Program-made: the position numbers and the translations under genes
Shown here: positions 1 through 45,358 of the stretch, piece after piece
How the letters are laid out: the number at the start of each line of letters is the position of its first letter
Position numbering within the stretch: the stretch's first letter is position 1
Assembly: GCA_027311065.1 (NCBI GenBank)
Contig: DAICZP010000142.1
Coordinates: forward strand, 1-45,358
Length of the DNA stretch: 45,358 nucleotides
DNA from: Thiomonas sp.
GTDB lineage: Bacteria; Pseudomonadota; Gammaproteobacteria; Burkholderiales; Burkholderiaceae_C
Direction of reading: 5' to 3'
Notes under the pieces: model-generated
Databases searched by the model: none
What the model was told of the DNA's origin: nothing
Seen by the model: the letters and a program-made list of their open reading frames with translations, nothing else

Positions 1-835
1 GCTCACTATCGAGTGGATGGTCGCGCAAAAACGCGTAGACGTCAGCATTATCGAGGCGGGACAGCGCGTCGAGGCGTTCGAGCATGCTCGCCATGGCCTG
101 CGGCGGCAACCCCGACGCTCGCAGCACCGCGGTGCCGACGCGGTCGGCGTCGCGTTCGATATTGCGCGAAAAAGCCAGCGCACGGTCCATCGCCGCCGCC
201 TGGCCACCCAGCGCAAGCCCTTGCGCCGCATCCGGATTTCCGGTGGCACCCGCCAGGATGGCCAGGACAAGGGAACCGACGGTGAGCATGGTGTCAGTCC
301 CGGCGCGTGCGATGTTCTGGGCGATGTGACGCTGTGTGATGTGCGAGAGCTCATGCGCCAGCACCGCCGCGAGCTGGTCTTCGGCGCGCGCATCGGTGAT
401 CAACCCCGTATGCATGCAAACGAAGCCACCTGGAAGCGCAAACGCGTTGAAGGTGGCGTCGCGCAGTGGATTGATCTCGAACTTGTGCGGTGCCTGCGGC
501 TCGGCTGTCGCCGCCGCCGCCGGGGTGAGTTCATCGACGATTCCCTGCAAATAATCGCGTAGCTCGATGTCATCAAGAAATTCCGGAGATTTTCGGATTT
601 CCGCCATGATGCGCTCGCCGAGCCGGTGCTCGACCGCCGGCGACAGCAGGCCCTGGGCGGCGTCGCCCAGGGCTGGCAGGGAGCCGACGCCATCGCCCGC
701 GAGCGTGGCCCGCGCCACGCCGGGCAGTCCCAGCAGCAGTGCGAAGCCGCATGCGCCGCATTGCAGCAGTCGCCGCCGTCGCGGGTCGCTGGGATTCAGG
801 GCAGAGCCTGCGATGTCTGGGTGAGAGTGTCTCAT
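1..835 (-). CDS. M48 family zinc metalloprotease, BepA-like (partial, 3' end outside window)
   Basis: Reading the minus strand from the ATG at 835 gives a protein with a hydrophobic N-terminal export segment (about residues 23-43, ending GVARA) and then a peptidase M48 domain. The zinc motif HELSHITQRH is at residues 161-170, and the downstream ERDADR motif would carry the third metal ligand, with Asp where E. coli BepA has Glu. BepA-type proteases act in the periplasm on outer-membrane assembly (BAM and LptD substrates). The start lies 12 nt beyond the ptsI stop, and a GAGG ribosome site overlaps that stop, so the gene is probably cotranscribed with ptsI. The frame is open to the window edge; the C-terminal TPR part typical of BepA cannot be seen. 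Family assignment is firm, the BepA subgroup is inference. Confidence 0.85.
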   Translation of the reverse strand, partial: MRHSHPDIAGSALNPSDPRRRRLLQCGACGFALLLGLPGVARATLAGDGVGSLPALGDAAQGLLSPAVEHRLGERIMAEIRKSPEFLDDIELRDYLQGIVDELTPAAAATAEPQAPHKFEINPLRDATFNAFALPGGFVCMHTGLITDARAEDQLAAVLAHELSHITQRHIAQNIARAGTDTMLTVGSLVLAILAGATGNPDAAQGLALGGQAAAMDRALAFSRNIERDADRVGTAVLRASGLPPQAMASMLERLDALSRLDNADVYAFLRDHPLDSE

Positions 836-847
836 GGTGCGTCGGCC

Positions 848-2605
848 TCAGCCCCCCAAAGCTGCGAGGGCCCGTTGCTGCGCTTCGGGCTCGAATTCGC
901 CCAGCACCGCCTGTGCCAGTGGCGCAAGGCGGCCACAGTCGGCCCGCAGCACTTCCTGCTTCACCGTCAGGATCTGGGCGGGGTGCATCGAGAAACTGCG
1001 AAGCCCGAATCCGAGCAGCAAGCGGGTGAAAAGGGGGTCGCCCGCCATTTCCCCGCATACGCTGACGTGCACCGGGTGTCCCTTCCAGGCTTGCGCCGCG
1101 TGACTCTGGGAGATGGTTTGCGCAACCAGCTGAAGGACCGCCGGGTGCAGTGGATCGTACAGGCTCGCAACGCTCTCGTCGGCCCGATCGATAGCCAGGG
1201 TGTACTGCACGAGGTCGTTTGTTCCCACCGACACGAAATCGAACTGGCGCAGGAACAACGGCAGCATCAGCGCCGCCCCGGGAATCTCGATCATGGCGCC
1301 AAGTTCGACCGGCCCGTGGCGGACGCCTGCGGCCTCGAGCTCGGCCCTGGCCAGATTGATCTGGGCGATGGTTTGACGAATCTCGGCCACGTGCGCCAGC
1401 ATGGGAATGAGAATCCGCAGCGGGCCCTCGGCGGCCGCGCGCAGCAGCGCCCGCAGCTGCGCCCGGAACATGACCGGGTCGGACAAGCTGTAGCGGATCG
1501 CACGCAGGCCCAGCGCCGGGTTGAGGTGGGTGAACTCACCGTCGCGATAGTCGGCATCGGCATCCAGGGGCTTGTCAGCCCCGATATCGATGGTCCGAAT
1601 CGTGACTGGCCGTCCCTGCATCGCCTGCAAGACCCGCCGATAGGCCTCGAATTGCTCATCCTCTCCCGGCAGATCGTCAGCCCGGTTCATGAACAGGAAC
1701 TCGGTGCGGAACAGTCCCACGCCCGCGGCCCCGGCCTCGAGCGCTGCAGCGCAGTCCTCTGGCAGTTCGATATTCGCCAGCAGTTCGACTGGATGGCCGT
1801 CGAGGGTTCGTGCCGCCGTCTTGGCCAGGCGCCGCAAGCGCTGGCGTCCGAGCTCGGACTCCTGCTTGCGGACGCGGTAGTCTTCCAGAATGATGGGCGA
1901 AGGGTCGACGATCAGCAGCCCGTTGTCGCCGTCAATGATGATCCAGTCGTCCTGCCGGATCAGGCGGCTGGCCTCGCGCGCTCCAACCACGGCCGGAATG
2001 TCCAGGCTGCGGGCGACGATGGCGGTGTGCGAGGTCTTTCCGCCAACATCGGTGACAAACCCCCGGAACACTCCCTGCTTGAACTGCATCATGTCCGCGG
2101 GAGCGATGTCGTGCGCGACCAGAACCAGGTCTTCACCGTTGCCCGACCCGCGCACCAGCGCGCCGGTGCCGCGCAAGGCGTGAAGCAAACGTTCGACCAC
2201 CTGTTCGACGTCGGCAATGCGATCGCGCAGATAAACGTCGTCCATTTCATCGAAGCTTCGCGCGATGACGTCGAGCTGGGCCGTCAGAGCCCACTCGGCG
2301 TTGTAGCGGCGCTCCCGGATCCAGGTGGCGGTGTCGCGGCCGATCTGCAAATCATCGAGAAGCATTTTGTGGACGTCGATGAAGGCAGCAAGCTCCGGAG
2401 GCGCGTCGGCGGGGAGTTCATCGCGAAGCGCCTCGAGCTCAGCCCGCACGGCAAGCCGCGCCGCGCGCAGGCGGTCGACTTCCGCTTCCTCCTGTCCGTG
2501 ATCGACGAAATAGTGCGCGACGTCGAGTCGCGCCGACGATAGAAGAACCGCGCGCCCGACGGCGACGCCCCGCGAAACCGGAATTCCGAAGATCTGCAGT
2601 GCCAT
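848..2605 (-). CDS. ptsI: PTS Enzyme I (phosphoenolpyruvate-protein phosphotransferase)
   Basis: 585 aa, close to the 575 of E. coli Enzyme I. It takes phosphate from PEP and passes it to HPr. The N-terminal PEP-utiliser domain carries the phospho-His at residue 193 in GGKTSHTAIVARS. The C-terminal TIM barrel has the PEP-binding segments VGLFRTEFLFM and VSVGTNDLVQYTLA and the catalytic Cys in SVCGEMAGD. The start MALQIFGIPVSRGVAVG is typical. The gene follows the histidine kinase gene by 33 nt on the same strand rather than following ptsH directly, which is the unusual feature here. No sugar permease is nearby, so the phosphorelay is probably regulatory, as in other betaproteobacteria (inference). 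Confidence 0.97.
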   Translation of the reverse strand: MALQIFGIPVSRGVAVGRAVLLSSARLDVAHYFVDHGQEEAEVDRLRAARLAVRAELEALRDELPADAPPELAAFIDVHKMLLDDLQIGRDTATWIRERRYNAEWALTAQLDVIARSFDEMDDVYLRDRIADVEQVVERLLHALRGTGALVRGSGNGEDLVLVAHDIAPADMMQFKQGVFRGFVTDVGGKTSHTAIVARSLDIPAVVGAREASRLIRQDDWIIIDGDNGLLIVDPSPIILEDYRVRKQESELGRQRLRRLAKTAARTLDGHPVELLANIELPEDCAAALEAGAAGVGLFRTEFLFMNRADDLPGEDEQFEAYRRVLQAMQGRPVTIRTIDIGADKPLDADADYRDGEFTHLNPALGLRAIRYSLSDPVMFRAQLRALLRAAAEGPLRILIPMLAHVAEIRQTIAQINLARAELEAAGVRHGPVELGAMIEIPGAALMLPLFLRQFDFVSVGTNDLVQYTLAIDRADESVASLYDPLHPAVLQLVAQTISQSHAAQAWKGHPVHVSVCGEMAGDPLFTRLLLGFGLRSFSMHPAQILTVKQEVLRADCGRLAPLAQAVLGEFEPEAQQRALAALGG

Positions 2606-2638
2606 GTCGCAATGGTAGATCGTTGCGCGTACGTCAGG

Positions 2639-3727
2639 TCACGCGTCGGTGGGTTTTGACGTCTGGTTCATGATGTCGACGATAAAACACGCGCCGCCGC
2701 CGCGATGCGGTGCGCAGCGCGCCTGACCCCCGTGCAGTTGCGCGATGCGTCGCACCAGGGCCAGGCCAAGGCCGCTGCCCTCCCCGCGCGGGCCAAGGCG
2801 GACGAAGGGTTCAAAAATCCGTTCCGCGTCCGCCGAGGGAACGCCGGGGCCTCGGTCGCAGACGTGGATGCTCGCGCCACCGTCGATGGCACGGACCGTG
2901 ATTGTGGGGGGCAGGCGGGGTGCGTGCTTGCGCGCATTATCGAGCAGGTTGCGGATCACGTGACGCAGCAATCGCTCGTCACCGCGCAGGCGAACCCAGT
3001 CGCCTTGGACATCGATGCCGTCACGCGCTGCTTCCTCGGCCGCCAGGGCGAGCAGATCGACGTCTTCACAGTCAATCGTTCGCCTTCCCCCAGCGTCGAG
3101 CCGACTGAAAAGCAGGATGGCGCCAATGAGGTGATCCAGCTCACCGAGATCGCGCCGGGCGCCAGCCAGTGCCGCCTCCGATGTGCCAGGGTTGCGCTCG
3201 ATTGCTTCGAGCCCGAGTCGCAGCCGTGTCAACGGTGTGCGCAGCTCGTGGGACGTGTACGCCAGCAGGGATTTGTGGCTTTGCACCAGGATTTCGATGT
3301 GCTCGGCGGCCTGGTTGAATGCCGCTGCGAGGGCTGCGACTTCGTCGCAGCCCTGCATTTCCACCCGCGTGCCGAGATCGAGGTTGCCCAGCGCCTGCAC
3401 CGCGTGATGCAGGCGCTGCACCCGCTGCGTCAGCCGCCACGTCAGCGGAACAGCCACGGCGGCAACCAAGGCGGCGCTTGTCAGAGTCGTACCCAGAGGC
3501 GACAACAGGACGTGACGCCAAGGCGCCGGCCTGATCCCGTTCGCCCGCAGAAACATGTGGAAGGCGGCTCGCCGCATTGCCGCCTGCTGGGGGTCGACGA
3601 AATACATCCAGTGCAGCACCATCGCCGAGAGCACGGCTTGCACGAGCAACGCCGCGACCAGCGCGATCACGATGCGCGCCCACAGTGGCAGCGCCACGCG
3701 CGCCTGAGACTTCGGCGCTACGGTCAT
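2639..3727 (-). CDS. Sensor histidine kinase, HAMP/HisKA/HATPase type
   Basis: 362 aa inner-membrane kinase. It has transmembrane helices at about 15-37 and 80-98 around a short periplasmic loop of about 40 residues, a HAMP segment (about 98-150), a HisKA domain with phospho-acceptor His160 in YTSHELRTPL, and a HATPase domain with the N box RNLLDNARKHA, the G1 box CDRGPGVP and the G2 box GEGSGLGLALV. The ATGA overlap at 3725-3728 couples it to the response regulator upstream. The small periplasmic domain resembles EnvZ/CpxA/RstB-sized sensors but names no ligand. It sits directly before ptsI, so a link to PTS output or envelope stress is possible, as inference only. Confidence 0.93.
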   Translation of the reverse strand: MTVAPKSQARVALPLWARIVIALVAALLVQAVLSAMVLHWMYFVDPQQAAMRRAAFHMFLRANGIRPAPWRHVLLSPLGTTLTSAALVAAVAVPLTWRLTQRVQRLHHAVQALGNLDLGTRVEMQGCDEVAALAAAFNQAAEHIEILVQSHKSLLAYTSHELRTPLTRLRLGLEAIERNPGTSEAALAGARRDLGELDHLIGAILLFSRLDAGGRRTIDCEDVDLLALAAEEAARDGIDVQGDWVRLRGDERLLRHVIRNLLDNARKHAPRLPPTITVRAIDGGASIHVCDRGPGVPSADAERIFEPFVRLGPRGEGSGLGLALVRRIAQLHGGQARCAPHRGGGACFIVDIMNQTSKPTDA

Positions 3728-4449
3728 CAGCTGTCCTGGCTCCGTGCGAATACGTAGCCGGCGCCGCGCAGGGTGAGAATCCGTCGTGGATTGCGGGGAT
3801 CGTCCTCCAGCGCCGCACGAATGCGGCTGATGTGCACGTCGATCGATCGGTCGTAGACATCTTGCGCATCCCCACTGCTTTTGACGGCATCGAGGAGGAA
3901 TTCGCGTGACAACACCCTGCCAGGGTGGCGCGCGAAAGCCAGCAGAAGATCGAACTGGTAGCCGGTCAGGGTACGCGGTTCACCGTCGACGCGCGCTTGC
4001 CGGGCGGCGGGGTCGACCTCGAGTCGACCGAAACGCAGGACCTGACCAGGACCTGCGCCAGCCCGGCGTCGGCGTTGGATCGCACGGAGCCGTGCGAGCA
4101 GCTCGCGCGGCTCGAAAGGTTTCGGGAGGTAATCGTCTGCCCCCAGCTCCAGGCCGACAATGCGATCAAGCGGGTCACCGCGCGCCGTGAGCATCAGCAC
4201 CGGCAGATCGTTGCCTGCCGCCCGCAGGCGCCGACACAGGTCCAGACCGTCGCCGTCCGGCAGCATCAGATCAAGAATGACGGCGTCGAAGCCAGGGCCA
4301 CGTCCAACGGCATCGTTGAGTCCGATGGCCTCGGCCGCGGCGCTCAGGGTCGCCACACGGGTAGCCTGCCAGCCCGCGGCACGCAAATAGTCATCCACCA
4401 TCTCTCCCAGGCGGACATCATCTTCGACCAGAAGCACGCGTTCGTTCAT
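3727..4449 (-). CDS. OmpR/PhoB-family response regulator
   Basis: The protein from MNERVLLVEDD is 240 aa. The receiver domain has acidic pocket D10-D11, phospho-acceptor D60 in ILDLMLPDGDG, T86 and K108 in LPKPFEP. The C-terminal winged helix ends in DVHISRIRAALEDD...GAGYVF, typical of OmpR/RstA proteins. A longer reading from 4485 adds 12 residues that match no receiver domain, so the ATG at 4449 is preferred. It is cotranscribed with the kinase through an ATGA overlap. An inverted repeat lies in its leader (4473-4499). The regulon is unknown; the partner is the adjacent kinase. Confidence 0.93.
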   Translation of the reverse strand: MNERVLLVEDDVRLGEMVDDYLRAAGWQATRVATLSAAAEAIGLNDAVGRGPGFDAVILDLMLPDGDGLDLCRRLRAAGNDLPVLMLTARGDPLDRIVGLELGADDYLPKPFEPRELLARLRAIQRRRRAGAGPGQVLRFGRLEVDPAARQARVDGEPRTLTGYQFDLLLAFARHPGRVLSREFLLDAVKSSGDAQDVYDRSIDVHISRIRAALEDDPRNPRRILTLRGAGYVFARSQDS

Positions 4450-4472
4450 CGATTGTGCTGCCCCGAGACGGG

Positions 4473-4499
4473 CCGGAGCGCGCACGGGTCACGCTCCGG
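4473..4499. repeat. Inverted repeat between ptsH and the response-regulator gene
   Basis: CCGGAGCG (4473-4480) pairs perfectly with CGCTCCGG (4492-4499) around an 11-nt loop. It lies 24 nt before the regulator's ATG on the minus strand. There is no T-run on either side, so it is not a canonical intrinsic terminator. It could be a leader hairpin that separates ptsH output from the two-component genes, or an operator for autoregulation. Confidence 0.4.
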
Positions 4500-4633
4500 A
4501 TTGGCGTACGCATCGATTTGCACGATCGGGTCTCCCTGAGGCTCCCGGGGCGGGCGCCGTGGCACATCATGCGCGATCCGCATTGCCGGCATTTTCGCCG
4601 CCCATGTCGGAATGTTGCGGCGGCGCCGGAGCC

Positions 4634-4903
4634 TTATTCGCCTTCGCCGAATTTGTCGTCGACCAGCGCTGCGATGCTTGCCAATGCACGGTCCGCGTCG
4701 CTGCCCTCGGCCTCAAGGGTGACGCGGGTTCCCTGGCCTGCCGCCAGCATCATCACACCCATGATGCTCTTCGCATTGACACGCCGCGTACCCTTGCTGA
4801 GCCAGATCTCGGCACTGAATTCGGAAGCGAGCTTGGTCAGCTTGGCCGATGCGCGCGCATGCAAGCCAAGCTTGTTGCTGATGAGAAGTTCGCGTTTCAA
4901 CAT
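4634..4903 (-). CDS. ptsH: Phosphocarrier protein HPr
   Basis: 89 aa. The active-site His15 is in KLGLHARASAKL and the regulatory Ser46 in NAKSIMGVMML, so it keeps the site that HPr kinase/phosphorylase acts on in betaproteobacteria. It carries phosphate between Enzyme I and EIIA proteins in the cytoplasm. Its start overlaps the end of the EIIA-Man gene by 7 nt (4897-4903), indicating translational coupling. In related genomes ptsI usually follows at once; here 184 nt and a two-component pair intervene. Confidence 0.97.
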   Translation of the reverse strand: MLKRELLISNKLGLHARASAKLTKLASEFSAEIWLSKGTRRVNAKSIMGVMMLAAGQGTRVTLEAEGSDADRALASIAALVDDKFGEGE

Positions 4904-5316
4904 CGGGGGGGCTCCTGGGAGACGTCCGGTTCATCGATGCCGCGGTGTCCGCCCTCGACGGCACGCGCGGCCAGCGCGTCGACAGGTTCGTCGCGATAGC
5001 ACACGACCCGCAGCAGCATCGGTAGATTCACCCCCGCAACCACGCGCACCTGACGCGCACGAGAGCCGCCGCGCGCCAGGCGTTGTGCGAGGTTGCATGG
5101 CGTCGCACCGGCAGCATCCACAAGGACCAGCACGCCGCCGTCATCGGCGACGCGGTCCATGGCCGCGCCAGCCTGCGGGAGAAAAGCCTCAGGGCTGGCA
5201 TCGGGGGGGACGTCCAGGGCCTCAAGGCGGCTTGGGCAGGCTGCGTACACATGACTGACGCAGTCGCGAAGCGCGCTGGCCAGAGGAGCGTGGGCAATGA
5301 TGAGTATGCCTGGCAT
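4897..5316 (-). CDS. PTS EIIA component, mannose family
   Basis: 139 aa from MPGILIIAHAPLASAL. His9 corresponds to the phosphorylated His10 of EIIA-Man, and the motifs VLVDAAGATPCN and GVNLPMLLR fit the fold. A longer frame from 5379 adds Cys-rich residues outside the family and is rejected. With HPr and Enzyme I but no EIIB/C/D genes, it belongs to the permease-less regulatory PTS of betaproteobacteria, where EIIA-Man accepts phosphate as a signalling endpoint. A tandem 12-nt repeat lies just upstream (5354-5379). Confidence 0.9.
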   Translation of the reverse strand: MPGILIIAHAPLASALRDCVSHVYAACPSRLEALDVPPDASPEAFLPQAGAAMDRVADDGGVLVLVDAAGATPCNLAQRLARGGSRARQVRVVAGVNLPMLLRVVCYRDEPVDALAARAVEGGHRGIDEPDVSQEPPRC

Positions 5317-5353
5317 GCGGTCGCGTCCGGTTGGCGGATCCGACGAGTCTAGT

Positions 5354-5379
5354 GCATTGCAACATTCGCATTGCAACAT
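5354..5379. repeat. Tandem 12-nt direct repeat upstream of EIIA-Man gene
   Basis: GCATTGCAACAT occurs at 5354-5365 and again at 5368-5379, a 14-nt period. It lies 38-63 nt upstream of the EIIA start, in the short gap between that gene and the lipoprotein gene. Read on the minus strand each copy contains TTGCAA, which could act as a -35 element or be bound by a regulator. Exact copies in an 84-nt gap suggest a regulatory site, but no known motif is recognised. Confidence 0.35.
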
Positions 5380-5400
5380 CCAGGTCCGACGTCGGCGCGA

Positions 5401-5988
5401 TCACCGTGGCACCGGCAGACGGATCGATGCCGTGAAGGTCCGCGCAGCATCGTTGTTGAATTCGCGATCGGTCCCCAGCACGGTGGCCTGGTAGACCTGG
5501 GTGCCCTGGGCAAACATGACCACGTGCTCTTTCAGGGGTTTGCCGTCGGGGCCGCGCCCGGCGATGTCGATATCGCGCGCTCCGACAACATCGGAGCGGC
5601 CATGCGCGACCGCCGGAAGACGCGAGGCGGTGGTGCGGCCAGCGACGTTCGCCAGCGCGTCGCGGTGCATCTGCGACAAGGCGGGGGCGACGCGTTCCGC
5701 AGAGCCCACGTTGGCGTGCGCGAGCGCGAACGTCATGCCCGCTGCCTCGCATCCGGTCATGCTCATGCTGACCGACGCACTGCCCAGTTTCACCGACTGG
5801 CTGACCTGTTGTGGTTTGCAGGGAAATGTCACCAGGACATCGAGACCCTTGGGGTGGGACTCGCGCCAGTTGAGCGAAGGGGAACAACCGGCTAGAAAGA
5901 CGGTCACCAGGAAGACGGTCACCAGGCAGGTGAAAACGGCGCGAAGGCCGCTAGTATCCGGAACGGACGTGGATAAAGTTGCATGCAT
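5401..5988 (-). CDS. Predicted lipoprotein of unknown function
   Basis: 195 aa from the ATG at 5988 (MHATLSTSVPD). The hydrophobic signal segment ends in lipobox FLAGC, so it is probably lipid-anchored in the cell envelope. The signal contains an imperfect tandem duplication: 15 nt at 5896-5910 repeat at 5911-5925, giving LVTVFLVTVFLAGC. The mature part has phrases such as LDVLVTFPCKP and FNNDAARTFTASIRLP that I cannot tie to a named family. A further upstream start (6036) is open but would bury the signal peptide. It is the first gene of the minus-strand run leading into the PTS genes. Confidence 0.75.
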   Translation of the reverse strand: MHATLSTSVPDTSGLRAVFTCLVTVFLVTVFLAGCSPSLNWRESHPKGLDVLVTFPCKPQQVSQSVKLGSASVSMSMTGCEAAGMTFALAHANVGSAERVAPALSQMHRDALANVAGRTTASRLPAVAHGRSDVVGARDIDIAGRGPDGKPLKEHVVMFAQGTQVYQATVLGTDREFNNDAARTFTASIRLPVPR

Positions 5989-6046
5989 CGTCGAATTATG
6001 ACCGGATGCGCGCTTGCATTGTTCTTTGACGTGCAAAGGAACGCTG

Positions 6047-6235
6047 ATGCCAGGACGTTGGTTGCAGTGGTGGGTTGGCCTGGGCCTTTGTCTACTTGCG
6101 GTGTTCGGGCCCGGCGGGCGGGAACTCGCGGCGCGCCTGGTAGGTGCCGGCCAGCCTGACTTTTATGCTGGCGAGGTCGACCACGCGATGCAGTTGGGGG
6201 CGCGTCAGCTGGCCGCAGCCCGCAGCGGTTCCTGA
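6047..6235 (+). CDS. Small predicted membrane protein
   Basis: 62 aa. The ATG is preceded by AAAGGA (6035-6040) at good spacing. The N-terminal 20 residues (MPGRWLQWWVGLGLCLLAVF) form one hydrophobic helix, followed by a short polar tail. No family is recognised. It is divergent from the lipoprotein gene and precedes the efflux operon, whose promoter region begins right after it. It could be a real small protein or a chance frame; the ribosome site is the main support. Confidence 0.4.
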   Translation: MPGRWLQWWVGLGLCLLAVFGPGGRELAARLVGAGQPDFYAGEVDHAMQLGARQLAAARSGS

Positions 6236-6258
6236 GGGGCCCGCGCCTCGACGCGAAG

Positions 6259-6304
6259 TTGAACATATCCTTCGCACGCATACCCTACCGAGTATGTGTA
6301 TACT
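6259..6304 (+). promoter_or_regulatory. Promoter region of the TolC/HlyD/RND operon with CsoR-type operator
   Basis: An imperfect palindrome CATACCCTACCGAGTATG lies at 6279-6296. It resembles CsoR-family operators, which have ATACCC and GGGTAT arms around a short centre; this right arm reads GAGTAT. TTGAAC (6259-6264) and TACCCT (6281-6286) could be -35/-10 boxes at 16-nt spacing, so the palindrome would cover the -10. A second -10-like box TATACT is at 6299-6304. The last gene of the operon encodes a CsoR-family repressor, which supports autoregulation by inference. Confidence 0.55.
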
Positions 6305-6352
6305 ACCTCCTGTATGTGCCGTGCGCGGCCGCGTTTCAAGGGGAGTTGCGTC

Positions 6353-7774
6353 ATGACTGAGTCCGCATTGCGAAGGGTGGGGGTGGGGGTCTTCGTGCTG
6401 GCGCTGGCAGCGCCAGCGTGGAGCGCCTCCACAGCCATGGATTTCCGGCAGGCGGTGGAAACCGCGCTGCATCAGAATGCCGACTTGCAGTCGATGCAGG
6501 CCCGTATCGCGCAGGCGCGCGCCGGCGTGGCGCGGGCACGGGGTGCGCACTTCCCGAAAGTCATCGCCACCATGGGTGCGACGCGCACGAACGACGCGCT
6601 CAACGCCTTCGGGATGAAACTTGGGCAGCGAGCCGCGACCTTCAACGATTTTGGCGCCGGCCAGTTCAATCAACCCCTCCCCGGGGTTCTTGGCGTCGCG
6701 CCGACGAATCTCAACCAGCCCGCGCCGGTCAACGACTTCAGCACCCGCCTTGAAGCCGACCTGCCGCTTTACACCGGCGGCAAGCTGGAGGGTTATGCCT
6801 CGCAGGCGCACGCCATGCTTCTTGCGGCGCAGTCGGGCGATCTGGCCGCGCGGCAGCAGATCATCGATCATGTGCTGCAGGCCTACGACGGCGTACACAC
6901 AGCGCGTGCCTACGAGCGGGTGGCCTCGAAGGCCTTGCAGGCCGCGCGGAGCCAGGAACGCCTGGTCGCCAACCTTACCCAGCAGGGCGTGGTGGTCAAG
7001 AGCGACCTCCTGTCAGCGCAAGTGCACCTTGAAGACGTCAAGCTGCAACAGCAGCAGGCGACGGACATGGAAGCGCAGGCGATGGACGCTTTGCACGTGA
7101 TCCTGGGGCTGCCGATGGATCAACCCATCGCGGTGAGCGATGCCGTGGTCGTGGGCATGCCTTCAGGCACGCCTGCGACCTGGGTGCCGCAGGCCCAGGC
7201 ATCAAACCCGCAAATTCTTGCCTTGCGACATCAGGTCGACGCAGCTGCCGGCAGGGTCGAAGTGGCGCGTGCGGATCTGTATCCCCAGGTCGGTGCGGTG
7301 GCCCGACTCGAGACCCATGACGCCAACGTCGGTGTCGGCGCCCACAGCTACACCGTGGGCGCGCAGTTGACGTGGACCGTGTTCGATGCGGGAGTGACGC
7401 GCAGCGCGATCGACCTCGCGGCTGCGGCGCAAGCCGAACAGCGTGACAAGCTTCGCGCGGCGGAGGACAAGCTGGGTATGCAGGTGCGCGATGCGTGGCG
7501 GCGCGCCGAAGCTGCGCAGCGCGAGGTCGGGATGCGCGCGCTGGCGGTCCAGCAGGCCGAGGAGGCCGCACGCATCGTGTCGCGCCGCTACGCAGATGGC
7601 GTCGGCACGCTGCTGGAAATGCAGGGCGCGCAAGCCATGCTCGACAAGGCGCGCGCCGACCTCGTGCTGGCGCGCAGCCAGATCAACCAGCAGCGCGCGG
7701 CACTGCGTCTGGCGCTGGGCTCGCTGACGGTGGATGCCATCAAGCCCGCGCCGCATGCTGCGCCGACGCCATGA
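6353..7774 (+). CDS. TolC-family outer-membrane efflux protein
   Basis: 473 aa from an ATG preceded by AGGGGAG. The signal peptide ends about AWSAS (residue 25). Two outer-membrane-efflux repeats follow, rich in coiled-coil heptads (ARIAQARAGVARARG; QAEEAARIVSRRYADGVGTLLEMQGAQAMLDKAR split across the second repeat). It should form the trimeric outer-membrane exit duct for the HlyD and RND proteins encoded next. Its stop overlaps ATG 7771 (ATGA), a possible but less likely start for the next gene. First gene of the operon, directly behind the CsoR-like operator. Confidence 0.93.
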   Translation: MTESALRRVGVGVFVLALAAPAWSASTAMDFRQAVETALHQNADLQSMQARIAQARAGVARARGAHFPKVIATMGATRTNDALNAFGMKLGQRAATFNDFGAGQFNQPLPGVLGVAPTNLNQPAPVNDFSTRLEADLPLYTGGKLEGYASQAHAMLLAAQSGDLAARQQIIDHVLQAYDGVHTARAYERVASKALQAARSQERLVANLTQQGVVVKSDLLSAQVHLEDVKLQQQQATDMEAQAMDALHVILGLPMDQPIAVSDAVVVGMPSGTPATWVPQAQASNPQILALRHQVDAAAGRVEVARADLYPQVGAVARLETHDANVGVGAHSYTVGAQLTWTVFDAGVTRSAIDLAAAAQAEQRDKLRAAEDKLGMQVRDAWRRAEAAQREVGMRALAVQQAEEAARIVSRRYADGVGTLLEMQGAQAMLDKARADLVLARSQINQQRAALRLALGSLTVDAIKPAPHAAPTP

Positions 7775-7845
7775 GGACCTCGCGTCACGCAAAGCCCTTC
7801 GCCGGTGTCGAAACCACTCGCCTTCAAGATCCCGTCAAGAACGCC

Positions 7846-8940
7846 ATGCCTACATCCTCCGCGCTTCTGCGCTTCAGCGCCCGCCTCGTCTTGCCGCTGG
7901 CACTGGCCGCGGTCCTTCTGCCTGCCTGCAGCCGCCATGCATCGGCCCCCGCAACGTCTGCGCCGCGCGTCGTCGTGGCGCCCACGGTGCTGTTATCGGC
8001 GCATGATCGGCAGGACCTCACCTTTGTCTCCGGCGTGGTGATGTCGAGCAGTCAGGTCCAGGTCGCATCCCGACTCATGGGGTATATCCGTGCGGTCAAC
8101 GTCCATGAAGGTCAAACGGTCAAGGCCGGACAGTTGCTGCTTCAGGTCGATCCCAACGATATCCAGGGGCAGGTGATTCAGGCGCATTCGGGGTTGGCCC
8201 AGGCCGAGGCGAATCTGGCCAGTGCGAAGGCCGACCTGGTGCGCTTTGGCAATCTTTTCAAGGATGACGCGATTCCGCGTCAGCAATGGGAGCAGGTCCA
8301 GCTGCGTTACAAGGTCGCAGAGGAACAGGTTGCCGCCGCGAAGGCCGGCTACGCCATGGCCGGTTCGCAGATGCGTTATGCGAGTGTGACGTCGCCGATC
8401 GACGGTGTGGTCGTCCAGAAACTTGCGAACGCCGGCGACCTTGCCGCTCCTGGTCGTCCGCTGCTGATCATCGAAGGGCAGGGCAGGTTGCAGGTGCGGG
8501 TGCAGGTGCCGGACGCAGTGTTTCCCCACATCCATATCGGAGATACGGTCAACGTTGAATCTGGTGCCATCGAGGTGTCGGCGCGCATTGCGGAAGCCGT
8601 GCCAGTCGCCGATCCCGTCAGCCATACCCACACCGTCAAGCTCGATCTGCCTTCTGCTGCAGGTCTGGACAGTGGCAGTTTCGTCCGGGTCGGATTCGCG
8701 CTGGGCACGGCCTCGCAGTTGCGGGTGCCTGCAAGCGCAGTGGTCGACCGCGCCGGCATGACCGGCGTATTCGTGGTGGATGCGCGGGGCCTGGCGCATT
8801 TTCGCCTGGTTCGCCTTGGCGCCCGCACCGGTGACACCATGGACGTGCAGGCAGGATTGAACGCCGGTGACACGGTCGTGACGGGCAATCTCGACGCCGT
8901 GGAAAACGGTGTACGTATCGGCGGAGGCAACCGTGGTTGA
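7846..8940 (+). CDS. RND efflux periplasmic adaptor (HlyD/membrane-fusion family), lipoprotein
   Basis: 364 aa from ATG 7846. The signal LVLPLALAAVLLPAC is a lipobox, so the protein is likely lipid-anchored to the inner membrane facing the periplasm. The lipoyl half-motifs (GYIRAVNVHEGQTVKAGQLLLQVD and ASVTSPIDGVVVQKLANAGD, each only partly quoted in function here) flank an alpha-hairpin, followed by beta-barrel and membrane-proximal domains, the usual adaptor order. The frame stays open to ATG 7771, which overlaps the TolC stop, but that start would put 25 polar residues ahead of the lipoprotein signal. It ends overlapping the RND start. Confidence 0.92.
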   Translation: MPTSSALLRFSARLVLPLALAAVLLPACSRHASAPATSAPRVVVAPTVLLSAHDRQDLTFVSGVVMSSSQVQVASRLMGYIRAVNVHEGQTVKAGQLLLQVDPNDIQGQVIQAHSGLAQAEANLASAKADLVRFGNLFKDDAIPRQQWEQVQLRYKVAEEQVAAAKAGYAMAGSQMRYASVTSPIDGVVVQKLANAGDLAAPGRPLLIIEGQGRLQVRVQVPDAVFPHIHIGDTVNVESGAIEVSARIAEAVPVADPVSHTHTVKLDLPSAAGLDSGSFVRVGFALGTASQLRVPASAVVDRAGMTGVFVVDARGLAHFRLVRLGARTGDTMDVQAGLNAGDTVVTGNLDAVENGVRIGGGNRG

Positions 8941-11900
8941 CCATGCATCGCTGAACAGCGCGGGTCGACTCGCGCGCGCCTTCATCAGTTCCAAGATCAC
9001 AGCGCTGGTGATGCTGGCGCTGACCCTCGCGGGACTGGGCGCGCTGGCTGTGACCCCGCGTGAATACAACCCGCAAATTGTGGTCCCGGCGGCCAACATC
9101 ATCGTCGCCAAACCTGGCGCCGGCCCGGAAGAAATCCATGCACTGGTCGTCAAGCCGCTGGAGGCGGTCATGGCGTCGATGTCCGGCGTCGATCACACTT
9201 ATGGGTATGCGACCAGCGATTTTGGCGTCGTCACCGTGCAGTTCAAGGTTGGCGAGGACCAGGAGCGCGCAGCCTGGTCAAGATGTACAACCAGTTGATG
9301 CAGAACCTCGATCGCATCCCGCCCGGGGCGATGCAACCGGTGGTCAAACCCATCGACGTCGACGATGTACCCATTCTCACGCTCACGCTTTCGTCCTCCA
9401 CCCTGGATGGGTCGGCATTGCGAAGCGTGGGTGAAAAAATTCTCGCGCACCTGCGCAACGTCCCCGGTGTATCGTTCACTGAGGTGGTGGGCGGAGCGCC
9501 GCGGGCGGTGAATGTCTGGATTTCTCCGGCGAAGCTGGCTGCGGCGGGTATTTCGCTGCAGCAGCTCGAGCAGGTGCTGCAGGGTAGCAACGCCGCGGCT
9601 CCGGTCGGTCACGTCGTCGACGCGAATCAGGTCAGTCCGGTCCGCATCGACAGCTTTCTCGGGGACGCCCGGCAGGTTGGCGATCTCCTCATCGGGGCGC
9701 CCAACGGACGACCCGTTTATTTGAAGGACGTCGCGCGTGTCGAAGATGGCCCCGAGCAGGTCGACAACATGTCGCACTTCGCCTTCGGGCCTGCTGCCAA
9801 GGGTGCGCCGCATGGTCAGGAACTGAGCGCGGTGACGTTGTCCATCGCCAAGAAATCGGGTACCAACGCGGTGGTGGTGGTCGACGCTGTGCTGCGCAAG
9901 CTCGACGTCATCAAAGCTTGGGCCTTGCCCCAGGACGTTCGGGTCACGGTGACACGCAATGATGGTCGCAAGGCCAACGAGGCCGTCAACACCTTGGTCG
10001 AGCACCTTGGGGTGGCCATCATCAGCGTCACGCTGCTGCTGTGGTTTTTCCTCGGCTGGCGCGAGGCTGGCATTGTCACACTGACCGTGCCGTTGACGCT
10101 GTTCGCGGTCATGATCGTGGATTTGATCGTCGGGCAGACCATCAACCGCATCACGCTGTTTGCACTCATCTTGTCGCTGGGACTGCTGGTGGATGGAGCG
10201 ATCGTGGTGATCGAGAATATCCATCGCCATCTCCACCACGGCGCGCCCGGCGACTTCGTCGATACAGTCGTGACCGCGACCAACGAGATCGGCAATCCGA
10301 CGAACATGGCCACGCTCGCGGTGATCCTGGCTTTCGTGCCGATGGCGTTCGTGACCGGGATGATGGGGCCGTTCATGCGTCCGATCCCGATCAACGTCCC
10401 GGTAGCGATGATCGCATCCTTGTTGCTGGCCTACACCGTGGTTCCTTGGGCAGCGCGCGTATGGCTGTCGAAAAAGGCGGCACAGCAGGCCTTGCGGCAC
10501 AGCGCGCCGTTGGAGGAGGATGCGGGCACGTCGTCGTCCGCCCACCGCCCCGACAGGCTGCACGCGGCCTATCTGTTCGTCATCGAGCCCTTGCTGCGCA
10601 ACCGTACGCGTCGCAATGTGATGCTGCTTGCGGTGCTTGCGCTGCTCGTCGGCGCGATGCTCATGCCAGCGTGGCAGTTCGTGCGGCCGTCCGGCATGAA
10701 TGGTCCGTTGTCACCGCTGGGCGTCGAGCTCAAAATGCTGCCGAATGACAATACCTCGACGTTCCTGGTCGAGGTGGATACTCCGGCTGGTTCATCGCTG
10801 GAAGGTACGGACGCGGTCGCGCGCGCGGTCGGCGACGTTCTGGGCGCCATGCCCGATGTGGTGGACTATCAGACCTACGTCGGGGAGGCCGCGCCGATCG
10901 ATTTCGCAGCCCTGGTCCGAGGCGACATGCTGGCGCGTGGCGACAATATTGCACAGATTCGCGTGAACCTCACGCCGAAGGAGGATCGCAGCCTGAGTTC
11001 GCACGCCATCGTGCAGGACCTGTACGCGCGCCTGGCGCCTGTCCGGGCGCGCTATCCGTCCACGCATATCAAATTGTTCGAGACACCCCCGGGGCCGCCG
11101 GTGCGCGCCCAGGTCATGGCTGAGCTTTATGGTCCCGACTATGCGCAGCTGCGCACCACCGCCAGCCACGTCGTGCGTGCCTTTGATGGCACTTATGGCC
11201 TCATGAACCAGGATGATTCGGTGACCACCACGGCGCGCGAATACCGCATCGTCATCGACCGCCAGAAGGCGGCGATGTCGGGCCTCGCTCCCGGTCAGGT
11301 GATCCAGCTGCTGCATGATTATGTTTCGGGCCTGAAGGTGGGCGCCGTGCACGATGCGCGCAGCGATGAGCCGGTGTCGATCGTGGTGCGGGTGCCGCGC
11401 GACCAGCGCCAGACGCCGCAGCAATTGCTCGACATTCCGGTGCTTGGCGCGCAGGGCCGCGTGATGCCGTTGTCGGCGATCGCCCATATCGAGCCCGGGA
11501 CCGTGGCCAGGCCGATCTACACCCGTGACCAGCATCCGGTGGTGTACGTCAGCGGGGAAATGGTGCGATCCAGCCCCGTCTATGCGACGTTGAGCCTCAA
11601 CAGCAAACTGGACCGCCATCGTCTCCCCGATGGCACCACGTTGACCACCGGTAACCTGGGCTTCCGTGAGACACCCGCGTCCGATCTCAAAGGCAACCTG
11701 TTGCTGTGGGGCGGCGAGATGCGGCTGACCCTCGATGTGTTCCGTGATCTCGGCTCGGCGTTTCTGGTGGCGCTGGTGTTCATCTACCTGTTGCTGGTCG
11801 CCTATTACCGCTCGTTCATGCTGCCGTTCATTGTGATGGGGGCCATTCCCCTTACGTTGATTGGCGTGTTCCCGGGACATTGGCTGACGCAGCAAGCATT

Positions 11901-12240
11901 TACAGCCACCTCGATGATCGGCGTGATTGCGCTGGCGGGAATTGTGGTGCGCAATTCGCTGCTGTTGATTGATTTCATCCTGGAGTACCGCGCACGCGGA
12001 TACAGCTTGCATGATGCTGTGGCCCAAGCGGGTGCCGTCCGCCTGCGTCCCATCCTGCTGACCGCGCTGGCAATCATGCTTGGCTCGGCCATCATGATCA
12101 CCGACCCGGTATTCGGCGGGTTGGCCGTCTCACTGATTTTCGGAACTCTGCTCTCGACCATTCTGACCCTGATCGTGATTCCACTGCTGTACTACATCTG
12201 GCAGATTCGCGTCGTCGAGCCCGTGCGCATCGGAACCTAG
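8933..12240 (+). pseudogene. RND efflux permease (AcrB-like), interrupted by a 2-bp frameshift
   Basis: Starts at GTG 8933 with GGAGG at 8923-8927 and overlaps the adaptor stop. The N-terminal frame reads well to KVGEDQER, then becomes AAWSRCTTS and stops at 9298. The frame two bases over resumes as SLVKMYNQLMQNLDR and runs to 12240. The break is an extra GC in the GCGCGC at 9265-9270; removing it restores about 1,101 codons, normal for RND pumps. All other landmarks are intact: two large periplasmic loops, TM4 LLVDGAIVVIENIH, and the C-terminal TM block. TM4 has one Asp, where AcrB has an Asp pair. It could be a genuine recent mutation, a phase-variable site or a base-calling error. Substrate unknown. 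Confidence 0.85.
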
Positions 12241-12249
12241 GAGAATCAA

Positions 12250-12474
12250 ATGACAGTCGAACGTTATATTCGCGTGTTTGCCGGGGCATTCATCGTCGTG
12301 TCGCTGGTGCTCGGTGCCCCAGCCAGTCCCTTGTACGTTTCGTCCTGGTTTTTGTGGTTCACGGCATTCGTGGGCCTGAATCTTTTTCAGTTCGGATTCA
12401 CCAACCTGTGTCCGATGGCGACCATTCTGAAAAAGCTCGGCGTGCGCGAATCCATGGCATGTGGCGGGAACTGA
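12250..12474 (+). CDS. DUF2892 (YgaP-like) small inner-membrane protein
   Basis: 74 aa with two hydrophobic helices (about 8-28 and 32-50) and the DUF2892 pattern FTNLCPMATILKKLG, also found fused to rhodanese in YgaP. AGGAG lies just before the ATG and overlaps the RND stop. Two cysteines (in NLCPM and the C-terminal MACGG) face the same side. DUF2892 proteins often sit beside CsoR/CstR or rhodanese genes in sulfur and persulfide operons, so this operon may respond to reactive sulfur or metal (inference). Family call is good, role is unknown. Confidence 0.85.
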   Translation: MTVERYIRVFAGAFIVVSLVLGAPASPLYVSSWFLWFTAFVGLNLFQFGFTNLCPMATILKKLGVRESMACGGN

Positions 12475-12585
12475 TTCGGTGCGGGATGCTCTACAGGGCA
12501 TGGACCATCCCGGTATCATGCAAAAGGACCCACCATGACCAAAGGTCGAACCGCACCGAAGGCCGTGCGCCCAGGAGAGCCCCTC

Positions 12586-12876
12586 ATGTCTGTTCTCACC
12601 AACCAAGCATCGCGTACTGACATTCTCAACCGCCTCAAGCGGGCCGAAGGTCAGCTTCGGGGCGTGCAGCGCATGATCGACGAGGGCGAGCCGTGCCTGA
12701 AAGTCGCGCAACAGCTCTCTGCCGTGCGCAAGGCGCTGGACAGCACGTTCGTGCGCATGACGGTCTGTTACATCGAGCAGGAACTTGATTCACGTCTCGA
12801 GGGAACACCCGCCGAGAAAGGCCGCCTTGACGCGATGATGGAGGAGATGGAAACCCTGCTCGCGCGAATGACCTGA
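12586..12876 (+). CDS. CsoR/RcnR/FrmR-family (DUF156) transcriptional repressor
   Basis: 96 aa all-helical regulator of the metal/persulfide/formaldehyde-sensing family, with the typical ILNRLKRAEGQLRGVQRMI helix. Cys37 matches the first ligand of copper CsoR, but the usual His and second Cys positions (25 and 29 residues later) are Tyr62 and Glu66. A second Cys sits at 61 instead. So the copper ligand set is absent, and a two-cysteine sensor is plausible. Both ATG 12586 (AGGAGA ahead) and ATG 12535 (AAAGGA ahead) have good ribosome sites; 12586 fits the family length. It probably represses the operon from 6279-6296. Its stop is 6 nt from the convergent mnmA stop. Confidence 0.88.
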   Translation: MSVLTNQASRTDILNRLKRAEGQLRGVQRMIDEGEPCLKVAQQLSAVRKALDSTFVRMTVCYIEQELDSRLEGTPAEKGRLDAMMEEMETLLARMT

Positions 12877-12882
12877 CGTGGC

Positions 12883-13968
12883 TCAGGCGGCGGCGTCAAT
12901 GATGCCGCCGCCGAGGCAGATCTCGCCGTCGTACAGGACTGCCGACTGGCCCGGCGTGACAGCCCACTGATCCTGCGCAAATTCCAGTTGCATGTCCTGC
13001 GTATCGATGGCGCTGATGCGGCAGTTCGCGTCCGCTTGCCGATAGCGTGTTTTCGCGCTCGCATGCGCGCCGCCAGCCGGCGCCGTTCCCGACACCCAGC
13101 TCAGATCGGTGGCGCGCAGGGTGTGGGTCCGCAACCATGCATGATCGTGTCCCTGCGCAACGTAAAGGGTGTTTGATTCCACATCCTTGCGAGCGACGAA
13201 CCATGGTTGCCCGCTGCCGTCGCGACGTCCGCCGAGTCCAATGCCCTTGCGCTGACCCAGGGTATAAAACGCCAGTCCCATATGTTCCCCCACCACGTTC
13301 CCTTCGGGCGTTTTCATCGGCCCCGGATGCGTCGGCAGGTAGCGGTTGAGAAAGGCGCGGAAGGGGCGCTCACCAATGAAACAGATGCCGGTCGAGTCTT
13401 TCTTGCCGGCATTGTGCAGGCCGATCGCGGTGGCGATGCGGCGTACCTCGGTCTTGGGCAGTTCGCCCACCGGAAACAAGGTGCGCGCGAGTTGGGTCTG
13501 GTTGAGTCGATGCAAAAAGTAGCTTTGGTCTTTCGTGGGGTCAAGGCCACGCAGCAACTCGAAGCCGTGCATTCCCTCGCGGACGCGGGCGTAGTGGCCG
13601 GTGGCGATGTTCTCCGCGCCAAGCCGCATCGCGTGATCCAGGAAGGCCTTGAACTTGATCTCGGCGTTGCAGAGGACATCGGGGTTGGGGGTACGCCCGG
13701 CGGCGTATTCGCGAAGAAATTCGGCGAATACGCGATCCTTGTATTCGGCGGCGAAATTCACCGCCTCGATGTCGATTCCGATCAGGTCGGCGACGCTGAC
13801 GGCGTCAAGCCAGTCCTGACGCGTCGAGCAATACTCTGAATCGTCGTCATCCTCCCAGTTTTTCATGAACAGGCCGATGACTTCATAGCCCTGTTGCTTG
13901 AGCAGCCATGCCGAGACCGAGGAGTCCACGCCTCCGGACATGCCGACGACGACGCGCCGGCCCGTCAT
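12883..13968 (-). CDS. mnmA: tRNA-specific 2-thiouridylase MnmA
   Basis: 361 aa. The N-terminal PP-loop [15 protein letters not shown] binds ATP. The catalytic cysteines are C100 (NPDVLCN) and C196 (STGICFIGE). The enzyme puts the 2-thio group on wobble U34 of tRNA for Lys, Glu and Gln, taking sulfur from the IscS/TusE relay. The C-terminal beta-barrel with [12 protein letters not shown] is complete. Its start overlaps the Nudix stop by ATGA, and the two genes are also neighbours in E. coli (nudJ-mnmA). Confidence 0.97.
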
Positions 13969-14429
13969 CGCGCCAGCAGACCAGGGTCTGTATGGATGAT
14001 GTCAAGGGGATAGCTGCGGCCGGCGAGGTGGTCTTCGACGCACTGCACGACCAGCGGGCTGCGATGCATTGCGCGGCTGGCGCGAACCTCATCCGGGGTC
14101 AACCAGACGCGTCGGACGATGCCGACATCCAGGGTGCGGCCCGCGATCGGTTCCCCGACCTTGCCGCGAAACGCAATGCGCAGGTAGGTGACGTCTGCGC
14201 GCCCCGGTGCAAGATAAATCCCCAGTAAAGCCTCGGGGCGGAACGCGCAGGCGGTCTCTTCGAGTGCTTCCCGGATGGCGCCGTCGAGCGGCGTTTCGCC
14301 TGCCTCGAGGTGGCCGGCCGGATTATTCAGACGCAGGCCGTCTGGGGTGTGTTCTTCGACGAGGAGAAAGCGACCATCGTGTTCGACGATCGCCGCCACC
14401 GTTACACTGGGATGCCAGGAATCACGCAT
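13965..14429 (-). CDS. Nudix hydrolase, NudJ-like
   Basis: 154 aa from [16 protein letters not shown]. The Nudix box [20 protein letters not shown] is intact with the catalytic Glu residues, preceded by LNNPAG. NudJ-type enzymes hydrolyse nucleoside di/triphosphates and the thiamine intermediate HMP-PP. The coupling to mnmA through ATGA and the same pairing in enterobacteria support NudJ. An upstream start at 14507 adds a basic stretch outside the family and is rejected. It is divergent from the transhydrogenase operon. Confidence 0.9.
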
Positions 14430-14586
14430 GAGCGCAGATCTGAGTATCTGATCAGGTATTGTCGCTTTTTTCTCGGCACGCGTGATCCGGACCCTGCGAC
14501 TTTGCATCTCATCGACGACAATCGAGGGTTAAACATTTGTGTATTTTTTTTGATTCATCGTACCTTTCGTGGACAAGGAGACCCTG

Positions 14587-15708
<1,122 letters not shown>

Positions 15709-15761
15709 GCCCAGCTCCGCGATCGTGTGAATCAACGTACCCAAGAAACCAGGATCCGATC

Positions 15762-16073
15762 ATGCATGACGTTTCCCCACTGCTGATCAACATGACCATC
15801 TTCGTGTTGGCGATTTATGTCGGATATCACGTCGTATGGACCGTCACCCCCGCCTTGCATACTCCGCTGATGTCGGTGACAAACGCGATTTCGGCCATCA
15901 TCATCGTGGGCGCCATGCTCGCCGCGGCGCTGACGGTCACCCCCGTGGGGCGCGTCATGGGGATGCTGGCGGTGGGAATGGCGTCGGTGAACGTATTCGG
16001 TGGGTTTCTGGTGACACGCCGAATGTTGAGCATGTTCAAGAAGAAAGAGCGCACGCCGGCGAAAGCCCATTGA
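15762..16073 (+). CDS. pntAB: NAD(P) transhydrogenase subunit alpha part 2 (membrane)
   Basis: 103 aa, three hydrophobic helices (about 8-25, 38-58, 62-82) and a basic C-terminus ([11 protein letters not shown]). It corresponds to the membrane tail of E. coli PntA and makes part of the proton channel with PntB. AGGA precedes the ATG. It lies 53 nt after pntAA and 37 nt before pntB, a three-gene operon. Confidence 0.93.
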
Positions 16074-16110
16074 ACAGGGCTTTAACACAGAATTTGCGTA
16101 AGGACATTCC

Positions 16111-17550
16111 ATGACCCTCAGCATGAATCTGGTCACGCTTCTTTATCTGGTGGCCTCGGTCTTCTTCATCCAGGCATTGAAAGGCCTGTCGCATCCCGCG
16201 AGTAGTCGTCGTGGGAACCTGTTCGGAATGGTCGGCATGGCGATCGCGGTATTGACCACGGCTGCGCTCGTTGTCAACATCGGCGGCGAAAGCGGTGTCG
16301 CCGGTCTCGGCTATGTGTTGGTGGCGCTGGTGATCGGAGGCGCAATCGGCGCGACCATGGCGCGTCGCGTGCAGATGACCAAGATGCCCGAATTGGTTGC
16401 CTTCATGCACAGCATGATCGGCCTGTCCGCGGTGTGTATCGCGATCGCCGAAGTCGCTGAGCCCCATGCCTTCGGCATTGTGGCGCGCGCGGGCGATGCA
16501 TTGCCATACGGCAACCGTGTCGAGTTGTTCATCGGCGCCATTGTGGGGGCAATCACGTTCAGTGGTTCCGTGATTGCTTTTGGAAAGCTCTCGGGAAAAT
16601 ACAAGTTTCGCCTGTTCCAGGGCGCACCGGTACGCTTTTCAGGTCAGCACTGGATCAACCTGGTGCTGGCACTGACGACCCTTGGCCTGGGCTTGGCGTT
16701 CTGGGACGATGCGCAATGGGCGCCCTTCCTGCTCATGCTCGCGGCGGCGTTCGTGCTTGGCGTGCTGATCATCATTCCGATTGGTGGCGCAGACATGCCG
16801 GTCGTGGTGTCGATGCTGAATAGCTATTCTGGCTGGGCAGCTGCCGGGATCGGCTTCTCGCTCGAGAACAGTATGCTGATCATTGCCGGGAGTCTGGTGG
16901 GTTCGAGCGGCGCCATTCTCTCTTACATCATGTGCAAGGCGATGAATCGTTCGTTCTTCAACGTGATTCTTGGTGGCTTCGGTGCCGAGGCGGGTGTCGT
17001 GGCAGCGACCGATGGCGCACAGCGCACTGCGAAATCCGGCAGTGCCGATGACGCGGCGTATATCCTTGGTAATGCGGAAAGCGTGATCATCGTCCCGGGT
17101 TACGGACTGGCGGTGGCGCGCGCGCAGCATGCGCTCAAGGAACTGGCGCAGAAGCTGACCGAGCGAGGGGTCAGCGTCAAGTATGCCATTCACCCGGTTG
17201 CGGGGCGGATGCCTGGTCATATGAATGTGCTGCTGGCGGAGGCGGAGGTCCCCTACGACCAGGTGTTCGAAATGGAGGACATCAACCCCGAATTCGCGCA
17301 GGCAGATGTCGCTGTCGTCCTTGGAGCGAATGACGTGGTGAATCCCGCCGCGAAGAATGATCCGAAGTCGCCGATTGCAGGAATGCCTATTCTTGACGCC
17401 TACAAGGCTAAAACCGTCATCGTCAACAAGCGATCGATGGCGACGGGTTATGCGGGTCTTGATAACGACCTGTTCTACCTCGACAAAACCATGATGGTGT
17501 TCGGGGATGCGAAGAAGGTCATCGAAGACATCGCAAAAGCGATCGAATAG
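16111..17550 (+). CDS. pntB: NAD(P) transhydrogenase subunit beta
   Basis: 479 aa. The first ~290 residues hold about nine membrane helices, and the last ~180 form the NADP-binding domain III, with GYGLAVARAQHALKELA, YAIHPVAGRMPGHMNVLLAE and GANDVVNPAA, ending YAGLDNDLFYLDKTMM. Together with the alpha parts it couples proton entry to NADPH formation. AAGGA is properly placed before the ATG. A strong intrinsic terminator follows 20 nt after the stop. Confidence 0.96.
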   Translation: MTLSMNLVTLLYLVASVFFIQALKGLSHPASSRRGNLFGMVGMAIAVLTTAALVVNIGGESGVAGLGYVLVALVIGGAIGATMARRVQMTKMPELVAFMHSMIGLSAVCIAIAEVAEPHAFGIVARAGDALPYGNRVELFIGAIVGAITFSGSVIAFGKLSGKYKFRLFQGAPVRFSGQHWINLVLALTTLGLGLAFWDDAQWAPFLLMLAAAFVLGVLIIIPIGGADMPVVVSMLNSYSGWAAAGIGFSLENSMLIIAGSLVGSSGAILSYIMCKAMNRSFFNVILGGFGAEAGVVAATDGAQRTAKSGSADDAAYILGNAESVIIVPGYGLAVARAQHALKELAQKLTERGVSVKYAIHPVAGRMPGHMNVLLAEAEVPYDQVFEMEDINPEFAQADVAVVLGANDVVNPAAKNDPKSPIAGMPILDAYKAKTVIVNKRSMATGYAGLDNDLFYLDKTMMVFGDAKKVIEDIAKAIE

Positions 17551-17570
17551 CACATGACATCAATATGTTG

Positions 17571-17596
17571 AAAAGGCTCCCTTGTGGGGCTTTTTT
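17571..17596 (+). terminator. Intrinsic terminator of the pnt operon
   Basis: AAAAGGCTCC (17571-17580) pairs with GGGGCTTTTT across the loop CTTGT, ten pairs with two G-U wobbles, and ends in a T6 run (17591-17596). It begins 20 nt after the pntB stop and separates the operon from the H-NS gene. Confidence 0.8.
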
Positions 17597-17631
17597 CAAA
17601 AGGGGGAAAGTTGAATTATCATTCAGAGATT

Positions 17632-17653
17632 CGAGCGCCCATCCTGGCGCTCG
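17632..17653 (+). repeat. Hairpin in the H-NS gene leader
   Basis: CGAGCGCC (17632-17639) and GGCGCTCG (17646-17653) form an 8-bp perfect stem with a 6-nt loop, 21 nt before the H-NS ATG and just ahead of its AGGAG site. It may affect mRNA stability or translation. No T-run follows. Confidence 0.4.
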
Positions 17654-17674
17654 CTTGAACCCAGGAGAACCCCC

Positions 17675-17977
17675 ATGTCGTCTTACAAGGAACTTCTCAG
17701 CCAAATCGAAGCGTTGAAGCAGCAAGCGGAAGCGCAGCGCAAGTCGGAAATTTCGAATGTTGTGGCTGATATTCGAGCCAAAATGCAGGAATACGGGATC
17801 ACGGCAGCGGATCTGGGCTCGGGAAGCCGCGTTTCTCGCAACAAAGGCACCACGGTTGCTGCAAAGTATCGCAACCCGAGCACCGGGGATACCTGGACGG
17901 GTCGTGGCAAGATGCCGAAGTGGCTGCAGGCTGAAGTGGGCACGGGCAAGCGCAAGGAAGATTTCCTGATCGTCTGA
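17675..17977 (+). CDS. H-NS family nucleoid protein (Bph3/BpH3 type)
   Basis: 100 aa. The N-terminal half is a charged coiled-coil oligomerisation region (MSSYKELLSQIEALKQQAEA onward). The C-terminal domain contains KYRNPSTGDTWTGRGKMPKWL, the DNA-binding loop and tryptophan motif of H-NS, with TGRGKMP in place of the E. coli QGR core. It binds AT-rich DNA and silences transferred genes. It has its own leader and terminators on both sides, so it is monocistronic. Confidence 0.95.
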   Translation: MSSYKELLSQIEALKQQAEAQRKSEISNVVADIRAKMQEYGITAADLGSGSRVSRNKGTTVAAKYRNPSTGDTWTGRGKMPKWLQAEVGTGKRKEDFLIV

Positions 17978-18008
17978 GCCCGCAGGCGGCCGATCGTTGG
18001 ATTGTCGT

Positions 18009-18045
18009 CACGCCGGCGAGGCCTTGCCCGCCGGCGTGTGTTTTT
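18009..18045 (+). terminator. Intrinsic terminator after the H-NS gene
   Basis: CACGCCGGCG (18009-18018) and CGCCGGCGTG (18029-18038) make a perfect 10-bp stem with a 10-nt loop, followed by TGTTTTT to 18045. It lies 31 nt after the stop and before the mla operon. Confidence 0.85.
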
Positions 18046-18090
18046 GTCGGTGAGGCGTGCGGCAAGCCTGATTTCCCGAGGGTCAATAGA

Positions 18091-18966
18091 ATGACTCATT
18101 CTTTCCCCAGGGTTGTCCCGGGTACCCAGGAACGTTCGCGCATGCCATCCAACGCCCAGCATCCATTGGTCGAATTCGACACCGTCGATTTCGGCTATGA
18201 CGCCAGCCTCGTGCTGCGTGGTGTGTGCCTCCGCGTCGATCGCGGTCAGGTGGTCGCCATCATGGGTGCCTCTGGTGGCGGCAAGACCACCGCGCTGCGC
18301 CTCATTGGCGGGCAGGTGCGTGCCTCGGCGGGAACCGTGCGTTTCGATGGGATCGACCTCGCGCACATGCGCCATGCCGAGTTGTTCGCGGCGCGTCGGC
18401 GCATGGGCATGCTGTTCCAGATGGGCGCGTTGTTCACGGATCAAACGGTATTCGACAATGTAGCTTTCGCCTTGCGCGAGCACACGGACCTTCCCGCGTC
18501 GATGATCCGCGACCTCGTGCTCATGAAGCTTCAGGCGGTGGGTCTGCGCGGTGCCCGCGATCTCTATCCGGCCCAGCTCTCCGGCGGCATGGCACTGCGC
18601 GTGGCCATGGCCCGCGCCGTGGTGCTCGATCCCGCGCTGGTCATGTATGACGAGCCATTTGCCGGACTCGACCCCATATCCCTTGGAATCACGGCGCGCC
18701 TCATCCGCACGCTCAACGATGCGCTCGGATTGACGAGCATCGTGGTTTCCCATGATGTCGATGAAACCTTCGCGATCGCCGACCGCGTATTCGTCCTCGG
18801 GAATGGAACCTTGATTGCCGAGGGGACTCCCGACGAGCTGCGGGGAAGCCATGATCCTTTGGTACGACAATTCGTCCGGGGAGAGCCAGATGGACCTGTG
18901 CGATTCCACTATGCGGCGGCCCCTGTGGAGTCAGATCTTCTCACTGCGGCCGGAGGTCGGCGATGA
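18091..18966 (+). CDS. mlaF: Phospholipid transport ATP-binding protein MlaF
   Basis: 291 aa ABC ATPase with Walker [10 protein letters not shown], signature [14 protein letters not shown], Walker [14 protein letters not shown] and H-loop VVSHD. It powers the MlaFEDB complex in the inner membrane, which moves phospholipids between the membranes. Start 18091 has GAGGG ahead; ATG 18142 (MPSNAQHP) has AGGA ahead and gives a more usual length, so the first 17 residues are uncertain. The order F-E-D-A-C-B with overlaps shows an operon. Confidence 0.94.
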
Positions 18967-19751
18967 GAGCGCTAGCCTGGTTGCTTGGCGGCATCGGCGC
19001 CCGGACGCGCAGAATCCTGGCAGATCTGGGCTATGGGTTTCGCCTGTTTCTGCGGCTGGCAGCGTTGATCCCCGCGGCGTTGCGACGGTACCAACTGGTT
19101 GTGCAGCAGGTGTTTTTCCTGGGGAACGATTCACTGTCGATCATTGCAGTCTCCGGACTGTTCGTCGGGTTCGTGCTCGGGTTGCAGGGGTATTACACGC
19201 TGTCACGCTATGGTGCTGCGAACTCGCTGGGTTTGCTCGTCGCACTGTCGCTGGTGCGCGAACTCGGCCCCGTGGTGACGGCGCTGCTGTTCGCGGGCCG
19301 TGCCGGGACCTCGCTGACGGCGGAGATCGGTTTGATGAAAGCCGGTGAGCAGATCGCGGCGATGGAAATGATGGCCGTCGATCCACTCGCCCGCGTGCTG
19401 GCGCCACGACTGGTCGGCGGTATCCTCGCCATGCCCCTGCTGGCGGCCGTGTTCAGTGCGGTGGGCATCCTGGGCGGCTATGTCGTGGGAGTGCTGATGA
19501 TCGGCGTTGACCCGGGCGCGTTCTGGTCCCAGATGCAGGGCGGGGTTGACGTCTTCAAGGACGTCGGCAACGGTGTCGCCAAGAGTTTTGTATTCGGGAT
19601 CGCGGTCACGTTCGTCGCGTTGTACCAAGGGTGGCGCGCCATGCCGACGCCTGAAGGCGTGTCACGTGCCACGACTCGCACGGTGGTGGTGGCGTCGCTG
19701 GCGGTACTCGGGCTGGATTTCATCCTGACGGCCCTGATGTTCGGGACTTGA
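18963..19751 (+). CDS. mlaE: Phospholipid transport permease MlaE
   Basis: 262 aa with five to six hydrophobic helices. The MlaE family core is [20 protein letters not shown], followed by [19 protein letters not shown], the coupling segment that contacts MlaF. The start overlaps the mlaF stop by ATGA. It is the membrane subunit of the inner-membrane lipid transporter. Confidence 0.95.
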
Positions 19752-19759
19752 AAAAGCGT

Positions 19760-20230
19760 ATGGAAAAAAAATCAATCGATGTCTGGGTTGGCGCATTCGT
19801 GGTCGTCGGTGCTGCCGCGTTGCTGTTTCTTGCCCTCAAGGCTGGGAATTTGTTGAGCTTGAATTTCGGGCCGACCTATGCAGTCAGCGCGCAATTCGAA
19901 GACATTGGCGGGCTGAAGGTTGGCGCGCCGGTGAAAAGCGCCGGTGTGGTGGTCGGGCGCGTCGCCGCCATCGGCTTCGATACCCGCACGTACCAGGCGC
20001 GTGTCACCATGGATATCGACCACCACGACCAGTTTCCGGTCGACACCTCCGCGAAAATTCTGACGTCGGGGCTGCTTGGCGACCAATACATCGGTCTCGA
20101 ACCCGGCGGCTCGGAAAAGAATCTTCGCAATGGAGCGATGATTCAAAACACGCAGTCGGCCATTGTCCTTGAGAATCTCATCGGGCAATTCCTCTACAAC
20201 AAGGCTGCCTCGTCCGGCAGCAACAAATGA
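19760..20230 (+). CDS. mlaD: MCE-domain lipid transporter subunit MlaD
   Basis: 156 aa from ATG 19760; a TTG at 19748 that overlaps the mlaE stop would add four residues (MKKR). There is one N-terminal membrane anchor (about 8-28) and then a single MCE domain with GGLKVGAPVKSAGVVVGRV and TSGLLGDQYIGLEPGG. MlaD forms the periplasmic hexameric ring that passes lipid between MlaC and MlaE. The length fits the family. Confidence 0.94.
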   Translation: MEKKSIDVWVGAFVVVGAAALLFLALKAGNLLSLNFGPTYAVSAQFEDIGGLKVGAPVKSAGVVVGRVAAIGFDTRTYQARVTMDIDHHDQFPVDTSAKILTSGLLGDQYIGLEPGGSEKNLRNGAMIQNTQSAIVLENLIGQFLYNKAASSGSNK

Positions 20231-20250
20231 CAGACCCTGGAGCTTCCTTC

Positions 20251-21018
20251 ATGTCTCAACGCCTTGGCCCGGTCGCGGGTGGCGTGCTCGCGCTCGGCGT
20301 GCTGGCCCTGGGTGGGTGCGCGACAAACAATCCCCACGATCCTCTCGAGCCTTACAACCGCGCGATGTTCAATGTCAACGCACACGTCGACCGCGCGGTG
20401 ATCAAACCGGTGGCGGTCGCGTACAAGAACGTCACGCCCGCGCCGGTGCGTCATGGCATCAGCAACGTGTTCGGCAATTTCGACGACATGTGGTCCACCG
20501 CCAACGACCTGGCGCAGGGGCACGTGGCCGAGGCAGCCAACGGGCTGCTCCGGGTCGAGGTCAACACGGTTTTCGGTTTGCTCGGGATCCTGGATATCGC
20601 CACCGAGATGGGCTTGTATCGCCATCCCAATGATTTCGGCCTGACGCTGGCCCGGTACGGCATCAGTGCCGGCCCGTACTTTGTCATGCCGCTGCTCGGC
20701 CCGAGTACGGTGCGTGACGCCGCAGCCACCCCGATTGACATCTACTACGGTCCTCGGCCGTACTACAACACCCACAATGTTGCGGGTCGCAATTGGACGT
20801 CTGCGCTCGGACTCGTCGACAAGCGCGCCAATCTCCTGGCGACGACCGATCTCATCGAGAAAATCGCGATCGATCCCTATGTCTTCACACGCGACGCTTA
20901 CCTCCAGCGCCGGGCATCGCGCGTGCGCGACGTCCGCGACCTGGGTGTGCTCGACACGGGTGACGCCCGGGACGACGCCGCGCGGCCGGCGACATCCTCA
21001 TCGGCAGCGCAGCACTGA
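20251..21018 (+). CDS. mlaA: Outer-membrane lipid asymmetry lipoprotein MlaA (VacJ)
   Basis: 255 aa from ATG 20251. The signal ends in lipobox ALGGC. The MlaA signature DPLEPYNRAMFNVNAHVDRA, TLARYGISAGPYFVMPLLGPS and DKRANLL are all present. MlaA sits in the outer membrane and extracts misplaced phospholipid from its outer leaflet. ATG 20227 overlaps the mlaD stop (ATGA) but puts eight residues ahead of the signal. In E. coli mlaA is elsewhere; here it is in the operon, as usual in betaproteobacteria. Confidence 0.94.
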   Translation: MSQRLGPVAGGVLALGVLALGGCATNNPHDPLEPYNRAMFNVNAHVDRAVIKPVAVAYKNVTPAPVRHGISNVFGNFDDMWSTANDLAQGHVAEAANGLLRVEVNTVFGLLGILDIATEMGLYRHPNDFGLTLARYGISAGPYFVMPLLGPSTVRDAAATPIDIYYGPRPYYNTHNVAGRNWTSALGLVDKRANLLATTDLIEKIAIDPYVFTRDAYLQRRASRVRDVRDLGVLDTGDARDDAARPATSSSAAQH

Positions 21019-21046
21019 AATTCCAATGCATGACGGGGAGTTGAAT

Positions 21047-21670
21047 ATGTCTCAGATTTTTTCAGTATTCGCGCTCGGTCTGGCGCTGTTGTTCACGCCG
21101 GCGGCCCGCGCCGCCGATGTGGCGCCGCCGGTCCAGGTGGTGCAGAACCTCACGAACGCGGTCATGGGCGCCGTGCGCTCTGATCCGGCGCTCAAGGCCG
21201 GCAATCAGGCAAAAGTGGAGCAACTGGTCGAGACCAAGGTTTTGCCTTTCCTCGACTTTCGGCAGATGACGGCGTCGGCGGTCGGGCGCTTCTGGCGGCA
21301 GGCGACGCCAGCGCAGCAGGACGCGCTGCAACTGCAATTCAAGCAACTCCTCATTCACACCTACTCCGGCGCCGTGCGCAAGGTTCGTGATCAGCAAGTG
21401 CGCTATCTGCCGTTCCGCGCCGACCCTGGCGCCACTTCGGTTGTCGTGCGCACGCGCGTACTTGACAACGGAGACGTCATCCAGCTCGATTACAGGCTCG
21501 AGCGCGATGCCCAAGCCTGGAAGATCACCGACGTCAACGTCATGGGCATCTGGTTGGTCGATAACTACCGAGGTGTTTTCTCGCAGGAAATCGGCCAGAA
21601 GGGCATTGATGGATTGATTCGCACCCTGAAGCAGCGCAACGAGGCGCTCGCCAAGGGAGGGCAGGATTGA
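21047..21670 (+). CDS. mlaC: Periplasmic phospholipid-binding protein MlaC
   Basis: 207 aa from ATG 21047, with GGGGAG ahead. The signal peptide ends PAARAAD (about residue 22). The MlaC domain contains LPFLDFRQMTASAVGRFWR, YSGAVRKVRDQQVRYLPFR and ITDVNVMGIWLVDNYRGVF. It shuttles phospholipids across the periplasm between MlaA and MlaD. Its stop overlaps the mlaB start. Confidence 0.94.
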   Translation: MSQIFSVFALGLALLFTPAARAADVAPPVQVVQNLTNAVMGAVRSDPALKAGNQAKVEQLVETKVLPFLDFRQMTASAVGRFWRQATPAQQDALQLQFKQLLIHTYSGAVRKVRDQQVRYLPFRADPGATSVVVRTRVLDNGDVIQLDYRLERDAQAWKITDVNVMGIWLVDNYRGVFSQEIGQKGIDGLIRTLKQRNEALAKGGQD

Positions 21671-21948
21671 GCGTCGACCTGTTGTTCGCGCTTCCCGAGC
21701 GGGTGACCGTGGCCGAGGCGGCGTCGCTGGCCCGCGACGCGGTGACGCGCCTGCGCGCAGCCCAGGGGGCGTTGCGCGTCGACGCCGCCGGGTTGCGCCA
21801 TTTCGATTCAACCTGTCTGGCGCTACTGCTGGAGCTGCGCCGTGCCGCGGGTGCGCGCCGGATCGACGTCATCGCCGCTCCGCAACGCCTTTTGCATCTT
21901 GCCGAGGCGTATGGGGTCGGTTTTTTGTTTGCGGAGGCCGAGGCCTGA
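21667..21948 (+). CDS. mlaB: STAS-domain protein MlaB
   Basis: 93 aa, start TTG 21667 overlapping the mlaC stop (TTGA). The STAS fold shows LRVDAAGLRHFDSTCLALLLELRR, with Ser/Thr at the usual regulatory site. MlaB binds MlaF in the cytoplasm and stabilises the transporter. Its stop is directly followed by the ATG of the next ATPase. Confidence 0.88.
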   Translation: MSVDLLFALPERVTVAEAASLARDAVTRLRAAQGALRVDAAGLRHFDSTCLALLLELRRAAGARRIDVIAAPQRLLHLAEAYGVGFLFAEAEA

Positions 21949-22869
21949 ATGCAGTCTGAAGCGGTCGCGGCCGTTCGTTTTGATGCCATCGAAAAGCGCT
22001 ACGGTCAACGCAATGTCGTCGATGGCATCAGTCTGGACATTGCCCAAGGTGAGTTTTTCGCCTTGCTGGGCGCGAACGGCGCCGGCAAGACGACCTTGAT
22101 CAGCATGCTGTCGGGCCTCGCACGCCCAACCCGCGGCCGGGTGTGCGTGCTCGGCCGCGACGTCGCCGCCCACCCGGTGGAGGCGCGGCGCCTGCTTGGC
22201 GTGGTTCCGCAGGAACTGGTGTTCGATCCGTTTTTCACAGTGCGTGAAGCCTTGCGTTTGCAGTCGGGCTACTTCGGATTGCGCCATAACGACGACTGGA
22301 TTGATGAACTTCTGCACAACCTGGGGCTGGAGCCGCAGGCGGAGCAGAACATGCGTTCCTTGTCGGGTGGGATGAAGCGACGCGTCATGGTGGCGCAGGC
22401 GCTGGTGCACAGACCGCCAGTGATTGTGTTGGACGAGCCCACGGCGGGTGTCGACGTCGAGCTGCGCCAAAGTCTGTGGCAGTTCATCACCCGCCTCAAC
22501 GGGCAGGGGCACACGGTGCTGCTTACGACGCACTACCTCGAAGAGGCGCAGGCATTGTGCAATCGCATCGCGATGGTCAAACTCGGACGGTTGGTCGCAC
22601 TTGACACGACCCACGCCCTGCTGGCGCGCTTTGCGTCCACGCAGCTGCAGTTCCGGCTCCTTGCCGGGCGCCTGCCCGAGTCGCTGGCGCAGCGCTGCAA
22701 ACCCGTGGGTGCGCGTCTGGGGTGTGCCATCCGCGAGCCAGCCGACGTCGAATCGGTACTCGAAGCCTTGCGGATCGCGGGCTGTGTCATCGATGAACTC
22801 GAAGTTCGTCGCGCCGATCTCGAGGACGCATTTTTGCAGGTCATGCATCCAAAGGCGGTGGCGACATGA
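21949..22869 (+). CDS. ABC-2 type transporter ATP-binding protein
   Basis: 306 aa with Walker A GANGAGKTTLISMLSG, signature LSGGMKRRVMVAQAL, Walker B VIVLDEPTAGVD and H-loop LLTTHY, plus a C-terminal extension of about 80 residues. It resembles YadG and NodI-type ATPases. It follows mlaB with no gap and overlaps the permease gene by ATGA. In betaproteobacteria this pair often follows mla, but its substrate is not established. Confidence 0.92.
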   Translation: MQSEAVAAVRFDAIEKRYGQRNVVDGISLDIAQGEFFALLGANGAGKTTLISMLSGLARPTRGRVCVLGRDVAAHPVEARRLLGVVPQELVFDPFFTVREALRLQSGYFGLRHNDDWIDELLHNLGLEPQAEQNMRSLSGGMKRRVMVAQALVHRPPVIVLDEPTAGVDVELRQSLWQFITRLNGQGHTVLLTTHYLEEAQALCNRIAMVKLGRLVALDTTHALLARFASTQLQFRLLAGRLPESLAQRCKPVGARLGCAIREPADVESVLEALRIAGCVIDELEVRRADLEDAFLQVMHPKAVAT

Positions 22870-23621
22870 ATGCGTTGCAGACCTTGTTCGTCAAGGAGCT
22901 TTTGCGGTTCTGGAAAGTCAGTCTGCAAACCCTGGCTGCGCCGGTGCTCACCAGCATGCTGTATCTGCTGATCTTTTCACATGCGTTGGCCGGCCATGTG
23001 CAGGTCTACGGCACCGTGCCCTACACAAGTTTCCTCATCCCCGGGCTGGCGATGATGACGGTGTTACAGAACGCTTTTGCCAACACGTCTTCGTCGCTGA
23101 TCCAGTCGAAAATCACCGGTAACATCGTGTTCATGTTGCTGTCGCCGCTGCGTCCGTGGGAGCTGCTCGCCGGGTATGTCGGAGCGGCTGCGGTGCGCGG
23201 GCTCGCGGTTGGGGCCGTGCTGCTGGTGGCTGCGCTTGCGTTCGTCCCGCTTTCCTGCGCGCACCCCTTGTGGGCGTTCGTGTTTGGGATGTTGGGGGCG
23301 ACGATGCTCGGAGGGCTGGGTATGGTGGCGGGGATCTGGTCGGAGAAATTCGACCACCTCGCGGCGTTCCAGAATTTCCTCATTGTTCCGGCAACGTTCC
23401 TGGCGGGCGTGTTCTACTCGGTCCATGGCTTGCCGCCGTTCTGGATGGCAGTGTCACGGCTCAATCCATTTTTTTACCTCGTCGACGGCTTTCGCTACGG
23501 TTTCTTCGGTGTGTCGGACGTACCCCCCGCGACGTCGCTGCTGGCGGCGCTGCTGGGCAACGTTGCGTGCATCGGTCTGGCCTGGGTGTGGCTGCGGCGA
23601 GGCTACAAACTTCGTACCTGA
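22866..23621 (+). CDS. ABC-2 type transporter permease
   Basis: 251 aa with six hydrophobic helices and the ABC-2 motif GLAMMTVLQNAFANTSSSLI near residue 60 and GVFYSVHGLPPFWMAVSRLNP near 185, like YadH. It forms an inner-membrane exporter with the preceding ATPase. ATGA overlap with that gene shows coupling. Substrate unknown. Confidence 0.92.
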   Translation: MNALQTLFVKELLRFWKVSLQTLAAPVLTSMLYLLIFSHALAGHVQVYGTVPYTSFLIPGLAMMTVLQNAFANTSSSLIQSKITGNIVFMLLSPLRPWELLAGYVGAAAVRGLAVGAVLLVAALAFVPLSCAHPLWAFVFGMLGATMLGGLGMVAGIWSEKFDHLAAFQNFLIVPATFLAGVFYSVHGLPPFWMAVSRLNPFFYLVDGFRYGFFGVSDVPPATSLLAALLGNVACIGLAWVWLRRGYKLRT

Positions 23622-23630
23622 CCCCGCACA

Positions 23631-23885
23631 ATGATGGCAGCCCCGACGTCTGACGAACTGCGCACCCTGATCCAGGCTGGCCTTGCTTGCGACCGCATCG
23701 CGGTCGAGGGCGATGATGGCCAGCACTATGCCGCCACCATTGTGAGTCCTGCGTTCGCGGGGCTGTCACGCGTCGCGCGTCACCGCCTGGTCTATGACGT
23801 TCTGGGGGATCGCATGCGCGCGCAGATTCATGCCCTGTCGATGCGAACCCTCACGCCTGACGAGGCGGCCGGCGCGACACTCTAA
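23631..23885 (+). CDS. ibaG: BolA-family protein, IbaG-like
   Basis: 84 aa with the BolA core FAGLSRVARHRLVYDVLG; the invariant His is in RHRLVY. Short BolA proteins of this kind upstream of murA correspond to E. coli IbaG (yrbA), which partners monothiol glutaredoxin on Fe-S clusters. It lies 9 nt after the permease and 45 nt before murA. Confidence 0.9.
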   Translation: MMAAPTSDELRTLIQAGLACDRIAVEGDDGQHYAATIVSPAFAGLSRVARHRLVYDVLGDRMRAQIHALSMRTLTPDEAAGATL

Positions 23886-23930
23886 AATAAGCGGTTTGGA
23901 CCTCGCGTACGCGCGGGGCACCGGACACAC

Positions 23931-25199
23931 ATGGACAAACTCCGTATCCTGGGCGAGCGCCCGCTGCATGGCAGCATCGCTGCCAGCGGCGCCAAGAACG
24001 CAGCCTTGCCGCTGATGGCGGCCAGCCTTCTGAGCGCGCAGCCGATCGAGCTCGACAATGCGCCGCAACTGATGGACGTGCGCACCCTTGGTGCCATACT
24101 CGAGGGCATGGGCGTCGACGTCGCGCGGCAGGGCAGCCGCGTGCGCCTGCACGCTGCGCACGTGCGCGAGCGCTTCGCGCCGTACGAGCGCGTGAAAACC
24201 ATGCGCGCGAGCGTGCTGGTGCTGGGCCCGCTGGTGGCGCGTTTCGGCGAAGCCCGCGTGAGCCTGCCGGGCGGTTGCGCGATTGGCGCGCGCCCGGTTG
24301 ACCAGCACATCAAGGGCTTGCGTCAGTTGGGCGCGCAAGTCGACGTCGAGCATGGCTACATCGTCGCCACGGTGCCATCCGGGCGCCTCAAGGGCGCGCG
24401 CATCAGCACCGACATGATCACCGTCACCGGCACCGAGAACCTCATGATGGCGGCGTGCCTGGCCGACGGGGAGACCGTGATCGAGAACGCGGCGCAGGAA
24501 CCCGAGGTGGCGGACCTCGCGGCAATGCTGGTCAAGATGGGAGCGCACATCGACGGCGCCGGAACGTCGCGCATCCGCATCCAGGGCGTCGAGGCGCTCG
24601 GGGGCGCCGCTCACCGCATCGTCCCTGACCGTATCGAGGTCGGGACGTTTCTTTGCGCTGCACTGGCCACGCGTGGCGACATCACGGTGCAGGCGTGCGT
24701 CCCGACCCATCTCGATGCCTTGCTCGACAAGCTGCGCGAGGCCGGCGCCGACATTGCTGGCGGCGCCGACTGGATCCGCGTGAAAGCCGATGCGATGCCG
24801 GGCGCCCGCGCCCGCGCCGTTTCGGTGCGAACTTCCGAATACCCTGGTTTCGCCACCGATATGCAGGCGCAGTTCATGGCGGTCAACTGTCTTGCAGACG
24901 GCGCTGCCCATGTCACTGAAACGATTTTCGAAAACCGGTTCATGCATGTGCAGGAACTGGTGCGCCTGGGTGCGCGTATCGCCATCGAAGGCAATACCTG
25001 TGTCGTGCAGGGAGTGCCGCGACTGTCGGGCGCGACTGTCATGGCGACCGACCTTCGTGCCTCGGCTGGCCTGGTGATCGCGGGATTGGCCGCCGAAGGC
25101 GAAACCATCATCGAACGCATCTACCACCTGGACCGTGGCTACGACGCCATGGAGCACAAGCTCGGGCGCCTGGGCGCCAGCATCGAGCGCCTTCGTTGA
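23931..25199 (+). CDS. murA: UDP-N-acetylglucosamine 1-carboxyvinyltransferase MurA
   Basis: 422 aa, same size as E. coli MurA. It moves enolpyruvate from PEP to UDP-GlcNAc, the first committed step of peptidoglycan synthesis, in the cytoplasm. K22-N23 of [10 protein letters not shown] bind substrate, and catalytic Cys116 is in [11 protein letters not shown], so fosfomycin sensitivity is expected on that residue. It leads into hisG after 10 nt. Confidence 0.97.
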
Positions 25200-25209
25200 A
25201 CCGACCGCC

Positions 25210-25878
25210 ATGCTGACACTCGCCTTGTCCAAGGGACGTATTTTTGACGATACCCTTCCGCTGCTCGCACGTGCCGGCATCACGGTGCAGGGCGATCCGG
25301 AATCCACCCGCAAGCTCATCCTGCCGACCAACCGCGGCGATCTGCGCGTGGTCCTGGTGCGAGCGAGCGACGTGCCGACCTACGTGCGTCACGGCGGTGC
25401 CGATTTTGGCGTTGCCGGCCTCGATGTGCTGCTGGAGGCGGATGCCGTGCAGGGAGGCGACGGCCTGTACCGACCCGTCGATCTCCGCATCGCGCGCTGC
25501 CGCCTCAGCGTGGCGACGCCCCAGGGTTTCGACTACGCCAACGCCGTGCGTCAGGGCGCGCGGCTGCGGGTTGCCACCAAGTATGTGCATCTGGCACGCG
25601 AGCATTTTGCCGCCAAGGGCGTGCACGTCGATCTCGTCAAGCTGTACGGCTCCATGGAGCTCGCGCCGCTCACCGGCATGGCGGATGCCATCGTCGACCT
25701 CGTTTCCAGCGGAGGCACGCTGCGTGCCAATGGTCTGGTGGAGGTCGAGCACATCATGGATATTTCGTCGCGCCTGATCGTCAATCAGGCCGCGTTCAAA
25801 ACCAAGGCTGCCGCGCTCAAACCTCTCGTCGACGGGTTGCGCACTGCGGTGGCGGCCGTACTGGAGGTGCCAGCATGA
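25210..25878 (+). CDS. hisG: ATP phosphoribosyltransferase, short form HisG
   Basis: 222 aa from [14 protein letters not shown]. It is the short (HisG-S) form that lacks the C-terminal regulatory domain and needs HisZ for activity. It catalyses the first step of histidine synthesis. [20 protein letters not shown] is the PRPP-binding segment. A long upstream frame from 25135 is not used. No hisZ lies in the window; it is usually elsewhere in betaproteobacteria. Confidence 0.96.
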
Positions 25879-27227
25879 CTCCCACCGACACCAGCGTCCA
25901 GGCGCTTCGCCGACTCGACACCGCGTCGCCCGACTTCAACCGCGAATTCGACGACCTGTTCGCGCGCATTTCGGCGGAGAGCGCCGAGATCGACCAGCGC
26001 GCCGGCGAGATTCTCGATGATGTGCGCCGGCGTGGCGACGAGGCGGTGCTTGACTACACGCGGCGCTTCGATCGCGTCGACGCCGTCAACATGCGTGCGC
26101 TCGAAATCCCGGCTGAGGCGCTGCAGGCGGCGCTCGCGAGCCTGCCGGTGCCGCAGCGCGATGCCCTGGAGGAGGCGGCATCGCGCGTACGCTCCTACCA
26201 CGCGCGCCAGCTCGAGCACGTCGGTCGCGCCTGGGAGTACCGCGATTCCGATGGCAGTCTGCTGGGGCAGAAGGTCACCCCCCTCGACCGTGTGGGCATT
26301 TACGTGCCCGGCGGCAAGGCCGCGTATCCGTCCTCGGTGCTGATGAATGCCATCCCCGCACACGTGGCGGGGGTGGAGGACATCGTCATGGTCGTTCCCA
26401 CACCCGGGGGGGAGCGCAACCCGCTGGTCCTGGCTGCGGCCGCGGTCGCCGGTGTGCACCGTGCGTTCGCCATTGGTGGTGCACAGGCGGTGGGAGCTCT
26501 GGCCTATGGCACCGCCACTGTGCCCCGCGTCGATAAAATCACCGGCCCTGGCAATGCATACGTCGCAGCGGCCAAGCGACGCGTGTTCGGCATTTGTGGC
26601 ATCGACATGATCGCCGGTCCGTCGGAGATCCTCATCATCGCGGACGGCAGCACGCCCGCGGAGTGGGTCGCGATGGATCTGTTCAGCCAGGCCGAGCACG
26701 ACGAACTCGCGCAAAGCATCTTGCTGTGCCCGGATGGCGGCTACATCGACCGTGTCGAAGCGGAGATCCGGCGCTTGCTGCCGGGCATGGAGCGGCGCGC
26801 CATCATCGAGGCATCGCTTGCCGGTCGCGGTGCGCTGATCAAGGTCCGCGATCTTGCGCAAGCCTGCGCGTTGTCGGATCGCATTGCCCCGGAGCACCTG
26901 GAATTGGCCGTGGCCGAACCGCGTCCCCTGGCCGACCGCTTGCGACATGCCGGCGCCATCTTCCTCGGTGCCTACACGTCCGAATCACTGGGTGACTACT
27001 GCGCTGGTCCCAATCACGTACTTCCGACGGCGGGAACGGCACGTTTCTCGTCCCCGTTGGGGGTTTACGACTTCATCAAGCGCAGCAGCCTGATCGAGGT
27101 GAGCGCTGCGGGCGCGCAGTCGCTGGGGCGGATCGCCTCGGTGCTGGCACGCGGCGAGCGCCTGGAGGCGCACGCGCGGGCGGCGGAGCTGCGCCTTGAC
27201 GGCTTTGTGCGGAAAGCCCAGCCATGA
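25875..27227 (+). CDS. hisD: Histidinol dehydrogenase
   Basis: 450 aa. It oxidises L-histidinol to histidine in two NAD-linked steps. Zinc-site residues are in [12 protein letters not shown], and the catalytic stretch [10 protein letters not shown] and [10 protein letters not shown] are present. ATGA overlap with hisG. The N-terminus is slightly longer than E. coli HisD, typical of this group. Confidence 0.96.
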
Positions 27228-28294
27228 GCCGGTACTGGAGCGAGGTCGTCCACCACCTCACCCCTTACGTTCCCGGAGAGCAGCCCCGGATTGAAGGACT
27301 GGTCAAGCTCAACACCAACGAAAGTCCCTACGGTCCCAGCCCCGCCGTGCTCGCAGCCATCGCCGCTGCGACGGACGAGGCTCTGCGTCTGTACCCCGAC
27401 CCGCAGTCGCATGCATTGCGTGAGGTCATTGCAGCGCATCATGGCGTGGCAGTGGACCAGGTGTTCGTGGGCAATGGTTCGGACGAAGTGCTGGCGCACG
27501 TATGGATGGCTTTGCTACGCCATCCGGCGCCGCTGCTGTTCCCCGATATCAGCTACAGCTTTTACCCGGTCTACGCGCGCCTGTACGGTATCGAGACGCG
27601 GCCGATTCCGCTCGATGCCGGGTTTCGCGTCGAGGTCAACGATTACCTCGCCGCCGGGCCGTGCGCAGGCATCGTCATCCCGAATCCGAACGCTCCGACG
27701 GGCATCGCGCTGGCGCTGGACGCGCTCGCGCGTCTGGTGCGCGGGCGCCAGGATGCGGTCGTGGTGGTGGATGAGGCGTACGTGGACTTCGGCGCCGATA
27801 CCGCGCTGCCACTGGTTGCCGACAACCCGAATCTGCTCGTCGTTCGCACCATGTCGAAATCGCGCGCCCTCGCAGGGTTGCGCGTCGGCTATTGCATCGG
27901 ACAGGCGTCGTTGATCGAGGGCCTGAACCGCGTGAAGGACAGTTTCAATTCCTACCCGCTGGACCGTCTTGCCCTGGCCGGGGCTACCGCGTCCATGCGC
28001 GACGACGTCTGGTTCGCGCAAACGCGCGCACGCATCGTCGCCAGTCGGGCGCGAATGGTGGCAGGCCTGGAAGCGCTGGGATTCGAGGTGCTGCCGTCCG
28101 CCGCCAACTTCGTGTTTGCGCGCCATCCGGCCCATGCCGGGGCAACGCTGGCCGCCGGTCTGCGCAGCCGGCGCATTCTGGTGCGCCACTTCCGCGAGCC
28201 GGCACGCATCGCGCCCTTCCTCCGCATTACCGTTGGAACCGATGCACAGTGCGACGCCCTGGTTGCCGCGCTCGGCGAAATGGTCGGCGCATGA
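27224..28294 (+). CDS. hisC: Histidinol-phosphate aminotransferase
   Basis: 356 aa fold-type I PLP enzyme. The Schiff-base Lys is in [15 protein letters not shown], with VNDYLAAG...PNPNAPTG and VDEAYVDF in the expected order. It converts imidazole-acetol phosphate to histidinol phosphate with glutamate. ATGA overlap with hisD. Confidence 0.96.
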
Positions 28295-28384
28295 CGCCAC
28301 GCGGGGGCCGCGTCTGAACCTGCGCGTCAGGGTTCGTTAATATTCAGTCTGGACCTCTCGTCCCACCATTCTTCCAGCCATCGC

Positions 28385-28972
28385 ATGCGCACTGCCCAGG
28401 TCTCCCGTCAAACCGCCGAAACCCGCATCGAGGTCGCATTGAATCTTGATGGCACGGGCGTGTCGCGTCTGTCGACAGGGATCGGATTCTTTGACCACAT
28501 GCTCGACCAGATTGCCCGGCACGGCGCCGTTGACCTGGATGTTCACGCCGAGGGTGACCTGCACATCGATGGGCATCACACCGTGGAGGACGTGGGCATC
28601 ACCGTCGGACAGGCGCTGGCGCAGGCCATCGGCGACAAGAAGGGAATCCGTCGCTACGGCCACGCCTACGTGCCGCTCGATGAGGCGCTGTCGCGGGTGG
28701 TCATCGACTTTTCGGGCCGCCCGGGCTTGATCTGGAACGTTCCGTTCACTCGCGGCATGATCGGGGTTTTTGACGTGGATCTGGCGCATGAGTTTTTCCA
28801 GGGTCTGGTCAATCACGCATTCATCACCATCCACGTGGACAATCTGCGTGGCGAGAACGCGCACCACCAGTGCGAGACGGTGTTCAAAGCCTTCGGACGC
28901 GCACTGCGAGCAGCGGCCGAGGTGGATCCCCGCCTCGGGCAGGCGGTGCCTTCAACCAAGGGTTCGTTGTGA
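28385..28972 (+). CDS. hisB: Imidazoleglycerol-phosphate dehydratase
   Basis: 195 aa monofunctional IGPD, without the phosphatase half fused to it in E. coli. Metal-binding histidines are in [27 protein letters not shown] and [13 protein letters not shown]. It follows hisC after 90 nt and precedes hisH by 82 nt, looser spacing than elsewhere in the cluster. Confidence 0.96.
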
Positions 28973-29054
28973 GCGCCGTCACGACTGTTGCGCAGACACG
29001 ACACGGGGCATGAATGTCCCCTTTCGTCGAGACTGAACAGATTGTGAGTCAGGC

Positions 29055-29723
29055 ATGAAAACCGTCGCCATCGTGGATTATGGAATGGGCAACCTCCGAT
29101 CGGTGTCGCAGGCGGTCCAGCACGTGGCCAAGGGGCTGCCGTGGCGTGTCATCGTCACCAGCGAGGCGGCCGCGGTTGGAGCGGCCGACCGGGTCGTGTT
29201 GCCAGGACAGGGCGCGATGCCCGACTGCATGCGTGAACTGCGCGATTCCGGCTTGCGCTCGGCCGTGCTTGCCGGCATTGACACCGGCAAGCCGCTGTTC
29301 GGGGTCTGTGTGGGAATGCAGATGTTGCTCGGACGCAGCGAGGAAGGCCCCACCGATGGGCTGGGCCTGGTCCGCGGCGACGTGCGCCGATTCCGCCTCG
29401 ACGCCAGCCTGCAGCCGGACGGGAGTCGCTTCAAGGTTCCGCACATGGGCTGGAACGGAGTGTCCCAGTGCTCCCCGGGCACTGCTGGCGGCAAGGCGCA
29501 CGCCTTGTGGGCCGGGGTTCCGGATGGAGCGGCGTTCTACTTCGTACACAGTTTTTATGCTGATCCGGCTTTTCCCGAACATATTGCTGGAAAAACTGAA
29601 TACGGCGTCACATTTGCAAGTGCAATCGCAAGGGATAACATTTTCGCCACTCAATTCCATCCTGAAAAAAGTGCCGATGCCGGGTTGGCCCTGTATCGCA
29701 ACTTCCTCGACTGGAATCCCTGA
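29055..29723 (+). CDS. hisH: Imidazole glycerol phosphate synthase, glutaminase subunit
   Basis: 222 aa class I glutamine amidotransferase. Catalytic triad: Cys85 ([10 protein letters not shown]), His202 and Glu204 ([10 protein letters not shown]). It supplies ammonia to HisF. The 3' part (about 29540-29670) is noticeably AT-richer than its neighbours though the frame is intact. Confidence 0.96.
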
Positions 29724-29796
29724 TTCCCTGCATGCCTTTGTTCCCCGCGCCGCAATCCATTGCGGTTTGTCCATCCACGCGTCGTTTTTGAATCCC

Positions 29797-30546
29797 ATGT
29801 TGCTGATCCCCGCGATCGATCTGAAAAACGGCCAGTGCGTTCGCCTGGAGCAAGGCGAGATGCAGGCCGCCACGGTGTTTTCCACCGAGCCTGCGGTCAT
29901 GGCCAGGCACTGGGTCAGCCAAGGGGCAAAGCGCCTGCATCTGGTCGACCTCAACGGCGCCTTTGCAGGCCGGCCGGAGAACGAGCCCGCCATCCGTGCC
30001 ATCTTGCGCGAGGTGGGGGAAGACATTCCGGTGCAGCTCGGCGGAGGAATCCGCGACCTGGAGACCATCGAGCGCTACCTGGACGATGGCCTGAGCTACG
30101 TCATCATCGGTACCGCTGCGGTGAAAAATCCCGGCTTTCTCAAGGAGGCCTGCAGTGCGTTCGGCGGACACATCATCGTCGGCCTGGACGCGCGTGACGG
30201 CAAGGTTGCCACCGATGGCTGGAGCAAGCTGACCGGGCACGAGGTGGTTGACCTCGCGCGCAAGTTCGAGGACTACGGCGTCGAGTCGGTCATCTACACC
30301 GACATTGGTCGCGACGGCATGCTCACCGGCCTGAACATCGATGCAACCGTGCGGCTGGCCGAGGCGCTCACCATCCCTGTGATCGCCTCCGGCGGCCTGG
30401 CCGGGATGACCGATATCGACCGGCTGCTGGAGGTCGAGAGCAGCGGGGTCGAAGGCGTCATCTGCGGCCGCGCGATCTACACCGGTGCGCTGAACTTCCA
30501 CGCGGCGCAAACGCGTGTCGCCGCCGCCACTGCGGCTGATTCCTGA
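29797..30546 (+). CDS. hisA: ProFAR isomerase HisA
   Basis: 249 aa from [17 protein letters not shown]. It is a TIM barrel with catalytic Asp8 in AIDLKNG and the second Asp in YTDIGRDG, and phosphate loops GGGIRDLE and SGGLAG. It isomerises N'-formimino-AICAR-phosphoribosyl to the ribulosyl form. The long upstream open frame is the shadow of hisH. Confidence 0.96.
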
Positions 30547-30568
30547 ATTCCGGGGGCGCACGAGTCGC

Positions 30569-31348
30569 ATGCTGTTCAAACGCATCATCCCTTGCCTGGA
30601 CGTCACCGGCGGCCGGGTCGTGAAAGGTGTCAACTTCGTTGGTCTGCGCGATGCGGGCGATCCGGTGGACATCGCCGCGCGGTACAACGAGCAAGGTGCC
30701 GACGAGCTGACCTTTCTCGACATCACGGCGACCAGCGATGATCGCGGCATGCTGTTGCACATGATCGAGGCGGTGGCCTCGCAGGTGTTCATTCCGCTGA
30801 CTGTCGGCGGTGGCGTGCGTACCGTGGACGACGTGCGCCGGCTGCTCAATGCAGGCGCGGACAAGGTCAGCTTCAACTCGGCTGCGGTTGCAAACCCCCA
30901 AGTCATCGCCGACGCCTCGACCAAGTACGGTGCCCAGTGCATCGTGGTGGCGATCGACGCGAAGCGTCGTGCCGCCGGCGATGCCGGCGCGAGCGCCGAG
31001 GGGTGGGATGTCTACACCCATGGTGGTCGTCGCAATACCGGACTTGACGCCGTGGAATGGGCCCGCACCATGACCGAGGCGGGTGCGGGGGAAATCCTGC
31101 TCACCAGCATGGATCGCGATGGGACGAAGGCTGGCTTCGATCTCGCCTTGACGCGCGCAGTGGCAGATGCCGTGCCCGTACCGGTCATCGCGTCGGGGGG
31201 CGTGGGCAATCTCCAGCATCTCGCCGACGGCATTCGCCAGGGACACGCCGACGCCGTCCTGGCGGCCAGTATCTTCCACTATGGCGAGCAGACCGTCGGC
31301 GAAGCGAAGCGGTTTCTCGCAGCCCAGGGCATCGCGATGCGTATCTGA
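30569..31348 (+). CDS. hisF: Imidazole glycerol phosphate synthase, cyclase subunit
   Basis: 259 aa from [15 protein letters not shown] barrel with Asp11 in [12 protein letters not shown] and Asp in VVAIDAKR. It uses ammonia from HisH to form imidazole glycerol phosphate and AICAR. It follows hisA by 22 nt. Confidence 0.97.
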
Positions 31349-31386
31349 CCCCGCGGCGATCGTCCCCCACCACCGAGACTTGACGC

Positions 31387-31776
31387 ATGAACTGGCTTGA
31401 CGACATTCGCTGGGACAAGGACGGCCTTGTTCCGGCCATCGCGCAGGAGGTCGACAGCAAGGACGTGCTGATGGTTGCCTGGATGAACCGCGAGGCGTTG
31501 GCGCGCACGGTTGAACTGGGTGAAGCGGTGTATTGGTCGCGCTCGCGCCAGCGGCTGTGGCACAAGGGCGAGGAATCGGGGCACGTGCAAAAGGTCGCGT
31601 CGATCCGGCTTGACTGTGACGCCGACGTGCTGCTGCTGAGCGTGCACCAACTCGGACACGACCCGGGCATCGCATGCCATACTGGCCGCCACTCCTGTTT
31701 TTTTCGCACTCTGCGCGAGGGACATTGGGAAACGGTCGAGCCGGTGCTGAAAAATCCTGAGGACATCTACCGTTGA
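31387..31776 (+). CDS. hisI: Phosphoribosyl-AMP cyclohydrolase
   Basis: 129 aa. Mg/Zn site residues are in [14 protein letters not shown] and the Cys/His in [11 protein letters not shown]. Here hisI and hisE are separate genes, unlike the fused E. coli HisIE. The stop overlaps the hisE start. Confidence 0.96.
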
Positions 31777-32141
31777 ACACGCACGATATCACTGAATCCG
31801 GCATCCTCGACCGTCTTGCGGCAGTCATCGAGAGTCGTCGCGGGTCCGATCCGGACGCCTCGTATGTCGCGCGGCTCTTTGCCAAGGGCGAGGACGCGAT
31901 GCTGAAGAAAATTGGCGAGGAAGCGACCGAATTCGTGCTTGCTGCCAAGGGAGGCACGCGCGAACAGGTCATCTATGAAGCTGCCGACCTGTGGTTCCAC
32001 ACTTTGGTGGCGCTTGTTGCGCATGAAGTACGCCCAGATGAGGTGCTGGCCGAACTGGCGCGCCGCGAGGGGCTTTCCGGTCTGGAGGAATTTGCCCAGC
32101 GCGGCATCGCAACATGCGCGCGGTCCGGGGGGTTAAAATAA
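31773..32141 (+). CDS. hisE: Phosphoribosyl-ATP pyrophosphatase
   Basis: 122 aa, start TTG 31773 overlapping the hisI stop (TTGA). All-alpha NTP pyrophosphohydrolase with [15 protein letters not shown] and [13 protein letters not shown], the Mg-binding helices. It performs the second step of histidine synthesis. It is the last his gene here; tatA follows 76 nt later. Confidence 0.95.
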
Positions 32142-32217
32142 ACTGTCCTGTCATGTCCCGGGCGATGTTCGCCCGTCAAAAGCGCGCAGCCGTTCAAGGC
32201 CGCAACGGAGTAGAAAC

Positions 32218-32454
32218 ATGGGCTCGTTGAGCATTTGGCATTGGTTGATCGTGTTGGCGATCGTCGTGATGATCTTTGGCACCAAGAAGCTCAAGAACAT
32301 CGGAACGGATCTTGGCGCCGCGGTGAAGGGCTTCAAGGACGGCATGCGTGAGGGCGATTCCGATACCCCCCCTTCTGCTCCCGATCGGCAAATTCCGGCA
32401 CAAAACGTCGCTGCCAAGGATGCAATCGACGTCGAGGCGAAGGAAAAGCACTGA
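32218..32454 (+). CDS. tatA: Sec-independent protein translocase subunit TatA
   Basis: 78 aa. One membrane helix (about 4-20) is followed by the [21 protein letters not shown] amphipathic helix with the FG hinge, then an acidic tail. TatA polymerises to form the passage for folded, twin-arginine proteins. An intrinsic terminator-like hairpin lies between this gene and tatB. Confidence 0.95.
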
Positions 32455-32477
32455 CGCACCCCGCAAGGACGTGCGAG

Positions 32478-32502
32478 GGCCGGCGTGCGAGCCGGCCTTT
32501 TT
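32478..32502 (+). terminator. Intrinsic terminator-like hairpin between tatA and tatB
   Basis: GGCCGGC (32478-32484) and GCCGGCC (32491-32497) form a perfect 7-bp GC stem with a 6-nt loop, followed by T5 (32498-32502). It is 23 nt after the tatA stop and 27 nt before the tatB start. It should let only part of the transcripts reach tatBC. Confidence 0.7.
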
Positions 32503-32529
32503 GTTCCCGGACGTGAGGGCCAGACAGGC

Positions 32530-33021
32530 ATGTTTGACATCGGCATTTCCGAACTAGGCATGATCGGGGTGGTGGCCCTGATCGTGCTGGGCCCCGAGCG
32601 GCTGCCGCGCGTGGCGCGCACGGTGGGGACGCTGCTGGGCCGCGCGCAGCGCTACCTGGCCGACGTCAAAAGCGAGGTGAACCGCCAGATGGACCTCACC
32701 GAGCTTCGCAGCATGAAGGAAGGCTTCGAGTCGTCGGTGCGTGAGATGCAAGGAGAAGTCGCGCGGAACGCGGGCGAAATTCACCAGGAATTCGAATCTG
32801 CCTGGAAGGATGCCACCGCCGGTCTGCACGGCGAACCGGGTGCCGAACCGTCAGACGCGGTGCAGGGCCCCACCCCCTATCTGATCGATGTGCCAAGCGC
32901 GAAGCGCCTCAAGCGCTCCACGGGTCACGCGCTGCCGTTATGGTACCGGCGCCAGGCGCGGGTACGGACCCGTGCGCTGTCGGGCGCTGCGCGTGTTGCG
33001 CGCCACCGTCCGCATCGCTGA
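32530..33021 (+). CDS. tatB: Twin-arginine translocase subunit TatB
   Basis: 163 aa from MFDIGISELGMIGVVALIVL. The GPERLPRVARTVG motif marks TatB, followed by a long amphipathic helix and a basic C-terminus. It forms the signal-binding core with TatC. An upstream in-frame start at 32485 is inside the terminator stem and is rejected. Confidence 0.94.
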   Translation: MFDIGISELGMIGVVALIVLGPERLPRVARTVGTLLGRAQRYLADVKSEVNRQMDLTELRSMKEGFESSVREMQGEVARNAGEIHQEFESAWKDATAGLHGEPGAEPSDAVQGPTPYLIDVPSAKRLKRSTGHALPLWYRRQARVRTRALSGAARVARHRPHR

Positions 33022-33053
33022 CCATCCCCGCATCATCCGCGTAGGCCCGCCAA

Positions 33054-33866
33054 TTGAACGACTCCAAGCATTCTGCAGACGCCGACGTCGACGCCGAGCA
33101 GCCCTTCGTCACCCATTTGATCGAGCTTCGCGACCGTCTCATCCGGGCGCTGATTGCCGTCGGCGTCGTCTTTGCGGTGCTGCTGGCCTATCCAGGCCCG
33201 TCGGGTCTGTTCGATATTTTCGCCCGGCCCCTCATCGATCATTTGCCGCATGGTTCAACGATGATCGCGATCGGGGTCATCACCCCGTTCCTGGTGCCGC
33301 TCAAGCTGGCACTGTTGTCGGCCTTGATGGTGGCGCTGCCCCTCGTGCTCTATCAGCTCTGGGCTTTCGTGGCGCCAGGCTTGTACGCGCACGAAAAGCG
33401 TCTCGTCGTCCCGCTGATCATTCTCAGCACGCTACTGTTTTATCTCGGCGTGGCGTTCGCGTACTTTGTGGTCTTGGGGCGCCTGTTCACCTTCATTCAG
33501 GCGGTGGCGCCCAAGGTCATCACAGCGGCGCCGGACATCGAGTCGTATCTCAATTTCGTGCTGACGTTGTTCCTGGCGTTCGGCAGCGCCTTCGAGGTAC
33601 CAATCGTGTTGATGCTGCTGGTGCGCTTCGGCGTGTTGAGCCTGGATCAGCTCAAGGCCTGGCGCTCATACTTCATCGTCGTCGCCTTCATCATCGCGGC
33701 GGTCATCACGCCGCCCGACGTGTTCTCGCAGACGAGCCTGGCGATCTCCATGATCGTGCTCTACGAGGTGGGCATCATCGGCGCGCGGCTGCTGGCGCGC
33801 TATGCACCCCCGGCGGATGCGGACGATGCCGCGTCCGGCGGCGAGACGGTGAAGTCGGGGGATTGA
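33054..33866 (+). CDS. tatC: Twin-arginine translocase subunit TatC
   Basis: 270 aa, start TTG 33054. Six membrane helices, with the N-terminal VTHLIELRDRLIRALI signal-recognition motif and GLYAHEKRLVVPLI. It binds the RR signal peptide. The last 67 nt overlap, tail to tail, the end of the DegS-like gene on the other strand. Confidence 0.95.
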   Translation: MNDSKHSADADVDAEQPFVTHLIELRDRLIRALIAVGVVFAVLLAYPGPSGLFDIFARPLIDHLPHGSTMIAIGVITPFLVPLKLALLSALMVALPLVLYQLWAFVAPGLYAHEKRLVVPLIILSTLLFYLGVAFAYFVVLGRLFTFIQAVAPKVITAAPDIESYLNFVLTLFLAFGSAFEVPIVLMLLVRFGVLSLDQLKAWRSYFIVVAFIIAAVITPPDVFSQTSLAISMIVLYEVGIIGARLLARYAPPADADDAASGGETVKSGD

Positions 33867-35023
33867 GACGGATCCGGCGTCCCGATCGGAGCGCCGAATT
33901 CACCGCCTCCATCGTTGGCACGGGGTGCATCGGCAGGCCGTTCGGCAACCTTCACCCGCAGGATTTCCTGGCGCCCACGCCGTATGACGCGCAAATCGAC
34001 CGTGTTTCCGGGTTGAAGCGCCGCCACCGTGTCGAGAAGCTCGCCCGTGTCGTGCACCGCATGCCCGGCGACGTCGACCACGACATCGCCCGGCTCCACG
34101 CCCGCCCGGTCGGCCGGCCCACCGCGCAGCACCGCAGCGATTTCGAGGTCGGCGCCGGCCGGCAGGCGCAGCGTCCGGGCGCGCGTAGGATCGATCGCAA
34201 CGGGCTCGACCCCGATCCAGCCCCGCAGCACGTGACCCGAGGCGATGAGTTGCCGCAGCACGTTGTGTGCAATGGATGCGGGCACCGCGAAGCCGATGCC
34301 CAGCGATCCACCGGAGCGGGAAAAAATGGCGGTATTGATACCCAGCAAATTGCCTTCGACGTCGACCAGTGCCCCGCCGGAGTTGCCGGGATTGATCGCC
34401 GCGTCGGTCTGAATGAAGTTTTCGTAGGTGTTGATCCCCAAGTCGTTGCGTCTGAGCGCGCTGACGATACCCTGGGTCACCGTTTGGCCGACGCCGAAGG
34501 GGTAGCCAATCGCCAGCACCACGTCGCCGACGTGCGCGCGCGTGTCGTCTGCGAAGGTCAGGGTTGGAAGGTCGTGCAGATCGATGCGCAGCACTGCCAG
34601 ATCGGTATCCGGGTCGCGTCCCACCACCCGGGCGGCGGCTTCGCGATGGTCGGCAAGGCGGACCTCGATTTCCTGCGCACCTTCGACCACATGATTGTTC
34701 GTCAGGATATAACCGTCGGGGGTGACAATGACTCCCGAGCCCAGGCCGACGCGCGGGCGTTGCGGGGAAAGCCCGAACAATTGGTCGAGTTCGCTGCCCG
34801 CACGACCCGATACGAGCCGGGTGGAGGTGACCGAGACGACTGCCGGCATGGCCCTGCGCGCGGCGCCGCTGTAGGACGCGCTGGCGGGGACCGGGGCGAT
34901 GGCAATGCGCGCCGCCGGCGCGTTTGCTGTCGCGAACCATTCGGGGGCGAACGTCCGCAACACGATGATCACCGCCATCGCGATGGTCGTCGCCTGAGCG
35001 AAAATCAACCACAACCTACGCAT
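33800..35023 (-). CDS. DegS/HtrA-family serine protease with PDZ domain
   Basis: About 407 aa from ATG 35023 (MRRLWLIFAQ); ATG 35044 is also open. The N-terminal helix anchors it in the inner membrane with the protease in the periplasm. Catalytic triad: His in TNNHVVEGA, Asp in DTDLAVLRID, Ser in NPGNSGGALV, followed by one PDZ domain (LRGGPADRAGVEPGDVV). One PDZ and a membrane anchor resemble DegS/MucD-like sensors of envelope stress. Its Ser/Ala/Pro-rich tail is encoded over the tatC 3' end, and it is head to head with the Nif3-like gene. Confidence 0.92.
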   Translation of the reverse strand: MRRLWLIFAQATTIAMAVIIVLRTFAPEWFATANAPAARIAIAPVPASASYSGAARRAMPAVVSVTSTRLVSGRAGSELDQLFGLSPQRPRVGLGSGVIVTPDGYILTNNHVVEGAQEIEVRLADHREAAARVVGRDPDTDLAVLRIDLHDLPTLTFADDTRAHVGDVVLAIGYPFGVGQTVTQGIVSALRRNDLGINTYENFIQTDAAINPGNSGGALVDVEGNLLGINTAIFSRSGGSLGIGFAVPASIAHNVLRQLIASGHVLRGWIGVEPVAIDPTRARTLRLPAGADLEIAAVLRGGPADRAGVEPGDVVVDVAGHAVHDTGELLDTVAALQPGNTVDLRVIRRGRQEILRVKVAERPADAPRANDGGGEFGAPIGTPDPSQSPDFTVSPPDAASSASAGGA

Positions 35024-35042
35024 ATTTCTCTGCAATGACACC

Positions 35043-35792
35043 ATGGTGAATCGCGAACAACTGCTCGCTGAGCTAGGCGAGATCCTGCAACCCGAACGTT
35101 TCGACGATTATGGACCCAATGGCCTCCAGGTCGAAGGACGGCCGACGATTCTCCGGCTCGTCAGTGGCGTCACCGCAAGCCTGGCGTTGATCGAACGCGC
35201 TGTCGCGTTGCGCGCTGACGCGATTCTCGTCCATCACGGCTGGTTTTGGCGGGGCGAGGACGCGCGCGTGGTGGGGCAGAAGGCACGCCGCCTGCGTGCA
35301 CTCATGGGAGCCGATATCAATCTGCTGGCCTATCATCTGCCACTCGATGCGCATCCGGGGTTTGGCAACAACGCGACCTTGGCCGCGCATATGGGGTGGG
35401 TCGTGGATGGCCATTTCGGCCGCCAGGACCTTGGCATGATCGGCCACGCGCCGGGCTGCCGTACCCTGGGTGAGCTCGCGCGCAGCTTGCAGGCGAGGCT
35501 GCGGCGCGCACCGGTGCTGGTGGGCGACCCGGATGCACCGGTCGGGCGCCTGGCCTGGTGCACGGGCGCCGCGCAGGACTGGATCGCCCAGGCTGGCGCC
35601 GCTGGTGCGACGGCCTACATCAGCGGCGAAATTTCCGAGCCTACGGCCCATTACGCCCGCGAAATGAACGTGGCATACCTTGCCTGCGGCCACCACGCCA
35701 CGGAGCGCTATGGCGTGCAGGCGCTTGGCATCCACCTGGCGCAGCGCTTCGATCTCGACCATCACTTCATCGACCTGGACAATCCCGCATGA
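35043..35792 (+). CDS. Nif3-like dinuclear metal centre protein
   Basis: 249 aa with metal-binding VHHGWFWRG and YHLPLDAHPG, then CGHHATERYG near the C-terminus. Nif3/YbgI proteins are hexamers with a dinuclear metal site; the reaction is not settled. There is no clear ribosome site before the ATG; the divergent DegS-like gene begins only 19 nt away. ATGA overlap with pdxA. Confidence 0.92.
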   Translation: MVNREQLLAELGEILQPERFDDYGPNGLQVEGRPTILRLVSGVTASLALIERAVALRADAILVHHGWFWRGEDARVVGQKARRLRALMGADINLLAYHLPLDAHPGFGNNATLAAHMGWVVDGHFGRQDLGMIGHAPGCRTLGELARSLQARLRRAPVLVGDPDAPVGRLAWCTGAAQDWIAQAGAAGATAYISGEISEPTAHYAREMNVAYLACGHHATERYGVQALGIHLAQRFDLDHHFIDLDNPA

Positions 35793-36832
35793 ACGTCAAA
35801 CCACTTGCCGTTTCAATGGGCGACCCAGCCGGCATCGGCCCCGAGATCATCGTCAAGGCTTTTGCGGCCGGCCTTGCCGACGGCTGTGTGGTGTTTGGAG
35901 ACGCCGAGATCATCGCCGCCGCGGTGCGCGCGTTGCCATGGGCGCCCGCCACGCAGGCACCCGTTGTCGCACGGGTCGTGGATGCAGGGGCGGCGGCTGC
36001 GTTGCCGGCAGGCGTGATTCCCGTGCTTCAGGCTGCGGGGATCACGCCGGCGCAGCTGCGCGATCTCGAACCGGGCCGCATCGACGCGCGCGCCGGTGCA
36101 GCGGCATATGCGGCGATCGTCGCGGGGGCGCGCGCGGCGCTCGCCGGGGAGGTTGCGGGGCTCGTGACCGCGCCAATTCACAAGGAGGCCCTGCATGCTG
36201 CAGGTGTCCCGTTTCCCGGGCACACCGAGCTGCTGCAAAGCCTGTGCGGTGGCGTGCCGGTGCGCATGATGCTGGCCAATGACGCGTTGCGGACGGTGCT
36301 TGTCACCATTCACGCCAGCGTGCGTCACGCCATCGATGCCATCACGATTCAGTCCGTGCTTGAGACGCTGCGTATCACCGCGCATGCCGCGCGTGCCTGG
36401 GGCCAGCCGCAGGCGCGTATCGCCGTGGCTGGCCTCAACCCCCATGCCGGCGAGGGCGGACTGTTCGGCGACGAGGAGATTCGGGTCATCGGCCCTGCCA
36501 TTGCACAGGCGCGCGCCGAGGGCATCAACGTCAGCGGACCATACGCTCCGGATACCGTGTTCATGCGTGCGCGCAACGCGCCTGACCATCAGGGAGCATT
36601 TGACGTCGTGGTCGCCATGCTGCACGACCACGGCTTGATCCCGGTGAAGTATCTCGGGCTGGAGCAGGGCGTGAACGTCACGCTCGGCCTACCCTTCGTC
36701 CGCACCAGCCCCGACCACGGTACGGCCTTTGATATCGCCGGCCGCGGCATGGCCGACCCAACCAGTCTGGCGGCGGCGATCGCGATGGCCCGCCGCATGG
36801 GATCCGCGGCGCCGGCAGTGCTTACTTCCTGA
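35789..36832 (+). CDS. pdxA: 4-hydroxythreonine-4-phosphate dehydrogenase PdxA
   Basis: 347 aa from [20 protein letters not shown]. Metal-binding histidines are in [27 protein letters not shown] and [14 protein letters not shown]. It makes the amine for pyridoxine ring synthesis, with NAD. It overlaps the Nif3-like stop by ATGA and, convergently, the mscL end by 11 nt. Confidence 0.96.
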
Positions 36833-37268
36833 GAGCGTCGCGGATTTCACGCAACAGCAGAATGTCTTCTGCCGGTGTCGGTTCCGGCGCAGGCGCCGCG
36901 GGGGCGGCGGCCGGCGCCTGCTCGGCGCGTTTGAGCTTGGCGATAGATCGGACCATGAGAAAAATCACGAACGCCAGAATCAGGAAATTGAGGGCGATGG
37001 TGATGAAGTCGCCATAGGCAAGGACAGGGACGTTGGCCTTTTTCAATCCTGCCAGCGTCATGACGGCGCCGTGAGGAACCGGTCCGAGTACGACGAAGAG
37101 GTTGGAGAAATCAATCTTTCCCACCACCGTGCCAACCAAGGGCATCACGATGTCACCCACGAGAGCGTCGACGATCTTGCCAAACGCACCCCCGATGATG
37201 ACAGCCACGGCCAAATCGATCACGTTGCCTTTGACGGCAAATTCTTTGAAGTCTTGCAGGAAGCTCAT
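36822..37268 (-). CDS. mscL: Large-conductance mechanosensitive channel MscL
   Basis: 148 aa. Two membrane helices: [21 protein letters not shown], pore-lining (quoted motif is the first helix start), and [15 protein letters not shown] cytoplasmic C-terminal helix follows an Ala/Pro-rich linker. It is the emergency osmotic valve of the inner membrane. The gene is convergent with pdxA and divergent from the petC stub. Confidence 0.95.
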
Positions 37269-37404
37269 AGGGTCTCTCCGAAATTACGACTGATGATCGG
37301 GAATTTAATCTGAATTCAATGATCAAAGGAAAAAGTGTGCGCGTTGGAGCCACGAAATACAGTAGTTTCGATCTCCAGCGCCTTGGTCTTGGCCAGGATT
37401 CCAG

Positions 37405-37656
37405 GCCCGACCCGACTCCTCGAATCCAGCGCGCACCGTCGTCCGGTTCGTGGGCTGGAAAACGCTGGCACCCGGGTCGATGTCCGAGACGCAGTATGAT
37501 TCGGACGTTGCCGATCTTGTCGCTTACATGCAGTGGATGGCGGAACCCGGGCAGCGCGAGCGCAAACGCATCGGCGTTTTCGTGATGCTGTTCCTCGTGG
37601 CTTTCACGTTCATCACGTGGCGTCTCAAGAAAGAATATTGGAACGATGTGAACTAG
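37405..37656 (+). pseudogene. petC: Cytochrome c1 (petC) C-terminal remnant
   Basis: The plus frame ending at TAG 37654-37656 reads VGWKTLAPGSMSETQYDSD, then DLVAYMQWMAEP, ERKRIGVFVMLFLVAFTFI and WRLKKEYWNDVN. This is the C-terminus of proteobacterial cytochrome c1, with its membrane anchor. No CXXCH haem motif, no petB and no petA are found between it and the mscL start. The frame stays open upstream but loses resemblance near 37405. In relatives petABC precedes sspA, so this is probably a deletion scar; the rest of 37269-37738 shows no gene. Confidence 0.75.
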
Positions 37657-37690
37657 CCACCGGGCTCCCGCCCGGGCTGGCCGCGGCAGG

Positions 37691-37710
37691 GGTGGACATC
37701 CTGGTCCACT
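37691..37710 (+). repeat. Small hairpin before sspA
   Basis: GTGGAC (37692-37697) pairs with GTCCAC (37704-37709) with a 6-nt loop, then TCCTTTCGCTTTTT. It may be the old terminator of the pet operon or an sspA leader structure. Confidence 0.35.
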
Positions 37711-37738
37711 CCTTTCGCTTTTTCGGGAGTCGCCCCTC

Positions 37739-38350
37739 ATGATGGTGCTTTACTCTGGCACGACCTGCCCTTTTTCGCAGCGCTGCCGCTTTGTCCTGTT
37801 TGAAAAGGGCATGGATTTTGAAATTCGAGACGTCGACTTGTTCAACAAGCCCGAAGACGTCGCTGTGATGAACCCCTATGGCCAGGTGCCGATTCTGGTT
37901 GAGCGCGACCTCATCCTCTACGAATCCAACATCATCAACGAGTACATCGACGAGCGTTTTCCGCATCCGCAACTGATGCCTGGTGACCCGGTGGCGCGCG
38001 CGCGCGTGCGGCTGTTCCTGTTCAATTTCGAGAAAGAACTCTTCGTCCACGTTTCTGCCCTGGAGTCGCGGGTGACCAAGAGCAACGAGAAAGTGATGGA
38101 AAAAGCTCGCGCTTCGATCCGTGACCGTCTGACCCAGCTCGCTCCGATCTTCACCAAGAACCGGTTCATGCTGGGCGACGATTTTTCCATGCTCGACGTT
38201 GCCATCGCCCCGCTGCTCTGGCGCCTGGACCACTATGGCATCGACCTGCCGAAGTCGGCTGCGCCACTGTCGAAGTACGCGGAACGTATTTTCCAGCGCC
38301 CGGCCTACATCGAGGCGCTCACGCCGTCAGAAAAGGTGATGCGCAAGTAA
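37739..38350 (+). CDS. sspA: Stringent starvation protein A
   Basis: 203 aa glutathione S-transferase-like fold: MMVLYSGTTCPFSQRCRFVL, then PYGQVPILVERD and ESNIINEYIDERFPHP. SspA binds RNA polymerase and changes expression in stationary phase and acid stress. GGGAG precedes the ATG; a second ATG at 37742 is possible. It is followed after 13 nt by sspB. Confidence 0.95.
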   Translation: MMVLYSGTTCPFSQRCRFVLFEKGMDFEIRDVDLFNKPEDVAVMNPYGQVPILVERDLILYESNIINEYIDERFPHPQLMPGDPVARARVRLFLFNFEKELFVHVSALESRVTKSNEKVMEKARASIRDRLTQLAPIFTKNRFMLGDDFSMLDVAIAPLLWRLDHYGIDLPKSAAPLSKYAERIFQRPAYIEALTPSEKVMRK

Positions 38351-38363
38351 GCGCGAGGTGATC

Positions 38364-38846
38364 ATGGGCAAAGGCGACGACACCATCATTCCGACAAAGC
38401 CGTATCTGTTGCGGGCTCTGTACGAATGGTGCACCGACAACGGCTTCACGCCGTACCTTGCGGTGCAGGTCGACGCCAGCGTCCGGGTTCCGCGCGAGCA
38501 CGTGAAGAATGGTGAAATCGTCCTCAACATCAGCTTCGAGTCGACCAGCGCGCTGAAAATGGGCAACGAGGACATCAGTTTCAAGGCACGCTTCGGCGGC
38601 GTGGCGCGCGACATTCTGATCCCCATCACCCACATCACGGCGATTTACGCGCGGGAAAACGGTCAAGGCATGGCCTTTCCTCCGCCCGAGCCACGGGAGC
38701 AGGTGCCCACCGCCGAGGGTGGCGCATCAAACTCCGTTTCGGGAGATGTTCCAGCGGCGGCACCCGCGGTCGATTCCGCGTCTGAGCCGCCTCCCGAACT
38801 TCCTCCGACGCGACCCTCCGGGTCCCATCTCAAACGCGTCAAGTGA
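38364..38846 (+). CDS. sspB: ClpXP adaptor SspB
   Basis: 160 aa from ATG 38364 with GAGGTGA ahead (a GTG at 38358 is also open). The SspB fold is PYLLRALYEWCTDNGFTPYL with VLNISFESTSALKMGNEDI, then a Pro/Ala/Glu-rich linker and the C-terminal HLKRVK tail that docks on ClpX. It delivers ssrA-tagged proteins to ClpXP. Confidence 0.95.
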   Translation: MGKGDDTIIPTKPYLLRALYEWCTDNGFTPYLAVQVDASVRVPREHVKNGEIVLNISFESTSALKMGNEDISFKARFGGVARDILIPITHITAIYARENGQGMAFPPPEPREQVPTAEGGASNSVSGDVPAAAPAVDSASEPPPELPPTRPSGSHLKRVK

Positions 38847-38880
38847 CTCGGTTCGCCAGGGTCACGATGCGCATCCAGAC

Positions 38881-38956
38881 GCCGCTTTAGCTCAGCTGGT
38901 AGAGCAACCGCCTTGTAAGCGGTAGGTCATCCGTTCGATTCGGATAAGCGGCACCA
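38881..38956 (+). tRNA. tRNA-Thr (anticodon UGU), CCA encoded
   Basis: 76 nt. Acceptor GCCGCTT pairs with AAGCGGC, the anticodon arm ACCGC-CTTGTAA-GCGGT presents TGT, and the T arm is ATCCG-TTCGATT-CGGAT, ending with A and CCA at 38954-38956. Its last 22 nt (38935-38956) recur exactly at 40595-40616, so it is an integration target. Confidence 0.97.
38935..38956 (+). repeat. Left attachment site (attL-like), 3' end of tRNA-Thr
   Basis: The 22 nt from 38935, TCGATTCGGATAAG onward to CCA, are identical to 40595-40616. They span the T loop to the tRNA 3' end. This is the usual target of tyrosine recombinases, and the two copies enclose the mobile mystery pair. Confidence 0.8.
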
Positions 38957-39234
38957 AAAAATTCGTTCTTAAACAATAGCTTAGAGAGAACATTCAGAAT
39001 TTCGCGTTCGTTTTCTAGCGTGATTTTGGGGCGAATTTTGTCCCTCGGTGTCCCCCCAGTGTCCCAAAAGGTCCCTTCTGGGACACGCTGTTTGTCCCTC
39101 AGAAGTCCCAGGCATTGGTGCTAAGGGCTCAGATCGGCCCCATTGGCTGGATGGAAATTGACCACCGCTGCAGAAGCCTGGCGTGGCCATGCTAAAGGCA
39201 ATTCGCTTGATCATGGTGCAGCAAGAGGTATTTA
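38957..39234. other. Island left flank, non-coding, with GTCCC repeat cluster
   Basis: No credible gene between the tRNA and the palindromes. GTCCC occurs at 39040, 39050, 39061, 39071, 39094 and 39105, with inverted GGGAC at 39080. Spacings are mainly 10 or 11 bp, about one helical turn. The pair at 39071/39080 makes a GTCCC-ttct-GGGAC palindrome. These may be arm-type integrase sites (inference). The only open frame here (39214-38981, minus) has no recognisable family. Confidence 0.5.
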
Positions 39235-39343
39235 TTTGCTTCTTTCAAAAGAAGCAAAAATCTTAAACATGCTTTATTCATAAGAAGCTAGGCATTGACA
39301 TTTGCTTCGTCATAGGCGAGCATTGCTTTTGCAAAAAGCAGCT
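39235..39343. promoter_or_regulatory. Palindrome cluster and promoter before mobile mystery protein A
   Basis: A perfect 11-bp inverted repeat, TTTGCTTCTTT and AAAGAAGCAAA, spans 39235-39258. A related imperfect one, GCTTTAT...AAGC, is at 39271-39288. TGCTTTT/AAAAGCA is at 39324-39340. TTGACA (39295-39300) could be the -35; GAGCAT at 39318-39323 is a weak -10. Because the first gene encodes an HTH protein, these are likely its operators (inference). Confidence 0.5.
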
Positions 39344-39355
39344 TGCGAGCTAGCA

Positions 39356-39817
39356 ATGTCACCCGACCTCAACCAACTTCGACTCGAGCAACTTCAAGCC
39401 ACCTTGTCCAGTTACGCGGACTTGGTGAAGCGGCAGGCTCCATCACGGGGATGGCTGAAGCTCATTCGAGAGGCCTTGGGGCGCACGGAACGCCAGCAGG
39501 CTCAGCGAATGGGCATCACCGGGCCGACGTTGCACAAAGCTGAGCAGTCCGAAGCGGATGACCGCATCACGCTCGGGCAACTGAGAAAGCTTGCCGACGG
39601 GCTGGACTGCGAGCTGGTCTACGCCCTCGTGCCCCGGCGGCCGCTCACGGAGGTCGTCCAGGAACGCGCCCGCGCCATCGCCGTGGAAGAGGTTGGGGGC
39701 GTAGCCCACACCATGGGCCTGGAGGACCAGCGTCCGAGTGCCGAACGTCTGCGCAAACAGGTGGAGCGCAGGACGGATGAGCTGCTGCGCGGTCGCTGGT
39801 CCGACCTATGGCGATAG
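39356..39817 (+). CDS. Mobile mystery protein A (HTH regulator/antitoxin-like)
   Basis: 153 aa from ATG 39356 (MSPDLNQLRLEQLQ). A helix-turn-helix lies in the middle (ALGRTERQQAQRMGITGPTLHKAEQSEADDRITLGQLRKLAD, only part of which is the recognition helix). The length and motif match TIGR02612-type mobile mystery protein A, which is almost always paired with protein B. A TTG start at 39302 is rejected because it would read through the operator region. The stop overlaps the start of protein B by 10 nt. Confidence 0.85.
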   Translation: MSPDLNQLRLEQLQATLSSYADLVKRQAPSRGWLKLIREALGRTERQQAQRMGITGPTLHKAEQSEADDRITLGQLRKLADGLDCELVYALVPRRPLTEVVQERARAIAVEEVGGVAHTMGLEDQRPSAERLRKQVERRTDELLRGRWSDLWR

Positions 39818-40398
39818 ACCTCGACGAGCAGGATGGCCAGACCCCACTGGACCCGAACGAGAAGACCGGGCTCATTCCGCAGCACCCAGCCACCAAAGCA
39901 GATCTGAACGACTGGGAGCAAGAGAACATCCTGCACGCCCTACGCTGGCTGAAGCGGTTGCGTGCGCCGGATGTCCTCAGTGAGAAGTTCTGCCGAGAGT
40001 TGCATAAGCAGATGTTCGGTAAGACTTGGGCATGGGCTGGCACGTTTCGCAAGTCGGATAAGAACATCGGCTGCGACTGGATGCAGGTAGGAGTCAAGCT
40101 GGCCCAGCTGTTCGGGAACACACGGTGGTGGGTCGACAACGCCGTGTTTCCCCATGACGAAATCGCCGCGCGCTTTCACCATGATCTGGTCTGGATTCAT
40201 CCATTTCCGAATGGGAACGGGCGGCACTCTCGCATGATGGCTGATGCGCTTTTGCGTAGCCTTGGCCAACCAGTGTTCTCTTGGGGCGGTGGCGGCAGCC
40301 TGGTCGCTGCCAACGAGGTCCGAGACCGGTACTTGGCGGCTCTGCGAGCGGCAGACCGCGGCGACTATCGGGTGCTGCTGGCGTTCGTCCGCAGCTGA
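39808..40398 (+). CDS. Mobile mystery protein B (Fic-domain protein)
   Basis: 196 aa. The Fic motif HPFPNGNGRHSR has the catalytic His and phosphate-binding GNGR, with Asn where most AMP-transferring Fic proteins have an acidic Mg ligand. The N-terminal TKADLNDWEQENI helix is typical of this subfamily. It is expected to modify a protein, perhaps as a toxin kept in check by protein A. Target is unknown. Cotranscribed by overlap. Confidence 0.88.
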   Translation: MAIDLDEQDGQTPLDPNEKTGLIPQHPATKADLNDWEQENILHALRWLKRLRAPDVLSEKFCRELHKQMFGKTWAWAGTFRKSDKNIGCDWMQVGVKLAQLFGNTRWWVDNAVFPHDEIAARFHHDLVWIHPFPNGNGRHSRMMADALLRSLGQPVFSWGGGGSLVAANEVRDRYLAALRAADRGDYRVLLAFVRS

Positions 40399-40421
40399 CA
40401 GCTCCTCGTGGTCGTCTGTGG

Positions 40422-40594
40422 GCGCTTTAGCATCGCAAGACTCTTGTGCCCCATCATCGATGCGACCTCCATCACACCGAGCCCTTGCTCGAACAGGCGC
40501 GACGTGGCTGCGTGCGAGATCGAGATGGCGCCAGGTCAACCCAATCAACTCGCCCATGCGCATTGAGGTCTCGACCACCAGGACGAGAAAACTG
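40422..40594 (-). pseudogene. Tyrosine recombinase (integrase) remnant
   Basis: On the minus strand, one frame reads FLVLVVETSMRMGELIGLTW (40590-40530 region), the first catalytic-Arg box of phage integrases. A second frame reads ATSRLFEQGLGVMEVAS then MGHKSLAMLKR (to 40422), the HxxR/GH box end. A deletion of the stretch between plus a frameshift joins them. The N-terminal side stops at the repeat at 40595. It is not functional and was probably the island's integrase. Confidence 0.7.
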
Positions 40595-40616
40595 TCGATT
40601 CGGATAAGCGGCACCA
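40595..40616 (+). repeat. Right attachment site (attR-like)
   Basis: Exact 22-nt copy of the tRNA-Thr 3' end (38935-38956), including CCA. No other part of a tRNA is present here, so it is not a tRNA gene. It cuts directly into the integrase remnant. The interval 38957-40616 would be 1,660 bp of inserted DNA. Confidence 0.8.
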
Positions 40617-40637
40617 CCAACAACAACGCCTGGCAAA

Positions 40638-40658
40638 CAGAGGCGCTACCCGCCTCTG
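40638..40658. repeat. Perfect hairpin next to the right attachment site
   Basis: CAGAGGCG (40638-40645) and CGCCTCTG (40651-40658) with loop CTACC. There is no T-run on either strand. It lies 22 nt from attR and 44 nt from the end of the Pat-like gene, perhaps a weak terminator for that gene. The rest of 40617-40701 shows nothing else. Confidence 0.4.
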
Positions 40659-40701
40659 GATTGCTGCATCGCGACAGCGGTGTCGGGCGTGATGCACCCC
40701 C

Positions 40702-43392
40702 TCATAGCGCGTGGACCACCAGGCGGAAGTCCGGGTCCTCTGGATAGGGGTGGATGGAGAAGCCCAGGCTGCGCATCAGCTTGAGCATGCCGGGGTTGTT
40801 GGCGAGCACCATGCCGTTGATTTCGCGCAGCCCCCTCTCCCGTGCCACATCCATGATGCCTTGCATCAGGCGCGAGCCGATGCCTTTGCCATTGAATTCA
40901 TCAGCGACCACCAGCGCAAATTCGCAGCTGGTGCGGTCGGGGTTGGTCACGTAGCGGGAAACACCGATCACCCGCTCACGTTCCCCCTCGTGCCCGGCCT
41001 CGCCGGTCCCGCGTTCGCGCAGCACTGCCACGAGCGCCATCTCGCGGTCGTAATCGATGAGGGTGAAGCGCGCGAGCATGGTCGGGGGCAAGTCGGCGCG
41101 CGACGAGACGAAACGGAAATAGCGGCTTTCAGGCGACAGATCGCGCACCATGTCGCGCAGCATCTCGGCGTCGTCGGGGCGGATTGGGCGCACCATGTAC
41201 TCCCCCCCGCCGTGCAGCGGCACGATTTCGCTGTGGTTGGCCGGGTAGGGGTGAATGGCCAGATGGCCGTAACGTCCGTGGTCGCCGTGCATGCCTCCAT
41301 GCGCAGGTCCGATCACAATGCGTGCGTCCACGGCCACTGCACCGCTTTCGTCGACGATGACAGGGTTCATGTCCATTTCACGCAACTGCGGCAGCTCGCA
41401 TGCCATTTCCGACACGCGCAGCAGCAACTGTTCCAGTGCTTCCATGGCGATGGCCGGTGCGCCGCGCCAAGGGCCCAAGGTCTCCGCCACGCGTGCCCGC
41501 TGGATCAGGCTGCGACCGAGAAACTGATTCAACGGGGGTAATTCCATCGCGCGGTCAGCGAGCAATTCGATCATGGTGCCGCCAGCACCGAAGGTGATGA
41601 CCGGCCCGAACGGCGCATCGGTGACAAGGCCGACGTAGATCTCGCGTCCGCGGTGCGCGCGCGCCATCTTCTGCACCGTCACGCCGTTGATGCGTGCCGT
41701 CGGCTGCAGGCGCGTGACGTTGCGCATCATGTCCTCGAAGGCGTCGCGCACATTGGCGCCGTTCACGATGTTGAGCGCGACACCCTCCACGTCCGATTTG
41801 TGACTGATGTCGGGTGAATCGATTTTCAGCGCGACTGGAAAACCCATCTGACTGGCCAGGAGCATGGCCTCGTTGGCGTTGCGCGCCAGCGCCGTGTGCG
41901 TGACCGGAATGTGGAACGCTGCGAGCAGGGCCTTGGATTCCATTTCGGTCAGCACGTGGCGGCGCTCCGCAAGCACGCTTTCGATCACCAGCCGCGCGCA
42001 TTCCAGGTCAGGGGTGGCCAAGGCGGAAAGCGGTGGCGGTGTTTGCTGCAGCAGTTGCTGGTTCTGATAGAACGTGGCGACGTTGCCAAACGCACCCACC
42101 GCGGCTTCGGGTGTGCGGAAGCTCGGAATGTCGGCGCTGGCGAGGATGGAGCGAGCCGCGTCCATCGAGGCATCCCCCATCCAGCATGACAGCAGCGGCT
42201 TGCCGATGTTGCGCTGCGCCCCGGCAAGCACTTGCGCACAGGCCTCGGAGTCTGCGCCGACCTTGGGCGAGTGAATGACCAGCACGCCGGCAATGCCCGG
42301 GTCGTGGCTCGTTGCCTCGAGCGCGGCGCGGTAATGGTCCGGACCCGCATCCTCTGACAGGTCAACGAGGTCGGTCAGCGATGCCTGCGGTGGCAGTCGT
42401 GGCTGCAGCGCCGCCGCGACATCGGGCGCAAGTTTGCCAAGCTCGAGTCCGATTTCGCTGATCCAGTCGGCCGCCAGCACACCCGGCCCCCCACCGTTCG
42501 TGATCACCGCCAACCGCCGCCCCACCGGTCGGTAGCGCGATGCCAGACACTTCGAGGCCGAAAACAGTTCCACGAAGGATCGCACCCGCACGGCCCAGGC
42601 GCGTCGCAACGCGGCATCGAACACATCGTCGGTGCCGACGATGGTGGCGCTATGGGTTTGCGCCGCTTCATTGCCCGCCGGTTTGCGCCCCGCCTTGAGC
42701 ACGACAACCGGCTTGACGATCGCTGCCGAACGCAAGGCGCTGAGGAACCGCCGGGCGTCACTGATGCCCTCGAAATACATGACGATGCTGTGGGTCTGCG
42801 CGTCATTGGCCAGGAAATCCAGCAGGTCCGGCAGGTCCACGCCGGTTTGCGGGCCGACCCCGACCACAGTGGAGAACCCCACGCCGTTCTTCGCCGCCCA
42901 GTCCAGCATCGACGCCGTCAAGGCGCCCGATTGCGACACCAGGGCCAGTGGCCCCTGCTTCGCCAAAGGCCCGGCAGCGCTTGCGTTCAGGCCGAGCACC
43001 GGACGTTGGAAACCCAATGTGTTCGGGCCGAGCAATTGCATGTTTTCGCGCTGCGCGATCGCTTTGAGTTCAGTGGCATGGTCGGCGCCGATGCCGCTGC
43101 CGAGCACCACCGCGGCCTTGCAGTCCAGGCGTGCCGCCGATTCCAGCGCGGCGGCGATCTGCGCCGGCGGCAGCGCGATCAGGGCCAGATCGGTGGGTTC
43201 GACAGGCGCCGAAGGCATGGCGATACCGTTCATCGCTGTTTCCACGATCACCAGACGTCCCCTGAAGCCGGGCGACGCCAATGCATGGCGCAGCGCATCG
43301 GCATGGGCGGGCGCGTCGGACGCCTCGGCTGGCGGTAGAAATGCCACGATTGATTGGGGGGACAACAGCGGGGTCAGGTAGTGCTTGTCCAT
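40702..43392 (-). CDS. Pat-like fusion: NDP-forming acyl-CoA synthetase domains plus GNAT acetyltransferase
   Basis: 896 aa from ATG 43392. Order: CoA-binding domain (about 1-130), succinyl-CoA synthetase-like domain with LVSQSGALTASMLDW and His247 in AAQTHSATIVG, ATP-grasp domain (about 470-700, FPVALKIDSPDISHKSDVEGVAL region and FGAGGTMIEL), and C-terminal GNAT (about 720-896) with DEFNGKGIGSRLMQ for acetyl-CoA. This is the layout of protein lysine acetyltransferase Pat/YfiQ, which controls acetyl-CoA synthetase. The His at 247 may be the phospho-His of true ADP-forming synthetases, so activity could be dual. Single gene, own unit. Confidence 0.9.
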   Translation of the reverse strand: MDKHYLTPLLSPQSIVAFLPPAEASDAPAHADALRHALASPGFRGRLVIVETAMNGIAMPSAPVEPTDLALIALPPAQIAAALESAARLDCKAAVVLGSGIGADHATELKAIAQRENMQLLGPNTLGFQRPVLGLNASAAGPLAKQGPLALVSQSGALTASMLDWAAKNGVGFSTVVGVGPQTGVDLPDLLDFLANDAQTHSIVMYFEGISDARRFLSALRSAAIVKPVVVLKAGRKPAGNEAAQTHSATIVGTDDVFDAALRRAWAVRVRSFVELFSASKCLASRYRPVGRRLAVITNGGGPGVLAADWISEIGLELGKLAPDVAAALQPRLPPQASLTDLVDLSEDAGPDHYRAALEATSHDPGIAGVLVIHSPKVGADSEACAQVLAGAQRNIGKPLLSCWMGDASMDAARSILASADIPSFRTPEAAVGAFGNVATFYQNQQLLQQTPPPLSALATPDLECARLVIESVLAERRHVLTEMESKALLAAFHIPVTHTALARNANEAMLLASQMGFPVALKIDSPDISHKSDVEGVALNIVNGANVRDAFEDMMRNVTRLQPTARINGVTVQKMARAHRGREIYVGLVTDAPFGPVITFGAGGTMIELLADRAMELPPLNQFLGRSLIQRARVAETLGPWRGAPAIAMEALEQLLLRVSEMACELPQLREMDMNPVIVDESGAVAVDARIVIGPAHGGMHGDHGRYGHLAIHPYPANHSEIVPLHGGGEYMVRPIRPDDAEMLRDMVRDLSPESRYFRFVSSRADLPPTMLARFTLIDYDREMALVAVLRERGTGEAGHEGERERVIGVSRYVTNPDRTSCEFALVVADEFNGKGIGSRLMQGIMDVARERGLREINGMVLANNPGMLKLMRSLGFSIHPYPEDPDFRLVVHAL

Positions 43393-43420
43393 CGTCGTGG
43401 CCAAAGGTTGGTGTTAACCC

Positions 43421-43453
43421 TGACATGTTCGCCCGCAATATGGGCAAATGTCA
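43421..43453. repeat. Imperfect palindrome upstream of the Pat-like gene
   Basis: TGACAT (43421-43426) and ATGTCA (43448-43453) with GCCC/GGGC inside. It lies 28 nt ahead of the Pat-like ATG, a good operator position for that gene. The binding protein is unknown. Confidence 0.4.
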
Positions 43454-43553
43454 AAATTCTCATATTTCGTGGATGGGTGCGGCTGGACAGCAGGAGCAGC
43501 AGGTATCAAAATGTCACCGGGCCTTCATGGTCCATTCAGAGAGTGTGCAATTC

Positions 43554-43579
43554 ACCCGGGCAATGCCCGGGTTTTTTTT
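43554..43579 (+). terminator. Intrinsic terminator without an obvious upstream gene
   Basis: ACCCGGGC (43554-43561) pairs with GCCCGGGT (43565-43572) with a 3-nt loop, and T8 ends at 43579. It reads in the plus direction. The 150 nt before it contain no credible gene or clear promoter, so it ends either a small RNA or a lost gene. Confidence 0.75.
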
Positions 43580-43627
43580 GGGGATGTGCGCCATTATGTC
43601 TCTGATGCACAATGGCCCCGGCCGGCA

Positions 43628-43890
43628 GCGCTCCGGCCTGTTCCTGGCCGCGGCGATCGAGGAATCCGACGCGGCCATGCGCAAGGCCGTGCTGGCGCTC
43701 ACGCCACGACAAGGCAGTCGGCGACACCGATTGCGCGGCCGCGTCGCGCAAGGCGTGCTCCGAGCAGTTGGCCCAGCTGGATCCGCATCGCGTTGACAAA
43801 GTCAATGTCCCCAACGTTCAGAGCACCCTGGAAGCTCTGCAGGCGAAATCGCTCGTGTGGCGTTCCGGGGTCGAAGCAGGGCTGCGCTGA
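43628..43890 (+). pseudogene. Remnant of an ATP-binding protein C-terminus (frameshifted)
   Basis: One frame reads FLAAAIEESDAAMRKAVLAL then TPRQG; about 43712-43740 the sense moves to another frame, RKACSEQLAQLDPHRVDKVN then VPNVQSTLEALQAKSLVWRS, ending at 43890. The pieces resemble the C-terminal winged-helix tail of bacterial ATP-binding proteins, but the ATPase domain is gone. Family assignment is from memory of the motif and is tentative. Confidence 0.45.
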
Positions 43891-43940
43891 CGACCGCTGG
43901 GGCGGTGTCGGATAATGCGCGATCTGCTTCCCGTTCCATC

Positions 43941-44348
43941 ATGACCGCGCCGACGCCCCACCCCACGCACATCACCGTCCATCGTCGCACCCGCGAACTC
44001 GAGATCGGATTCGACGACGGCGCGGTGTTTCGCATTCCCTTTGAACTCATGCGGGTGTATTCCCCGTCGGCCGAGGTGCGCGGTCACGGCCCAGGCCAGG
44101 AGGTGCTGCAGACGGGCAAGCGGGACGTCTTGATCGATGCGCTCGAACCGGTCGGCCACTACGCCGTTCAGCCGCGTTTTTCCGACGGGCACGACACCGG
44201 GATTTATACCTGGGAACAACTCTACGAACTCGGATCCAGGAAGGAAGCCCTCTGGGAATCCTACGCGGCCCGCCTGGCGGCCGCCGGCATTGATCGCGAT
44301 GCGTCGATGACATCGCGAGCATCGCCGTCCTGCGGCCACGCACATTGA
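43941..44348 (+). CDS. DUF971 protein (GBBH-like N-terminal domain)
   Basis: 135 aa from [19 protein letters not shown]971 shows [28 protein letters not shown] and the [21 protein letters not shown] segment. Function is not known; a role near Fe-S or ubiquinone genes is suggested only by its constant place before ubiE. The final codons overlap the region just before ubiE. Confidence 0.9.
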
Positions 44349-44359
44349 GGATGACCACG

Positions 44360-45103
44360 ATGGAACAGGAACACACCACGCATTTCGGGTTCGAGACCGT
44401 TCCCGAAACGGAGAAGGCGCGGCGCGTCGCCCGGGTATTCGACGCGGTAGCGCCGCGCTACGACGTCATGAACGACCTGATGAGCGCGGGCCTGCACCGC
44501 GTGTGGAAGGCTTTCACCGTGGCGGTGGCGGGCGTCCGTCCGGGGCACCGCATCCTGGACATTGCCTCCGGCACCGGCGACCTCGCGCGCGCCTTCGCGC
44601 CACGGGTGGGCGTCAGTGGCCTGGTCGTGGCGACAGATATCAACGGCACCATGCTGGAGCAGGGCCGTGCCGCCCTTGAAGACGCGGGCCTGTGCGTGCC
44701 GGTGACCCAGTGCGACGCCGAGCGGCTGCCGTTCCCCGATGCAACCTTTGATCGTGTCACCTGTGCCTTCGGCCTGCGCAACATGACCCACAAGGATCGC
44801 GCTCTCGCCGAGTTCGCACGGGTGCTCAGGCCGGGCGGGAAGGTCATGGTGCTCGAATTCTCGCGTCCCTGGGCACCGTTGCGTGGCGCCTACGATTGGT
44901 ATTCGTTCAACATCCTCCCTCGGCTCGGCAGGCTGGTGGCGGGGGACGCCGACAGCTACCGCTATCTGGCCGAGTCCATCCGGAAGCACCCTGATCAGGC
45001 GTCGCTCAAGAGTATGTTCGAGCAGGCAGGCTTTGCGCACGTGCAGTGGTACAACCTCTCCGCAGGGGTCGTCGCGTTGCATGTCGGCGTTAAGACCATG
45101 TGA
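44360..45103 (+). CDS. ubiE: Ubiquinone/menaquinone methyltransferase UbiE
   Basis: 247 aa from ATG 44360 with GAGG nine bases ahead; ATG 44351 is also open. SAM-binding [10 protein letters not shown] is at about residue 70, preceded by [18 protein letters not shown], and followed by [17 protein letters not shown] and [14 protein letters not shown]. It C-methylates the benzoquinol ring in ubiquinone synthesis on the cytoplasmic side of the membrane. Confidence 0.96.
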
Positions 45104-45230
45104 CCGGCAACACGGGGCGTCTGTCAGGTCGCGCTGAGCTCGGGTCGATGCGCATGAACGCCGCCGCGCGCGCGAATCGCTTGCAGTATTCTTGGGTCGC
45201 AAGATGCAAGACCTTGTGCAGGTTCGCCCG

Positions 45231-45358
45231 ATTGTTTCCGCTCAAGATGCCCCACGCTGCCGCCGTTTCCGACCTTCTCATCCGGCCCGCCGCGCGCGCG
45301 GGGTCGATGTTTCCATGCTGGCGCCGCGCAGGCGCATGCATCGTCACGGTCCTGATAC
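45231..45358 (+). other. Possible start of the next gene, cut by window edge
   Basis: A plus frame with ATG at 45248 or 45308 (MFPCWRRAGACIVTVLI) is open to the edge. Its end looks like the beginning of a hydrophobic signal segment. Relatives often have a Tim44-domain protein after ubiE, but too little is present to say. The rest of 45104-45230 shows nothing clear. Confidence 0.25.

What the first reader, a model, noticed from the sequence alone, without database searches (positions are those of the whole stretch)
38935..40616. A 1.66-kb island in tRNA-Thr holding only a mobile mystery A/B (HTH + Fic) pair
The last 22 nt of tRNA-Thr recur exactly at 40595-40616 (seen). Between the copies are only the HTH/Fic pair, a repeat cluster, palindromes and a broken integrase. 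Mobile mystery proteins are known from mobile elements, but an island reduced to this pair, still bounded by att repeats, suggests that the pair itself is being kept, perhaps as an addiction or defence module (inference).
Basis: partly seen in the sequence, partly recalled or inferred. Interest (0 to 1): 0.7.

Follow-up and report, generated by a model that had tools for sequence, protein, structure and literature searches.

The report
Toxin-antitoxin-like pair in tRNA island remnant
A tiny remnant of a mobile element next to a transfer-RNA gene still holds one intact gene pair (a DNA-binding protein and a Fic enzyme) that looks, from its switch region, its gene pairing and the way it decays in other bacteria, like an uncharacterised toxin-antitoxin module.

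Summary
The last 22 nt of tRNA-Thr(UGU) recur exactly at 40595-40616. [quoted passage not shown] The closest congener (G008) has another small island at the same tRNA: 46-nt repeat, similar GTCCC arm, different cargo (RelB antitoxin). No empty site was found.

The pair looks like a toxin-antitoxin module. A lies directly upstream of B in 80 of 80 named loci. Among 369 genomes, 20 of 20 with full-length B have A, while 6 of 26 with A lack full-length B. The palindromes are 18-bp boxes at 33-bp steps (two clear, two weak). The spacing recurs across phyla (29 of 80 upstream regions; 1 of 256 control windows), and box sequence tends to follow A's recognition helix. A's DNA-binding half most resembles HipB (weak scores). 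Its C-terminal half has a near-invariant MxLExQ motif and an invariant Trp; homology to the FicA/VbhA inhibitors was tested and not found.

I favour a Fic toxin held by a HipB-like autorepressor, kept as an addiction module in a dead element. Toxicity and neutralisation are untested.

The parts
38881..38956 (+). tRNA-Thr(UGU), attachment-site gene
   Evidence: ARAGORN; Rfam
38935..38956 (+). 22-nt direct repeat, left copy (attL core, inferred)
   Evidence: exact repeat; only + strand 22-mer repeated in window
38957..39204 (+). element arm; seven GTCCC/GGGAC words at 39040-39109 (integrase arm sites inferred)
   Evidence: only cluster of 5 or more in 100 nt in the window, and the only other one in 261 kb of 20 congener tRNA-Thr loci is at the same place in G008
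39205..39222 (+). operator box 1 GCTTGATCATGGTGCAGC (weak, 3 of 5 arm pairs)
   Evidence: 33-bp register with box 2
39238..39255 (+). operator box 2 GCTTCTTTCAAAAGAAGC (5 of 5)
39271..39288 (+). operator box 3 GCTTTATTCATAAGAAGC (4 of 5)
39304..39321 (+). operator box 4 GCTTCGTCATAGGCGAGC (weak, 3 of 5)
   Evidence: a further off-register palindrome at 39325-39342
39356..39817 (+). mobile mystery protein A (153 aa): HTH plus C-terminal domain with MxLExQ and terminal LW(R); putative antitoxin and autorepressor
   Evidence: TIGR02612 141 bits; HTH_3; alignments; AlphaFold mean pLDDT 87.4
39808..40398 (+). mobile mystery protein B (196 aa), Fic domain, motif HPFPNGNGRHSR; putative toxin
   Evidence: TIGR02613 244.7 bits; Fic PF02661; AlphaFold mean pLDDT 78.9; Foldseek FICD/VbhT
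40399..40594 (-). integrase remnant (homology 40422-40522 and 40537-40586)
40595..40616 (+). 22-nt direct repeat, right copy (attR core, inferred)

Best explanation
The island is the decayed remnant of a tyrosine-integrase element that used the 3' end of tRNA-Thr(UGU). Its one intact cargo is a two-gene module that works like a type II toxin-antitoxin: A binds an array of 18-bp boxes spaced 33 bp and represses the operon, and its C-terminal half holds the Fic protein B inactive. If A falls (proteolysis, loss of the locus) B modifies a cell target, probably by nucleotide transfer, so loss of the locus is penalised and the module outlives the element. Shown here: anatomy, gene pairing, phased operator array and its partial covariation with A's recognition helix, asymmetric decay. 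Inferred: repression, neutralisation by A's C-terminal half, toxicity, target, addiction.
For: A is found next to B, same strand, in 80 of 80 named loci, with an A-to-B gap of -17 to +32 nt, most often -10. Of 369 class genomes, 20 of 20 with full-length B have A over its cut-off, while 6 of 26 with A lack full-length B; in situ, B was deleted, frameshifted or gone while A stayed complete in G379, G398, G457, G185 and G087. Similar palindromes at 33 bp: 29 of 80 upstream regions, 66 bp in 24, 32 bp in 8, no other distance in more than 4, shuffles at most 0.25; 256 control windows of the same loci: 1. Second set, 27 loci (3 of them repeats of the first set): 10 at 33 bp. Viral set: 6 of 22 at 33 bp and 8 at 66 bp. 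Half-sites tend to follow the recognition helix: TLHK with GCTTC, TVTR with ATTGC/TTTGC, [RQ][IV]S[KQ] often with GTCAA/GTAAA/GTATA. A's model: 10 of the first 11 Foldseek rows are named HipB or HipBA; E. coli HipB binds four TATCC-N8-GGATA operators and has a universally conserved C-terminal Trp (PMC3376134, passages). B is Fic by sequence and fold. dN/dS 0.06 and 0.14. A Mesorhizobium loti 'mobile mystery protein b' is among the 50 genes with the highest M-values in heat shock (PMC3989490, passage).
Against: No toxicity or neutralisation data. HipB matches are weak (best Foldseek E 0.06, none at 0.001 or below; NCBIfam HipB E 0.056). A's C-terminal half shows no homology to a VbhA-like antitoxin (hhalign probability 0.4%) or to any solved chain, and the strict inhibitor motif [S/T]xxxE[G/N] is met at the conserved site in only 5 of 81 A proteins. 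B has N where the canonical Fic motif has D/E (79 of 81), so AMP transfer is uncertain. 32 of 80 upstream regions show no two phased boxes. In the window only two of four boxes pass the scan threshold, and no sigma-70-like promoter was found in 38850-40750. No empty site and no second element with this arm in 249 genomes.
Confidence: 0.68

Rival explanations
1. Passive remnant: the pair is ordinary cargo that happens not to have decayed yet; its survival between the repeats says nothing about function.
For: One genome only (1 of 28 congeners); the integrase decayed by deletion, which can spare neighbours by chance; the pair sits in many contexts (108 of 135 tested flanks share no DNA of 300 nt or more with another locus).
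Against: Low dN/dS against G128, an operator register kept across phyla, and asymmetric A/B decay show the module is under selection generally, though not in this island specifically.
Confidence: 0.2
2. The pair is a phage-defence (abortive infection) module rather than an addiction module; B is released by infection.
For: B matches PADLOC candidate PDC-S04 (67.2 bits, E 3.7e-19); on the Rhodovastum plasmid the pair lies three genes from HamA; 24 IMG/VR loci carry B.
Against: PDC-S04 is a candidate with no function seen here (listing only); no systematic defence-neighbour count was made; INPHARED phages: 0 of 50,697 records with B at E 1e-10.
Confidence: 0.3
3. A/B is a regulatory pair (HTH regulator plus protein-modifying Fic enzyme that modulates it), not a toxin-antitoxin.
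For: The operator array alone is also what an autoregulator would have; E. coli FicT shows no measurable AMP transfer although it has a FicA partner (PMC5033356, passages).
Against: A survives without B in at least five genomes while full-length B was not seen without A, which fits a harmful B.
Confidence: 0.2
4. The 22-nt copy belongs to an older element and the pair arrived separately, inside the remnant.
For: DNA homology between G000 and G128 covers only win 39334-40406, the pair itself; the right repeat abuts the middle of the integrase, so the island is not a simple integration product.
Against: No second set of repeats or transposon ends was reported around the pair inside the island; the arm and repeat layout matches G008's island.
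Confidence: 0.35

Closest known systems
Mobile mystery proteins A/B (NCBIfam TIGR02612/TIGR02613)
   Same: Both proteins are over the curated cut-offs, adjacent and in the same order.
   Different: The family is named only as hypothetical equivalogs; the operator array, decay asymmetry and minimal tRNA-bounded setting reported here were not in the four papers that hold the name (passages).
HipBA toxin-antitoxin
   Same: HTH antitoxin upstream, four palindromic operators with 5-nt arms and 8-nt spacer, conserved C-terminal Trp (PMC3376134 passages); HipB tops A's fold matches.
   Different: The partner is a Fic protein, not a HipA kinase; box step 33 bp here against 28 bp in the O1O2 oligo printed in that paper (my count); A has an extra ~60-residue C-terminal domain.
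Class I FicTA (VbhTA, EcFicTA)
   Same: A small gene directly upstream of a Fic gene; a conserved Glu at the end of an antitoxin helix could play the inhibitory Glu (PMC5033356, PMC3667792 passages).
   Different: A carries an HTH; strict motif met in 5 of 81; no homology to a VbhA-like protein; B has N for D/E in the Fic motif.
tRNA-targeted integrative elements and genomic islands
   Same: 3' tRNA repeat, arm-type repeats, tyrosine integrase remnant.
   Different: Only 1.66 kb, integrase dead, right repeat abuts the middle of the integrase, no empty site seen.

Membership tests
Mobile mystery A/B (TIGR02612/TIGR02613) | Scores over curated cut-offs, A directly upstream of B | tested here: met
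   141 vs 122.6 and 244.7 vs 124.4 bits; 10-nt overlap
Type II toxin-antitoxin | Two-gene operon, antitoxin first, co-occurring | tested here: met
   80 of 80 loci; gaps -17 to +32 nt
Type II toxin-antitoxin | Antitoxin binds own operator | tested here: inconclusive
   HTH plus phased palindromes; binding not testable here
Type II toxin-antitoxin | Toxin harmful alone, antitoxin tolerated alone | tested here: inconclusive
   Genomic asymmetry fits: 20 of 20 full-length B with A; 6 of 26 A without full-length B; no growth test
Class I FicTA | Fic toxin with HxFx(D/E)GNGRxxR | tested here: not met
   HxFxNGNGRxxR, N at the D/E place in 79 of 81 (loci were fetched partly by an NGNGR pattern) and in 23 of 23 of the profile-found set A2
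Class I FicTA | Antitoxin with [S/T]xxxE[G/N] helix | tested here: not met
   Glu kept in 81 of 81 and S/T four residues before it in 63 of 81, but G/N after it in only 5 of 81 together with S/T; no VbhA homology
HipBA | HipA kinase toxin | tested here: not met
   B is a Fic protein
HipBA | HipB-like HTH on 5-N8-5 palindromic operators | tested here: inconclusive
   Foldseek best E 0.06; box length 16-18 with 5-nt arms gives the clearest 33/66-bp signal
tRNA-targeted integrative element | Direct repeat of tRNA 3' end around the element | tested here: met
   22 nt exact
tRNA-targeted integrative element | Intact integrase | tested here: not met
   Two fragments only
tRNA-targeted integrative element | Empty site in relatives | tested here: not met
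   None among 28 genomes; most congeners carry other genes between tRNA-Thr and the downstream gene

The most novel reading that the evidence does not exclude
Mobile mystery A/B is a widespread, undescribed toxin-antitoxin family in which a HipB-like repressor with its own C-terminal inhibitory domain controls a Fic enzyme with an altered metal-site residue. It is governed by an operator array whose 33-bp register is kept from Pseudomonadota to Bacteroidota and Cloacimonadota while the box sequence drifts with the repressor. It spreads as a self-sufficient minimal cassette that settles between direct repeats at attachment-type sites (tRNA-Thr here, tRNA-Arg in Methylophaga, an attC-like array in Winogradskyella).
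Probability: 0.45. Interest if true: 0.68.

Novelty: new variant of a known kind. Interest (0 to 1): 0.52.

Why it matters
A protein pair with only a placeholder name, seen in hundreds of genomes and on 231 of 72,556 plasmid records, would gain a testable mechanism: a Fic toxin under a HipB-like repressor. The constant 33-bp register with drifting box sequence is a compact natural data set for how a repressor and its operator change together. The island shows, in one place, a toxin-antitoxin-like module outliving the element that carried it.

Tried and rejected
Empty site: a joined tRNA plus right-flank query in 28 congeners gave no match across the junction. Congeners have other genes there, and G023 and G014 have tRNA-Thr close to the ubiE-like gene.

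Intact element with the same arm: pattern in 249 genomes, only G000; G008's arm does not fit the pattern's spacing, so the pattern is strict. The 399 nt left of A against 72,556 plasmid records: no match.

A as a VbhA/FicA relative: hhalign against a VbhA-like protein found with PF18495 (1 of 274 genomes over its cut-off), probability 0.4%; the C-terminal profile against solved chains gave only a chance hit, E 5.5. I keep the inhibitory-Glu idea as analogy only.

tRNA sites as the pair's general home: rejected, 9 of 80 loci have a tRNA in the held flank.

Tree-distance correlation of A and B (r 0.88) is not used as evidence, because it has no control for shared descent.

dN/dS against G054 and G102 is saturated (dS 1.5 to 2.6 or not computable) and is left out; the G128 values are used.

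Sigma-70 scan: no promoter, terminators at chance level.

Rows dropped: L194 from the operator scan (A at the contig edge); 4 of 81 loci incl. window from the repeat scan for short flanks (77 kept); one row left out of alignment A4 after a coordinate error (then 89).

Full report
The observation. tRNA-Thr(UGU) lies at 38881-38956. Its last 22 nt recur exactly at 40595-40616, and no other + strand 22-mer occurs twice in the window. The 1.64 kb between holds A and B, both over the curated cut-offs of TIGR02612 and TIGR02613, an integrase remnant on the minus strand and non-coding repeats. G+C is 0.584 against 0.637 for the window, and 0.391 in the operator stretch. The repeat is far beyond chance and the described anatomy is right.

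The element. The integrase fragments match four intact congener integrases of 349-400 aa at 76-80% DNA identity over win 40422-40522 and 40537-40586; about 270 nt between them and about the first 190-240 codons are gone. The right repeat abuts the middle of the integrase, so later deletion, not only integration, shaped the right edge. No tRNA was found within the 6.5-7 kb held around those four intact integrases, so their own sites are unknown. On the left, seven GTCCC/GGGAC words fall within 70 nt. With my threshold of five words in 100 nt this is the only such cluster in the window, and in 261 kb of 20 congener tRNA-Thr loci there is one other: in G008, the closest congener found (81% over the sspA-tRNA stretch), at the same place after the tRNA. 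G008's tRNA-Thr is followed by a different island of about 2.1 kb that ends in an exact 46-nt copy of the tRNA's 3' part. It encodes a RelB antitoxin (Pfam 77.9 bits) and a 490-aa frame with no Pfam match at 0.01. Two related elements with different cargo therefore used this tRNA. G011 has a tyrosine integrase directly after the same tRNA.

The tRNA-Thr site in the genus. Of 20 congener loci examined, 6 have toxin-antitoxin-like genes within about 2.5 kb after the tRNA (G008, G010, G016, G026, G007, G015). RelB of G008, HigB of G016 and HipA of G010 were confirmed by Pfam; the others are by sequence likeness only. An empty site was sought in 28 genomes and not found. Only 1 of 28 congeners has A over its cut-off. 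The nearest copies of the pair are in other genera of the family, G128 (A 92%, B 79% identical) and G102 (A 80%, B 83%), both beside gyrB and without a tRNA in the 18 kb held. DNA homology between G000 and G128 covers just win 39334-40406, i.e. the pair.

The pair is a unit. A is directly upstream in 80 of 80, with gaps of -17 to +32 nt, most often -10. In one class survey of 369 genomes, B over cut-off is in 22 and A in 26. The 20 with full-length B have A; 6 with A lack full-length B. On inspection G379 and G398 keep A complete with only C-terminal pieces of B, G457 and G087 (the latter from another survey) keep A with no convincing B at the site, G185 has B in three frames, G313 has two C-terminally shortened A copies and no convincing B, and G231 has an open but shortened B beside A. 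B without a whole A was seen only as fragments (G462, G493). L136 has a full B and an A that lost its first 40 residues but keeps the C-terminal half. That is the pattern expected if B is harmful without A; it is not proof. Selection: dN/dS between G000 and G128 is 0.06 for A and 0.14 for B.

The operator array. Upstream of A in the window, 18-bp palindromes of type GCTTC-N8-GAAGC lie at -151, -118, -85 and -52, exact 33-bp steps; the middle two pass the scan threshold (5 and 4 of 5 arm pairs), the outer two have 3 of 5. In 80 upstream regions (window plus 79 loci; L194 dropped) similar palindromes recur at 33 bp in 29, at 66 bp in 24, at 32 bp in 8 and at 65 bp in 4, and at any other distance in at most 2; shuffles give 0.25 at most. 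Windows elsewhere in the same loci: 1 of 256 at 33 bp. A second set of 27 loci gives 10 at 33 bp and 6 at 66 bp, next best 3; 3 of the 27 repeat loci of the first set. Viral contigs: 6 at 33 bp and 8 at 66 bp among 22 regions, several of them near-copies. Record titles of the 33-bp loci include Pseudomonadota, Bacteroidota, Planctomycetota, Lentisphaerota and Cloacimonadota names (placing these names in phyla is from recall). 48 of 80 have at least two phased boxes, so 32 do not by this scan. Box half-sites tend to go with A's recognition helix: GCTTC with TLHK, ATTGC or TTTGC with TVTR, GTCAA/GTAAA/GTATA mostly with [RQ][IV]S[KQ]; there are exceptions, and shared descent contributes.

What A and B look like. 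A's predicted model (mean pLDDT 87.4) has an HTH half and a helical C-terminal half. Ten of the first eleven Foldseek rows are named HipB or HipBA, but no E-value is below 0.06. E. [quoted passage not shown] A has a Trp at 152 of 153 that is invariant in the aligned set. A's C-terminal half has MxLExQ in 80 of 81 and Glu in 81 of 81, at the end of the long helix 97-121 and in the least confident part of the model. Class I Fic antitoxins carry an inhibitory helix [S/T]xxxE[G/N] whose Glu pairs with the last Arg of the Fic motif (PMC5033356 and PMC3667792, passages). In A, S/T stands four residues before the Glu in 63 of 81, but the strict motif is met in 5 of 81, and no homology to a VbhA-like protein was found. 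This is analogy, not membership. B (mean pLDDT 78.9) is a Fic fold (FICD, VbhT). Its motif reads HxFxNGNGRxxR in 79 of 81 and N135 is invariant in the 23 profile-found sequences, where the canonical motif has a metal-binding D/E. PMC5033356 notes that this residue is also not well conserved in one class I subgroup.

Mobility. B is on 231 of 72,556 plasmid records at E 1e-20, in 24 IMG/VR loci and in 0 of 50,697 phage records at E 1e-10. Of 135 flanks tested, 108 share no DNA of 300 nt or more with another locus. Direct repeats of 22 nt or more close around the pair occur in 4 of 77 loci (L134 61 nt, L205 32 nt, L182 25 nt, window 22 nt) against 0 of 112 control windows, maximum 18. L182 (Methylophaga) is bracketed by the promoter side and 5' half of tRNA-Arg; L205 (Winogradskyella) lies in what looks like an attC-type cassette array (recalled likeness). 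A tRNA lies in the held flank of 9 of 80 loci.

Verdict. The island is a degraded tRNA-Thr element whose sole intact cargo is a toxin-antitoxin-like module. In print, 'mobile mystery' occurs in 4 held papers; their passages list the proteins without functional tests, one of them as strongly changed in heat shock.

Noticed in passing
L074 2173-2459, L075 (reverse strand, about 12526-12813), L077 (reverse strand): In congeners G013, G022 and G024 the tRNA-Thr(UGU) gene is split in the anticodon by about 212 nt that weakly match the group I intron model (RF00028, 28.6 and 25.9 bits, below the 50-bit gathering score). No intact tRNA-Thr(UGU) copy showed among the listed matches.
   Followed up: partly
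L164, L170, L171, L176, L179, L183, L191, downstream of the pair: Seven gammaproteobacterial loci share the downstream flank; the first or nearby gene looks like prfC (release factor 3, recalled name), a known SXT-type integration site (recalled). In L176 and L179 an acetyltransferase resembling RimI (recalled) lies upstream of the pair.
   Followed up: partly
L128, L129, L130, L204, and L096: gyrB lies within 0.3-2.3 kb of the pair in 4 of 80 loci and in G128, in both orientations; Fic toxins are reported to target GyrB (abstracts in the listing). Could be an insertion hotspot.
   Followed up: partly
L205 4307-6268: In Winogradskyella the pair lies between attC-like repeats, as if it were an integron cassette.
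   Followed up: partly
L182 6905-8700: In Methylophaga the pair alone sits between copies of the promoter side and 5' half of tRNA-Arg, a parallel mini-island of about 1.75 kb.
   Followed up: partly
L134 7208-8735: The pair lies between exact 61-nt repeats, with related pilin-like frames on both sides.
   Followed up: no
L263-L266: G021 and G014 each carry two intact solo tyrosine integrases of the remnant's family, with no tRNA in the 6.5-7 kb held.
   Followed up: no
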